Assembly (NCBI GenBank): GCA_017522015.1
Contig: JAFXAW010000037.1
Coordinates: 1-47,224, forward strand
Source: Oscillospiraceae bacterium
GTDB taxonomy: Bacteria > Bacillota > Clostridia > Oscillospirales > Oscillospiraceae
Direction of reading: 5' to 3'
DNA: 47,224 nucleotides
Shown here: one piece after another, positions 1-47,224 of the stretch
How positions within the stretch are numbered: position 1 is the stretch's first letter
Layout of the letters: each line of letters begins with the position of its first letter
Program-made: the position numbers and the translations under genes
The notes under the pieces: generated by a model
The model's database searches: none
What the model was told of the DNA's origin: nothing
What the model saw: only the letters and a program-made list of their open reading frames with translations

Positions 1-845
1 CAGAGACGCTCAGCCTCTTCTTCCTGCTTTTTCAGCTCCGCCATGAGCTTGTCAATCTGCGTCTGGAAATCTGCCTCGGCCTTTTCATTGACAATGTATT
101 CCTCGAGGGCGATTTCAATGTCCTCTTCCAGCGCAAGGATGCGCTTGTACGCCGCTTCAATATCCGCTTCCAGCTGACGCTTCTTTTCCAGAAGTTCAAC
201 CTTCGTTGCCTCGTGCTGTGCAAGGACTTCTTCATAGGCGGCCTTGGTTTCCTGTACCTGAATGCGCGCTGCAATGCACTGATCCTCAAGCCGCTTGTCC
301 GCAGTCATGATGTCCGAAATGTCCGCAATGCGGGAGAGCAAATCGGCAAAGCTGCTTGCCTGAAAGAGAACCTCTATGTAGCTGATAACGCCCTTCTCTT
401 CCATGGTGCGGATGTGCTTGCGATACAGCTCCATCTGCGCCTGCTCTGCAGCCTCGGCCAGCTCAAGCTCCTTCGCCTTTTCCTCAATAAGCTTCTCGCT
501 GAGCTCGATCTGTTCATTGAGCAGCTCGATCTCCTGCCGGGCCAGCTCGTTCTGCTCGTCAAGCGCAGCTTTCTGTTCCAGAACCGACGCCTGCTGCTGT
601 TCAAGCGTTGCAATCTGCACGGAGACCTCATTCTTCTTCTTGGTAATCTCCGCCTGTTGCTCCTTGAGTCGGTCAATTTCGCTCTGCGTCACCGCCGCAG
701 CCTGGTTCGAGCCAAGCACAACGGTCATCAAAGAGAAAACCATAATCGCGGCGAGCAGGAAGCAGAGAACCATCACGAACTTCTGCTGCCAGGTCCTTTT
801 CATCTTCTTCGTATGATTCCCTGATTTTGCAGTTTTTGTAGCCAT
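1..845 (-). CDS. PcsB/CwlO-like murein hydrolase activator, N-terminal part (3' end cut by window edge)
   Basis: The frame opens at an ATG at 843-845, behind a GAGGT ribosome site near 851-855, and stays open to the window edge, giving about 281 codons. The protein starts with a basic segment (MATKTAKSGNHTKKMKR), then one hydrophobic helix (about residues 22-45, signal peptide or anchor), then a long Glu/Gln/Lys/Leu-rich coiled coil to the end of the visible part. This is the layout of PcsB/CwlO/EnvC-type proteins, which carry a C-terminal peptidoglycan hydrolase domain (CHAP, NlpC/P60 or M23) that lies outside the window. It sits 35 bp downstream of ftsX in the same direction. FtsEX is known to activate exactly this class of coiled-coil hydrolase, so it is probably the FtsEX partner in septal or elongation wall cleavage. 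The catalytic class cannot be stated because the C-terminus is missing. Confidence 0.82.
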   Translation of the reverse strand, partial: MATKTAKSGNHTKKMKRTWQQKFVMVLCFLLAAIMVFSLMTVVLGSNQAAAVTQSEIDRLKEQQAEITKKKNEVSVQIATLEQQQASVLEQKAALDEQNELARQEIELLNEQIELSEKLIEEKAKELELAEAAEQAQMELYRKHIRTMEEKGVISYIEVLFQASSFADLLSRIADISDIMTADKRLEDQCIAARIQVQETKAAYEEVLAQHEATKVELLEKKRQLEADIEAAYKRILALEEDIEIALEEYIVNEKAEADFQTQIDKLMAELKKQEEEAERL

Positions 846-880
846 TTCAATACCTCATAAACGATTTCGGGGGTGTCTTG

Positions 881-1762
881 TCAAACCTTCAGGAATTTCC
901 GGATGGCAATACTGCTGCCAAAGACGCCGACGACGATTCCGATGAGCAGATACACGCACAGCATCGGCAGGAAAAGCACGTTGAACGGAATAATGGTCAC
1001 CAGATTTCCGATCAGACCGGTCATCAACTTTTCAGTCAGCAGCTGATAGAGTCCCCACTCCGCAAGGAAAGCCAGTCCGCCGCCGATCAGGCCAAGAATC
1101 AGACCCTCAACCACAAACGGGAAGCGGATAAAAGAGTTGCTCGCGCCGACCATCTTCATGATGATGATCTCCTCGCGCCGACCATAGGTCGTCAGCTTGA
1201 TCGTGTTGGCCATGATGAACACGCTCACGATCACCAGCACCACAACCAGTGCCAGCGAAACAAGACTAATGACGTTGCGAACCGTGATAAAGCCGTTGGC
1301 GACATCCAGATGCGCCTGCACATCCGCGATTCCATAAATCTTGTACAGATTCCGCTGGGTCTGCTCCATGATGGAGATGTCATCAAGATAGACCACAAAT
1401 CTGTGCCGGAACACACTTCCGTCGATGTCCTCAAACAGCGCAGAATCCTCATACTGCGAGACATAGTTCTCGCGCGCCTGCTCGCGGGTGACAAACTGCA
1501 CGTCCCGGACATTGGGCGTTTCCGCAATCTGCGTCAACAGCGCAGCGGCGTCTTCCTCGCTGAGCGTCTCGTCCACAAAGGCCACCATTTGATTCTGCTG
1601 CTCAAGATCCTGAATGATCGAGTCAATGTTCACGGCAAGCAGCGAAAAGCTGCCCATGATGACCAGACATGCAATAATCACACAGATCGACGCAAAAGAC
1701 ATGAAGCCATGCGTGAAGATGCTCAGGAAACCTTCTCTAATTAAATACCCGATTTTATTCAT
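881..1762 (-). CDS. ftsX: Cell division protein FtsX (permease-like subunit)
   Basis: A 293-residue membrane protein beginning MNKIGYLIREGF. It has an N-terminal TM helix (about 20-45), a large extracytoplasmic domain (about 50-165), then three further TM helices and the C-terminal motif FGSSIAIRKFL. This is the four-TM FtsX topology. I chose the ATG at 1760-1762, which overlaps the end of ftsE in ATGAATAA; an upstream in-frame start at 1777 is possible but lies deeper inside ftsE. FtsX pairs with the ATPase FtsE and passes conformational change to an outside peptidoglycan hydrolase; the coiled-coil protein encoded immediately downstream is the likely partner. The 8-nt overlap implies translational coupling with ftsE. 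Confidence 0.95.
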   Translation of the reverse strand: MNKIGYLIREGFLSIFTHGFMSFASICVIIACLVIMGSFSLLAVNIDSIIQDLEQQNQMVAFVDETLSEEDAAALLTQIAETPNVRDVQFVTREQARENYVSQYEDSALFEDIDGSVFRHRFVVYLDDISIMEQTQRNLYKIYGIADVQAHLDVANGFITVRNVISLVSLALVVVLVIVSVFIMANTIKLTTYGRREEIIIMKMVGASNSFIRFPFVVEGLILGLIGGGLAFLAEWGLYQLLTEKLMTGLIGNLVTIIPFNVLFLPMLCVYLLIGIVVGVFGSSIAIRKFLKV

Positions 1763-2441
1763 AGCCGTAATACCCATCCATTCCGTCGCTGATAATCTTG
1801 CCCTGCTCGATGGAGATCACTCGTTTTCCGAGCGCATTGACCAGTTCCTTCTCGTGCGAGACGACCAAAAGCGTGTTGCCAAGGGCGTTGATCTTTTCAA
1901 GCAGCAGCATGATCTCCAGGCTGCGAACCGGGTCGAGGTTGCCCGTCGGCTCGTCCGCAATGATGATCTTGGGGTTGTTGACAATCGCGCGCGCGATCGC
2001 AACGCGCTGCTGCTCGCCGCCGGAGAGCTCGCGCGGATAGCGCTTCTCGCGCCCCTGCAGGCCAACCAGCTCAAGCACATAGGGCACACGCTCTTTGATC
2101 TCGCTGCGGCTTGCGCCGATGATGCGCATAGCAAAGGCAACGTTTTCGTATACCGTTTTGTTCTCGATCAGACGGAAATCCTGAAAGATTACGCCAAGCG
2201 TGCGGCGAAGCTTCGGCAGCTTACCGCGCCGCATGCGGCGCAGATCAAAGCCGTTGACGTCCAGCTCGCCGTCCACCGCCGCCACCTCACCGGTCAGCAG
2301 CTTGATAATCGTCGTCTTACCGGAACCGGACGGGCCGACCAAAAAGGCAAACTCGCCTTCTTTTACGGTCAGGCTGACATCATCAATCGCCTTGACATTG
2401 CCATTTTCATAGATCATGGTCACATTACTCATTTGTATCAT
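1755..2441 (-). CDS. ftsE: Cell division ATP-binding protein FtsE
   Basis: A 228-residue ABC ATPase. Walker A GPSGSGKTT is at residues 36-44, the ABC signature LSGGEQQR at 139-146, Walker B IIIADEP follows, and the H-loop region is LLVVSHEKEL near the C-terminus. GVIFQDFRLI (about 83-92) is typical of FtsE. The start at 2441 follows TTTGGAGG at 2449-2456 with 7 nt between GGAGG and ATG; a longer open frame upstream has no ribosome site. It drives the FtsX complex at the membrane with ATP hydrolysis. The stop overlaps the ftsX start. No promoter is evident in the 77 bp between this gene and the regulator upstream, so readthrough from there is possible. Confidence 0.97.
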   Translation of the reverse strand: MIQMSNVTMIYENGNVKAIDDVSLTVKEGEFAFLVGPSGSGKTTIIKLLTGEVAAVDGELDVNGFDLRRMRRGKLPKLRRTLGVIFQDFRLIENKTVYENVAFAMRIIGASRSEIKERVPYVLELVGLQGREKRYPRELSGGEQQRVAIARAIVNNPKIIIADEPTGNLDPVRSLEIMLLLEKINALGNTLLVVSHEKELVNALGKRVISIEQGKIISDGMDGYYGYE

Positions 2442-2518
2442 AGGACAGCCTCCAAAGGATAAAGCCAGTACCTTCCGCCGCCGGCAGTAAGGCAAAGCCG
2501 ATTTTGCTCAGGTAGAAA

Positions 2519-3613
2519 TCAGTGATTGTTGTTTTGCGAATTGAGATATTTCTTCACCATCAGCGCAACCTTGAACACGATTGCGTGGTCGAACTCACGC
2601 AGATCCAGCCCCGTCAGCTTCTTGATTTTTTCAAGCCGGTACACCAGCGTGTTGCGGTGCACGAAAAGTTTGCGGCTGGTTTCAGAAACGTTGAGGTTGT
2701 TCTCAAAGAACTTGTTGATGGTGTACAGCGTTTCCTGATCCAGAGATTCAATCGGATTCTTCTTGAAAACTTCGCTCAGGAACATCTCGCAGAGTGTGGT
2801 CGGCAGCTGATAGATGATGCGGCCGATGCCGAGGTTCTCATAATGGATGATGGTCTTTTCCGTATCAAAGACCTTGCCGACCTCGATGGCCACCTGCGCT
2901 TCTTTATAGCGGTTGGCCAGTTCACGCAGATGCCCCGCCACGCTGCCGATGCCGACGACGGTTTTGATCAGCAGTTCCCGGCTCACCGTGCTCTGTACGG
3001 AGGCCGCAAGCGCTTCAAGCGTCTTTGTCTCGTCGACACCCGGCGTAAGTTCCTTAATCACGACAATGTCCGTCTCGTCCAGGCTCAGCACAAAATCGCG
3101 CTGCTGATCCGGGAACATATTGCGCACAACTTCCACAGTGCTCACATCGGACTTGTCCACCTGACGGATGAGCAGCACACCGCGCGGTGCATCCGTGACG
3201 AAGTGCAGCTCCTTTGCGCGGACATACACATCGCCCGGCAGAATATTATCCGAAATAATATTCTTGACGAAAGTCGCCTTGTTGTATTTCTCCTCGTAAT
3301 TTGTCTTTGCCTCGTTAAACGCGACGGCGGCGAGGATGCAAATGCAGCGTGCAATATTGTCCCGACCCTCGGTAAACACGGCGTAGTCAAAACGGGAGTT
3401 GATCCCCCCCAGGAGCTTATAGGTCCGGTTTCCGGCCACAAAAAGCTGATCCGGAATGTCCCCGGCAAGTCCCTGAATATTCTCGATCCGGGAACCGATC
3501 AGGGAGAGATCCCGACACGCCACCACATAGCCCTCGGAATCAATTACCCCAATGCAGCGGTCTGTTGCATCCTTCATCTGCATGATGACGCTTTGAAAGA
3601 TCCTGCTTGACAT
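2519..3613 (-). CDS. PucR/CdaR-type helix-turn-helix transcriptional regulator
   Basis: A 364-residue protein. The N-terminal third (IGVIDSEGYVVACRDLSLIGSR, then LFVAGNRTYKLLGG) resembles the sugar-diacid-recognition or other small-molecule domain of CdaR proteins. The C-terminus (about 305-360) carries the PucR-type HTH: NNLNVSETSRKLFVHRN, then TLVYRLEKIKKLTGLDLR. ATG at 3611-3613 follows AAGGGGA with 7 nt spacing. The family activates or represses catabolic genes in response to ligands such as glycerate, glucarate or purine intermediates. No such target genes are adjacent, and the genes downstream are ftsEX, so the regulon cannot be read from context. A near-consensus promoter lies 58 bp upstream. 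Confidence 0.85.
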   Translation of the reverse strand: MSSRIFQSVIMQMKDATDRCIGVIDSEGYVVACRDLSLIGSRIENIQGLAGDIPDQLFVAGNRTYKLLGGINSRFDYAVFTEGRDNIARCICILAAVAFNEAKTNYEEKYNKATFVKNIISDNILPGDVYVRAKELHFVTDAPRGVLLIRQVDKSDVSTVEVVRNMFPDQQRDFVLSLDETDIVVIKELTPGVDETKTLEALAASVQSTVSRELLIKTVVGIGSVAGHLRELANRYKEAQVAIEVGKVFDTEKTIIHYENLGIGRIIYQLPTTLCEMFLSEVFKKNPIESLDQETLYTINKFFENNLNVSETSRKLFVHRNTLVYRLEKIKKLTGLDLREFDHAIVFKVALMVKKYLNSQNNNH

Positions 3614-4004
3614 TCAAATTCCCCTTTTCTCTTACTCACATTTCAACGGGAGAATTTCCCGCAAAACGCTATTTTATGCTATTTGACAAGAACGTCAATT
3701 TACATAATAACGTATTTTTTTGCGATTTTCAATAGATTTCTTTATAATTTTTGTGAAAAATCGAAAAGAAATTGTCTATTGCGCCCGTTTCTGGGAGAAT
3801 TTGAATTGTTTTTATGGTAATTTGCCCTCAGACATTTTCACAAGACATCATCGCTCTTCGTGAATTTGCCCGAAATCCGCTCGCAGCGCAGCGCGCAAGG
3901 GCAAGCCCCTGTCCTGGGCAAAGAGATGCCGTGTGTGTCAAAACATATACGCGGCGTTTCCGCCAGCTCTGTGATTACACGCACGGCCTTCCCTGCAGGG
4001 ATTC
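3614..4004. other. Intergenic region, 391 bp
   Basis: This lies between the regulator gene and the rsuA-type gene. The part near 3640-3800 is AT-rich and holds the regulator promoter. From about 3830 to 4004 the base composition resembles coding DNA, but I find no convincing frame with a ribosome site and recognise no RNA. A 12-bp palindrome TCCCTGCAGGGA at 3990-4001 has no U tract on either side. Confidence 0.5.
3671..3698 (-). promoter_or_regulatory. Sigma-A promoter of the PucR/CdaR-type regulator, with inverted repeat
   Basis: On the minus strand the -35 box is TTGACG (3693-3698) and the -10 box TAAAAT (3671-3676), with a 16-bp spacer, in an AT-rich stretch. The -35 box lies in an inverted repeat, TTGAC (3683-3687) N6 GTCAA (3694-3698), which could be an operator, possibly for autoregulation. 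The promoter is a direct match; the operator role is inference. Confidence 0.65.
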
Positions 4005-4718
4005 CTATATATACTCTAATGTCTTTTGTATCGTTTTGGCATCAAGTTCCGTCCAGTCACCCGGCGCCAGTTCATCCGGCAGTGTGAGACCGCCGACGCT
4101 CTCCCGATGCAGCCGGATCACCGGCGCACCGCAAAGGGCAAGCATGCGCTTGACCTGATGATACTTCCCCTCACAGACGGTCACGCGCACGAGGCCGTCA
4201 CCCAGCCTTTCCAGCTGCGCAGGGAGGCATTTTGTTCCGTCGCCCAGCGTCATGCCCTGCTCGAATTTCGTCTCCGCATCCGGATTCGGCTCATGCTCCA
4301 CATAGGCAAGGTAGCGCTTTTCCACGTGCTTTTTTGGCGAAAGAAGCCGATGGGCAAGCTCGCCGTCATTCGTCAGCAAAAGCAACCCCGTTGTGTCCTT
4401 ATCCAGTCTGCCGGCCGGAAACAGACCGATGCGCCGCAGCTCCGGCGGGAGAAGATCCAGAACCGTCTGTTGGCGGCTGTCCTCCGTGGCCGAGAGCACA
4501 CCCGCGGGCTTATGGAGCAGAAAGTAACGATATTTCGCCGTGCACACCGCTTCTCCGTCCAGACTGAGAATCTGTTTTTCCGGATCGATCTTCTGCGCTG
4601 CATCGCGGACGGGCACACCGTCCACCAGGACGCGGCCGAGTCGGATGAGCGACTTTGCCTCACTTCTTGAGGCAAGGCCTGCCGCAACGATCAACTTATC
4701 TATGCGTTCTGTCGGCAC
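4005..4718 (-). CDS. RsuA-family 16S rRNA pseudouridine synthase
   Basis: A 237-residue protein. An N-terminal S4 RNA-binding domain (RIDKLIVAAGLASRSEAKSL) is followed by the pseudouridine synthase domain with catalytic motif GRLDKDTTGLLLLTNDG (catalytic Asp at about residue 106) and the later HQVKRMLALCGAPVIRLHR. The family converts a uridine of small-subunit rRNA (U516 in E. coli RsuA) to pseudouridine; the exact target here is not shown by sequence. The start is GTG at 4716-4718, preceded on the minus strand by GGGGAG with about 8 nt spacing. The gene is divergent from the DUF4830 gene, with 83 bp between them. Confidence 0.92.
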   Translation of the reverse strand: MPTERIDKLIVAAGLASRSEAKSLIRLGRVLVDGVPVRDAAQKIDPEKQILSLDGEAVCTAKYRYFLLHKPAGVLSATEDSRQQTVLDLLPPELRRIGLFPAGRLDKDTTGLLLLTNDGELAHRLLSPKKHVEKRYLAYVEHEPNPDAETKFEQGMTLGDGTKCLPAQLERLGDGLVRVTVCEGKYHQVKRMLALCGAPVIRLHRESVGGLTLPDELAPGDWTELDAKTIQKTLEYI

Positions 4719-4801
4719 AGATACCGCTCCCCTTTCCTGTTCTAAGTTGTCCTCCCGGGGAATAGTCTGTACAAAGTCAGACTCTGCGGGAGGTTACAAA
4801 T

Positions 4802-5272
4802 ATGTATGTACTGACCTTGAAATGGAACAAAAAGACAGCCGCTGCGCTCATCATCGCAGCAGCGCTGCTGCTTGTCGCGCTGATTCTGCTCGTGGCAAAC
4901 GGCGGCAAAAAGGATGCGGAAGACATCGTCCCCGGCGTCCGCCTGAACAGCTGCGAAAAACGGGTGGAATATCTCGCCTCGCTCGGCTGGACAGTGGATG
5001 CCGCAAGCGAGACAGCGCAGGACATCGTGATCCCCCGGGAATTCAACGAAGTCTATCAGAAATACAACGATCTGCAGCTTGCGCAGGGCTTTGATCTCAA
5101 GGAATACTGCGGTATGGATGCGCGGGTCTACAGCTACACGGTCAGCAATCACCCGAGCGGTGAGCAGGCAATCGCGCAGCTGATTCTCTTCGCCGATGAG
5201 GTCATCGGCGGCGACATCCACAGCACATCCCTTGGCGGCTTTATGCACGGCATCAAACCGCAAGCAGACTAA
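4802..5272 (+). CDS. DUF4830 small membrane-anchored protein
   Basis: A 156-residue protein. One N-terminal TM helix (about residues 12-33, AAALIIAAALLLVALILLV) follows a short basic cytoplasmic stretch, then comes an extracytoplasmic domain with the DUF4830 pattern: RVEYLASLGW, IVIPREFNEVYQKYNDLQ, GFDLKEYCG, EVIGGDIHS. Function is unknown. The start is supported by GGGAGG at 4788-4793, 8 nt before ATG. The gene stands alone. The domain assignment is from recognition of the motif order. Confidence 0.8.
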   Translation: MYVLTLKWNKKTAAALIIAAALLLVALILLVANGGKKDAEDIVPGVRLNSCEKRVEYLASLGWTVDAASETAQDIVIPREFNEVYQKYNDLQLAQGFDLKEYCGMDARVYSYTVSNHPSGEQAIAQLILFADEVIGGDIHSTSLGGFMHGIKPQAD

Positions 5273-5382
5273 GCCGCTCCCCTTTCCGAACATTTTTTCA
5301 TACAAGGCCGCAAAAGTCAACGGAATTGTACTTTCCCGGATACGCTGTCCGCATCCGGAGCACGGAGAGCCCTCCCCACCTC

Positions 5383-5411
5383 TTGAAATGACGTTCAGAA
5401 CGTGCTAAAAT
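5383..5411 (+). promoter_or_regulatory. Sigma-A promoter of the DUF975 gene with a perfect palindrome in its spacer
   Basis: TTGAAA (5383-5388) and TAAAAT (5406-5411) are 17 bp apart. The spacer holds the perfect inverted repeat ACGTTC-A-GAACGT (5391-5403), well placed for a repressor dimer. The promoter is a direct near-consensus match; repression is inference. Confidence 0.75.
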
Positions 5412-5449
5412 AGCCGCGTCATCACGTAAGATATGGGGAGGAACCGTTC

Positions 5450-6241
5450 TTGAGAATCAGCTTAAGTGTGATCAAACACAACGCCAAGCATCAGATCGGC
5501 ACAACGAAGCCGCACGGCTATGTTGTCGGGCTGGTCTATTTTCTGATCACTTGGCTGCTCGGAATTCTGATCAATCAGGTGTCCGGCATTCCGGTTCTGG
5601 AGCTTGAAAGCCTGCTAGCGCGCAGTTTTGAGATGATTGAGCAGTACTCCATTCCGGAGTTCTATGCAAAGTTTTTTGAGGCGTATCTGGCGCTTTATGC
5701 AAGATACACGAGCGTCTGGTCGGAACTCATCAGCCTTGCCATCAACCTTGTTGTCTTCGCGCTCGGCGTCGGCTTTACCATCTTCTCGCTGAATGTCAGC
5801 CGCCTGCGGGAAGCCGGAATCGGCAATTTGTTCGACGGCTTCGGTCTTTTCTTCCGCGCACTCTGGCTGAGCATTCTCATGGCGTTCTTCACCTTCCTGT
5901 GGTCCCTTCTGTTCATCGTTCCCGGCGTCATCGCCCAGTACCGCTACCGTCAGGCGCTGTTTATTCTGATCGACAATCCGAAGATGCGCGCGATTGACTG
6001 CATCCGGGCAAGCAAGCGCATGATGCAGGGACACAAAGGCGAGCTCTTTGTGCTGGATCTGAGCTTCATCGGCTGGTCGCTTCTGTCCATGTTCCCGTTT
6101 GTCAGCGCATGGACTGCACCCTATATGCAGATCACCTATGCCAACTACTATCTGGCTCTGCTCGGGCTGCAAAACGCCTCAGCTCCCGGAATGCCCGGAA
6201 TGAATCCTCCCGGCGGCGAGATACCGCCCCGGCAAAACTGA
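5450..6241 (+). CDS. DUF975 family integral membrane protein
   Basis: A 263-residue multi-pass protein with about five TM segments. It shows the DUF975 hallmarks: a middle segment FIVPGVIAQYRYRQALFIL, then ASKRMMQGHKGELFVLDLSFIGW and a final PYMQITYANYYLALL. A Pro/Gly/Met-rich tail (PGMPGMNPPGGEIPP) ends it. The family's function is unknown. The start codon is TTG at 5450-5452: it lies 8 nt after GGGGAGG (5435-5441) and no in-frame ATG fits. It is a single-gene unit with its own promoter and a strong terminator at 6256-6294. Confidence 0.85.
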   Translation: MRISLSVIKHNAKHQIGTTKPHGYVVGLVYFLITWLLGILINQVSGIPVLELESLLARSFEMIEQYSIPEFYAKFFEAYLALYARYTSVWSELISLAINLVVFALGVGFTIFSLNVSRLREAGIGNLFDGFGLFFRALWLSILMAFFTFLWSLLFIVPGVIAQYRYRQALFILIDNPKMRAIDCIRASKRMMQGHKGELFVLDLSFIGWSLLSMFPFVSAWTAPYMQITYANYYLALLGLQNASAPGMPGMNPPGGEIPPRQN

Positions 6242-6255
6242 ATCTCTGTTTCGCC

Positions 6256-6294
6256 AAACAGGCGCAGACCAAATCCGGTCTGCGCCTGTTTTTT
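6256..6294 (+). terminator. Rho-independent terminator after the DUF975 gene
   Basis: A 15-bp stem AAACAGGCGCAGACC (6256-6270) pairs with GGTCTGCGCCTGTTT across a 6-nt loop and is followed by TTTTTTC. It lies 15 bp after the stop codon. Confidence 0.9.
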
Positions 6295-6358
6295 CTCAGG
6301 ACGGACATCACAGTCCGTACCCGTTGAGCCTATGTTTCTTTCCGGCCTATGTTGGCTT

Positions 6359-7132
6359 TTACATATAAAACTGCTCCGGCTGCGCGCTGACACGGCTGAT
6401 GCGCACATCAAGCTCCGGAAAGCCGCGCAATACAAGCTGCTGCAGCACAGGAACCACAACATTTTCCGTACTGAAATGGCCGCCGTCAATCAGGCTGATG
6501 CCGTATTCCTTCGCTGCGAGGAATCGATCATGCTTCACATCCGCCGTCACAAACACATCACAGCCCGCTTCGAGCGCTTCCTCCAGAAAATCCCCGCCGC
6601 TGCCGCCGCAGCAGCCGACAACCGAAATTTTACGTCCGGAATCCACATAGCGCAGACCGTTGGCATCCAGCGCGGTCTTTGTGCTGCGCAGAAACTCCGA
6701 AAATCCCACAGCGGCCGGAAGCTTTCCAATGCGCGGCATCGCGCCCGCTCCACCGAGCGGGGCAGCATCCTGCACGCCGAGCGCCGCGATCAGCGCGTCA
6801 TTCACGCCGCCGGAGGCAGCGTCCAGATTTGTATGCAGGCAGATCGCCGAAATATTCTGTTTGGCCAGCGCAAGGATCTTTCTTCCAACCAAGTCGTCGC
6901 TGCGAACGCTTTTGAGCGCATGAAAAATCAGCGGATGGTGAGAGACGATCAGCTCCGCGCCGATCTCCGATGCCTCCCGGATGACTTCATCTGTGATATC
7001 CAGAGCGCACAGCACACAATGCACCTCCCGCTCCGGCTCGCCCGCAAGCAGACCTACATTGTCAAAATCCATCTTCGTGGCATAGGGCACCTGCGCATCA
7101 AGCCAGGCGCTGATTTCCGAAACCTTACTCAT
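6359..7132 (-). CDS. Nif3-like dinuclear metal center protein
   Basis: A 257-residue protein starting MSKVSEISAWL. Conserved metal-ligand motifs of the Nif3/DUF34 family are in order: ELIVSHHPLIFH, HTNLDAASGGVND, and HDRFLAAKEYG followed by IDGGHFSTENVV. The family forms hexamers with two bound metals; its biological reaction is unsettled. The start at 7132 overlaps the trmK stop in ATGAGTAA, so the two are translationally coupled. A trmK-nif3 pair is conserved across Firmicutes. The length is typical of the short, uninterrupted form without the PII-like insertion found in some members. Confidence 0.93.
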   Translation of the reverse strand: MSKVSEISAWLDAQVPYATKMDFDNVGLLAGEPEREVHCVLCALDITDEVIREASEIGAELIVSHHPLIFHALKSVRSDDLVGRKILALAKQNISAICLHTNLDAASGGVNDALIAALGVQDAAPLGGAGAMPRIGKLPAAVGFSEFLRSTKTALDANGLRYVDSGRKISVVGCCGGSGGDFLEEALEAGCDVFVTADVKHDRFLAAKEYGISLIDGGHFSTENVVVPVLQQLVLRGFPELDVRISRVSAQPEQFYM

Positions 7133-7826
7133 CCGTTTCCCGCTCCTTTTCCATTTTGCGCAGCGCATTTAACAGCTCGTCAAGCTCTGCAACACGCTTT
7201 GCACTGCCCTCATTTTTGCTTTTTTCCAGCCCGGCCTTTTCCCGCTCCAGCCTTGCAATGTGTGTGGAGAGGTAAGTATAAAACAGCGCATCCCGCTTCT
7301 CAAGAGGCCAGGCGCCTATGTAAAGCTCCACCGCTTCCGGCATTGCCGCTGCCCTGCCTTCCACGGCAAGGATTGGATAGATTTTCCCCTCTTCCTCCAC
7401 AAGGCGTTCCTCGCGAATCGCGCAACCATGTGCATACAGCCAGGCACGCAGCTCCGGCTGTTTGGATTGCGGTCCAAGCAGAAGCAGCCTGTCCTGCAGC
7501 GCCCAGGGCGCCGCGGAAAGAATGTTCAAAATCGTCTCGCCGCCCATTCCGGCAATCACAATTACGTCCGCCTCCTCGGGCGCGACGGCGGCAAGCCCGT
7601 CACACAGCCGCAGTGAAATCTTGTCTTCAAGCTGCGCCTGCTCCACATTTTTGTGCGCGCTGGAAAGCGGACCGGGGCGCAGATCCGTTGCAATAACGGA
7701 CCGAAGCGCTTTGCTCTGCGCAAGATGGATTGCGAGGTAGCCGTGATCCGTTCCGACATCCACAACGCGCGAGTTCTCGGGCACCAAAGATGAAAGAAGT
7801 GCCAATCTAAGGGAAAGCTGTTTCAT
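7125..7826 (-). CDS. trmK: tRNA (adenine-22-N1)-methyltransferase TrmK
   Basis: A 233-residue class I SAM methyltransferase. Motif I, VVDVGTDHGYLAIHLA, is at about 22-37. DVIVIAGMGGETI and LLLGPQSKQPELRAWL are characteristic of TrmK, and a C-terminal coiled coil (about 195-233) ends the protein. It methylates A22 in the D-loop of tRNAs. The chosen start MKQLSLRLALL (7826) follows GGAG with 8-9 nt spacing; a longer open frame upstream is not supported. It forms an overlapping pair with the Nif3-like gene. Confidence 0.93.
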   Translation of the reverse strand: MKQLSLRLALLSSLVPENSRVVDVGTDHGYLAIHLAQSKALRSVIATDLRPGPLSSAHKNVEQAQLEDKISLRLCDGLAAVAPEEADVIVIAGMGGETILNILSAAPWALQDRLLLLGPQSKQPELRAWLYAHGCAIREERLVEEEGKIYPILAVEGRAAAMPEAVELYIGAWPLEKRDALFYTYLSTHIARLEREKAGLEKSKNEGSAKRVAELDELLNALRKMEKERETDE

Positions 7827-7868
7827 ATCATTCTGCTCCGTTTTCCCGAATTGTTCCCATAAATGCGT

Positions 7869-7892
7869 AAAGCGGAGGAACCCCTCCGCTTT
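7869..7892 (-). terminator. Hairpin terminator after the DUF1858 gene
   Basis: A 10-bp perfect stem AAAGCGGAGG / CCTCCGCTTT with loop AACC lies 13 bp after the DUF1858 stop and 42 bp before the trmK start. The U tract on the minus strand is poor (ACGCATTT), so termination may be partial and trmK-nif3 may be partly expressed by readthrough. Confidence 0.5.
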
Positions 7893-7905
7893 GCGCTTTG
7901 CGTAC

Positions 7906-8112
7906 TTACTGGGCAGCCGCGATGAACGCATTGAGTCTGGAAACGAACTCGTCCGCATTCACGCCGTGCGCAGCGCAGGCCTGCTCCACATTTTCGCCGC
8001 TGGCCATTGCGCAGCCCAGGCAGTGCATTCCGATGGCCTGAAACAGCGGCATCGTGTTGGCCGCGTTCTCCATGATCTCCGAAATCATGGTTTCTTTCGT
8101 GATCTGAAACAT
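7906..8112 (-). CDS. DUF1858 small redox-disulfide-domain protein
   Basis: A 68-residue protein with the DUF1858 pattern: ITKETMISEIMENAANTMPLFQAIGMHCLGCAMASGENVEQAC. It has a CxxC pair (CLGC) and a third Cys downstream. Family members occur fused to or near hybrid-cluster and other redox proteins and are thought to hold a redox disulfide or metal site. ATG at 8112 follows CGGAGG with 10 nt spacing. It has a textbook promoter (8156-8184). Confidence 0.88.
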   Translation of the reverse strand: MFQITKETMISEIMENAANTMPLFQAIGMHCLGCAMASGENVEQACAAHGVNADEFVSRLNAFIAAAQ

Positions 8113-8155
8113 TGCTGAATAACCTCCGAAAAGTATTTCATTCTTATTCGCCAGT

Positions 8156-8184
8156 ATTATAACCGCAGAAAAGCGATTTTTCAA
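8156..8184 (-). promoter_or_regulatory. Sigma-A promoter of the DUF1858 gene
   Basis: On the minus strand TTGAAA (8179-8184) and TATAAT (8156-8161) are exactly 17 bp apart, 44 bp from the start codon. Confidence 0.85.
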
Positions 8185-8239
8185 TGCTTTTATTTGAGAA
8201 TTTCCGGAAACAAATCGATCCGTGATGTTTGCGGAAAAC

Positions 8240-9739
8240 TCAGCCCCTGCGGTTCTCCCGGTAAGCGGCGGCAACCTGCTCGATGATAAAGTGGCTGCGA
8301 TCCTCCATGCGGCAGTCATCGGTGTCGATCGTCAGCGTCAGCGGGCTGTCCGCCGTATACGGCGTCCACAAGGGCAACCCCTCTCCATTCGGGTCGCCGG
8401 TCTTGGCGAAATTCGTCCAGTATTGCATCAGCCGCTGGCTGAGCGCCTCGTCCTTCTCCCCGTAGGGATACCAGAACTTAAACAGGGTGTGGAAAACGTA
8501 GGCCTGATCGTCACCGTGGCGTGCAGAGCCGTCCTCATGGCTGGGCACGGGATGGACAAAAGTACCGAGGCGCACGGGCTTTTTGGGCTGCTGCGCCTGC
8601 ACCTGTGCCCACGCAAGCTGAGAGGCTTTCATCTCATAAGCCTCCGCACGCTCAACCACATCCAGTGCCTCCTCATCGCTGCGCGGCGTGACCACCCTGC
8701 CCAGGATGGAGGTGCGCAGGCCAAAGGTATTGCGAAGAGAATCGAAGTTTTCCAGGGAAACCGGTGTTTTCGCAGGAAAGATCAACTCATCCTGCATGGT
8801 GCACAGAAGATAGTCGATGTCTGCCTGCTCACCCCGGCGGACGATCTCATCCATGACATAGGGGAGCACATAGCCGTCGCCCGTGATGTTAAACTGCTTG
8901 CGGAAGCGCTCGTACAGCGTCTGCAGCTCGCGCGCGGGAATTTCGCGCATCTCTTCGATGCTCTGTTTTCCGCAATAGGCAACAAACTCCTCGCCGAGCG
9001 CCTTAAGGGGCTCATATTCCATGCTGTAGTGCGGATTGAGTCCGCCCGCGCTGTGGCAGATCGCATGCTGCACCAGTCCCCCACCCAGCGGAGAACAGGC
9101 AACGCCCTGCACGGAGCGTCCGCCGCCGGAACAGCCGAAAATCGTCACATTGTCCGCATCGCCGCCAAAGGCCGCGATGTTGTCCTTCACCCACTGCAGC
9201 GCAAAGATCTGATCGCGCAGGCCATAGTTGCCGCAGGAACGCTCTTCATTTTCGGCCTCCAGTGCCGGATGTCCGAAGTAACCGAACACGCCGGTGCGGT
9301 AGTTCACCGTCACCAGCAGCACACCGAAGCGGCACAGACCCTCACCGTCAAAGAGGATATCGTCCGAGGTACCGGCCTGCAATCCGCCGCCGTAAAACCA
9401 CACCATGACGGGCAGGCGCTCGTCGGAGGATTCTGCAGGCGTCCAAACATTCAAGGAAAGGCAATCCTCGTCCATCACGAGGGGGCGCGGCGGCACGGGG
9501 TTTAACTCCTGCATGCGCTTGAAGGACGGAAGCACGCTGTTGTCCGGCTGCCAGCAGGAGGGCCCGAAGTCGTCACACAGACGCTCATTCTCCCATGCCT
9601 CAGGTGCAACGGGCGCTTTCCAACGGTAATCGCCGACAGGCGCTTTGGCATAAGGGATGCCTTTGAAGGCAGTGATGCCGGGCGTGGCGGTTTCCAATCC
9701 CCGCACGGGACCGGAGCGGATGACGGTTTGCAAGATCAT
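8240..9739 (-). CDS. Type-B carboxylesterase/lipase family protein
   Basis: A 499-residue alpha/beta hydrolase, the usual length for type-B carboxylesterases. It shows GIPYAKAPVGDYRW (about 27-40), EDCLSLNVWTP (about 91-101), the oxyanion-hole stretch WFYGGGLQAG, NYGLRDQIFALQWVKDNIAAF, and the nucleophile elbow FGCSGGGRS with Ser at about 204. A late His is in ARHGDDQAYVF. The elbow is GCSGG rather than the common GESAG. There is no signal peptide, so it is probably cytoplasmic. It hydrolyses esters; the substrate is unknown. ATG at 9739 is 7 nt after GGGAGG. It is divergent from rhaD, suggesting a role with plant-derived or acetylated sugars, but that is inference. Confidence 0.88.
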   Translation of the reverse strand: MILQTVIRSGPVRGLETATPGITAFKGIPYAKAPVGDYRWKAPVAPEAWENERLCDDFGPSCWQPDNSVLPSFKRMQELNPVPPRPLVMDEDCLSLNVWTPAESSDERLPVMVWFYGGGLQAGTSDDILFDGEGLCRFGVLLVTVNYRTGVFGYFGHPALEAENEERSCGNYGLRDQIFALQWVKDNIAAFGGDADNVTIFGCSGGGRSVQGVACSPLGGGLVQHAICHSAGGLNPHYSMEYEPLKALGEEFVAYCGKQSIEEMREIPARELQTLYERFRKQFNITGDGYVLPYVMDEIVRRGEQADIDYLLCTMQDELIFPAKTPVSLENFDSLRNTFGLRTSILGRVVTPRSDEEALDVVERAEAYEMKASQLAWAQVQAQQPKKPVRLGTFVHPVPSHEDGSARHGDDQAYVFHTLFKFWYPYGEKDEALSQRLMQYWTNFAKTGDPNGEGLPLWTPYTADSPLTLTIDTDDCRMEDRSHFIIEQVAAAYRENRRG

Positions 9740-9779
9740 ACGGATGCCTCCCTGTTTTTTGTTATATGTATCTGTGGCC

Positions 9780-9808
9780 ATTATAGCTGCCCGGCGCCGG
9801 AATTGCAA
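9780..9808 (-). promoter_or_regulatory. Sigma-A promoter of the carboxylesterase gene with palindromic spacer
   Basis: TTGCAA (9803-9808) and TATAAT (9780-9785) on the minus strand have a 17-bp spacer. The spacer contains the 10-bp palindrome CCGGCGCCGG (9791-9800), a possible operator. Confidence 0.75.
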
Positions 9809-9859
9809 TCGCGGTTTTCCGTTTGAGCGGCCGATCATGTGCGCACGAAGCCCGCACAG

Positions 9860-9875
9860 CCCGGTGAATACCGGG
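9860..9875. promoter_or_regulatory. Inverted repeat between the divergent esterase and rhaD promoters
   Basis: CCCGGT (9860-9865) GAAT ACCGGG (9870-9875) is a perfect 6-bp inverted repeat lying 10 bp upstream of the rhaD -35 box. It may be a regulator site shared by the two divergent genes; no regulator gene is adjacent. Confidence 0.4.
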
Positions 9876-9885
9876 CATTCGACTA

Positions 9886-9914
9886 TTGCACGGTCAGTAT
9901 ATATAGTTTATATT
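9886..9914 (+). promoter_or_regulatory. Sigma-A promoter of rhaD
   Basis: TTGCAC (9886-9891) and TATATT (9909-9914) are separated by 17 bp, 45 bp before the rhaD start codon. Confidence 0.7.
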
Positions 9915-9959
9915 AATTGAAGTGGAAACCATCAAATTTCTGACTGTGAGGGTCTGACC

Positions 9960-10772
9960 ATGAAAGATATTTTAACCGCACCGTTTCTCCGGGAGTTTTG
10001 CCAAACGGCGTCCAATATGTACCGACTCGGCTGGGATGAGCGCAACGGCGGCAACATCAGCATGCTGCTCGACGAAGCAGAGCTCAATGAATACCTCGAC
10101 ACCGCCTCGGTGCTCCGCACAATCCCGACAGGCTTTGACACAGCCTCACTCAGAGGCAAATGCTTCCTCGTGACCGGCACCGGCAAGTATTTCAAGAATA
10201 TCGAAGCGGATCCGGAAACCAATCTCGGCATCCTGCGCATCGCGCGCGACGGCGCATCGGCGGAGCTGCTTTGGGGCTTGCGTGACGGCGGAAACCCCAC
10301 CAGCGAATTTGCTTCGCACATGATGACGCACGCGGTGCGGTTGCAGGTCGACCCGGAACATCGCGTCGTCACGCACTGCCACCCGACTCACACGCTTGCC
10401 ATGACCTTTGTGCACGAGCTGGAGGACAAAACTTTTTCACACTCGCTATGGCAGATGTGCTCGGAGTGCATCATGGTCTTCCCCGACGGGGTGGGTGTGC
10501 TGCCGTGGATGGTCTGCGGCACAAATGCCATCGGCGAGGCGACTGCTGAAAAAATGCGTGACTTTCGTATCGTCATCTGGGGCATGCACGGCATTTACAG
10601 CGCCGGCAGAACGCTGGATGAGACTTTCGGGCTGATTGAAACCGTGGAAAAAGCAGCGCAGCTCTACATGCTCATCGCGCATCTCCCCCGTGTAAACACG
10701 ATCACCGACGAGCAGCTCCGCGCCCTGGCCGAACACTGCAAGCTTGACTATCGCAAGGACTTCCTGATTTGA
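9960..10772 (+). CDS. rhaD: Rhamnulose-1-phosphate aldolase (class II aldolase family)
   Basis: A 270-residue protein that follows E. coli RhaD closely in motif order: GWDERNGGN, then PFIVTG-type VTGTGKYF, NPTSE (catalytic Glu at about 116), the zinc ligands in HCH (His 139, 141) and His 210 in WGMHGIYSAG, plus VFPDGVGVLPWM. It splits L-rhamnulose 1-phosphate into dihydroxyacetone phosphate and L-lactaldehyde in the cytoplasm. ATG at 9960 follows GAGGG with 7 nt spacing. No rhaA, rhaB, transporter or rhamnose regulator is nearby, so it is an orphan within this window. No clear terminator follows. Confidence 0.92.
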   Translation: MKDILTAPFLREFCQTASNMYRLGWDERNGGNISMLLDEAELNEYLDTASVLRTIPTGFDTASLRGKCFLVTGTGKYFKNIEADPETNLGILRIARDGASAELLWGLRDGGNPTSEFASHMMTHAVRLQVDPEHRVVTHCHPTHTLAMTFVHELEDKTFSHSLWQMCSECIMVFPDGVGVLPWMVCGTNAIGEATAEKMRDFRIVIWGMHGIYSAGRTLDETFGLIETVEKAAQLYMLIAHLPRVNTITDEQLRALAEHCKLDYRKDFLI

Positions 10773-10826
10773 CGAACTGCTCAAGCGGCCGGGCATTACA
10801 AACATAACGTTTTGTCTAAATATCCA

Positions 10827-10855
10827 TTGACTTTCGGTTTGCCGAGGATTAAGAT
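10827..10855 (+). promoter_or_regulatory. Sigma-A promoter of the MATE gene
   Basis: TTGACT (10827-10832) and TAAGAT (10850-10855) are 17 bp apart, 40 bp before the start codon. Confidence 0.72.
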
Positions 10856-10895
10856 AGTAAGCGTATTAAATAATTCATGAAAAAGAGGGGTTTAT

Positions 10896-12443
10896 TTGAG
10901 TACTGCAATTGCAAAACAAAACAGTCGAAATGTTTTGACTGAGGGACCCGTACTGCGCAAATTGCTGGGTTTTGCCATCCCCACCATCCTTGGCAACCTG
11001 TGCATGCAGCTTTACAACCTTGTGGACTCTGTGGTCGTCGGCAACTTTGTCGGCACGCAGGCGCTGGCCGCGGTCGGCGCATCCTTCTCCCTGATGATGC
11101 TGTTTAACGCGTTGTTCATGGGCGTTTCCATGGGCTCACAGATCGTTGTCTCCCAGACTTTTGGCGCGAAGAACTATAAGCAGCTTCGCAAGGTAATCAA
11201 CACGGCAATTTCCCTGGCTTTCATCATCGGCGGTGCGATCACCGTCATCGGCGCGCCCCTGTCCGGTCCCCTGCTGCGTCTGTTGGGCACGCCGGAGGAT
11301 ATTTTTGTTCAGGCGCGTGAATACTTGATGATCATCTTCCTCGGCACGCTGGGCAACGTCTTTTTCAACTTCGGCGCCGGTGCGCTGCGCGGCCAGGGCG
11401 ATTCCCGCTGGCCCCTGATTGCACAGATCGTCTCGTCCGTGCTGAACATCGGCCTTGACCTGTTCTTTGTGCTCGCGCTGGATATGGGTGTTGTCGGCGT
11501 CGCGCTGGCCACCAGTATCGCCCACTTTGCCAGCGGCATGGTTCTGCTCGTCCGGATTCAGACCGGCGGCTATGCAGCCAAAGTCTATGTTAAAGACCTG
11601 CTGCATCCCGATGGCGAATGTGCAAAGCGCATCTTCTCCCTTGGTCTTCCCTCCGCAATTCAGAATGCGGCAATGTCCATAGGCTCCGTAATCATTCAGA
11701 GCTTTGCAAACTCTTTCGGTTCTGAGTTTATTGCGGCCAACGCCATCGTCACGAAGGCGGACGGCTTCGCCATGATGCCCATGATGGGTCTGGGCCAGGC
11801 CACCACTTCTTTCGTGGGACAGAACATCGGCGCAGGCAAGATGGATCGCGCAAAGAAGGGCGTTCACACCGGCATGCTGACCGTAATCGTCATTGCGGCA
11901 GTTATGGGCGTCATCCTGTATATCACCGGTCCGTACATTATGATGGCCTTCGGCGCTGCCGGAAATGTCCTGTTTATGGGCGTCAGCGGCATCCACTTCC
12001 TGGCTTTCTGCTATGCTTTCATCGGCTTTGACCATGTGGTTGGCGGCTCCATGAGAGGCGCCGGCGTGGCGATTGCTCCGGCATGCACCTCGATCGCCTC
12101 CAACCTTTGCCGTATCCCGATCGCCTATTTCCTGGCTGCCAGACCGCTGCGCAACGCCGTCGCGGCTTTGATCGAAAAAATGCCGCCGGAACTTGTCAGC
12201 AAGACAAACGAGTATATGGCCACCGGAACCTATGCGAGCGTCGAGGCGGCGCAGCAGGCTGCGGCTTCCAACATCTGCTCTTTGGATCACTTCATGGGCA
12301 TGTTCTACGCAATGGGCGCCTCCTTGTTCATCGGCGCTGCGCTGATCTGTTCTTACTACAAGTTCGGCAAATGGCACAATCGTGCAATGAAGAGCACCGC
12401 GCACGCCAACAAGGGCATGGATAAACCGCAGGAAGAAGCCTGA
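10896..12443 (+). CDS. MATE family multidrug efflux transporter
   Basis: A 515-residue protein with 12 predicted TM helices in two homologous halves. The first half has FAIPTILGNLCMQLYNLVDSVVVG, LRGQGDSRWPL and GASFSLMMLFNALFMGVSMG; the second has MGLGQATTSFVGQNIGAGKMDRA. It exports cationic drugs or metabolites with Na+ or H+. The start codon is TTG at 10896-10898, 5 nt after AAGAGGGG. A hydrophilic insertion (about residues 410-460, MPPELVSKTNEYMATG and an Ala-rich helix) interrupts the last TM pair and makes it longer than the usual ~450 residues. It has its own promoter and terminator. Confidence 0.92.
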   Translation: MSTAIAKQNSRNVLTEGPVLRKLLGFAIPTILGNLCMQLYNLVDSVVVGNFVGTQALAAVGASFSLMMLFNALFMGVSMGSQIVVSQTFGAKNYKQLRKVINTAISLAFIIGGAITVIGAPLSGPLLRLLGTPEDIFVQAREYLMIIFLGTLGNVFFNFGAGALRGQGDSRWPLIAQIVSSVLNIGLDLFFVLALDMGVVGVALATSIAHFASGMVLLVRIQTGGYAAKVYVKDLLHPDGECAKRIFSLGLPSAIQNAAMSIGSVIIQSFANSFGSEFIAANAIVTKADGFAMMPMMGLGQATTSFVGQNIGAGKMDRAKKGVHTGMLTVIVIAAVMGVILYITGPYIMMAFGAAGNVLFMGVSGIHFLAFCYAFIGFDHVVGGSMRGAGVAIAPACTSIASNLCRIPIAYFLAARPLRNAVAALIEKMPPELVSKTNEYMATGTYASVEAAQQAAASNICSLDHFMGMFYAMGASLFIGAALICSYYKFGKWHNRAMKSTAHANKGMDKPQEEA

Positions 12444-12512
12444 TTTCTTCGGTTGCGCAACAATTCCATACACACCCTGAGCCGTACATAAATGGCTTAA
12501 GGAACAACAACA

Positions 12513-12544
12513 AGCAGGGGGAGCATTCGCTCCCCCTGCTTTTG
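12513..12544 (+). terminator. Rho-independent terminator of the MATE gene
   Basis: A 12-bp perfect stem AGCAGGGGGAGC / GCTCCCCCTGCT with loop ATTC is followed by TTTG. It marks the left edge of the AT-rich island. Confidence 0.85.
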
Positions 12545-12555
12545 CATAGTACAAG

Positions 12556-12692
12556 AAAACACCCGCAGCTTGTATCGAAGTTGCGGGTGTTCTTTGAAGA
12601 CTGACCCTAATTTTAATACAAATGCACCCCCCTTTTGAGGTTAGGGGGTGCAAATTGGGTTTAGGGGGTGCATTCAGTCGTTAGGGGGTGCA
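12556..12692. repeat. Repeat unit 1: GTATC-loop hairpin plus three 20-bp-phased GGGGGTGCA boxes
   Basis: In order on the plus strand: a hairpin with stem ACACCCGCA (12559-12567) / TGCGGGTGT (12582-12590) and loop containing TTGTATC; the box TTTGAAGACT (12593-12602); CCCTAATTTTAATACAAATG; an inverted TGCACCCCCC (12623-12632); and three copies of TTAGGGGGTGCA starting at 12641, 12661 and 12681, exactly 20 bp apart. The third copy lies inside the last codons of the membrane-protein gene, whose stop is at 12674-12676. Read on the minus strand, the hairpin followed by TTTTCTT is a plausible terminator for that gene. A second, closely similar copy is at 13426-13566. Confidence 0.85.
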
Positions 12693-13261
12693 AATTCATT
12701 ATTTGGAATTTGTTGTTTATTTGCTCTTTCTAGTTTTATATAAAAAACAACTGAAGAAATCACATCGGCACAAAAAACAAATTGTAATAATATCACCCAA
12801 ATAACTTCTTTAAGTGTGAAAGTATTATTTTTGATTGTAGCAATTACCGACGAAACAACAAAAAGCCCTGTCATAAATACTGACAGACAATCAATTACAA
12901 AAAGACCAATAGAAAAAGGAATTGTAAAGATTGTTATAACGAATACAGCACCTAAAGCAAAAATTAACACATACGCTGGAACTTGTGCTAATTTCATGAT
13001 CATCGCAGTCTTTGCTAATAAAATCGCATCCCACTTTTTATATATACTTACAAAAAAGCAAACGATGCTTAACATACCGGTCAGTATGCAATAGAGCAAC
13101 AATGCGGCAATTAGATATAAGGCATTACTGTCAAACACAGATTCCATTATGTAATTAAAAAAAGGGAATTTTGTTGAGAAGAAAACCGTAGCCAATGTAA
13201 ACAGAGCAAGATACGGAACAAGCACTATCGGAACGGAAATCGCAAATAACTTCTTATTCAT
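12674..13261 (-). CDS. Small multi-pass membrane protein of unknown function
   Basis: A 195-residue, AT-rich gene. The protein has about five hydrophobic segments (roughly 8-30, 48-72, 90-115, 118-140, 152-175) with Lys-rich ends and no motif I can tie to a known activity; I do not recognise the family with certainty. ATG at 13261 follows AAGGGGGC with about 7 nt spacing, and a TTGAAA-N17-CATAAT promoter lies just upstream, so it is probably expressed. Codon use and base composition differ clearly from the G+C-rich neighbours, suggesting transfer. Its last nine codons (ending NNEFAPPND) are written by the third GGGGGTGCA box of repeat unit 1. Confidence 0.8.
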   Translation of the reverse strand: MNKKLFAISVPIVLVPYLALFTLATVFFSTKFPFFNYIMESVFDSNALYLIAALLLYCILTGMLSIVCFFVSIYKKWDAILLAKTAMIMKLAQVPAYVLIFALGAVFVITIFTIPFSIGLFVIDCLSVFMTGLFVVSSVIATIKNNTFTLKEVIWVILLQFVFCADVISSVVFYIKLERANKQQIPNNEFAPPND

Positions 13262-13281
13262 ATTTTCGCCCCCTTTTATTC

Positions 13282-13354
13282 ATTATGTCATAAAACTCGC
13301 TATCTTTCAACGATTGTTGCCTATAATTTAACGATTACTTGTCTTTCAACGATT
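13282..13354 (-). promoter_or_regulatory. Tandem promoters with three AATCGTTRAA boxes upstream of the small membrane protein
   Basis: On the minus strand, TTGAAA (13305-13310) N17 CATAAT (13282-13287) is a near-consensus promoter 20 bp from the start codon, and TTGAAA (13344-13349) N17 TTATAG (13321-13326) is a second. Each -35 box is part of an 11-bp repeat whose plus-strand form is TTTCAACGATT (13305-13315, 13344-13354). A third, diverged copy, ATTTAACGATT, lies between them (13326-13336). The copies are 21 and 18 bp apart. A protein binding these boxes would cover the -35 elements; this is inference. Confidence 0.6.
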
Positions 13355-13425
13355 TGTAGTGAACATAAACGGTCGATTTGGAGATTTCACTCTCGAAAAG
13401 TTCTCAAAAATCTTATTTTAGGCAT

Positions 13426-13566
13426 AAAATAACCGTCATTCCGTTGTATCAGAATGACGGTTATTTTTTGAAGACTAACCCTAATTTTGATACAAATGCA
13501 CCCAGTTTTAAGGTTAGGGGGTGCAAAGTCATTTTAGGGGGTGCATTTTTGAGTCAGGGGGGTGCA
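13426..13566. repeat. Repeat unit 2: second copy of the hairpin plus phased GGGGGTGCA boxes
   Basis: A perfect 16-bp stem AAAATAACCGTCATTC (13426-13441) / GAATGACGGTTATTTT (13452-13467) with a loop containing TTGTATC is followed by TTTGAAGACT (from 13467), CCCTAATTTTGATACAAATG, TGCACCC (13497-13503), and TTAGGGGGTGCA at 13514 and 13534, with TCAGGGGGGTGCA at 13554: again exactly 20-bp spacing. From TTTGAAGACT to the first box it differs from unit 1 at only a handful of positions plus one indel. It ends directly at the stop codon of the 154-residue ORF (13567). Confidence 0.85.
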
Positions 13567-14031
13567 TTAGACATATTTCTTTCTGATTTCTATTACTCCC
13601 GATTCGCTCTTTTCAAAATAGCCATCAAAACAATAACGAGCATTCCACGCACGAACCTTGAATGTAAGATTCGTTAAATCAAGATGGGGATATCCAAAGT
13701 ATTTTCTCAAGTCATCATAAGAGATGTTATCGAGCAAAGACACTTCGATTTCTCCGCCAAATCTATTCTTGCCGTTTTCAAAAAATTCAATTGCAGCTTT
13801 CTTCGCATTAGCAAATGCAAGTACGCATTGGGTTAACTCTTCCTTGGACGAAGTGTCGAAGTGCTGCGTAGCAAAGCGCAAAAGGTAGGTATAATAATCA
13901 TCCGGGAAATAGTGTATAACAATCGGATCTTCAAATTGGTCATTTTTAATATAAACAGTTTCGGTGCCGTTTTCCTTTTGAATATCGACGTCATACTTTG
14001 GGAACAGAGCTTTGATAAACGAGAAATGCAT
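13567..14031 (-). CDS. Hypothetical 154-residue soluble protein
   Basis: An AT-rich gene for a soluble protein rich in aromatic and acidic residues (IHYFPDDYYTYLLRFATQHF, YDDLRKYFGYPHLDL). It has no TM segment, no signal peptide and no catalytic motif I recognise. ATG at 14031 follows AGGAGG with 7 nt spacing, and a TTGCGG-N17-TATAAT promoter precedes it. It lies between the tRNA-Ser hairpin and repeat unit 2, and was probably acquired with its neighbour. The size and composition resemble orphan immunity-type proteins, but nothing specific supports that reading. Confidence 0.75.
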   Translation of the reverse strand: MHFSFIKALFPKYDVDIQKENGTETVYIKNDQFEDPIVIHYFPDDYYTYLLRFATQHFDTSSKEELTQCVLAFANAKKAAIEFFENGKNRFGGEIEVSLLDNISYDDLRKYFGYPHLDLTNLTFKVRAWNARYCFDGYFEKSESGVIEIRKKYV

Positions 14032-14052
14032 ATTACATCCTCCTTCAACTTC

Positions 14053-14081
14053 ATTATACCATACAAAGAAAATAACCGCAA
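14053..14081 (-). promoter_or_regulatory. Promoter of the 154-residue ORF, overlapping the tRNA-Ser terminator hairpin
   Basis: On the minus strand TTGCGG (14076-14081) N17 TATAAT (14053-14058). The -35 box and part of the spacer lie in the 3' arm of the hairpin that follows tRNA-Ser, so the same DNA serves as terminator arm and promoter. Confidence 0.65.
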
Positions 14082-14105
14082 TCTTGTATCAAGATTACGG
14101 TTATT
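14071..14105 (-). terminator. Terminator hairpin of tRNA-Ser with the shared GTATC/GATAC loop
   Basis: The stem AATAACCG-c-AATCTT (14071-14085) / AAGATT-a-CGGTTATT (14091-14105) has the plus-strand loop GTATC. On the minus strand it begins 3 nt after the encoded CCA end and is followed by TTTTCTTTG, a Rho-independent terminator. Its arms and loop closely resemble the hairpin of repeat unit 2 (shared AAAATAACCG, TTGTATC and ACGGTTATT). Confidence 0.8.
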
Positions 14106-14108
14106 CTT

Positions 14109-14197
14109 TGGCGGAGAGTGTGGGATTCGAACCCACGGTACCGTGAGGTACACCTGATTTCGAGTCAGGCTCGTTATGACCACTTCGATAACTCTCC
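14109..14197 (-). tRNA. tRNA-Ser (anticodon CGA)
   Basis: The minus strand reads GGAGAGTTATCGAAGTGG at the 5' end, an anticodon arm CCTGA-CTCGAAA-TCAGG (anticodon CGA, decoding UCG), a long variable arm with CTCACGGTACCGTG, the T arm GTGGGTTCGAATCCCAC, the acceptor 3' strand CTCTCC, discriminator G and an encoded CCA (14109-14111). The long variable arm is the class II signature of serine tRNA. Confidence 0.97.
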
Positions 14198-14202
14198 ATA
14201 TG

Positions 14203-14233
14203 AAGCCCGCGCCGACAAATGTCGGCCGGGCTT
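14203..14233 (-). terminator. Hairpin between argH and tRNA-Ser
   Basis: AAGCCCG-c-GCCGAC AAAT GTCGGC-CGGGCTT forms a 13-bp stem with one bulge. On the minus strand the U tract is weak (CATATGG). It could end argH transcripts, or form the 5' leader structure of the tRNA precursor, since the tRNA promoter lies just upstream. Confidence 0.55.
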
Positions 14234-14237
14234 TATT

Positions 14238-14266
14238 AAGATACATCACCCTCGGGTGTTTGTCAA
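14238..14266 (-). promoter_or_regulatory. Promoter of tRNA-Ser
   Basis: A perfect -35 TTGACA (14261-14266), 17-bp spacer and TATCTT (14238-14243) on the minus strand. Transcription would start near 14231, about 35 bp before the tRNA 5' end. Confidence 0.7.
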
Positions 14267-14349
14267 GACAAACGCTTCGCCTTGCGCAGTCCGGGTGCTA
14301 CATTCTTCCGGCATCACCCATGACTGCCGATGCTGTCCAAAACTTATCG

Positions 14350-15726
14350 TCAGCGCGCGGCAAGGAAAGCGCGGATGTCCTCAATCTGCGCCTCCACGCA
14401 CTCCGGCGCGGGGCCGCCCGGCACCCGGCGCAGCGCAACGCAGTTTTCCAGTGAGATTGCCTCAAAAATATCCGCTTCGAAAGCATCCGACGCCTGCTTA
14501 TATTCCTCCAGGCTGAGCGTCTCAAGCGTTTTTCCGCTTGCGATGCAGGTTTTCACAAGCTTGCCGACCGCGGTATAGGCATCGCGGAACGGCACGCCCT
14601 TTTTGGTGAGATAATCCGCGCAGTCCGTCGCGTTGATGAATCCCTCCCCCGCTGCGCGATACATATTCTTCGGCAGCAGACGCATGGTTTCGATCATCGC
14701 AGTGAACACAGGCAGGCACTTCTGCACGGTGTCGCAAGCGTCAAAGACAGGCTCCTTATCCTCCTGCATATCCTTGTTATAGGCCAGCGGCAGGGACTTC
14801 ATCACCGTAAGGAGCGTCATCAGATCGCCGTAGACACGACCGGTCTTGCCTCGCACCAGCTCGGCAATATCCGGATTCTTCTTCTGCGGCATGATGGACG
14901 AGCCGGTGGAATAAGCATCATCAAGCTCAACGAACTTGAATTCCCAGGAGCACCAAAGGATGATCTCTTCGGAAAAGCGGCTCAGATGCATCATCAGAAT
15001 GGAGAGCGCGCTCATGAGTTCCAGCGCAAAATCGCGGTCGGACACACCGTCCAGACTGTTTTGCGTGATGCGGGCAAAGCCGAGCTCCTCCGCCACGCGC
15101 GCTCTGTCGATCGCATGCGTCGTGCCGGTGAGCGCGCCGCTGCCGAGCGGGCACTCGTCCATACGGGCGAGGCAGTCCTCCAAACGGGTCACGTCACGCC
15201 GCAGCATGTTGGCATAGGCCATCATATAGTGCCCGAAAGTGGTCGGCTGTGCACGCTGCAGATGGGTATAGGCGGGCATGATGACCGTCTTCCCCGACTC
15301 CGCCGTGTGCACAAGCGCATGCAGCAGCGCGAGCAGCTTTTCGCGGATTGCAACGATCTCCCGTTTCAGATAAAGACGGATATCCAGCGCAACCTGATCG
15401 TTGCGGCTGCGCGCTGTGTGCAGTCTCTTCCCTGCGTCACCGATGCGCTTTGTAAGCTCCGTTTCCACGGACATGTGGATATCCTCCGTCTCGGCGGTGA
15501 ATTCAATCTTGCCCGCCTCAATCTCTGCGAGGATTTCCCGAAGGCCGGCGATGATCTTTTCCGCCTCCTCCGGCTCAATGATGCCCTGCGCACCGAGCAT
15601 GCCGGCATGGGCAATGCTGCCCGTGATGTCTTCCCTGTACATACGCGCATCAAAGCCGATGGAAGCGTTGAGCTCCTCAACAAGCTTATCCGGATCTTTC
15701 TCAAAACGTCCTGACCAAAGTTTCAT
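14350..15726 (-). CDS. argH: Argininosuccinate lyase
   Basis: A 458-residue protein, full length for ArgH. It begins [22 protein letters not shown] and contains [18 protein letters not shown], the substrate loop [15 protein letters not shown] and the superfamily signature [12 protein letters not shown] (about 280-291, catalytic Ser). It cleaves argininosuccinate to arginine and fumarate, the last step of arginine synthesis, in the cytoplasm. argG and other arg genes are not in the window. It follows the alpha/beta hydrolase gene by 47 bp with no promoter I can see, so the two may be co-transcribed. The ribosome site is weak. Confidence 0.97.
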
Positions 15727-15773
15727 TGTGTTTCACCGTTCTCTCTGTTGATAGTCTGATCGAATTTTATGTA

Positions 15774-16739
15774 TCACTCCGCAACCGTTGTGACAGGCGT
15801 CCTCGTCATGGCGGAAAGCTTTGCCTCCATCCAGTCAAGAACATCCTGACGCACCTGCTCACGATTCGTTTCATTGAGCATCTCGTGCCGGCCGCCGGTG
15901 TAGAGCTTAAGCGTCACATCCTCCATACCTGCGTTCAAAAAGGCAGTATAAGCCCGGAGCACGCCCGCTCCCTTTTCGCCCACGGGATCCTCGCTTCCCG
16001 CAAAGAACAAAACGGGCAGCGCCTTATTCATGAGCGCGATGTTCTGCGGCTTGCTCATATAGACCATGCCGCCAAGCATATCCCGCACCAAACCGGCGGT
16101 TGTGATGCCGCCGCAGCTCGGATCCGCAGCGTATCGATCCACGATCTCCGTGTCGCGGCTGAGCCAGTCATACTGCGTGCGGCGCGGCTCAAAGCCCTTG
16201 TTATAACTGCCGAACATGAGGTTCTGCAGCAGACCGCTGCGCGATCTCGCGCCTTTTCTTTTGATCTCCAGCTTCGAAAACAGGATGCCCGAGCGCAGGA
16301 GCGCCGCCGGCTGCTGTCCCGTTCCGCTTAAAAGCAAACCATCAATTCCGTCCTGATACCGAATCGCATAGCAACGGGCGATGAAACTGCCCATGCTGTG
16401 TCCGAGCAGGAACAGAGGAACGCCCGGATGCTCCGTATGTATCCGATTCGTCACCGCGCGCAGGTCATCAACCACACAATCCCAGCCGCCTTCCTCGCCG
16501 AAGAAAAGCTGATCTTCCGGCGAGCTCACGCTCTGGCCGTGGCCAAGATGGTCATGCCCGTAAACGGCAAAACCGCGCGCGCACAGAAACGCAGCAAGCG
16601 GCTCAAAACGCGAAACATAGGAACACACGCCGTGTGCGATCTGCAATATCGCGCGCGGAGGGCCATCCGGCAGCCAGGCAACGCAATGAAGCTGCGTCTT
16701 TTCGTTGTTGGACAGGAGGGAAAATTCGCACTTTTTCAT
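15774..16739 (-). CDS. Alpha/beta hydrolase, monoacylglycerol-lipase-like (serine aminopeptidase S33 fold)
   Basis: A 321-residue protein with LQIAHGVCSYVSRFEPLAAF, the HG motif GHDHLGHGQS, the nucleophile elbow LLGHSMGSFIAR (GHSMG), acid region FAGSEDPVGEKG and catalytic His in YTGGRHEMLNE. This order is typical of bacterial monoacylglycerol lipases and lysophospholipases. No signal peptide. The chosen start MKKCEFSLL (16739) follows AAAGAGG with 7 nt spacing. Substrate specificity cannot be read from sequence. It is divergent from glpK; glycerol release by a lipase and glycerol phosphorylation would fit together, but this is inference. Confidence 0.88.
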   Translation of the reverse strand: MKKCEFSLLSNNEKTQLHCVAWLPDGPPRAILQIAHGVCSYVSRFEPLAAFLCARGFAVYGHDHLGHGQSVSSPEDQLFFGEEGGWDCVVDDLRAVTNRIHTEHPGVPLFLLGHSMGSFIARCYAIRYQDGIDGLLLSGTGQQPAALLRSGILFSKLEIKRKGARSRSGLLQNLMFGSYNKGFEPRRTQYDWLSRDTEIVDRYAADPSCGGITTAGLVRDMLGGMVYMSKPQNIALMNKALPVLFFAGSEDPVGEKGAGVLRAYTAFLNAGMEDVTLKLYTGGRHEMLNETNREQVRQDVLDWMEAKLSAMTRTPVTTVAE

Positions 16740-16884
16740 TTCTGAACCTCTTTCCTGATGACAATTTCTGCACAATGTGCTATGATAGGCGCGCCGGATA
16801 CACAGGGGGCCGTCCCTGCATCGGTACAGTTTCGGATAATTATATCAATTCACCTCAAAAAGGTCAAGCCGAGGGGAGCAGAAC

Positions 16885-18390
16885 ATGAACGGATATATGC
16901 TTGCAATCGACCAGGGCACGACCAGCTCACGCGCGATCGTTTTTGACGCGGCGGGCAGTGTTGTGTCTTTGGCGCAGTACCCTTTTGAACAGATTTACCC
17001 CAAGCCGGGTTGGGTTGAACACGACCCCATGGCAATTTTGGACACGCAGCTTCGTGCGCTGCGGGAGGCGTTTGAAAAAAGCGGCCTGCGCGCCGAGGAA
17101 ATCGCCGGCATCGGCATCACCAACCAGCGTGAAACCACGATCGTCTGGGACAAAAACACGGGAAAGCCCGTGTGCAACGCGATCGTCTGGCAGTGCAGAC
17201 GCACCGCCGCCATCTGCGAGGAGTTGATTGCCGATGGGCTCGGCGGTTATGTACGAGACAAGACGGGCCTTCTGATTGACGCATATTTTTCCGGCAGCAA
17301 GATCAAGTGGATTCTGGATCACGTTCCCGGCACGCGCGAACGCGCAGAAAAGGGCGAACTGCTCTTCGGCACGGTCGACTGCTGGCTGCTGTGGAATCTG
17401 ACCGGAGGCGCCGTGCACGCAACGGATTATTCCAACGCCTCGCGCACCATGATCTTTGATATTGACGCATTGAGATGGGATGAGGCGCTCTGCCGCAGGC
17501 TTGACATTCCCATGCAGATGCTGCCGCAGGCCTGCCCCTCTGCGCAGGTTTACGGAAAGCTGGCCAAGGGTCTGCCCGGTCTTGAGGCGCTTGCGGGCGT
17601 GCCGATCTGCGGCATTGCGGGCGATCAGGCGTCAGCGCTTCTCGGACAGGCCTGCATCGAGCCGGGACAGGCCAAGAATACATACGGAACCGGCTGCTTC
17701 ACGCTGATGAATATCGGCAAATCCTCACTCCGTTCCTCAAACGGTCTGGTCGTTTCTGCGGCCTGGTCCAACGCGAAGGAAACCTTTTACGCCCTTGAAG
17801 GCAGCGTGTTTAACGCTGGCAGCGCCATTCAGTGGCTGCGGGACGAGCTCGGCCTCATTTCCAACGCAAACGAGAGCAACATTCTCGCAGAATCGGTCGC
17901 GGACAACGGCGGCGTGTATGTCGTGCCCGCTTTCACCGGGCTGGGCGCACCGAGCTGGGATATGTACGCACGCGGAACGATCATGGGCCTTACCCGCGGC
18001 AGCAACCGCGCCCACATCGCCCGCGCCGTGCTGGAGAGCATCACCTATCAGGTCAAAGACCTGCTTGATCTCATGGCAGACGAGGCAGAGGCCAAAATTT
18101 CCACTTTGCGTGTGGACGGCGGCGCAAGCGTCAGCAACTTCATGATGCAGTTCCAGGCCGACCTGCTGCGCTGTCCGATCGACCGGCCGAAGATGGTTGA
18201 AACAACGGCCTTCGGCGCGGCTTTCCTGGCCGGTCTCTCTGCCGGAGTTTACAGCGACTGGACGGACGCTGCGCGGCTGCGCCAGTCCGAGCGGATCTTT
18301 GAGCCGCTCATGCCGGAGGCACAGGCTGCGCAGTACCACCGCAATTGGCTGCGCGCAGTTGAGCGCGCCCGCGGCTGGGCGGAGGATTGA
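16885..18390 (+). CDS. glpK: Glycerol kinase
   Basis: A 501-residue FGGY-family kinase of full GlpK length. It shows MLAIDQGTTSSRAIVFD at the N-terminus, GWVEHDP, GIGITNQRETTIVWD, LFGTVDCWLLWNLTGG, DYSNASRTMIFDI, GIAGDQASALLGQ and a C-terminal VDGGASVSNFMMQFQADLL. It converts glycerol and ATP to glycerol 3-phosphate. ATG at 16885 follows GAGGGGAG. There is no glpF, glpD or glpP neighbour. A phosphorylatable regulatory His, as used by the PTS in many Firmicutes GlpK, lies typically near residue 230; I have not confirmed it here. Confidence 0.97.
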   Translation: MNGYMLAIDQGTTSSRAIVFDAAGSVVSLAQYPFEQIYPKPGWVEHDPMAILDTQLRALREAFEKSGLRAEEIAGIGITNQRETTIVWDKNTGKPVCNAIVWQCRRTAAICEELIADGLGGYVRDKTGLLIDAYFSGSKIKWILDHVPGTRERAEKGELLFGTVDCWLLWNLTGGAVHATDYSNASRTMIFDIDALRWDEALCRRLDIPMQMLPQACPSAQVYGKLAKGLPGLEALAGVPICGIAGDQASALLGQACIEPGQAKNTYGTGCFTLMNIGKSSLRSSNGLVVSAAWSNAKETFYALEGSVFNAGSAIQWLRDELGLISNANESNILAESVADNGGVYVVPAFTGLGAPSWDMYARGTIMGLTRGSNRAHIARAVLESITYQVKDLLDLMADEAEAKISTLRVDGGASVSNFMMQFQADLLRCPIDRPKMVETTAFGAAFLAGLSAGVYSDWTDAARLRQSERIFEPLMPEAQAAQYHRNWLRAVERARGWAED

Positions 18391-18413
18391 CGGCCCGAGC
18401 TTTGGTTGTTCGA

Positions 18414-18460
18414 CAACGGAAAAACCAGGGAGAGAGCTCCCTTCTCCGTTGACATTTTTC
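18414..18460 (+). terminator. Rho-independent terminator of glpK
   Basis: CAACGGA (18414-18420) pairs with TCCGTTG (18445-18451) and encloses an inner stem GGGAG / CTCCC; ACATTTTTC follows. Confidence 0.8.
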
Positions 18461-18559
18461 CCCGTTTTGTGTGATTGAGCTCAAATTTTCTCCGTTACCC
18501 GGTGTTCAGCGCCGGAGGAAATCATTTTTCGATTCTTATATGTAAAAGAAGGACATTCC

Positions 18560-19273
18560 ATGATCGCTGCAGTTATCAACGCGATTCTGGTCTTTGTCGG
18601 CAGTGCGCTCGGCTTGCTGTTCAAAAACCGGATCAAAGAGAAATTTTCCAACGCCGTTATGATCGGACTTGGCCTGTGCGTTATGGCCATCGGTATCTCC
18701 GGCGCAATCAAAACGCAGAACATGCTCTGCGTGATCGTGAGCATGGTTGTCGGCATCCTCCTCGGCGAATTGCTGCGCATTGAGGACAGGCTTGACCGGC
18801 TTGGCGGCGTGCTGAAGGACAAGCTTTTCAAAGGCCGGGAGACCGGCCGCTTCACCGAGGGATTCATGACGGCATCTCTGATGTTCTGTGTGGGCAGCAT
18901 GGCGATTGTCGGCAGTATGGAAGCCGGCATCCAGCATAACTACAGCACCATCCTCTCCAAGAGCGTGATCGACTGCGTCACCGCGATCACCTTTGCCGCG
19001 ACGATGGGCATCGGCGTTGCTTTTTCCGGCTTCACCGTGCTGATCTATCAGGGCCTGCTGACGCTTATTTTCATCCTGGTCGGCAACATCATGCCGGCAG
19101 ACATGATTAATGAGATGTCCGCAACAGGCAGCCTGCTGATTATCGGCCTGTCGCTGAACATGATTGGCGTTACGGGAGAAAAGCGCATCCGCGTCGGAAA
19201 CATGCTTCCTGCTGTTTTTCTCCCGATCCTGTTCGTGCCGCTCTTTAAGTGGCTGGGAACTCTTTTCGGCTGA
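18560..19273 (+). CDS. DUF554 family membrane protein
   Basis: A 237-residue protein with about seven hydrophobic segments. It has the DUF554 (YdfK/YqgA-type) pattern: N-terminal INAILVFVGSALGLLFKNRI, VSMVVGILLGELLRIEDRLDRLG, GFMTASLMFCVGSMAIVGSMEAG and SATGSLLIIGLSLNMIG near the C-terminus. It is thought to be a small-molecule transporter; no substrate is established. ATG at 18560 follows GAAGGA. The stop overlaps the start of the EamA gene by one base (TGATG), so the two are co-translated. Confidence 0.9.
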   Translation: MIAAVINAILVFVGSALGLLFKNRIKEKFSNAVMIGLGLCVMAIGISGAIKTQNMLCVIVSMVVGILLGELLRIEDRLDRLGGVLKDKLFKGRETGRFTEGFMTASLMFCVGSMAIVGSMEAGIQHNYSTILSKSVIDCVTAITFAATMGIGVAFSGFTVLIYQGLLTLIFILVGNIMPADMINEMSATGSLLIIGLSLNMIGVTGEKRIRVGNMLPAVFLPILFVPLFKWLGTLFG

Positions 19274-20154
19274 TGAACAAATATACGCTCTCCATTCTCG
19301 GCGCGGGCTGCCTTTGGGGCTTCATGGGCATGTTTACGCGCCATCTTACCGGTTATGGTTTTTCCACGCAGGCAGCCGTCATCGCGCGCTGCGGCTTTGC
19401 CTGTCTGTTCTTTGGAATCCTGCTGCTGTTCCGGGATAAAAAGCTGTTTCGCATCCGGCTGCGCGATATCTGGTGCTTTCTCGGACTCGGACTGTGCAGT
19501 CTGCTCTTTTTTACATACTGCTATTTCCAATGCATTGCATTGACGAGCCTCTCTATGGCCGCCGTTTTGCTCTACACCGCACCGGGCATCGTGATGGTCA
19601 TCTCCCTGTTCCTGTTCCGCGAAAAGCTTACCGTCCGCAAGGTACTCGCGCTTCTGCTCGCCTTTGCGGGCTGCTGCTTTGTATCCGGCCTCACAGTCGG
19701 CAGCGTGAATCTGAAGGGGCTGATCTTTGGACTCTGCGCCGGACTCGGTTATGCGCTCTACAGTGTCTTTGCCCGTCTTGCGCTTGACCGCGGGTATGAA
19801 AACGGCACGATCAATTTTTACGCTATGCTGATTGCGGCGCTTGGCGCCGGCATCATCTGGGGCTTTGATGAGCCTGTGCAGCGCATCTTCTCTTCCCTGC
19901 CCTCTTTCCTCTGGTCTCTGAGCACGGGGCTCTTCAGCTGCTTTCTGCCCTATCTGCTCTATACTTACGGTCTCAGCGGAACAGAGATCGGCAAGGCGGC
20001 CGTTATGGCCTCAACGGAGCCCGTTGTCGCAACGCTTGTCGGCATCGTGCTGTATCACGAAAAGCTCACGCTTTCGGGTGCGCTCGGCGTCATACTCGTC
20101 GTCGCCGCAATCGTCGTGCTGAACACCGGAGCCCGCAATCGAAACAGCGCCTAA
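19273..20154 (+). CDS. DMT superfamily transporter (EamA family)
   Basis: A 293-residue protein with ten predicted TM helices in two EamA repeats (about 1-140 and 150-290). Typical motifs are WGFMGMFTRHLTGYG, AVLLYTAPGIVMVISLFLFREKLT and, in the second half, AAVMASTEPVVATLVGIVLYHEKLT. It exports or imports a small metabolite; the substrate is unknown. The ATG at 19273 overlaps the DUF554 stop; a start 24 nt upstream is possible but would run inside that gene. A terminator hairpin at 20207-20249 ends the pair. Confidence 0.9.
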   Translation: MNKYTLSILGAGCLWGFMGMFTRHLTGYGFSTQAAVIARCGFACLFFGILLLFRDKKLFRIRLRDIWCFLGLGLCSLLFFTYCYFQCIALTSLSMAAVLLYTAPGIVMVISLFLFREKLTVRKVLALLLAFAGCCFVSGLTVGSVNLKGLIFGLCAGLGYALYSVFARLALDRGYENGTINFYAMLIAALGAGIIWGFDEPVQRIFSSLPSFLWSLSTGLFSCFLPYLLYTYGLSGTEIGKAAVMASTEPVVATLVGIVLYHEKLTLSGALGVILVVAAIVVLNTGARNRNSA

Positions 20155-20206
20155 ACCCCGGTAATATCATGCCGGAACGGTACACAAAAACGAATATGGG
20201 AAATTT

Positions 20207-20249
20207 TCACCCCCTGTCTGCATATCTTTCGGACAGGGGGTGATTTTGT
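20207..20249 (+). terminator. Terminator hairpin whose 3' arm is the ribosome site of the next gene
   Basis: A perfect 12-bp stem TCACCCCCTGTC (20207-20218) / GACAGGGGGTGA (20232-20243) is followed by TTTTGTTT. It looks like the terminator of the EamA transcript. Its 3' arm holds AGGGGGTGA, the only ribosome site for the SpoVB-like gene starting with TTG at 20250, so folding would block translation of that gene. Confidence 0.75.
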
Positions 20250-21803
20250 TTGAATGGGAATACATCGCTTGCACGCAACACCGCCCTGCTCACGGCCTCA
20301 GGCCTCGCCATGCGCTGTATCGCACTGATCTATCAGGTGTGGCTGGCCGGGCGCATCGGCTCGGCAGGCATTGGCCTGTTTCAGCTGATCGCATCCGTTC
20401 AGTTTCTCAGCGCCACTTTCGCCATATCCGGCATCCGCTTTGCCTCAACCCGGCTGATTTCCGAGGAGATGGGGCAGCGCCGTCCCGGCGGCGTACGCCG
20501 CGTTGTGCGGCTTTGCCTTGTCTACAGCCTGTTATTCGGCATTGCCGCTGCACTCCTGCTCTGGCTGGGCGCGGAGCGGATCGGATTTTTATGGATTGGC
20601 GACGCGCGCACCGTGCTCTCGCTGCGCATCGTCGCGCTGAGCATGCCCTTCATCGCGCTTTCCTCGGTCTTTTCGGGCTACTTTACTTCCTCCGGACGCG
20701 TGTGGAAAAGCGCCGCCGTGCAAGTTGCGGAGCAGCTTGTGCGGATTGCGCTGGTCGTCCTCTTTCTGCGGCGCGTCACGTCCCCGGATATAGAAAAAAG
20801 CTGCGCTGCCGTCGTCCTCGGCGGAAGCGCGGCGGAACTGTTCTCCTTCCTGCTGAATCTCACGCTTTATCTCTTCGACCTGCGTCGGCATATGCCGCGC
20901 GGTGCAGCGGGACAACGGCTCATGGGTCGAATGATTCGTGTTGCCGTTCCGCTCGCGCTCTCCGCCTATGTGCGCACCGCGCTTTCCACCCTGCAGCACC
21001 TGCTCATCCCGCGGGGCCTGAAAGCCTCCGGCCTTTCGGCCGATGCATCCCTGGCCGGTTACGGCGTTATTCACGGTATGGCCTTCCCCATCATCAGTTT
21101 TCCGAGTTGCTTTCTCGTCTCGCTGAGCGAGCTGCTCGTCCCCGCCTTGACGGAGGCGCAGGTCGCGGGAGATCAAAGCGGCATCTCCCGCTCCGTAAAC
21201 AGTCTGATCAAAAAATGTCTGCTCTTTTCCGTCGGCGCCGCTGCGCTGCTTTATGCAAACGCTGAAGCGCTCGGCAGCGCTGTCTATCACTCAGCCGAGG
21301 CCGGTCACTATATCCGTATTCTCGCCTGGCTTGTGCCCATCATGTATCTGGACACGGTTACAGACGGCTGTCTGCGCGGTCTGGGTGAGCAGCTTTGGTG
21401 CATGGGTGTCAATATTGTCGACAGTGCTGTAAGCGTTCTGTTGGTTTTCCTGCTTGTGCCGAGATATGCCTTGACCGGTTACATCATCATTCTCATCGCA
21501 ACCGAACTCTTCAATTTCATTCTGAGCATGTATCGGCTTCGGAGAATATCCCAACTGAAGCTTCCGCTTAAAACTGCGCTTCTCTCGGCGCTCTGCGCCT
21601 TCGGAACCGTGCAGTTTCAAAAGCTTGCTGCACGTTATTTCCCGGTCTTTCGCAGCGAGGCACTGCTGTGCGCCGTGTCCGTCTGCCTGAGCGCACTGCT
21701 GTACGTTCTGCTCCTGCGCATGTGCGGCGTACGTTTTGGAAAGAAAAACCGGATGTCGGGGCAAGAGCCCGACATCCGGCAGACAGTTTCGCGTCATGTT
21801 TGA
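20250..21803 (+). CDS. SpoVB-like polysaccharide/lipid flippase (MOP superfamily)
   Basis: A 517-residue protein with 12-14 TM helices. The N-terminus (NTALLTASGLAMRCIALIYQVWLAGRIGSAGIGLFQLI) matches the start of SpoVB/YtgP/YkvU-type members of the MATE/Wzx/MurJ superfamily. These proteins move lipid-linked peptidoglycan or polysaccharide precursors; SpoVB acts in spore cortex formation. The start codon is TTG at 20250-20252 with AGGGGGTGA nine bases upstream, inside a terminator-like hairpin. The last ~17 codons also contain the terminator of the convergent obg gene, and the stop overlaps the obg 3' end by 10 bp. Whether it is the sporulation flippase or a vegetative one is not decided by sequence. 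Confidence 0.85.
   Translation: MNGNTSLARNTALLTASGLAMRCIALIYQVWLAGRIGSAGIGLFQLIASVQFLSATFAISGIRFASTRLISEEMGQRRPGGVRRVVRLCLVYSLLFGIAAALLLWLGAERIGFLWIGDARTVLSLRIVALSMPFIALSSVFSGYFTSSGRVWKSAAVQVAEQLVRIALVVLFLRRVTSPDIEKSCAAVVLGGSAAELFSFLLNLTLYLFDLRRHMPRGAAGQRLMGRMIRVAVPLALSAYVRTALSTLQHLLIPRGLKASGLSADASLAGYGVIHGMAFPIISFPSCFLVSLSELLVPALTEAQVAGDQSGISRSVNSLIKKCLLFSVGAAALLYANAEALGSAVYHSAEAGHYIRILAWLVPIMYLDTVTDGCLRGLGEQLWCMGVNIVDSAVSVLLVFLLVPRYALTGYIIILIATELFNFILSMYRLRRISQLKLPLKTALLSALCAFGTVQFQKLAARYFPVFRSEALLCAVSVCLSALLYVLLLRMCGVRFGKKNRMSGQEPDIRQTVSRHV
21741..21779 (-). terminator. Rho-independent terminator of obg, embedded in the 3' coding end of the flippase gene
   Basis: On the minus strand CCGGATGTCGGG / CCCGACATCCGG (12-bp perfect stem, 7-nt loop, 21749-21779) is followed by TTTTTCTTT (21741-21748). 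It lies 15 bp after the obg stop, entirely inside the opposite-strand flippase reading frame, encoding part of its C-terminus (SGQEPDIRQ). Confidence 0.85.
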
Positions 21804-23077
21804 TATTCAAATTCCAGATCGTACATGCTGACCGTATCCCCGTCCTTCACGCCGAGCGCCTCCATGCGCTCGAACAGGCCGCTCTCACGCAGCACGCGGT
21901 CGAAATACATACGGCTTTCATAATCGCCGAAGTTCACGCTCGAGATCACACGCTCAAGCCACGCGCCCTCCACGACCCAAACATCGTCATAGCGCGTGAT
22001 GGTCACATCGTCCGCGCTGCCGATTTCGGGCAGCGGCGCAACGTAATCCGGCTCGTATACGATGGTCGGCGGCAGATCCTGCAACCGCGTTGCGATCGCC
22101 CTTGTGAGATCTGTCAGGCCGCGATGCGTCACAGCAGAGAGTTCAAAGAACTGATATCCGAGCTCCTCGACATGGGCACGCAGCCGCGCGAGGTTGTCGT
22201 TATCCTCTTCCAGCAGATCGCACTTGTTGGCAACCACGATCTGTTCGCGCTTGGCCAGCTCGGGGTTATATTCCCGAAGCTCCGTGCAGATCGCGTCAAA
22301 ATCCTCCACGGGATCTCGTCCCTCGCTGCCGGAAACGTCCACGAGATGCACCAGCAGACGGCAGCGGTCGATGTGACGCAGGAAGTCATGCCCAAGGCCC
22401 GCGCCCTCGCTCGCGCCTTCGATAATGCCCGGAATATCGGCCATCACGAAGCTCACGCCCTCGTCCACATAGACGACGCCAAGGTTCGGAAACAGCGTTG
22501 TGAAGTGATAATTCGCGATCTTCGGGTGCGCCTTGCTGACCACGGACAAAAGCGTGCTTTTGCCGACGTTCGGGAAACCGACGAGTCCCACATCTGCAAG
22601 CAGCTTCAGCTCCAGAATGACCTCGCGCACCTCACCCGGCATACCCGGCTTTGCAAAACGCGGGATCTGCCGCGTGGGCGTTGCAAAATGCTTGTTGCCC
22701 CAGCCGCCGCGGCCGCCCTTTGCCAAAACGAAGGGCTCGTTGCCGGACATATCCGCGATAATGCCGTTTGTTGCCCGGTCGCGCACGAGCGTACCGCGCG
22801 GCACGCGGATCGTCAGGCTCTCGCCGTCTTTTCCGGAGCAGCGCTTGCCGCTTCCGTTTGCGCCGGGGCCGGCCGTGTATTTGCGTTTATATCGAAAATC
22901 CATCAATGTGGACATATGCTCGTCCACGACAAGGATAATATCCCCGCCGCGGCCGCCGTCCCCCCCGTCGGGGCCGCCGGCTGCCACATACTTTTCGCGG
23001 TGAAAGGACACCGCTCCGTCTCCGCCGCGGCCGGCAGTAACCTTGATGGACGCTTTATCTACGAATTGTGTTGCCAT
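21794..23077 (-). CDS. obg: GTPase Obg/CgtA
   Basis: A 427-residue protein with all three Obg parts. The N-terminal glycine-rich Obg fold (about 1-157) has GGDGAVSFHREKYVAAGGPDGGDGG. The G domain has G1 GFPNVGKSTLL, G3 DIPGIIEGASEGAGLG and G4 NKCDLLEED. The C-terminal OCT domain (about 350-427) ends VSMYDLEFEY. It acts in late assembly of the large ribosomal subunit and in stress and sporulation control. Two ATGs fit: 23083 is 1 nt after GGGAGGA and 23077 (MATQFVDKA) is 7 nt after it, so I chose 23077. It follows rplU-rpmA, the usual Firmicutes order, but a terminator separates it from them. Confidence 0.96.
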   Translation of the reverse strand: MATQFVDKASIKVTAGRGGDGAVSFHREKYVAAGGPDGGDGGRGGDIILVVDEHMSTLMDFRYKRKYTAGPGANGSGKRCSGKDGESLTIRVPRGTLVRDRATNGIIADMSGNEPFVLAKGGRGGWGNKHFATPTRQIPRFAKPGMPGEVREVILELKLLADVGLVGFPNVGKSTLLSVVSKAHPKIANYHFTTLFPNLGVVYVDEGVSFVMADIPGIIEGASEGAGLGHDFLRHIDRCRLLVHLVDVSGSEGRDPVEDFDAICTELREYNPELAKREQIVVANKCDLLEEDNDNLARLRAHVEELGYQFFELSAVTHRGLTDLTRAIATRLQDLPPTIVYEPDYVAPLPEIGSADDVTITRYDDVWVVEGAWLERVISSVNFGDYESRMYFDRVLRESGLFERMEALGVKDGDTVSMYDLEFEYQT

Positions 23078-23120
23078 GTTCATTCCTCCCGGTATCCACG
23101 CCCGAACAAAGGCATGTGCG

Positions 23121-23149
23121 AAAGAAAAAGGCGAGCTGATAGCTCGCCT
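23121..23149 (-). terminator. Terminator between rpmA and obg
   Basis: AGGCGAGCT ATC AGCTCGCCT followed by TTTTCTTTC on the minus strand, 14 bp after the rpmA stop. No clear promoter lies between it and obg, so obg may rely on readthrough. Confidence 0.8.
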
Positions 23150-23162
23150 CTTGTCTTTTGAC

Positions 23163-23423
23163 TTACTGGGTTACCTCATAAACGGAGACCTTCTTGCGGT
23201 CCTTGCCCATGCGCTCAAAACGCACGGTTCCGTCGACCTTAGCGTACAGCGTATCGTCGCCGCCGCGGCCCACGTTGGTACCCGGATGGATCTTCGTTCC
23301 GCGCTGTCTGACAAGAATGTTGCCGGCGAGCACGAACTGACCGTCCGCGCGCTTCGGTCCAAGACGTTTGGACTCGGAATCGCGGCCGTTCTTGGTGGAG
23401 CCCATTCCCTTTTTATGTGCCAT
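23163..23423 (-). CDS. rpmA: 50S ribosomal protein L27
   Basis: An 86-residue protein: [20 protein letters not shown], then [20 protein letters not shown] and the [17 protein letters not shown] core. Most Firmicutes make L27 with an N-terminal extension of about nine residues ending before AHKKG, which is removed by the protease Prp, encoded between rplU and rpmA. Here the gene starts directly at MAHKKG: an in-frame TAA lies two codons upstream, the TTTGGAGGTG ribosome site fits only this ATG, and the rplU-rpmA gap is 39 bp with no prp. The mature N-terminus reaches the peptidyl transferase center. Confidence 0.98.
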
Positions 23424-23462
23424 GTGTTACACCTCCAAAATCAGAATCCGTGATGTGGATAC

Positions 23463-23777
23463 TCAGGCATTGATCGCTTCGATCTTGACCTGGGTGTAGG
23501 GCTGACGATGACCCTGTGTGCGGCGATAGCCCTTTTTCGGCTTCATCTTGTACACACGGACCTTCTTGCCCTTGCCGTTCTTCACGACGCTCGCGGTGAC
23601 GGTAGCACCTTCGAGGACGGGCGTGCCGAACTTGCTGCCCGCTTCGTCGATCACGGCGAGAACCTGATCGAAAGTGACGTTCTCTCCGGCCTCAACGCCC
23701 AGCTTCTCAATAAAGAGGACGTCTCCCTCGGAAACACGGTACTGCTTGCCGCCGGTTACGATGATCGCATTTTTCAT
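23463..23777 (-). CDS. rplU: 50S ribosomal protein L21
   Basis: A 104-residue protein: [20 protein letters not shown], then FDQVLAVID and the basic C-terminus [20 protein letters not shown]. It binds 23S rRNA in the large subunit. I chose ATG at 23777; a GTG four codons upstream (23789) is a weaker alternative because the AGGTG ribosome site overlaps it. It is the first gene of rplU-rpmA, with a strong promoter and a structured leader. Confidence 0.97.
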
Positions 23778-23862
23778 CTTCTGTTGCACCTGCCTTCCTT
23801 TTTGCAGACTCGCTCTTGGGGCGTGAGGACATAGCTCAACTTAAAGCCCTTTCAATGCGGCT
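23778..23862 (-). ncRNA. Structured rplU 5' leader (candidate L21 leader)
   Basis: Between the promoter and rplU, the minus strand begins CGAGCCGCATTGAAAGGGC and contains a hairpin: GGGC...TGAG / CTCA...GCCC, with CTATGTC as terminal loop (about 23818-23850). Firmicutes rplU mRNAs commonly carry an autoregulatory L21 leader in this place. The position and CCGCA-GAAAGGG element fit, but I could not compare it with a covariance model. Confidence 0.55.
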
Positions 23863-23867
23863 CGATA

Positions 23868-23896
23868 AGTTTACCATACGCAAATTGCCTTGTCAA
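23868..23896 (-). promoter_or_regulatory. Promoter of rplU-rpmA
   Basis: A perfect -35 TTGACA (23891-23896), 17-bp spacer and TAAACT (23868-23873) on the minus strand. Confidence 0.85.
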
Positions 23897-23942
23897 CTGT
23901 TTTTTCTTGAAAAATCAAGCTTTTTCGTATATAACGACGCAC

Positions 23943-24815
23943 TTACTCTCCGCGTTTGAACAGCTTTGCAAAGAACTCAATAATCGCCTGAAACACGTTC
24001 TTCACCGTCTGCACAAAACCGCCGAACTTTTCCTGCACCTCTGCGATGCGTTTGATCGTATCCTGCGCCGACTGCACCTTCTCCTTCAGTTCCTCAACGC
24101 TCATTTTTTCAAAGGATCTGCAAAGCGAAATGAGTTTTTCAACCTGCTCATCCGTGATTACCACGCCATATTCTTCAGCAAGACTTCGGATCTCCGCACG
24201 GATTTCATCATCCGTCATATTCTGCGTCTCTGTCAGCAGTTCCTTGAGCGCGTTGACGATTTCGACGGCATCGTATTTGCCGATCTCCTCGGCAAGCTCT
24301 GCGGTGATGACCAGTTCCTGCGTTCCGATGATCTTTGCCACATCGTCCAGCGTCTCGCCGGAGAGGTCCTCATAGGCCTTGAAGATGCCGGTCAGGCCGG
24401 CCGTGCCGGACACCGCCCAGGGTGCTGCCACGATCACTTTTGCATCCGTAATGCCCGCCGTTGCCAGCGCATTGACGTACATCTCTCTGCTGCACCAGGT
24501 GATGTTTTCCGTGCTGACCTCCAGCCCACTGCCCTCGGGCAGCAGTTCAATGAATACGCAGGAGATTGAGCGGGTTCCGATCTTGTCGCTGCTTATCAGG
24601 CCGTCCAGATACTGCCGCTCCTCCGCATTTGTCACGATCAGCTCCTGTGTACTGCCGCGCGAGATGCCAAAGCATTCATATACGCTCTCGCGCTGTTCAT
24701 CCGTTAAATCCGCGCCGATCACGGCTCTCGAGCTGCCTGCATCCAGCGCAGAGGCGCCGCCAAATCCGGCGAGCAATGCAAGCGCGAGGAGCGCGGAGAA
24801 AATTCTTTTTTTCAT
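23943..24815 (-). CDS. DUF1002 secreted protein
   Basis: A 290-residue protein with an N-terminal signal peptide (MKKRIFSALLALALLAGFGG, Ala-rich cleavage region near residue 22). It has the DUF1002 pattern: VIGADLTDEQRESVYECFGI, VTNAEERQYLDGL, SCVFIELL, ENITWCSREMYVNALATAGI and VIVAAPWAVSGTAGLTGIF. An amphipathic helical part follows (about 190-285, charged and Lys/Glu-rich), ending QAIIEFFAKLFKRGE. Function is unknown; it is common in Gram-positive spore-formers. ATG at 24815 follows AAGGAGG with 9 nt spacing. A possible promoter, TTTACA-N18-TATATA, lies upstream near 24855-24885. Confidence 0.9.
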   Translation of the reverse strand: MKKRIFSALLALALLAGFGGASALDAGSSRAVIGADLTDEQRESVYECFGISRGSTQELIVTNAEERQYLDGLISSDKIGTRSISCVFIELLPEGSGLEVSTENITWCSREMYVNALATAGITDAKVIVAAPWAVSGTAGLTGIFKAYEDLSGETLDDVAKIIGTQELVITAELAEEIGKYDAVEIVNALKELLTETQNMTDDEIRAEIRSLAEEYGVVITDEQVEKLISLCRSFEKMSVEELKEKVQSAQDTIKRIAEVQEKFGGFVQTVKNVFQAIIEFFAKLFKRGE

Positions 24816-24973
24816 TTGATTACGCCTCCTTTTCATGCGTGTGGGCTTACTATATATAGCAATCGCATACAATTTGTAAACGATTTTCTGTCGAGCAAAA
24901 ATTTTTAATCTTTATTCGTATGTTTACACAAAAGGATTTTATGCTCATGTCCACATTTTTACACATTCAGCAC

Positions 24974-25002
24974 TTGCATTCTTAGTTTTCATCTTGTATA
25001 AT
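24974..25002 (+). promoter_or_regulatory. Promoter of the glycine-riboswitch transcript
   Basis: TTGCAT (24974-24979), 17-bp spacer and a perfect TATAAT (24997-25002). Transcription would begin near 25009, just before the first aptamer. Confidence 0.85.
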
Positions 25003-25024
25003 GAATGCAATTTCATACAAAAGA

Positions 25025-25200
25025 TCAGTGGATCTTCGCAGGAGAAAGGGATATCCCTTGCCGAAGGAGCAATACTCTCAGGTGCCGCCGTAAGGCGGCG
25101 GGGACTGTGAAGGGATGATATTCTGGAGACACCCATTCAGTTGGGGGCCGAAGGGGCAAGGCGCAAAGCGCCAAATCTCTCAGGCAAAAGGACAGAAAGC
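25025..25200 (+). ncRNA. Tandem glycine riboswitch
   Basis: Two glycine aptamers lie in series. The first has GCAGGAGAAAGGG, the core CCGAAGGAGCAA, ACTCTCAGG and a long GC-rich P3b arm (GCCGCC-gtaa-GGCGGC), ending GGGACTG near 25107. The second has CTGGAGAC, CCGAAGGGGCAA, a GGCGC-aaa-GCGCC arm and CTCTCAGGCAAAAGGACAG (to about 25196). These are the conserved cores of the gcvT-type glycine riboswitch. It controls the downstream AGCS symporter through the hairpin at 25244-25274. Whether glycine turns the gene on or off cannot be decided without folding. Confidence 0.94.
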
Positions 25201-25243
25201 AAGTTTTTACCGCGCGGCGGAGCGCGGCTTGATTCTGTTTATC

Positions 25244-25274
25244 TCCGGGACGATTATTGCCCCGGATATTTTTG
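25244..25274 (+). terminator. Expression-platform terminator of the glycine riboswitch
   Basis: TCCGGG (25244-25249) pairs with CCCGGA (25261-25266), followed by TATTTTTG. It sits between the second aptamer and the symporter ribosome site. A second GC-rich hairpin, CCGCGC / GCGCGG near 25210-25227, may be the competing structure. Confidence 0.65.
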
Positions 25275-25312
25275 TATGTGAACCCAATTTTGTAAAAGGA
25301 GTGAATGCAATC

Positions 25313-26737
25313 ATGTGGGACAAGGTTGCAGCAATCAACGGCGCGATTAACAACGTAGTATGGGGTATTCCGGTATTGATCCTCATCGTCGGTACGGGTA
25401 TTTTCCTCTCCTGCTGGAACCGCTTCGTGCAGGTTCGTAAGTTTGGCTACGCGATGCGCAACACCATCGGCAAGGTCTTCAAAAAGTCTTCCGCCGGCAA
25501 GGGCGAAGTCACGCCGTTCCAGGCCGTGACCACCGCGCTGGCTGCCACCGTCGGCACCGGTAACATCTCCGGTATCATCGCCGCGGTCACCCTCGGCGGC
25601 CCCGGCGCCATTTTCTGGCTGTGGATCACCGCCATCTTCGGCATGTGCACGAAGTTCGCTGAGGTTGTGCTGTCCATCCGTTTCCGTGAGCGCAACAAGA
25701 ACGGCGACTGGGTCGGCGGCCCGATGTACTACATCAAGAACGGCCTCGGAAAGAACTGGAACTGGCTCGCCATCATCTTCTGCATCTTCGGCGCGCTGGC
25801 AGCTTTCGGCATCGGCAACGCCACGCAGGTCGCCAACATCTGCGACGCGATTGACACGGCTGTCTTTGCCTTTAACCCCAACTTCGCCGGCACCACCGCC
25901 CTGCACTGGGTCATTGGTATTGTCATTGCCATCGTCTGCGCCGTCACCCTCATCGGCGGCATCAAGCGTCTCGGCCAGGTCACCGAAAAACTCGTGCCCC
26001 TCATGTCTGCCATTTTCATCATCTCCTGCCTGATCGTTATCTTCGGCAACATCAGCGTCATCGGCAAGGTCTTCGGCGCCATCTTCAAGTATGCCTTCAC
26101 CCCCAACGCCGTCATCGGCGGTACGGTCGGTGCAGCCATCAAGACCTGCATCACATGGGGCGTCAAGCGCGGCGTGTTCTCCAACGAGGCCGGCCTCGGC
26201 TCTGCTCCGATTGCCCACGCTGCCAGCTCTGAGTCCAACCCTGTCAAGCAGGGCCTCTACGGCATCTTTGAAGTGTTCATGGACACCATCGTCATCTGCA
26301 CCCTGACCGGCGTCACCATCCTCACCGCTTTCTACAACGGCGGCATCAATTGGGAATACGGTGTCAAGGGCGGCAACGTGATCATCTCCAACGCTTTCGG
26401 CACCATCTTCGGCAATAAGGTTGGCGCAATCATCGTGGCTGTGGCGATCACCTTCTTCGCGCTGTCCACCATTCTCAGCTGGGCACTTTACGGTTCCCGC
26501 TGCTGCGAATTCATTTTCAAGTCCACCAAGTGCATCACCCCCTATTACATCATCTTCCTCGTCATCGTGTTCGTCGGCAGCCAGATCGGTTCCGGCCTTG
26601 CCTGGGACATTGCGGACACCCTCAACGGTCTGATGGCCATCCCGAACCTCGTTGGTGTGCTCCTCCTGTCCGGCGTAGTCGTCAAGCTGACAAAGGAACA
26701 TTTCGCCAACATCAAAGGAGAACGTCTCAAAGACTAA
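25313..26737 (+). CDS. Alanine/glycine:cation symporter (AGCS family)
   Basis: A 474-residue protein with about 11 TM helices. AGCS hallmarks include IVGTGIFLSCWNRFVQVRKF, TALAATVGTGNISGIIAAVT, GGPGAIFWLWITAIFGMCTK, GGPMYYIKNGLG, GVFSNEAGLGSAPIAHAAS and the final KLTKEHFANIKG. It takes up alanine or glycine with Na+. ATG at 25313 follows AAAAGGAG at about 11 nt. The upstream tandem glycine riboswitch points to glycine as a main substrate or signal. Codon use is strongly biased to GGC, ATC, AAG and ACC, which suggests high expression. Confidence 0.95.
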   Translation: MWDKVAAINGAINNVVWGIPVLILIVGTGIFLSCWNRFVQVRKFGYAMRNTIGKVFKKSSAGKGEVTPFQAVTTALAATVGTGNISGIIAAVTLGGPGAIFWLWITAIFGMCTKFAEVVLSIRFRERNKNGDWVGGPMYYIKNGLGKNWNWLAIIFCIFGALAAFGIGNATQVANICDAIDTAVFAFNPNFAGTTALHWVIGIVIAIVCAVTLIGGIKRLGQVTEKLVPLMSAIFIISCLIVIFGNISVIGKVFGAIFKYAFTPNAVIGGTVGAAIKTCITWGVKRGVFSNEAGLGSAPIAHAASSESNPVKQGLYGIFEVFMDTIVICTLTGVTILTAFYNGGINWEYGVKGGNVIISNAFGTIFGNKVGAIIVAVAITFFALSTILSWALYGSRCCEFIFKSTKCITPYYIIFLVIVFVGSQIGSGLAWDIADTLNGLMAIPNLVGVLLLSGVVVKLTKEHFANIKGERLKD

Positions 26738-26765
26738 TCCACATTCACCCAAACAACACAAAAAG

Positions 26766-26795
26766 ACCCCGGGCTAGATATCCCGGGTTCTTTTC
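26766..26795 (+). terminator. Terminator of the AGCS symporter gene
   Basis: CCCGGG (26768-26773) / CCCGGG (26782-26787) with an 8-nt loop, followed by TTCTTTTC. Confidence 0.75.
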
Positions 26796-26810
26796 ATTTT
26801 GTTGTCAGTC

Positions 26811-26852
26811 CCGCGATCTGTTTGACGCTGCGTCAAACAGATCGCGGCTGTA
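26811..26852. terminator. Long perfect hairpin between convergent AGCS and transketolase genes
   Basis: A perfect 17-bp stem (26811-26827 pairs with 26831-26847; arms begin CCGCGATCTG and end CAGATCGCGG) has a 3-nt loop. CTGTATTTTC follows on the plus strand. It lies 14 bp past the transketolase stop and probably acts as a bidirectional terminator. Confidence 0.7.
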
Positions 26853-26860
26853 TTTTCAAT

Positions 26861-27796
26861 TTATTTCTTCTTGCTGAGTGCCTTGCGCACGGCAACAGCA
26901 ACGCCCTCGGCGTCAATGCCGTACTTTGCAAGCAGCTGCGCATAGGGGCCGGACTCGGTAAACACATCCTGAATGCCGACAAACTGCATCGGCACGGGCA
27001 CACCCGCATCGGCAAGCGCTTCCGCAACCGCGCTGCCAAGGCCGCCGTAGATTGAATGCTCCTCTGCGCTGACGATGCAGCCGGTCTCCTCCGCGCAGCG
27101 GACGAGCAGCTCACGGTCGATGGGCTTGATGGAGAGCATATCCACGACGCGAACAGAGATCCCCTCTTCCGCCAGCTTCTCCGCAGCCTCCAGCGCCTTA
27201 TGCACCAGAATGCCGCAGGCCACAACGGTCACATCCGTGCCGTCGCGCACAATCTTACCCTTGCCGGGCTCGAAAACCTCGTCCTCGCTGTAGAGGTCGG
27301 GGTATACGTCACGGCTCAGGCGAAGATACACGGGGCCCTCCAGCTCCGCTGCAACGCGCGTCAGCGCTTTGGAAGAAGCCGTATCGGAAGGCACGAGCAC
27401 ACGCATATTGGGCAGCGTGCGCATCACCGCGATGTCCTCACAGGCGTGATGCGTCGAGCCGTCAAACGCGTCCGACATGCCGCAGTACGCGCCGCCGAAC
27501 TTGACGTTCAGATTGCCGTAGCACACCTGGCCGCGCGCGGAAATCAGGCCCAGCGTTGTGAGGAACACAGCAAAGGTGTTCACGAAGGGGATCATCCCGC
27601 AGCTTGCCATACCCGCCGCCGTGGCGACCATGTTGCTCTCGGCAATGCCCATGTTGAAGAAGCGCTCCGGATAGGCTTTGCCGAACATACCGCTCTTGGT
27701 GGAGCCGGAAAGGTCAGCATCCAGCACAAGGATCTTGTCATTGTCCTTTGCCAGCTCGACCAGCGCCTCACCGTAAACTTCACGAATTGCTTTCAT
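26861..27796 (-). CDS. Transketolase, C-terminal (pyrimidine-binding) subunit
   Basis: A 311-residue protein equal to the PYR and C-terminal domains of transketolase: LDADLSGSTKSGMFGKAYPERFFNMGIAESNMVATAAG, with the catalytic Glu in GIAESN, then CYGNLNVKFGG and HACEDIAVMRTLPNM. It pairs with the N-terminal subunit encoded just upstream to form the active enzyme. This moves two-carbon units between sugar phosphates in the pentose phosphate pathway. The start codon overlaps the upstream stop (ATGA). Split transketolases are common in clostridia and archaea. Confidence 0.95.
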   Translation of the reverse strand: MKAIREVYGEALVELAKDNDKILVLDADLSGSTKSGMFGKAYPERFFNMGIAESNMVATAAGMASCGMIPFVNTFAVFLTTLGLISARGQVCYGNLNVKFGGAYCGMSDAFDGSTHHACEDIAVMRTLPNMRVLVPSDTASSKALTRVAAELEGPVYLRLSRDVYPDLYSEDEVFEPGKGKIVRDGTDVTVVACGILVHKALEAAEKLAEEGISVRVVDMLSIKPIDRELLVRCAEETGCIVSAEEHSIYGGLGSAVAEALADAGVPVPMQFVGIQDVFTESGPYAQLLAKYGIDAEGVAVAVRKALSKKK

Positions 27797-28620
27797 TCCG
27801 CTGCACCTCCCAGCTCTTTCATCGCGGCAGCAAAGCTCTCCGCGTCGATGGCCTTGCCGTGCCATGCGGCTTTGCCCTCCATGAAGGAAACGCCCTTGCC
27901 CTTGACCGTCTTGGCAAGGATGACGCTCGGCCCGTTCACGTAGGCTTCCGCCGCGTCCATGGCTGCGTCGAGCGCCGCAATATCATGCCCGCCGCATTCA
28001 ATCACGTTCCAGCCGAAGGCTGCCCATTTCGCCGCAAGATCGCCCAGCGGCATAACTTCGTCGTTCGTGCCGTCAAGCTGTACGCCGTTCCAGTCCACAA
28101 TCGCGCAAAGATTGTTCAGGCCAAACTTCGGCGCAGACATCGCGGCCTCCCATATGCAGCCCTCATCGAGCTCACCGTCGCCGAGAATCGCCCAAACGCG
28201 GCTGGTGTGCCCCTGCGCACGAAGCGCAATGGCCATGCCCTGCGCCGCGGAAAGGCCGAGGCCAAGCGGGCCCGCCGGAATCTCAACGCCGGGTGTGTGG
28301 ACGCTCGGGTGTCCCTGCAGCAGGCTGTCAATCCGCCGCAGGCTGCCCATGCAATCAGCGGGCAGGAATCCCTTTTCAATCAGGTTGCGATAGAGCATCG
28401 GAGCGGCATGTCCCTTGGACAGCACCAGACGATCTCTTGCCGGGTCATCCGGCCGCTGCAGGTTCATGCGCTCCTGCATCAGCAGCGTCATGATCTCGCA
28501 GACAGAGAGGCTTCCGCCGGGATGTCCGGACTGGATTCCGTGAATGGCAGTGAGCACGTCCACACGGAACTTGCGGCACAGCTCCTCCAGCTCGCTTACG
28601 CGCGCATTGGTAATAGACAT
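27793..28620 (-). CDS. Transketolase, N-terminal (thiamine-pyrophosphate-binding) subunit
   Basis: A 275-residue protein with SGHPGGSLSVCEIMTLL, DRLVLSKGHAAPMLYRNL, PLGLGLSAAQGMAIALR and the TPP motif WAILGDGELDEGCIWEAAMSA, ending before ASKTVKGKGV-type residues (ILAKTVKGKGVSFMEG). These match the first half of transketolase. ATG at 28620 follows AAGGAG with 10 nt spacing. It is 64 bp downstream of the phosphofructokinase gene, so the three genes form one minus-strand operon. Confidence 0.95.
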   Translation of the reverse strand: MSITNARVSELEELCRKFRVDVLTAIHGIQSGHPGGSLSVCEIMTLLMQERMNLQRPDDPARDRLVLSKGHAAPMLYRNLIEKGFLPADCMGSLRRIDSLLQGHPSVHTPGVEIPAGPLGLGLSAAQGMAIALRAQGHTSRVWAILGDGELDEGCIWEAAMSAPKFGLNNLCAIVDWNGVQLDGTNDEVMPLGDLAAKWAAFGWNVIECGGHDIAALDAAMDAAEAYVNGPSVILAKTVKGKGVSFMEGKAAWHGKAIDAESFAAAMKELGGAAE

Positions 28621-28684
28621 CAGTTCTTAACTCCTTTTTCTATGTTACGGGGCAGGCAATTTTTGATCTGCCATCCCGTGAAGC

Positions 28685-29935
28685 TCATTTTGCAAGCACT
28701 TTCTTCAGTCGTGCATAACGCGGCAGAGACTGCTCCGTTACGCGCTCCGGCTCGCCCTGAATCAGCGGCAGAGCGTAACGGAAGAACTCCTCCGTCACAA
28801 AGCAGCCGTCCGGCGTGATCCACTCCAGCGGCACTTTCTTCTCATAGTTTGCAACCGCGTTGAGGGGCAGAAGCTTCGTCTCGCAGACGTATTCGCCGCC
28901 GACCTCTTTGCGCTCAAAGGCAACCATCTTGCCGGTCTCGCCCGCGATGGCGGCCTTCACCGCCGCTTCGCCGGCCATATATGCCTCTTTCACATCCGTC
29001 TCAGAGGCGAGATGCGCGCCGCAGCGCTGCAGCAGGCTCAGCTCGATGCCGCGAACCTTCGCGCCGGTGCGCTGTTTGATTCCGTTTGCAAGCTGTGTGG
29101 CCAGTCCGCCGAGCTGCGCGTGGCCGAAGGCGTCCTTCTCTTTTGCGAGATCGGAGCCGTACTCCGAGATAAAACGTCCCTCCGCATCGTGGATACCCTC
29201 AGACACCGCGATCATCACGCTGCCCTTTTCTTTATAGAGCTGCTCAACCTTCTCATAAAACTGCTCCAGATCAAAATCGACCTCGGGCAGATAGACCAGA
29301 TCCGGACCGCTGCCGAAAGGCACACCGAGCGCAGCGCTTCCGGCAAGCCAGCCGGCATGACGGCCCATGATCTCGATAACCGTAACCTGACCCTTATCGT
29401 AGACGCAGGCGTCCCGCGCAATCTCCATGCAGGAGGTCGCAATATATTTCGCCGCGCTGCCGAAGCCCGGGCAGTGATCCGTTCCGGCAAGGTCGTTGTC
29501 AATCGTCTTGGGCACGCCCATTACGCGGCATTCGTAGCCGACCTTCTCCATATAACGGCTGATCTTCTCGCAGGTATCCATGGAGTCGTTGCCGCCGTTA
29601 TAGAAGAAATAGCGCACATCGTACTTCTTGAAAATCTCCAGAATCCGCTTATAATCCGTGTCGTCCTCGTCGGGATCCGCGATCTTATAGCGCACGGAGC
29701 CGAGCGCGGATGCCGGTGTGTTCATCAGCAGGCTCAGTTCATAATCATCCTCCTGACCCATGTCGAAGAGGCGATCGTCGAGCACGCCGCGGATGCCATG
29801 CTCCGCGCCGAGCACGCGGGTGATCTGCTCGCTGTCAAGCGCAGTACGGAACACACCGTAGGCGCTGGCGTTGATCACCGCGGTCGGACCGCCGGACTGG
29901 CCAAAAATACACGCACCTTTTAACTGTTTCTCCAT
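28685..29935 (-). CDS. 6-phosphofructokinase, pyrophosphate-dependent type
   Basis: A 416-residue PFK-family protein. Two sites separate ATP from PPi enzymes: here GGNDS has Asp where ATP-PFKs have Gly (GGDGS), and PKTIDND has Lys where ATP-PFKs have Gly (PGTIDND). Both point to PPi as phosphoryl donor. The catalytic TIDND Asp is present, as are FGSAAKYIA and IEIMGRHAGWLAG. It is longer than ATP-PFK (about 320 residues), as PPi enzymes often are. The GGN-D form, with Asn replacing the metal-binding Asp of GGDD, is notable. Start MEKQLKGACIFGQSGG (29935) follows GTGGGGGA with 5 nt spacing. The operon continues into transketolase. Confidence 0.88.
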   Translation of the reverse strand: MEKQLKGACIFGQSGGPTAVINASAYGVFRTALDSEQITRVLGAEHGIRGVLDDRLFDMGQEDDYELSLLMNTPASALGSVRYKIADPDEDDTDYKRILEIFKKYDVRYFFYNGGNDSMDTCEKISRYMEKVGYECRVMGVPKTIDNDLAGTDHCPGFGSAAKYIATSCMEIARDACVYDKGQVTVIEIMGRHAGWLAGSAALGVPFGSGPDLVYLPEVDFDLEQFYEKVEQLYKEKGSVMIAVSEGIHDAEGRFISEYGSDLAKEKDAFGHAQLGGLATQLANGIKQRTGAKVRGIELSLLQRCGAHLASETDVKEAYMAGEAAVKAAIAGETGKMVAFERKEVGGEYVCETKLLPLNAVANYEKKVPLEWITPDGCFVTEEFFRYALPLIQGEPERVTEQSLPRYARLKKVLAK

Positions 29936-30087
29936 TTCAATCCCCCACATTATGATGTCTGCACAGCGACCTGATAAAGTATTTTACATGCCTGCAAGGG
30001 CATTTTTATGATACCGTCCATTCTGCAGCGCCGCATTCCCGGCGCGGGCGGCAAGCCAAATCCTGCACAGAAAGGATTTCTTCGGTT

Positions 30088-30115
30088 ATTATACCATATC
30101 CGTTTCAAAATACAA
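30088..30115 (-). promoter_or_regulatory. Promoter of the PFK-transketolase operon
   Basis: TTGTAT (30110-30115), 16-bp spacer and TATAAT (30088-30093) with an extended TGG before it, on the minus strand. The mRNA would carry a leader of about 145 nt with a GC-rich stretch (near 30028-30055) and ATGCC-N6-GGCAT (near 29990-30005). Confidence 0.75.
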
Positions 30116-30156
30116 TCTGCATGCGCGACTTTTCTTTTCACAAAATGCAATTTCTT

Positions 30157-30185
30157 CTTTTGTTTTCCGGAAACTGTGCTATAAT
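30157..30185 (+). promoter_or_regulatory. Promoter of fba
   Basis: A perfect extended -10 element, TGCTATAAT (30177-30185), with only a poor -35 (CTTTTG at 30157-30162). It is divergent from the PFK promoter, with about 40 bp between the two -35 regions. Confidence 0.6.
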
Positions 30186-30247
30186 AGGCGATGATAAGGC
30201 AATACGCAATCAAGCCTATATAATTCTGACAGGAGATGAATGACAGT

Positions 30248-31183
30248 ATGCCTCTCGTAACTTCCAAAGAAATGTTTGAGAAAGCCTACAACGGCGGTTA
30301 CGCCATCGGCGCATTTAACGTCAATAACATGGAGATCATTCAGGGCATCACCGAGGCCGCCAAGGAATGCAACGCCCCGCTGATTCTGCAGGTTTCCAAG
30401 GGCGCACGCAGCTATGCCAACCACACCTATCTCATCAAGCTGGTCGAGGCCGCGATTCAGGACACCGGACTGCCGATTTGCCTGCATCTTGACCATGGCG
30501 ACAGCTTCGAGCTCTGCAAGAGCTGCATCGACGGCGGCTTCACCTCCGTCATGATCGACATGAGCAGCAAGCCCTTCGCCGAGAACATCGCCATCACGCG
30601 GCAGGTCGTGGAATACGCGCATGACCACGGCGTTGTGGTCGAGGCGGAGCTTGGCACCCTCGCGGGCATTGAGGACGAAGTCGTCGTCTCCGCTGAGGAT
30701 TCCTCTTACACCCGTCCGGAGGAGGTTGAGGAATTCGTCTCCAAGACGGGCTGTGACTCTCTGGCGATCGCCATCGGCACCAGCCACGGCGCTTACAAGT
30801 TCAAGCCCGGCACAAAGCCGCAGCTGCGCTTTGACGTTCTGGAAGAGGTTTCCCGTCGCCTGCCCGGCTTCCCCATCGTCCTGCACGGTGCATCCTCCGT
30901 TCCGCAGGATCTCGTGGCCAAAGTCAACGCCTACGGCGGCGAAATGCCCGGCGCTGTCGGTGTTCCGGAGGATCAGCTCCGCAAGGCCGCTTCCCTGTCC
31001 GTGTGCAAGATCAACATTGACTCCGATCTGCGCATCGCCATGACCGCAGCCGTCCGTGAGCATCTTGCCGGCCACCCCGCGGATTTCGATCCGCGCGCCT
31101 ATCTGAAGCCCGCGCGCGCTGCCATCAAGCAGCTCGTCACGCACAAGCTCACCGAGGTGCTCGGCTGTGCTGGAAAGGCCTGA
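30248..31183 (+). CDS. fba: Fructose-bisphosphate aldolase, class II
   Basis: A 311-residue protein with AIGAFNVNNMEIIQGITEAA, the catalytic Asp/His in HLDHGDSFELCK, the second zinc region VVEAELGTLAGIEDEV, AIGTSHGAYKF and VLHGASSVPQDLV, and INIDSDLRIA. It splits fructose 1,6-bisphosphate to DHAP and glyceraldehyde 3-phosphate and can also act on sedoheptulose 1,7-bisphosphate. I chose MPLVTSKEM at 30248; an ATG at 30236 directly abuts the AGGAG ribosome site and is unlikely. It is divergent from the PFK operon. Confidence 0.96.
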   Translation: MPLVTSKEMFEKAYNGGYAIGAFNVNNMEIIQGITEAAKECNAPLILQVSKGARSYANHTYLIKLVEAAIQDTGLPICLHLDHGDSFELCKSCIDGGFTSVMIDMSSKPFAENIAITRQVVEYAHDHGVVVEAELGTLAGIEDEVVVSAEDSSYTRPEEVEEFVSKTGCDSLAIAIGTSHGAYKFKPGTKPQLRFDVLEEVSRRLPGFPIVLHGASSVPQDLVAKVNAYGGEMPGAVGVPEDQLRKAASLSVCKINIDSDLRIAMTAAVREHLAGHPADFDPRAYLKPARAAIKQLVTHKLTEVLGCAGKA

Positions 31184-31207
31184 TTTCCAAAAAATCCGAA
31201 ACAAACG

Positions 31208-31240
31208 CAGCGCCGGTCTTTTTGACCGGCGCTGATTGTT
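31208..31240. terminator. Bidirectional terminator between fba and the SpoIID-like gene
   Basis: A perfect 11-bp stem CAGCGCCGGTC (31208-31218) / GACCGGCGCTG (31224-31234). ATTGTTATT follows on the plus strand; CGTTTGTTT follows on the minus strand. Confidence 0.8.
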
Positions 31241-31242
31241 AT

Positions 31243-32241
31243 TCACAGGGAAACAAGTTCTGTATTCGGATAGTAATGCATGAGGATCTCCGAATAGCTT
31301 GCCCCCTCTTTCGCCATGACGTTTGCCCCGTACTGGCTCATTCCGACGCCGTGGCCGTAGCCTGTAACGCGAAACAGGAAGCCGTCTCCCGTGTAAGCAA
31401 CCGTAAAGCCGGTTGACCGCAAACCGAACAGCCGTCTGGCCTCTGTACCGGTGATTCTGACCCCGCCGATCATCACGTCCTGCACGCGACCGCTCTCTGT
31501 GTTCCGAAGCTCTCCGATCCAGCTTTCCGCTTCTTCGGAGAAGTCCGCCGACGGATATGCTGAGAGCACCGCTTCACACAGAGCCTGCGCGCTGAGCGTG
31601 ATCTCCGTTATGTAGTTCGGCACATCTTCTTCCGTTTCCGGGCTGTCCACGCTCACAAGATAGGGCAGCGGATTCCATACGTTTGCGCTGTCCTCCGTCT
31701 GACTGACTGAGGAGGAGTGAAATACCGCCTGGATGATTTCGCCTTCATAGACGAGATATTCCCCCGCCGTGTCGTTCACCGCCGCCCGGAGTTTCTCCAT
31801 ATTGGCCTCATAATCCTGTCCCCACCGCTCCTGCAGCGCAGCTTCCGTGCAATAGGCGGTGCAGCAGGACGGGTCGCCGCAGACGTCCGCCCCGGGGTGC
31901 GACTTGCAGCCGTGGTTTCGCTTGCAGAGCAGATAGCTTCGCGCAGCGACTGCCTGGGCGCGAAGCGCTTCCGGGTGAAACAGAACGGGCATCTCCCCGG
32001 CAAGCACCTGTGGCAGATACTTCTCCAGCTCCACCTCTTTCAGTCCGCCGTCCAGCCAAACGCGCAGCACCTCCGAACTTGCCGGGTTGTATGGTCTTTC
32101 CGGCACGGAAAGCGGAATTTCCGGCGACACGGGCTGCGGCGCGGTCGCACCGCCCTCCCGTTCCTCTCTCCCGGCCAGATATGCCGTCAATACAAGCGCT
32201 GCGCACAAAAGCAGCACCAGCACTCCTTTTCCTTTCCTCAC
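31243..32241 (-). CDS. SpoIID/LytB-domain protein (stage II sporulation protein D-like)
   Basis: A 332-residue protein with an N-terminal TM helix (about residues 5-24, VLVLLLCAALVLTAYLAG), a Pro-rich linker, then a SpoIID domain: KEVELEKYLPQVLAGEMP, HPEALRAQAVAARSYLL, VFHSSS and the C-terminal GYGHGVGMSQYGANVMA. SpoIID is a lytic transglycosylase acting on stem-peptide-free glycan during forespore engulfment; the conserved early Glu is in LAGEMP. Two clustered Cys pairs (CGDPSCCTAYC) fit the zinc-binding part. The start codon is GTG (32239-32241) 7 nt after GGGGAGGGG; upstream in-frame ATGs have no ribosome site. Confidence 0.85.
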   Translation of the reverse strand: MRKGKGVLVLLLCAALVLTAYLAGREEREGGATAPQPVSPEIPLSVPERPYNPASSEVLRVWLDGGLKEVELEKYLPQVLAGEMPVLFHPEALRAQAVAARSYLLCKRNHGCKSHPGADVCGDPSCCTAYCTEAALQERWGQDYEANMEKLRAAVNDTAGEYLVYEGEIIQAVFHSSSVSQTEDSANVWNPLPYLVSVDSPETEEDVPNYITEITLSAQALCEAVLSAYPSADFSEEAESWIGELRNTESGRVQDVMIGGVRITGTEARRLFGLRSTGFTVAYTGDGFLFRVTGYGHGVGMSQYGANVMAKEGASYSEILMHYYPNTELVSL

Positions 32242-32359
32242 AATGAGTCCCCTCCCCGTTTTATCTTGACGCTCAGGCAAAATGAGTATAGAATACGGAT
32301 TCAAGGGGTTCTCCCCTTTCACCGCTTTGATTTCATTTTATTGGGACGGTACATGGATT

Positions 32360-33256
32360 ATGCGTAAAGAAGGCCGGAATATGATCGCTGTCGCTTTGAT
32401 CGGCGGCGCGTTTTCATTCTTTATGCGCTGGCTGCAGAACACCGCAATTTTCGATCCGGAAACGGGTCTTGCGCAGCGCAATTCAGCGATCAGTTGGATA
32501 CTGGTGCTGCTGTGCATTGTGGTCGCGCTTGTGCAGCTGGTTCTCACAAGCCGCGTGCAGAACAAAAGCTCCGCACCGCAGACGGAGAATCTCTTTTACA
32601 CGGACCACAAACTGCTTCGCTATATTTATATCCTGCTCGCCGGATTAACTGCGCTCGCGGGACTGCTGCTTCTCATTGGTGCCCTGCGCAGCGAGCGCGG
32701 CAGCGACGTTCTGCGTCTCATTCTTGCCCTGCTTGCGCTTGGCACGGGTGCCTCCCTGCTCGTTTTGGTTTGCAAGAAAACATTGGACAATTCTGCGCGC
32801 TGTCTGTGCAGCGCCGTGCCCGTGCTGTTTAATTGCTTCTGGCTGATCGTCTGCTATAAGGATAATGCCGTCGATCCCGTGATCTGGCGTTTCTGCATGC
32901 AGATTCTGGCCATCTGCGCGGCAATCCTTGCCTGGTACTATCTCGCCGGGTATGCCTTTGGCAGCCCGAAGAAATGTCATACGCTGTTCACCTGCCAGCT
33001 TGCCGGGTATCTGAGCATTCTGGTCCTGTCTGACAGCTTCAGAAGAAGTGAAAAGCTCCTGCTGATCGCACCCGGACTGCTGCTCCTTCTCGTGGCCGCA
33101 CGGCTTGCCAACGAAGACTTGCCGACCCCGGCTCCGGAGGCAGAATTGCCACAGGACGTCGAGGCCGAGCCGCTTCCGGAGATAACATTTGAGGATGCGC
33201 CGGATGCAGAGTCCAAATTCGATTCCGAACCTGAATCCAAGTCTGAATCTGAATAA
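32360..33256 (+). CDS. Multi-pass membrane protein of unknown function with acidic tail
   Basis: A 298-residue protein with about eight TM helices spread over residues 8-250 and a C-terminal cytoplasmic-type tail rich in Glu, Pro, Ser and Asp (EAELPQDVEAEPLPEITFED, then short SE repeats). I recognise no catalytic motif and no named family. The start is uncertain: ATG at 32360 (MRKEGRNMIAV) or ATG at 32381 (MIAVALIGG), the latter 7 nt after AGAAGG. It is divergent from the SpoIID-like gene and ends at a strong bidirectional terminator. Confidence 0.72.
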   Translation: MRKEGRNMIAVALIGGAFSFFMRWLQNTAIFDPETGLAQRNSAISWILVLLCIVVALVQLVLTSRVQNKSSAPQTENLFYTDHKLLRYIYILLAGLTALAGLLLLIGALRSERGSDVLRLILALLALGTGASLLVLVCKKTLDNSARCLCSAVPVLFNCFWLIVCYKDNAVDPVIWRFCMQILAICAAILAWYYLAGYAFGSPKKCHTLFTCQLAGYLSILVLSDSFRRSEKLLLIAPGLLLLLVAARLANEDLPTPAPEAELPQDVEAEPLPEITFEDAPDAESKFDSEPESKSESE

Positions 33257-33276
33257 CGCAAATCACGGAATATATA

Positions 33277-33322
33277 AAAATCCCCTGCAAAATGAAGCGT
33301 CATTTTGCAGGGGATTTTCTGT
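33277..33322. terminator. Bidirectional terminator
   Basis: An 18-bp perfect stem (33277-33294 pairs with 33301-33318; arms begin AAAATCCCCTGC and end GCAGGGGATTTT) with loop AAGCGT lies between the convergent membrane-protein and tcdA genes. T-rich ends occur on both strands. Confidence 0.9.
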
Positions 33323-33327
33323 TTTGA

Positions 33328-34047
33328 TTATTTTTCAGCCAGCGATAAAACGACGTGCTGCGCGAGCAGAAAACCCGCGATGGCAGGCACCCACGCCACG
33401 CTGCCCGGAATGCTCCTGCGCCCCGGCGGCGGCAGCTCCGTCTGTTCCGGACTCAGCGCCTCTTCGTCGCTGTATACCACCGTATGATGCTCCACCCCGC
33501 GGCGGCGAAGCTCCTTGCGCACCACGCGCGCAAGCGGGCAGCCACGGGTATCCGCAATGTCCGCAATTTGCAGGCGCGATCCATCCAGCTTATTTCCCGT
33601 CCCGAGTGCCGAGATCACAGGGATGCTGCGCTCCCGCGCCGAGAGGATCAGATCGAGCTTACAGGAAACAAGGTCGATGGCATCCACGATATAGTCATAT
33701 TTCTCCCGAAAGAACTGCTCCCGGCTCGCTGCCTCATAACGCATCACCATCGGATGCACAATGAGATCACCGCGGATGGACAGCAGCCGCTCCGCCATCG
33801 CAACAGCCTTCTCTCTGCCTATATTCGGCAACGTAGCGCAAAGCTGTCGGTTGAGATTGCTCTCGCTCACCGTATCCTCATCCACGAGTGTGATTTCTCC
33901 AACTCCGCAGCGCGCCAGTGCTTCCGCGCACCAGGAGCCGACGCCGCCGAGGCCGAAAACAGCGACATGGCTGCTGCGCAGCCTTGCAATTGCTTCTTTC
34001 CCGAGCAGCATTTCCTCACGCAGCAGATCGGTATTCTTGTTTGTCAT
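33328..34047 (-). CDS. tcdA: tRNA threonylcarbamoyladenosine dehydratase (TcdA/CsdL)
   Basis: A 239-residue E1-like ThiF/MoeB-family protein. The nucleotide-binding GLGGVGSWCAEALARCGVG is at about 31-49, followed by LVDEDTVSESNLNRQL, DAIDLVSCKLDLI and SALGTGNKLDG, and a C-terminal GSVAWVPAIAGFLLAQHVV. It uses ATP to close t6A37 of tRNA to the cyclic form ct6A. The chosen start MTNKNTDLLREEM (34047) follows TGGAG with 7 nt spacing. The family also includes MoeB and ThiF, but the length and absence of the rhodanese and CXXC pairs favour TcdA. Confidence 0.9.
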   Translation of the reverse strand: MTNKNTDLLREEMLLGKEAIARLRSSHVAVFGLGGVGSWCAEALARCGVGEITLVDEDTVSESNLNRQLCATLPNIGREKAVAMAERLLSIRGDLIVHPMVMRYEAASREQFFREKYDYIVDAIDLVSCKLDLILSARERSIPVISALGTGNKLDGSRLQIADIADTRGCPLARVVRKELRRRGVEHHTVVYSDEEALSPEQTELPPPGRRSIPGSVAWVPAIAGFLLAQHVVLSLAEK

Positions 34048-34072
34048 GTTGTTTCTCCAGACCGTATAAACA

Positions 34073-34094
34073 CAGGCCGCCATACGGCGGCCTG
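34073..34094 (-). terminator. Terminator between the foldase and tcdA genes
   Basis: CAGGCCGCC / GGCGGCCTG with loop ATAC, followed on the minus strand by TGTTTATAC. The U tract is moderate, so tcdA may receive some readthrough. Confidence 0.65.
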
Positions 34095-34113
34095 CTGTTG
34101 TTTTAATCCATTT

Positions 34114-35676
34114 TTAGCCGATATACTTTTTTCCGGTTTGGGAAGTGTATTCCGCGTTGCCGACAATACCCTCTCTCCACGCATTGTACTTCTCGGCGCG
34201 CAGTGCGTTTTCCGCGATCTGATCGCTGTAAACTCTGCCTTCACCGATATAGTACATGATGTGGTAACCGGCATAGCCGCTGTCACCCGGAATCTCCGCA
34301 TAGACGATGTCGGTATCGCCGGGTTTACGGCCGGGAGCAAAGGCAAAGTCCTCAAAGCTCTGCACATAGACATGCTTGACGACCATATCGTACAGGCCGC
34401 CCGTTCCCTTGGAACCGCCGTCATCGGTGTGCTCATCCGCAAGCGCAGCAAAGCTTTCTTCCGTCGCCTCGCCGTTCTTCCACTCATCCAGATAGCCCTC
34501 GGCTTCCTCAAGCGCGGCTGCCTTGGCCTCGTCGGTCACAACGCCTTCCTCGTTCTTCTCGGCCGTAACCAGAATGTGGCGGACCTGATGCATCGGGTAG
34601 TGGTTGTCCTCCCGCTCCATGAACAGGATTACCGAATATCCCTGGCTGTCTTCCGCAAGCAGCGTATCGCCGGGCTTGCGCGCCTCGTCAAGCATCCACT
34701 CGGCATACGATTCTTCCAAACTGGAACCGGCGTTCACGCGCTTGGAGTTATCCAGCGTGTACTGGAGAATGCCGTTTTCCAGGCAGAGTTTGTCGAAGCT
34801 CTCCTCATCGGTAGCACCGTCAACAACCTTCTGCGCGCGAGCTTTTGCCTCCGCCTCAGCCTGCGCAGTCTGCTCCTCTGTCGGCTCCTCAATGTCCTTC
34901 AAATCAGCAAAGAAGTAAACCTGGCGATAGGTAAAGATGTCGTAAGTGGTCTTGTTCTCCTCGTACCAGGCCTCAAGCTCACTGTCCTCGAAAGTATAGG
35001 AGGCCTGATTCTGCTGTTCATATTTGGCGGCAGTCAGGCTTATCTGCATCATCTTGCGCAGCGTGTCCACCGTCACACCCTTGCCGTACTGTGCGGCAAG
35101 ATACTGCTTCGGATTATAGCCGTACAGCAGGCCCGCGCTGAGCATATCATTGATGTTCAGGTCAATGGTGTCCAGATCTTCCTGCGTGAGTTCAAAGCCT
35201 TCAAGCACCGCTGCATCGTAAATTGTCGTGATCTCAGTCAGGCTCACCCGCATCTGCTCGTAGAAATAATCGTGCCAGGTGTATCCGGCCTGCATCGCGC
35301 AGTCCTGCTCATCGAAAGGCTGATTGGTATTCAGCCCCATCATGCTCAAAACCTGAGAGACATCCACACCGAGCTGTTCGGCATAGTCGTTCTGCTCGTT
35401 GAGATAGTTGTTCACGACAGTGTAGTAAATATAGTTGCACTCTGCCGCCGTATACTCGGTTCCATTGATGGTGATTGCCGGAATACGCGTATAGAAAAGA
35501 TTGGAGTTGATGACGATCACCGCAGCAATCACCAGCACGACCACAACGGCAATCACAATATTGCGGACCTTTTTAAGCTTCTTTTTCCGCTTTTCCGCAG
35601 CCTTTTCCTCTGCAATCTTCTGCAGCGTCTCCTCGCGGTTTTCCTGGCGGACTCTCTTTTGCTTGGATGCACTCAT
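34114..35676 (-). CDS. Membrane-anchored PpiC/parvulin-type foldase (PrsA/SurA-like)
   Basis: A 520-residue protein with a Lys/Glu-rich cytoplasmic start (about 1-37), one TM helix (about 39-57, IVIAVVVVLVIAAVIVI) and a large extracytoplasmic part. The C-terminal half has the parvulin pattern: VRHILVTAEK, then ESFAALADEHTDDGGSKGTGGLY and FEDFAFAPGRKPGDTDIV with GYHIMYYIGEG. An earlier segment (TYRQVYFFADL to FDKLCLENG) looks like a degenerate parvulin repeat. It likely helps fold secreted proteins outside the membrane. ATG at 35676 follows AAAGGA. It has a strong promoter and a short hairpin in its leader (TCAGCGC / GCGCTGA near 35718-35736). Confidence 0.85.
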   Translation of the reverse strand: MSASKQKRVRQENREETLQKIAEEKAAEKRKKKLKKVRNIVIAVVVVLVIAAVIVINSNLFYTRIPAITINGTEYTAAECNYIYYTVVNNYLNEQNDYAEQLGVDVSQVLSMMGLNTNQPFDEQDCAMQAGYTWHDYFYEQMRVSLTEITTIYDAAVLEGFELTQEDLDTIDLNINDMLSAGLLYGYNPKQYLAAQYGKGVTVDTLRKMMQISLTAAKYEQQNQASYTFEDSELEAWYEENKTTYDIFTYRQVYFFADLKDIEEPTEEQTAQAEAEAKARAQKVVDGATDEESFDKLCLENGILQYTLDNSKRVNAGSSLEESYAEWMLDEARKPGDTLLAEDSQGYSVILFMEREDNHYPMHQVRHILVTAEKNEEGVVTDEAKAAALEEAEGYLDEWKNGEATEESFAALADEHTDDGGSKGTGGLYDMVVKHVYVQSFEDFAFAPGRKPGDTDIVYAEIPGDSGYAGYHIMYYIGEGRVYSDQIAENALRAEKYNAWREGIVGNAEYTSQTGKKYIG

Positions 35677-35753
35677 GTTTTTTCATCCTTTTCGTCTTGA
35701 ATTCTCAGCCATTCCCATCAGCGCGCAATGCGCTGATTTCAGAATGTCACAGT

Positions 35754-35782
35754 ATTATATCGTATTCATCGCTATGTTTCAA
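35754..35782 (-). promoter_or_regulatory. Promoter of the parvulin-type foldase gene
   Basis: TTGAAA (35777-35782), 17-bp spacer, TATAAT (35754-35759) on the minus strand. Confidence 0.85.
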
Positions 35783-35798
35783 GGCTATTTTTTAACTT

Positions 35799-36542
35799 TT
35801 AGCCCAGGAGACGCGCGCGAAGCGTATCCATGCATTCCTCGCTGACATCGCAGGAGCGCAGATAGCCCCGAACACCGCCGTAGTTCTCCTCCCAATGCCG
35901 GAGCAGCGTGCGCATATTATCCGGCGCAGTGCTGAAAAACGGAGCAGAGCTTATCTTGCGCTCTTCCGTCATTTTCGAACGCGTGCGCTCGTAGATCCAA
36001 TCCAGATGAATCTCGCTCACGCTGTAGTCCTCAACGATGTCCGCACGGTCCACATCGCACAGGGACAGCAGAATCGCCGAGACGATGCCTGTCCTGTCCT
36101 TGCCCGTGGCACAATGGAACATAACCCCGCCTTTCGCCCGCGCAATCGCCTCCAGCACATCCTTGACCCAGGGGCGATATTTCTCCACCATGCGAACATA
36201 CTGCGCGCCCCAGGAAAAAGTCTTATTCTCACCCAAATCGCCGAGATCGCCGCCTCTGCTGCCCGCCGAGGCGTGCTCATCAAACATGGGCAGATGGACA
36301 TATTCCAGCCACGGCTCATCCCGCAGAAGATCCGGCAGATCTTCGAGCTCCGAGCTCCCGCGCAGGTCAATATCCATCACGATGCCGTAATCCCGCAGAA
36401 ACTGCTTATCTTCCTCCGTCACACGGTTCGGCACTTCCGTGCGCAAATAAACGCGGTGCAGCGTTTGCCCGTTAGGCGTGTTCCAACCGCCAAGCTCCCG
36501 CGCATTTGTCAGCCCTACGAGCGGCAAACGTCTGTATTCCAT
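35799..36542 (-). CDS. Tyrosine-protein phosphatase (Y_phosphatase3 type)
   Basis: A 247-residue protein with NARELGGW near the N-terminus, DIDLRGSSEL, and the Cys-phosphatase loop FHCATGKDRTG (CX5R, Cys about 150). This order is typical of bacterial dual-specificity/tyrosine phosphatases of the LipA/PtpB type, which also accept phosphoinositides in some cases. The real substrate is unknown. ATG at 36542 follows AAGGAG with 7 nt spacing. It is divergent from the NYN-LOTUS gene, and its stop is only about 17 bp before the next promoter, with no separate terminator. Confidence 0.9.
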   Translation of the reverse strand: MEYRRLPLVGLTNARELGGWNTPNGQTLHRVYLRTEVPNRVTEEDKQFLRDYGIVMDIDLRGSSELEDLPDLLRDEPWLEYVHLPMFDEHASAGSRGGDLGDLGENKTFSWGAQYVRMVEKYRPWVKDVLEAIARAKGGVMFHCATGKDRTGIVSAILLSLCDVDRADIVEDYSVSEIHLDWIYERTRSKMTEERKISSAPFFSTAPDNMRTLLRHWEENYGGVRGYLRSCDVSEECMDTLRARLLG

Positions 36543-36588
36543 AGCGATTCTCCTTTTCATCACATCTTTTATAGCAGAAATTTATGAC

Positions 36589-36618
36589 ATTATAACATAT
36601 CCCCTTTTGCCGTGTAAA
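36589..36618 (-). promoter_or_regulatory. Promoter of the tyrosine phosphatase gene
   Basis: TTTACA (36613-36618), 18-bp spacer, TATAAT (36589-36594) on the minus strand. Confidence 0.75.
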
Positions 36619-36794
36619 GAGTGGCGCCGGGACACTTTCGCCGGAATTCCGGACTTTCCGACACTGTCCGACGCGCACAAAAGCAGTTTCCGTTGACAAG
36701 TGTGTGGAGACTGCGGAAAACCGGCTTTCACGCTTCCCTGCCCTCCGGGTACGGCGCTGCTTTCATAACGCGATAAAGCCTGTCTTTACAGGAA

Positions 36795-36827
36795 ATGCTT
36801 TGTTTTTTCTGCAAAGCATGGTATACT
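36795..36827 (+). promoter_or_regulatory. Promoter of the NYN-LOTUS gene overlapped by an inverted repeat
   Basis: TTGTTT (36800-36805), 16-bp spacer, TATACT (36822-36827) with TGG before it. The perfect inverted repeat ATGCTTTG (36795-36802) N9 CAAAGCAT (36812-36819) covers the -35 box and spacer and could be an operator. Confidence 0.6.
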
Positions 36828-36883
36828 TGTTTTATCTACATCCCGCGGCGGAAACGCTTCGCGCGGGGAAAGGAGTTCGGGAA

Positions 36884-37699
36884 ATGGCAGCTCAGCAAGC
36901 TGATTTGAACAACCTGCGCCTTGCCGTACTGATTGATGCGGAGAACGCTCCGCGCGACTGCCTCAAAAGCGTCATGGAGGAGCTGGCCGTTTACGGCACA
37001 CCCACGATTAAGCGTATTTACGGGGACTGGACAACCCCAAATGTAAGCGGCTGGAAAACTTCGCTGCTGCAAAACGCCGTCACACCCATCCAGCAGTACT
37101 CCTACACGCACGGCAAGAACTCGACCGACAGCGCCATGATTATCGACGCGATGGACATCCTCTACGGCGGCAGCGTTGACGGCTTCGTGCTGGTGAGCAG
37201 CGATTCCGATTTCACGCGGCTGGCCATTCGTCTGCGCGAGGCGGGCATGTACGTCATCGGCATCGGCGAGCGCAAGACGCCCGCGCCGTTCATCGTCGCC
37301 TGCGACAAGTTCATTTACATAGAGGTCATCCGGGATCGGCTCAAGTCCGCGCAGACAAAGGAGCAAGCCGCTTCCGCTGACAAAAAGCCGGACAAGGCTG
37401 CCGAAAAGCACGTCGAGAAAAAATCGGGCAAGAAAAGCCCTTCTCAGAAGCGCGTGCCGGACGAGATTGTCGCGCTTATTGCGGACTCCGTTGCCGACCT
37501 CGCCGACGAGGACGGCTTTGCGGATATGTCCTTTCTCGGCAATCTCATCATCAAAAAGCGCCCGGATTTCGATCCGCGCAACTTCGGCTTCACCAAACTG
37601 AGCAACATGATGAAATATCTCACACGTTTTGAAGTCGACGTGCGCATGACAGCCGACCCACACGTCAAACCCATGTACATCCGGGATTTGGAGGCATGA
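36884..37699 (+). CDS. NYN-domain ribonuclease-like protein with C-terminal OST-HTH/LOTUS domain
   Basis: A 271-residue protein. The NYN (LabA/DUF88-type, PIN-like) domain spans about 10-145, with LAVLIDAEN (Asp 18), KNSTDSAMIIDAMDIL, VLVSSDSDFTRLAIRLREAG and FIVACDKFIYIE; the conserved acidic residues of the nuclease site are present. A Lys/Ala-rich linker (about 155-195) leads to an OST-HTH/LOTUS RNA-binding domain (about 195-271, GFTKLSNMMKYLTRFEV). The combination suggests RNA binding and cleavage; the target is unknown. ATG at 36884 follows AAAGGAG with about 8 nt spacing. Its stop overlaps the start of the metallophosphoesterase gene. Confidence 0.9.
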   Translation: MAAQQADLNNLRLAVLIDAENAPRDCLKSVMEELAVYGTPTIKRIYGDWTTPNVSGWKTSLLQNAVTPIQQYSYTHGKNSTDSAMIIDAMDILYGGSVDGFVLVSSDSDFTRLAIRLREAGMYVIGIGERKTPAPFIVACDKFIYIEVIRDRLKSAQTKEQAASADKKPDKAAEKHVEKKSGKKSPSQKRVPDEIVALIADSVADLADEDGFADMSFLGNLIIKKRPDFDPRNFGFTKLSNMMKYLTRFEVDVRMTADPHVKPMYIRDLEA

Positions 37700-38550
37700 T
37701 GAAGAAAACCAAAACTTCCGAAAAAAGACCGCGTCGTTTGTTCGCAACCACGGCGGCGATTCTTCTTGCCTGCACAGCGCTCATCTCAGACAGCAGATGG
37801 CGGCTTGATGTGGAGGAATACGAACTCTCCTCCGCGCGGCTGCCCGAAGCTTTTGACGGATTTCGCGTCGTACAGCTCAGCGACCTGCACAGGGTGCGTT
37901 TTGGAAACGACAACTGTCGTCTCATCGAAAAAGTACAGCAGGCAAAACCCGACCTGATTGCGCTGACGGGTGATTTTGTCGAGGGTGACACGGATCTTGC
38001 AGAGATCGAAAGCCTCTGCGCCCAGCTTGTGCAGATTGCACCCACCTATTTCGTCAGCGGAAACCACGACGCAGGCAGCGGAAGACTCCGCGAGATTGGC
38101 ACCATGATGGAGCGCTGCGGCGTAATCTATCTGCAAAACAGCTACCGCACCATCACAAAAGACGGCAAAGAGCTTGTGATCTGCGGCGTGGAAGACCCGA
38201 ACGCCTGGGCCGAGATGCCGACGCCGGATGAGCTTGTAAGCACGCTTCGCGCGGAGTATCCGGATGCCTTCGTCCTTTTGCTCGGACACCGAAACTATTG
38301 GCCGGACAGGTATCCCGAGCTGGACGTGGATGTCATCCTCTCCGGACATGGACACGGCGGCATTATCCGCCTGCCCTTTGTCGGCGGTCTGCTCGGCACG
38401 AATGCAAATCTGTTCCCCAAATATGACGCCGGCGTTTACGAAGCGCAGCAATACAGCATGGTCGTGTCACGGGGTCTCGGAAACGTCCCGGGTCTCCCGC
38501 GCGTATTCAATCCCCCGCACATCCCCGTCATTGTGCTTAAAAGTCAATAA
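37696..38550 (+). CDS. Metallophosphoesterase (YkuE/YaeI-like)
   Basis: A 284-residue calcineurin-like phosphoesterase. It has an N-terminal hydrophobic helix (about 15-32, probable signal or anchor), then VVQLSDLH, ALTGDFVEG, FVSGNHD, LLLGHR and SGHGHGG, which supply the dinuclear metal ligands. Relatives in this group act on phospholipids or UDP-activated lipids at the membrane. The start (MMKKTKTS) overlaps the NYN gene stop in ATGA, so the two are translationally coupled. Substrate unknown. Confidence 0.92.
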   Translation: MMKKTKTSEKRPRRLFATTAAILLACTALISDSRWRLDVEEYELSSARLPEAFDGFRVVQLSDLHRVRFGNDNCRLIEKVQQAKPDLIALTGDFVEGDTDLAEIESLCAQLVQIAPTYFVSGNHDAGSGRLREIGTMMERCGVIYLQNSYRTITKDGKELVICGVEDPNAWAEMPTPDELVSTLRAEYPDAFVLLLGHRNYWPDRYPELDVDVILSGHGHGGIIRLPFVGGLLGTNANLFPKYDAGVYEAQQYSMVVSRGLGNVPGLPRVFNPPHIPVIVLKSQ

Positions 38551-38553
38551 GGT

Positions 38554-38591
38554 AAAAACAGCCCTGACGGAAACCGTCAGGGCTGTTTTTA
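38554..38591. terminator. Bidirectional terminator between the phosphoesterase and lepA genes
   Basis: AAAACAGCCCTGACGG / CCGTCAGGGCTGTTTT with loop AAA: a 16-bp perfect stem with T tracts on both strands. Confidence 0.93.
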
Positions 38592-38607
38592 TGTTGGAAT
38601 TATTGCA

Positions 38608-40413
<1,806 letters not shown>

Positions 40414-40417
40414 CGTT

Positions 40418-41488
40418 TCACTCCTCCGTGGACAAGCGCAGCCGCTCTGTCTGATCGCTCAGGATCAGCGCATCCAGCAACTCATCCAGATCTCCGTTGA
40501 TGATGCCCGAAATACCAAAATTTTTGTTATCCCCCTGCAACCGATGGTCAGTCACCCGGTTTTGCGGGAAGTTATAGGTGCGCACGCGCTCAGAGCGGTC
40601 GCCCGAACCGACCTGGCTTTTGCGCTCCGCTGCGATGGCCGCTCTCTGCTTGGCCTGCTCCGCCTCATAGAGCTTACTGCGCAGAATCTGCATCGCGCGG
40701 TCCTTGTTCTTGTGCTGGCTGCGCTCATCCTGACATTCCACAACCACGCCTGTGGGCAGATGCGTGATGCGGATGGCGCTCTCCGTCTTATTGACGTGCT
40801 GTCCGCCCGCACCGGAGGAACGGTAGGTGTCAATCTGCAGATCTGCAGGATTGATCGAAAACTCCACTTCCTCCGCCTCCGGCAGAACGGCAACCGTCGC
40901 GGCGCTGGTCTGGATCCGTCCGGAGGATTCCGTCACCGGCACGCGCTGCACTCGGTGACCACCGGACTCAAACTTCAGGCGCGAATATGCGCCCTCGCCT
41001 TCCACGATAAAGCTGATCTCCTTGATTCCGCCGAGCTCCGTATCGTTGAGGTTCACAACGTCGATCTTCCAGCCCTTCCGGTCGGCGTACATCGAGTACA
41101 TCCGGAACAGGTCTCCGGCAAAGAGCGCCGCTTCGTCCCCGCCGGCACCGCCGCGGATTTCCATAATGACGTTGCGCGAGTCGTTCGGGTCACGCGGCAG
41201 GAGCAGGATTTTGAGCTCCTCCTGCATGCTTTCGCAGTCGGCCTTCGCCTCCTCGAACTCAAGGCGCGCCATCTCGCCGAGCTCGGGATCGTTCAGAAGA
41301 GACTGTGCCTCCTGCGCATCCGTGCTGCGGCGCACATAGCGGCGATAGGTCTCCACAAGCGGCGTCAGCTCTTTCTGTTCACGGGCAACACGCGCATACA
41401 GCGCGGGGTCTGAATAGACCTCCGGCTGCTGCAGCCGGTTTTCCAGCTCCGTATATTTTTCTTCGATTTGTCTGAGTTTTTCCAGCAT
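40418..41488 (-). CDS. prfA: Peptide chain release factor 1
   Basis: A 356-residue class I release factor. It carries the GGQ motif in [18 protein letters not shown] (about residue 230), which triggers peptidyl-tRNA hydrolysis, and an N-terminal coiled-coil domain ([20 protein letters not shown]). RF1 reads UAA and UAG. ATG at 41488 follows CAGGGA with about 9 nt spacing. The hemK/prmC methyltransferase, often next to prfA, is not seen in the window. Confidence 0.97.
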
Positions 41489-41572
41489 AGATGTATTCCC
41501 TGTTTTCTAAAATTCCAATGTTTATTCTATCCTGTTTGCATGATGAAAGTCAAAGCATTTTCACTCTTCCGC

Positions 41573-42499
41573 TCACAGCAGCAGCGCAAAAATGCTAAGA
41601 CTCGCCGCGGAGAGCAGCGTAGACACAAACACGAAGCCCGCGCCATCCAGATGCGCCTTCGGATCCGGGTCGTACTGCAGCACATAAGTGCTCGTCAGCG
41701 ACGCAACAGGCAGCGCGGAATAGATCACCGCAAGGCTCGTATACATTTCCGGAAGACGCAGTCCACGGCAAAGCAGCCAGACGATCAGCGGCATCAGGAA
41801 ATTGCGGATCAAGCTCATAATCACAGAGCTCTTTGTTACCATCTTCTTCACGGAATAGCAGCCGAGCGTCGAGCCGCAGAGCAATATGCCAAGGGGCGAG
41901 GCCAGAACGCCGAGCTGGTCGAGTCCGTACTGGATCACCACGGGCACCCGCACCTTGAAAAAGCTCAGCGCCAGCCCGATAAACACCGCAACGAGCGGCG
42001 CAGAGAGCACCATCTTCAGCTTTTCCTTGAGCGTCATCTTTGCCGCGCGGTTCTCTTTCGGCATCAAAATGATTTTGGCCAGCAAATAAATCGTCAGCCG
42101 CACCGGGATAATGAAAATGAGATAATAGAACAGCAGTTCATCCCCGCCGAGCTTCTCCACAACCACAACACCAAAGAAATTGAAGTTGGTGAAGGTCGCG
42201 CCAAAGCGGATGATGCGCTCTGCAATATGCTTTTTCAGCAGCTTGCCCATAAGCAAGCCGACCAGAAAGCCGAGCACGAGCACCGCGACGGAGATCGCCA
42301 GAATCCATGCATTCTGGATCAGCTTATTCATCGCATCCGGTACATTCATGGAGTTGATAATCATACACGGAAGCGCGATATTCAGCACAAATGCGCTCAC
42401 CTGTTTGTTAAACGCCGGACCGATCACGTGGAGTTTCTGCGCAAACAGTCCGACCAGCAGAATTAAGATCAGTTCCGCGGACAAAGTCAATGCCTGCAT
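41573..42499 (-). CDS. AEC family transporter (auxin efflux carrier-like)
   Basis: A 308-residue protein with ten predicted TM helices and the AEC layout: an N-terminal half with FNKQVSAFVLNIALPCMIINS, a central basic loop (about 150-170), and a second half with SPLGILLCGSTLG and SALPVASLTSTYVLQY. AEC members transport organic acids such as malate in bacteria; the substrate here is unknown. ATG at 42499 follows AAAGAGG with 9 nt spacing. It is divergent from rpsF and 84 bp upstream of prfA on the same strand. Confidence 0.92.
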   Translation of the reverse strand: MQALTLSAELILILLVGLFAQKLHVIGPAFNKQVSAFVLNIALPCMIINSMNVPDAMNKLIQNAWILAISVAVLVLGFLVGLLMGKLLKKHIAERIIRFGATFTNFNFFGVVVVEKLGGDELLFYYLIFIIPVRLTIYLLAKIILMPKENRAAKMTLKEKLKMVLSAPLVAVFIGLALSFFKVRVPVVIQYGLDQLGVLASPLGILLCGSTLGCYSVKKMVTKSSVIMSLIRNFLMPLIVWLLCRGLRLPEMYTSLAVIYSALPVASLTSTYVLQYDPDPKAHLDGAGFVFVSTLLSAASLSIFALLL

Positions 42500-42642
42500 G
42501 TTTTTAAGCCTCTTTCGCTTGATTTTCTTGGCATATCATAACAAATCCTGCCGGCAATTACAAGCCGGACTTTAACAAAGCGGCGCGCGTTGTATGCGTT
42601 GGAGCATTTCGGAAAATATCACAAAATTTTCGCAGTAAATTC

Positions 42643-42698
42643 TTGACTTTTGCCGAAGGACGTGTATAATGGTTAGGTCTGCGATGATATATGCAGAC
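42643..42698 (+). promoter_or_regulatory. Promoter of rpsF-ssb-rpsR with leader hairpin
   Basis: TTGACT (42643-42648), 16-bp spacer and a perfect TATAAT (42665-42670). The transcript's first ~70 nt hold a hairpin GTCTGC (42677-42682) N10 GCAGAC (42693-42698). It does not show the CCG-bulge pattern I would expect of the known S6:S18-binding leader, so autoregulation by that motif is not claimed. Confidence 0.8.
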
Positions 42699-42749
42699 TA
42701 TCCTTGCTCCCACTTTTCAGGGGGCCAAAGACCAAAAGGAGGTGCAACC

Positions 42750-43046
42750 ATGGCAAAGACCAGCGAGAAGTACGAAGTGATGTACATCATCAACCCCAAC
42801 CTCTCCGAGGAGGAGAATGCGGGCATCGTTGAGAAGTTCAAGACGCTTGTTGAGCAGAATGGTACGCTCGATGAGATGGAGGAGATGGGTAAGCGCAAGC
42901 TCGCTTATGAGATCAACTACATTTCCGAGGGTTACTACGTGCTCATGAAGTTCACGTCTGCTCCCGACTTCCCCGCCGAGCTGGATCGCGTTCTCGGTAT
43001 TACCGACGGCGTGATGCGCAGACTCATCACCCTGCGTTACGAATAA
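42750..43046 (+). CDS. rpsF: 30S ribosomal protein S6
   Basis: A 98-residue protein: MAKTSEKYEVMYIINPNLSE, LDEMEEMGKRKLAYEINYIS, EGYYVLMKF and a C-terminal VLGITDGVMRRLITLRYE. It binds S18 on the small-subunit platform. ATG at 42750 follows a perfect AAAGGAGGTG. First gene of the standard rpsF-ssb-rpsR operon. Confidence 0.98.
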   Translation: MAKTSEKYEVMYIINPNLSEEENAGIVEKFKTLVEQNGTLDEMEEMGKRKLAYEINYISEGYYVLMKFTSAPDFPAELDRVLGITDGVMRRLITLRYE

Positions 43047-43057
43047 GGGGTGGAGTT

Positions 43058-43528
43058 ATGCTCAACAACATTGTGATTATGGGACGTTTGACGCGTGATC
43101 CCGAGCTTCGCTACACGCAGTCCCAGGTCCCTGTCGCGTCTTTCACCATCGCCTGCGACCGCGATTTCAGCGGACGTGACGGCGGAGATCGGCAGACCGA
43201 TTTTATCGACTGTGTAGCATGGCGTCAGACCGGCGAATTCGTATCCAAGTATTTCACCAAAGGCAGCATGGCAGTTGTTTCCGGCCGCCTGCAGATCCGG
43301 GATTGGACAGATCGTGAAGGCAATCGTCGGCGCAGCGCTGAGATTGTTGCCAACAACGTCTATTTCGGTGAGAGCAAGCGCAGCCGTGAAGATTTCGGCG
43401 GCTTTGCTCCCGGCGGAAACTCTCGTCCGGCATATTCCGCGCCCGCGGCTGGCGGTTATTCCGCTCCCGCGCCCGGCGGCAGCGCATTTGCCGAGCTGGA
43501 CGACGATGACGGCGAGCTGCCCTTCTAA
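43058..43528 (+). CDS. ssb: Single-stranded DNA-binding protein
   Basis: A 156-residue protein. The OB fold (about 1-108) starts MLNNIVIMGRLTRDPELRYT and includes FIDCVAWRQTGEFVSKYFTKGS and VSGRLQIRDW. A Gly/Ala/Pro/Tyr-rich linker follows, then the conserved acidic tip DDDDGELPF, which recruits replication and repair proteins. ATG follows GGGGTGGAG. Placed 11 bp after rpsF. Confidence 0.98.
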   Translation: MLNNIVIMGRLTRDPELRYTQSQVPVASFTIACDRDFSGRDGGDRQTDFIDCVAWRQTGEFVSKYFTKGSMAVVSGRLQIRDWTDREGNRRRSAEIVANNVYFGESKRSREDFGGFAPGGNSRPAYSAPAAGGYSAPAPGGSAFAELDDDDGELPF

Positions 43529-43577
43529 AGGCAAGGCCGTCCACACATTTTGATTGATTTCAGAAGGAGGCTATACC

Positions 43578-43817
43578 GTGGCTTTTGATCGTGATAAGAG
43601 CAAGTCTCGCAAGCGCAGAAAAGTATGTCAGTTCTGTGTCGACAAGTGCCAGCACATCGACTATAAAGACACTGCCAAGCTGCGCCGCTATATGTCCGAG
43701 CGGAGCAAGATCCTGCCCCGCCGCGCAACCGGCACCTGCGCTGAGCATCAGCGTGATCTCACCGAGGCCATCAAGCGTGCCCGTCAGGTTGCGCTTCTGC
43801 CCTACGTGACCGACTAA
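43578..43817 (+). CDS. rpsR: 30S ribosomal protein S18
   Basis: A 79-residue protein: [71 protein letters not shown]. Three Cys residues (CQFC and the TGTC Cys) resemble the zinc-type S18. The start codon is GTG at 43578, 7 nt after AAGGAGG (43564-43570). Confidence 0.97.
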
Positions 43818-43831
43818 GTAATTCGTTATGC

Positions 43832-43867
43832 AAAAATCCCCGACCGCTGTGCGGCCGGGGATTTTTC
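43832..43867 (+). terminator. Terminator of the rpsF-ssb-rpsR operon
   Basis: AAAAATCCCCG pairs with CGGGGATTTTT around an inner CCG-ctgtg-CGG-type loop, followed by CTG. Strong stem, T tract on the plus strand. Confidence 0.9.
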
Positions 43868-43964
43868 TGTTTCTATCGCTCTTTCGGGTGAAGGACCTGC
43901 CTCGCCGACTGGCGTAATTCAGCGAGGTGTTCCTCTTATAATACCCGTTATTATGCCTTATCGC

Positions 43965-45023
43965 TTATTCGAGCGGCGGCTGCGTGTCGCTGTCATTTTC
44001 TGCTGCGTTCTGCGCCTGCAGGGCCTCAGCCTGTCTTCTGGCGCGTCTTTTCTTTTTTGCTCTCCGGATAATCAGAATGATGACAAGAGCAATGATGCCG
44101 AAGGGCAACAGGACAAGAATGATCGTCAGCAGGATCAGCGGAAGCTGACCAAGCGCAAAGACACCAAAGTTTTCCATACCCTGCGAGAAGTCAATCCAGG
44201 AGTTATGGGCGCGGTTACGCAGACGCTCACCGAAGGTGCTCTTCGGTGTAACAACATTGGACTGCACCTTGACTTCGTCAAGATTCAGATTCACCGTGCT
44301 GTAGCTGACCAGCCCATCGATACCGCGCATTCTGCTCTCCGTGCGTTCAATCTCATAACGCACGTCCGAGAGATAGCCGTGCAGCGCCACAACAGTGTCC
44401 AGATCCTGCGCCTGCTCCAGCAGCTCCAGGAGGGATTCTTCCTCCGCGAGCAGCGTTCTCAGTCTGGCCTCAAGATCAACGTATTCCGTGGTGAGGTTCT
44501 CCGACCGGCGGGTGTTGTTGCAGATGTTGCCAACATCGCCGCAGGACTCGAGGAAGGCATCCAGCTTTTGCGCAGGAACGCGAATCGTGTAATAGGCGCT
44601 GCGCAGATACTGGGAGGTGATGCGGTCACTCTCCACCTGCGCATACTCCACATAGCCCCCAAATTCCTGCGTCAGCTGCTCAAGCACTTCAATCGACTTT
44701 TCGTACTCAAGGGTTTCCACATACAGATCTACGGTATAAACCATCTTCAGAGATGTGTTCTGCCCCTCCGGGACTGTGTCGGTCCCGGCCGTAGTGGTGG
44801 ATTCCTCCGTTACCTCCATCTCGGCGTCATAGTTCAGGCCATAATCCATGTCATCATAGACGAGACCCGCTTCAGGCGCCATCGGCTCCGTCAAAGCTCC
44901 ATCAAACCTGTTGTAGTCGCCGCCGCTCGCCGCCATATCCTTGGCACTTGCTCCGCAGCCGGTCAGACAGAGCGCAGCGAGCAGGAATGCAAACACGATC
45001 GCAAGCCATTTCATCTTTTTCAT
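43965..45023 (-). CDS. DUF4349 lipoprotein
   Basis: A 352-residue protein. It starts with a lipoprotein signal ending in lipobox LTGC (residues 20-23). After an acidic linker comes the DUF4349 domain (about 92-300): KMVYTVDLYVETLEYEKSIEVLEQLTQEFGGYVE is the typical start, then YTIRVPAQKLDAFL, a coiled coil (YVDLEARLRTLLAEEESLLELLEQAQDL) and SYSTVNLNLDEV. A C-terminal TM helix (about 292-318) and a basic Arg/Lys tail follow. It is a membrane-bound outer-face protein of unknown role. ATG at 45023 follows AAGGAGGG with 7 nt spacing. Confidence 0.9.
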   Translation of the reverse strand: MKKMKWLAIVFAFLLAALCLTGCGASAKDMAASGGDYNRFDGALTEPMAPEAGLVYDDMDYGLNYDAEMEVTEESTTTAGTDTVPEGQNTSLKMVYTVDLYVETLEYEKSIEVLEQLTQEFGGYVEYAQVESDRITSQYLRSAYYTIRVPAQKLDAFLESCGDVGNICNNTRRSENLTTEYVDLEARLRTLLAEEESLLELLEQAQDLDTVVALHGYLSDVRYEIERTESRMRGIDGLVSYSTVNLNLDEVKVQSNVVTPKSTFGERLRNRAHNSWIDFSQGMENFGVFALGQLPLILLTIILVLLPFGIIALVIILIIRRAKKKRRARRQAEALQAQNAAENDSDTQPPLE

Positions 45024-45197
45024 TGATTATCCCTCCTTAAAATTTACCGGGTATACTCTTATGACGAATATCCGCTATAAAGGTTCCAAATAAATGCATA
45101 CTTTTTGAAAATTTTTATGATTTGATTTTACAGAACCCGTAAAAGGGTGTCAATACGCTTTCTGCGGCAAATCTTCGATACCGGGACAACAAAAAAG

Positions 45198-45240
45198 AAA
45201 TACAGCCGCAATGGTAGCTACCAATACGGCTGTATTTTTT
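45198..45240. terminator. Terminator after the BKACE gene
   Basis: AAATACAGCCG (45198-45208) / CGGCTGTATTT (45227-45237) encloses the palindrome TGGTAGCTACCA, giving one long nearly perfect hairpin. The minus strand continues CTTTTTTG and the plus strand TTTATA. Confidence 0.88.
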
Positions 45241-45251
45241 ATAAAAGAAGC

Positions 45252-46112
45252 TTACTTCTTCAGGCCGAGGATCTCGCGGGCCTCATCAGGCGTGGCGACC
45301 TCGCGGCCGTACTCTCTGATGACGCGGGCAGCACGCTCAACAAACTGCGCGTTGCTGTCAGCAAGCTGGCCCTTGGCGTACAGGACGTTGTCCTCCATGC
45401 CGACGCGGATGTGGCCGCCCAGCGCCACGGCGCCGTAGAGCATCTCCATCGCGGAGGCGCCGACACCGAAGGTGGACCAGGTGGAACCCGGGCAAAGCTG
45501 ATCCATGGTCTCCTTCATGAAGATCAGGTTCTTCATGCTGCCGGGGATGCCGTTGGCGCAGCCCATGCAGAACTGGAAGTGCAGAGGAGCCTTCAGGACG
45601 CCCTTCTTCAGATAGTAGGCGGCGTTGGCGATCATACCGGGGTCAAAAGCCTCGATCTCGGGCTTGACGCCCCACTCCTGCATGTTCATGCCCAGCTCCT
45701 CCAGGAACTTGGGGGGGTTGAGGAACAGCGCGGTGTGCAGCCAGTTCATGGAGCCGCAGTCATAGGAACCCATCTCGGGCTTGAGCTCCTTCAGGTGGAT
45801 CTGACGGGTCTCATCCGTGGCGTACAGGTCGCCGGAGGTGGTCATGTTGATGATGATGTCGCAGTCGGGGTGATTCTCGCGCAGCAGACGCACGGTCTCG
45901 GCAAAGCGGTTCTTATCCATGGTGCCGTTGCCTTCGTCGTCACGCATGTGCAGGTGAGCCATCGCAGCGCCGACTTTCCAGCAAGCATAAACGTCCTCAG
46001 CGATCTCAGCGGGAGTCATGGGAACGTTGGGGTTGTTTTCCTTCTTGGGCCATGCACCGGTGGTAGCCACGGTGATGATGCACTTATTCTTCAGAGCCTT
46101 GTTATCAGCCAT
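45252..46112 (-). CDS. BKACE family beta-keto acid cleavage enzyme (3-keto-5-aminohexanoate cleavage enzyme-like)
   Basis: A 286-residue protein of the BKACE/DUF849 family. N-terminal CIITVATTGAWPKK is followed by the metal ligands in HLHMRD (His 53, His 55), NMTTSG, a CGSMNW segment and the late VGMEDN with a conserved Glu. These enzymes use zinc to react a beta-keto acid with acetyl-CoA, giving acetoacetate and a CoA ester; the founding member Kce acts in lysine fermentation. No kdd, kal or kamA genes are in view, so the substrate is open. The upstream gene is a cyclase-family hydrolase in the same operon. ATG at 46112 follows AAAGGAAG with 8 nt spacing. Confidence 0.92.
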   Translation of the reverse strand: MADNKALKNKCIITVATTGAWPKKENNPNVPMTPAEIAEDVYACWKVGAAMAHLHMRDDEGNGTMDKNRFAETVRLLRENHPDCDIIINMTTSGDLYATDETRQIHLKELKPEMGSYDCGSMNWLHTALFLNPPKFLEELGMNMQEWGVKPEIEAFDPGMIANAAYYLKKGVLKAPLHFQFCMGCANGIPGSMKNLIFMKETMDQLCPGSTWSTFGVGASAMEMLYGAVALGGHIRVGMEDNVLYAKGQLADSNAQFVERAARVIREYGREVATPDEAREILGLKK

Positions 46113-46157
46113 GGGAATAACTTCCTTTCCAATTTATAATTTTAGTAAATACGGGGA

Positions 46158-46187
46158 ATGTGTGGGCGCGAAAACGCGCCCACACAT
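46158..46187 (-). other. Perfect intercistronic hairpin without U tract
   Basis: A 13-bp perfect stem ATGTGTGGGCGCG (46158-46170) / CGCGCCCACACAT (46175-46187) with a 4-nt loop lies in the 92 bp between the cyclase and BKACE genes. No U tract follows on either strand (TCCCCGT on the minus strand), so it is more likely an mRNA stability or processing element than a terminator. Confidence 0.7.
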
Positions 46188-46204
46188 GAATTCACGCGGG
46201 GTGA

Positions 46205-47218
46205 TTACTTATTGCGGTTGAACAGCTTCTGGATGTACTCCAGACCGGAATCGCCATTGCCTTCCTTCTCGCCGTAGCCGGTGCCGCCGTACTTGTAGGT
46301 GCGGGTGGGCACGCCCTTGACCAGCAGGTCCTCGTCGATCTCAGCAGAGCAGCGAGCCATGGAGCCGTCGCCCATGTACCAACGCAGCGGGAAGCAGTTG
46401 AAGCGGAACCACACACCGGGAGGAATCATGTCCAGATCGCCGCCGAGGTTCTCGACGCCGACGATGCCGTGGCCGAGCATCTGCTTGTGGCAGGGCTCCC
46501 AGGTGCCCCAGCAGCCGATGGCTTCCAGATCACCGAACTTCTCGTCGTAAGCTTCCTTGCCGTGCAGCTTGATGTAGTCGAACTTATCGAACTCAGCCCA
46601 AGCTTCCTCACCGAAGAGCATCTTGTACTCGTTGATGATGGTGTCACCGGTCTGGCCCAGCAGATCCATACGGGTCATGCCGTTGAGGGACATGGCGGTG
46701 TGCAGCGGGTGGTCCAGAGCCTGAGAGTCCATCGCAACGCACTTGACCTTGTTCTTGACGAACCACTTACCAGCCTCAACACCGGTACCGGCGGAGTAAT
46801 GATAGTAAGCCTTGGAGTCGTCGAACAGGCGATGCATACCGGTGTTCAGGCAGACGATCTTGCCTTCCAGGTCAGCCTGGTTGACGCCGTACTTCTCGCA
46901 GGCAGCGTCCAGATGCTTATCGGTGATCAGGCCCCAGGGCTCGATGTCGATCTTCAGGACAACAGCAGTGCCGGTGTAAGCGTCGATGGGCATCTCGTCG
47001 GAATAACGAGCGCGACGGCCGTCGAACTCATACTCCATCACGTGACGGGGAGCATCGCAGTGAGTACCGGTGTGCATGGTGCAGGTGATGCGCTGAGTCA
47101 GCACGCCGCCCTTTGCCATGGAATGAGCGCCAACGATCTCGGGCTTATCGAAATAAGGCCAGCGGGGGATCTCAGCACCAAAGGGATGAGTCAGGTCAAC
47201 AAATACGGTCTTACCCAT
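46205..47218 (-). CDS. Cyclase family protein (kynurenine-formamidase-like metal hydrolase)
   Basis: A 337-residue protein with the family signature HTGTHCDAPRH (residues 49-59), which binds the metal and holds the catalytic residues, preceded by VDLTHPFGAEIPRWP. At 337 residues it is well above the ~210 of typical KynB; the extra part is mostly C-terminal (about 200-337, including WGTWEPCHKQMLGHGIVGVENLGG). The family hydrolyses amides, formamides or cyclic imides and lactams. The substrate is unknown. The operon partner is BKACE. The start is near the window edge, so its promoter is not visible. Codon use is strongly biased (AAG, GAC, GGC, TAC), suggesting high expression. Confidence 0.88.
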   Translation of the reverse strand: MGKTVFVDLTHPFGAEIPRWPYFDKPEIVGAHSMAKGGVLTQRITCTMHTGTHCDAPRHVMEYEFDGRRARYSDEMPIDAYTGTAVVLKIDIEPWGLITDKHLDAACEKYGVNQADLEGKIVCLNTGMHRLFDDSKAYYHYSAGTGVEAGKWFVKNKVKCVAMDSQALDHPLHTAMSLNGMTRMDLLGQTGDTIINEYKMLFGEEAWAEFDKFDYIKLHGKEAYDEKFGDLEAIGCWGTWEPCHKQMLGHGIVGVENLGGDLDMIPPGVWFRFNCFPLRWYMGDGSMARCSAEIDEDLLVKGVPTRTYKYGGTGYGEKEGNGDSGLEYIQKLFNRNK

Positions 47219-47224
47219 TGTAAA

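Follow-up and report, generated by a model that had tools for sequence, protein, structure and literature searches.

In the window, the 47,224-nucleotide stretch analysed here, two foreign single-gene units are inserted between a tRNA-Ser gene and its stop signal. They quite probably exemplify a class of mobile single-gene cassettes that lie in sense orientation directly after the CCA of a tRNA or tmRNA gene, ahead of its terminator, and are moved in trans at a CA dinucleotide. Because units of the same build, carrying many different genes, occupy this position behind tRNA genes in other gut bacteria too, they appear to be a little-noticed route for passing single genes among bacteria.

Layout of the island

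The array reads tRNA-Ser-CCA, cassette 1, cassette 2, hairpin, with each cassette bounded by a left end (LE) and a right end (RE):

14109..14197, minus strand: tRNA-Ser(CGA) gene (ARAGORN, Rfam tRNA)
13469..14108, minus strand: cassette 1, 640 bp, from directly after the tRNA CCA to ...GTCTTCA (junctions after CCA and CA)
14069..14108, minus strand: LE of cassette 1, hairpin AAGAATAACCG...GATACAA...CGGTTATTTTC (terminator-like match 14107-14069)
13567..14031, minus strand: gene A, open reading frame of 154 aa
13469..13566, minus strand: RE of cassette 1, three TGCACCCCC at 20-bp steps, then inverted GGGTGCA, then TTTGTATCAAAATTAGGGTTAGTCTTCA
12595..13468, minus strand: cassette 2, 874 bp, starting after the CA of the cassette 1 RE
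13425..13468, minus strand: LE of cassette 2, hairpin AAAAATAACCGTCATTCTGATACAACGGAATGACGGTTATTTT (fold -24.7 kcal/mol, z -9.5)
12674..13261, minus strand: gene B, open reading frame of 195 aa
12595..12698, minus strand: RE of cassette 2, three TGCACCCCCTAA at 20-bp steps, inverted GGGGGGTGCA, core ending GTCTTCA
12556..12594, minus strand: last hairpin of the array, LE-like (fold -20.5 kcal/mol)

The docking point is the 3' end of tRNA-Ser (...CTCTCCGCCA), not a copy of the repeat. The LE of cassette 1 (RNA fold -21.8 kcal/mol, z -8.3) is likely to serve as a terminator for tRNA-Ser; after this hairpin, TATGGTATAAT looks promoter-like by eye. The hairpin at 12556..12594 is presumed to be the tRNA-Ser terminator or a relic LE. 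Two of the three TGCACCCCC copies in the cassette 1 RE are exact TGCACCCCCTAA, and the stop of gene B falls within the cassette 2 RE. The 1.87-Mb genome contains six exact TGCACCCCCTAA, five of them within the island, and no occurrence of the reversed pattern. No other 1.5-kb stretch of the window is as poor in G+C as the island (35% vs 55%). An Rfam search of the window returned just the tRNA and a glycine riboswitch above gathering score, with no match for the island's repeat or hairpins.

Cassette ends and junctions

The preliminary description had each gene followed by a copy of one ~135-bp unit. The two copies are real (83% identity over 60 bp and 79% over the adjoining 61 bp), but they do not form one unit: each combines the RE of one cassette, ending in CA, with the next hairpin. 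Since that hairpin either begins a further cassette or closes the array, the better boundaries are 13469 and 12595, following ...GTCTTCA. The hairpin beside the tRNA (14069-14108) had likewise been seen, but is a third member of the unit's own hairpin family. The proposal that each gene has its own promoter fared less well: one match precedes gene B (TTGAAA-17-CATAAT, 13310-13282), and shuffled sequence yields 5.3 promoter-like matches to the four of the island region. For terminator-like matches the corresponding figures are 1.2 and seven.

The same junctions recur elsewhere. The RE tail is CA in 123 of 129 copies, and the tails resemble tRNA ends (GCCA, TCCA, CCCA, TTCA). All 41 LE copies found by motif lie directly after CA, which belongs to the CCA of a full tRNA or tmRNA gene in 23 cases, to an RE in six, and to tRNA 3' fragments or other RE types in 12. 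For REs bounded by a tRNA, the left junction is at CCA in 52/52. Judged from these sequences, the left junction falls directly behind either a CCA or another RE's CA, and the right junction behind the CA of the cassette's own RE. An identical terminator follows tRNA-CCA and RE-CA at six loci. The tRNA and the RE have just CA in common, with no duplicated tRNA 3' core and, at the junctions read, no target duplication beyond CA. A hairpin comes after 37 of 38 distinct left ends, and a terminator-like one after 100 of 116 distinct REs (random positions, 36/535); a GATAC-like motif is missing from its place in 14 of the 38 left ends. The terminator, i.e., the right half of the docking site, is not conserved. 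The RE and LE arms are inverted and centred on CA, extend ~25 bp to either side of it, and share 55% per position, versus 30% when shuffled.

Three other readings of the ends were rejected. RNAalifold kept five pairs, two with changes on both sides; an RNA family was nonetheless discarded, given the lack of an Rfam match and paired changes that would fit a repeated protein-binding motif changing in concert equally well. The fold of the second RE contains an outer stem, which was dropped because RE tails such as GTTCCCA vary (by eye) with no change in the partner. The LE is not an ordinary tRNA terminator, being found after a CCRCCA end in only 2 of 116 genomes.

Movement and distribution

The single-gene cassettes are very likely mobile. 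One 974-bp cassette occurs at tRNA-Ala (locus L036) and at tRNA-Ser (locus L065) in different genera, with 970 of 974 bases identical and unrelated flanks. Another species of the window's genus (G001) carries a different single cassette at the window locus, where both flanks are conserved and identity resumes at the hairpin 12556..12594 (92.5% over 200 nt). On this sequence evidence cassette genes are exchangeable, with one cassette at different tRNAs in two genera. These observations bear out the earlier suggestion of mobile gene cassettes next to tRNA-Ser, and the two genes are not shared by every relative. As to a clean empty junction, proposed as a check, the second tRNA-Ser locus of the window genome is cassette-free in G001, but no empty counterpart was found for the window locus itself. 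At the cassette-free site an LE-like hairpin persists, and the site may be a relic. In some pairs with the same gene the RE or LE is more divergent than the gene, so cassette ends are exchanged as well. No circle form was seen.

The RE core turned up in 107 stretches of public genomes; within the order, 32 of 394 genomes contain it, and its distribution is patchy in many genera. Cultured carriers include Anaeromassilibacillus senegalensis An867, Evtepia gabavorous KLE1738, Gemmiger gallinarum DSM 109015 and Oscillibacter valericigenes An411. At 36 of the 57 loci with at least 1.5 kb of upstream sequence, a same-strand tRNA or tmRNA lies within 2 kb, where ~1.2 would be expected assuming 45 tRNAs per 2.2 Mb; the 21 loci without an intact tRNA within 2 kb are explained in part. 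Two cassettes are stacked in the window and at three other loci, an inverted tRNA end directly follows the terminator at two loci (L017, L128), and six short gene-less elements end in 20-30 nt of a tRNA 3' end. Neither the exact RE core nor the LE pattern matched any viral contig in IMG/VR, and the island had no match among phage or plasmid records. A phage vehicle was rejected: a looser RE pattern gave three viral matches, which were taken for chance because their surroundings lack RE repeats.

Proposed mechanism and alternatives

Cassettes probably move by site-specific recombination, with the enzyme supplied in trans and crossover at the CA dinucleotide. Were the cassette ends joined, CA would be flanked by inverted half-sites (TTGTATCANAATNNNGGTTATTNGC-CA-AAGAATAACCGNNATNNTGATACAA). 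Their partner in the chromosome would be the tRNA 3' end, in which the T-loop antisense ATTCGAAC is in register with TTTTGATAC of the cassette ends. The LE hairpin would terminate the tRNA transcript, a promoter near the LE would drive the cassette gene, and the old terminator would end it, so that insertion may be nearly harmless.

The leading candidate for the enzyme is a large serine recombinase, which we give about an even chance of moving the cassettes; it is not proven. At nine loci a same-strand serine recombinase gene ends upstream of an RE (L024, L046, L070, L072, L095, L109, L161, L176, L192). The L072 frame is DUF2800 in Pfam, its resemblance to serine recombinases being confined to its end, and the L176 fragment, unmatched in Pfam, is assigned by the recombinase profile; a match at L124 (E 0.001) was dropped for want of Pfam support. 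No cargo separates recombinase gene and RE at L024 and L176, and at L161 a separate LE lies between recombinase gene and cargo. The L034 cassette, at a tmRNA end, begins with the last 35 bases of a serine recombinase gene found ahead of the same cargo genes at L046, L070 and L109. Cassettes may be pictured as cut-down relatives of elements ending in serine recombinase gene, cargo and RE. Part of this neighbourhood may reflect shared landing sites, since serine recombinases are common and also lie near REs on the opposite strand (L024, L095, L116). Pfam searches of 46 representative proteins found no recombinase or integrase in two-ended cassettes. Serine recombinase genes show no association with the RE (present in 25 of the 32 genomes with an RE and in 300 of the 362 without), and one RE-positive genome without such a gene is 100% complete.

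A visiting tyrosine integrase acting at tRNA 3' ends might instead move the cassettes, which would then be relatives of classical tRNA-integrating elements without an integrase of their own; this seems unlikely. The target is indeed a tRNA 3' end, the 20-30 nt tRNA ends of the gene-less elements look like the classical duplicated core, and tyrosine recombinases are present in six of the seven RE-positive genomes lacking a serine recombinase. At L098, moreover, the end of a tyrosine integrase gene closely precedes a tRNA-Ser 3' fragment that lies upstream of the cassette. Against this, RE and tRNA share CA alone, several tRNA families serve as targets, and the exact RE core and the island went unmatched in IMG/VR and in phage and plasmid records, respectively. 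Among 5509 open frames of 218 loci, the tyrosine-integrase seed matched in L022, L098 and L121 alone, the integrases of L022 and L121 facing the RE from the other side. Movement by housekeeping Xer recombinases, as for Acinetobacter dif modules, would suit the patchy occurrence of the RE across many genera and the tyrosine recombinases of Xer size (about 300-340 aa) in RE-positive genomes; it is very improbable, the ~25-bp half-sites around CA being unlike the 11-6-11 bp layout of Xer (dif) sites.

Non-autonomous elements of transposase type (MITE-like, or mobile insertion cassettes) would account for the inverted ends, the hairpins at the insertion point and a passenger gene without a transposase. 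We consider them improbable given a target duplication limited to CA, a fixed orientation and a strict tRNA 3' site; no transposase partner was seen, the systematic search having used recombinase seeds only. In an RNA-mediated route, transcripts cut after the tRNA CCA and the CCA-like RE end would be reverse transcribed and reinserted, consistent with the tRNA-like RE tails, the sense orientation and the inverted tRNA ends at L017 and L128, which resemble fold-back copying. This too is highly improbable: the right junction is precise at the DNA level, and two-sided changes are limited to the TGMACC/GGTKCA arm, where a repeated protein-binding motif explains them equally well. Finally, the RE might be a static 3' regulatory element of ordinary, vertically inherited genes, as its position at gene 3' ends adjoining terminators would allow. 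The finding of one cassette behind unrelated tRNAs of two genera, of different genes at a single locus within one genus, and of the RE in only 32/394 genomes leads us to regard this as refuted unless the assemblies are chimeric.

Relation to known systems

The textbook example of single-gene collection by bacteria is the integron, whose attC sites recombine within G|TTRRRY. The cassettes resemble integron cassettes and CALINs in being mostly single unrelated genes with a common 3' site in short arrays. They differ in docking at the tRNA CCA end, in the terminator-like LE hairpin of every cassette, and in crossover at CA. The integron integrase model TIGR02249 had no match above its curated cut-off in the 32 RE-positive genomes; weak matches occur in 31 of them and in 14/14 controls. 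On the integrase result and the junction ...CA| (123/129) an integron was rejected, in agreement with the preliminary view that the unit is not an attC. A published account (PMC11389934) describes CALINs as devoid of an integrase and mobilised in trans, integron cassettes as promiscuous and mostly single genes in short arrays, and tycheposons as phage satellites.

Large-serine-recombinase elements of Clostridia share the inverted site with a central dinucleotide, and recombinase genes lie beside REs in nine places but not in the tRNA-bound cassettes. Each cassette has a single gene, lacks a recombinase and docks at the CCA of any of many tRNAs. The dif/pdif modules of Acinetobacter are likewise small gene modules between inverted sites, with no recombinase of their own, shuffled in trans; half-site length, the tRNA target and the host (Clostridia) set the cassettes apart. 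Mobile insertion cassettes and MITEs also combine a passenger gene and inverted ends with no transposase, but the cassettes show duplication not beyond CA and strict site and orientation. ICEs, IMEs, CIMEs and tycheposons land at tRNA 3' ends and stack; unlike them, the cassettes are mostly 0.5-1.5 kb, with one gene, no integrase and no duplicated core, and lie after CCA. The literature searched, with most subscription papers and all preprints outside its scope, held no account of such cassettes.

A bolder and more tentative reading, to which we give somewhat less than even odds, is a second integron-like collecting system in gut Clostridia, in which serine-recombinase elements shed two-ended single-gene cassettes that stack at tRNA CCA ends; mimicry of the tRNA T-loop and CCA by the element ends would permit docking at almost any suitable tRNA. 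If true, this system would be recognisable by one sequence pattern and would explain how such small genes as those for an immunity protein, for GNAT acetyltransferases and for a radical SAM pair jump between genera of gut Clostridia. The long-standing observation that mobile DNA is drawn to tRNA ends would become testable in a minimal system of half a kilobase, one gene and a two-base junction, and the enzyme, if found, could be a compact tool for neutral-site insertion behind tRNA genes.

Cassette genes

As the cassette proposal had anticipated, unrelated genes sit between copies, the 102 gene calls ahead of REs falling into 50 families. Copies also lie at gene 3' ends: by a permissive test, an open frame of at least 45 aa ends within 330 nt before 102 of the 103 REs with enough upstream sequence. 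Locus L034 carries a gene of a radical SAM mobile pair (NCBIfam TIGR04470); the sequence cluster of this gene, from seven further loci, ends in an RE. NCBI calls this gene mobile; the RE and serine recombinase offer a mechanism.

The best Pfam match of gene A, DUF7683 (E 0.038), is below cut-off, and gene B matches no Pfam family. Relatives of gene A encode a 98% identical protein at L063 and an 85% identical one in the tRNA-Ser cassette of L100. Homologues of gene B, 25-38% identical, occur in 7 of 394 genomes besides its own; the gene B protein appears hydrophobic by eye.

Two cassettes behind tRNA-Ser

The preliminary description placed two minus-strand genes, each with a repeat copy behind it, between a MATE terminator and tRNA-Ser, and this layout was confirmed; the tRNA is tRNA-Ser(CGA). 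Read in tRNA sense, the array runs from the tRNA-Ser end ...CTCTCCGCCA through a hairpin, gene A, a repeat ending ...GTCTTCA, a hairpin, gene B, a second repeat ending ...GTCTTCA and a hairpin to the MATE terminator. The three hairpins form a single family and fold strongly in RNA fold predictions. Each repeat comprises three copies of TGCACCCCC at 20-bp steps, one inverted copy and the core TTTGTATNAAAATTAGGGTNAGTCTTCA; the first TGCACCCCC copy, before the end of gene A, is slightly altered. The island has the lowest G+C in the window (35% vs 55%). Elsewhere, window positions 25113-25205 hold a glycine riboswitch aptamer (Rfam RF00504).

We term each single-gene unit a cassette, with a left-end hairpin (LE), a gene and a right end (RE, the repeat, whose core ends in CA). 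The same genome has a third cassette on contig C17, 485 bp long with a different gene, in identical order behind tRNA-Ser(GGA), and its contig C26 terminates in another array carrying other genes.

Distribution of the right end

One exact pattern of the RE core matched 107 stretches of public genome contigs and was absent from the viral contigs searched. Among the 80 of these 107 matches listed, most titles name Oscillospiraceae, Clostridia or Clostridiales, and four are isolates: Gemmiger gallinarum, Oscillibacter valericigenes An411, Anaeromassilibacillus senegalensis An867 and Evtepia gabavorous. A profile built from 37 RE copies, with search filters that drop weak matches, was positive in 32 of 394 genomes of the order (26 of 169 genera) at one to five copies each. 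The distribution of the element is patchy and its copy number low.

Docking at tRNA ends

A tRNA or tmRNA on the same strand lies within 4 kb upstream of the RE in 48 of the 107 stretches, and within 2 kb in 36 of the 57 stretches with at least 1.5 kb upstream, where ~1.2 would be expected assuming 45 tRNAs per 2.2 Mb. Opposite-strand tRNAs occur within 4 kb at five loci, none of them at a junction. The other 21 of the 57 lack a tRNA at that distance, and tRNA fragments or a neighbouring serine recombinase account for some of them, not all. Where a tRNA or tmRNA forms the left boundary within 3 kb (52 REs, including some loci fetched twice), the left junction is CCA in every case; the hosts are tRNA-Ser (30), tRNA-Ala (15), tmRNA (3), tRNA-Gln (2), tRNA-Arg (1) and tRNA-Val (1).

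A motif search found CA before all 41 distinct LE copies. What precedes them is a full tRNA or tmRNA gene (23), an RE (6), a tRNA 3' fragment recognized by eye (9) or an RE of another type (3). Another hairpin, without the GATAC-like motif, stands at 14 of 38 distinct left ends. The idea that the LE is an ordinary tRNA terminator was rejected, an LE following a CCRCCA end in 2 of 116 genomes.

Several loci carry additional small structures. Between the tRNA and the first LE or cassette, L060, L073, L085, L105, L118 and L119 have short gene-less elements ordered as terminator, degenerate inverted tRNA 3' part and direct 20-30 nt tRNA 3' end with CCA. At L017 and L128 an inverted tRNA-end copy flanks the tRNA-Ala terminator (GGTCCACCA, hairpin, TGGTGGACC). 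In L031, L060, L105, L112 and L127 the stretch from left hairpin to gene contains runs of short palindromes, GTTCCTCTCGGAAC and GATATATC among them, and two to five AATCGTTRAA copies at ~20-bp steps.

Architecture of the junction

CA terminates 123 of 129 RE copies, and RE similarity ceases beyond it; the tails fall into a few types, GTCTTCA (63 copies), TTTGCCA (27), TTTTCCA (15) and GTTCCCA (7). A terminator-like hairpin directly follows this CA at 100 of 116 distinct junctions, compared with 36 of 535 random positions. At six loci (L056, L060, L073, L085, L118, L119) the identical terminator stands behind both tRNA CCA and RE CA, so that the junction can be placed with single-base precision. 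A weaker RE at L180, a locus identical to L199, carries TTTGTATCATAATTAGGGTTATTAGCCA alone, and the existence of such REs shows that the TGCACCCCC repeats are dispensable.

Outward from CA, the consensus is.a.AcT.ACCCTaATTtTgATACAA for the RE, aa.aA.aacc...att.tgatacaa for the LE and GcGGAg..gg.GgGatTcGAACcC for the tRNA end. The RE and LE arms carry the same base at 55% of positions (shuffled, 30%), so the two ends are inverted half-sites around CA; within the tRNA T-loop, TTnGA lies in this same register.

Evidence of movement

The same 974-bp cassette, with 970 bases identical, lies at tRNA-Ala in L036 and at tRNA-Ser in L065, two genera judged by record title, between unrelated flanks. At the window locus, a genome from another species of the genus (G001) has a 446-bp cassette with another gene in place of 1514 bp; its flanks match the window without a difference over 100 bases next to the tRNA and at 92.5% over 200 bases beginning with the last hairpin. 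By eye, the gene of this 446-bp cassette resembles that of L102 at tRNA-Ala. At the C17 locus G001 has no cassette, with one hairpin straight after the tRNA CCA; as this hairpin resembles an LE, the site could be a relic. Of the 394 genomes, 9 carry gene A; its best other match is from another family, and L063 encodes a 98% identical protein. L034, L046, L070 and L109 share a radical SAM segment of 2.8 kb that reaches to the RE, with identities of 87-100% in 200-nt bins (99-100% between L046 and L070), and the right flank of L034 is unrelated to those of the other three. These sequence comparisons indicate that the cassettes move. In certain same-gene pairs, RE or LE divergence exceeds gene divergence.

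Possible mechanism and candidate enzyme

We infer that a circle (RE-CA-LE) would recombine with a tRNA end, the exchange taking place at CA. Transcription of the tRNA would then stop at the LE, and that of the cassette gene at the old terminator.

A serine recombinase is a candidate mover. A same-strand serine recombinase gene or its end precedes the RE at nine places (L024, L046, L070, L072, L095, L109, L161, L176, L192), of which L046, L070 and L109 share one arrangement, while L072 and L176 have short remnants; nothing else separates it from the RE in L024 and L176. The L034 cassette has an LE and is docked at a tmRNA-like end (by eye; no ARAGORN call). Its body opens with 35 bases that form the end of a recombinase gene, the one found ahead of the same genes in L046, L070 and L109, and the cassette looks like a cut-down serine-recombinase element. 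The family, however, is present in 25 of the 32 genomes with an RE and in 300 of the 362 without one when the lists are compared, L161 has the recombinase followed by a cassette with its own LE, and recombinase genes on the opposite strand also lie near REs (L024, L095, L116). Those in L024 and L095 are second serine recombinase genes converging on the far side of the RE. Tyrosine integrase genes occur near REs in L022, L121 and L098, the last ending immediately before the first tRNA fragment. No integron integrase scored over the cut-off in the 32 genomes.

Integron cassettes and dif modules work similarly, but tRNA-end cassettes fail a defining feature of each. We found no description of cassettes at tRNA ends in the open-access library searched, and file them as a new variety of mobile gene cassette.

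Cargo genes

The preliminary description's proposal of cassettes is borne out by the unrelated genes that stand before repeat copies: 102 gene calls upstream of REs (open frames ≥45 aa) fall into 50 families. Scanned singly against Pfam, 18 of 46 cassette proteins (drawn from 45 of these families, with one further protein from C26) scored over the cut-off, and none matched a recombinase or transposase. The matches were radical SAM, DUF4304, SF0329, HTH, methyltransferase, DMP19, GNAT, DUF4325, Imm26, LuxR-type, EamA, CoiA nuclease, ferredoxin and RsgI-like. PADLOC matches are scattered, and our guess is that part of the cargo serves immunity or defence.

The L034 gene encodes radical SAM mobile pair protein B (NCBIfam TIGR04470). 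In L034, L045, L046, L070 and L109 a radical SAM operon is bounded by a serine recombinase gene end and an RE, and it is near-identical across several genera, by record title. In L048, two REs flank a segment (516-2682) with a 509-aa methyltransferase-like gene and a reverse-oriented 218-aa gene, perhaps a restriction-modification pair; in Pfam the 509-aa protein matches RrnaAD just over the cut-off and Eco57I below it.
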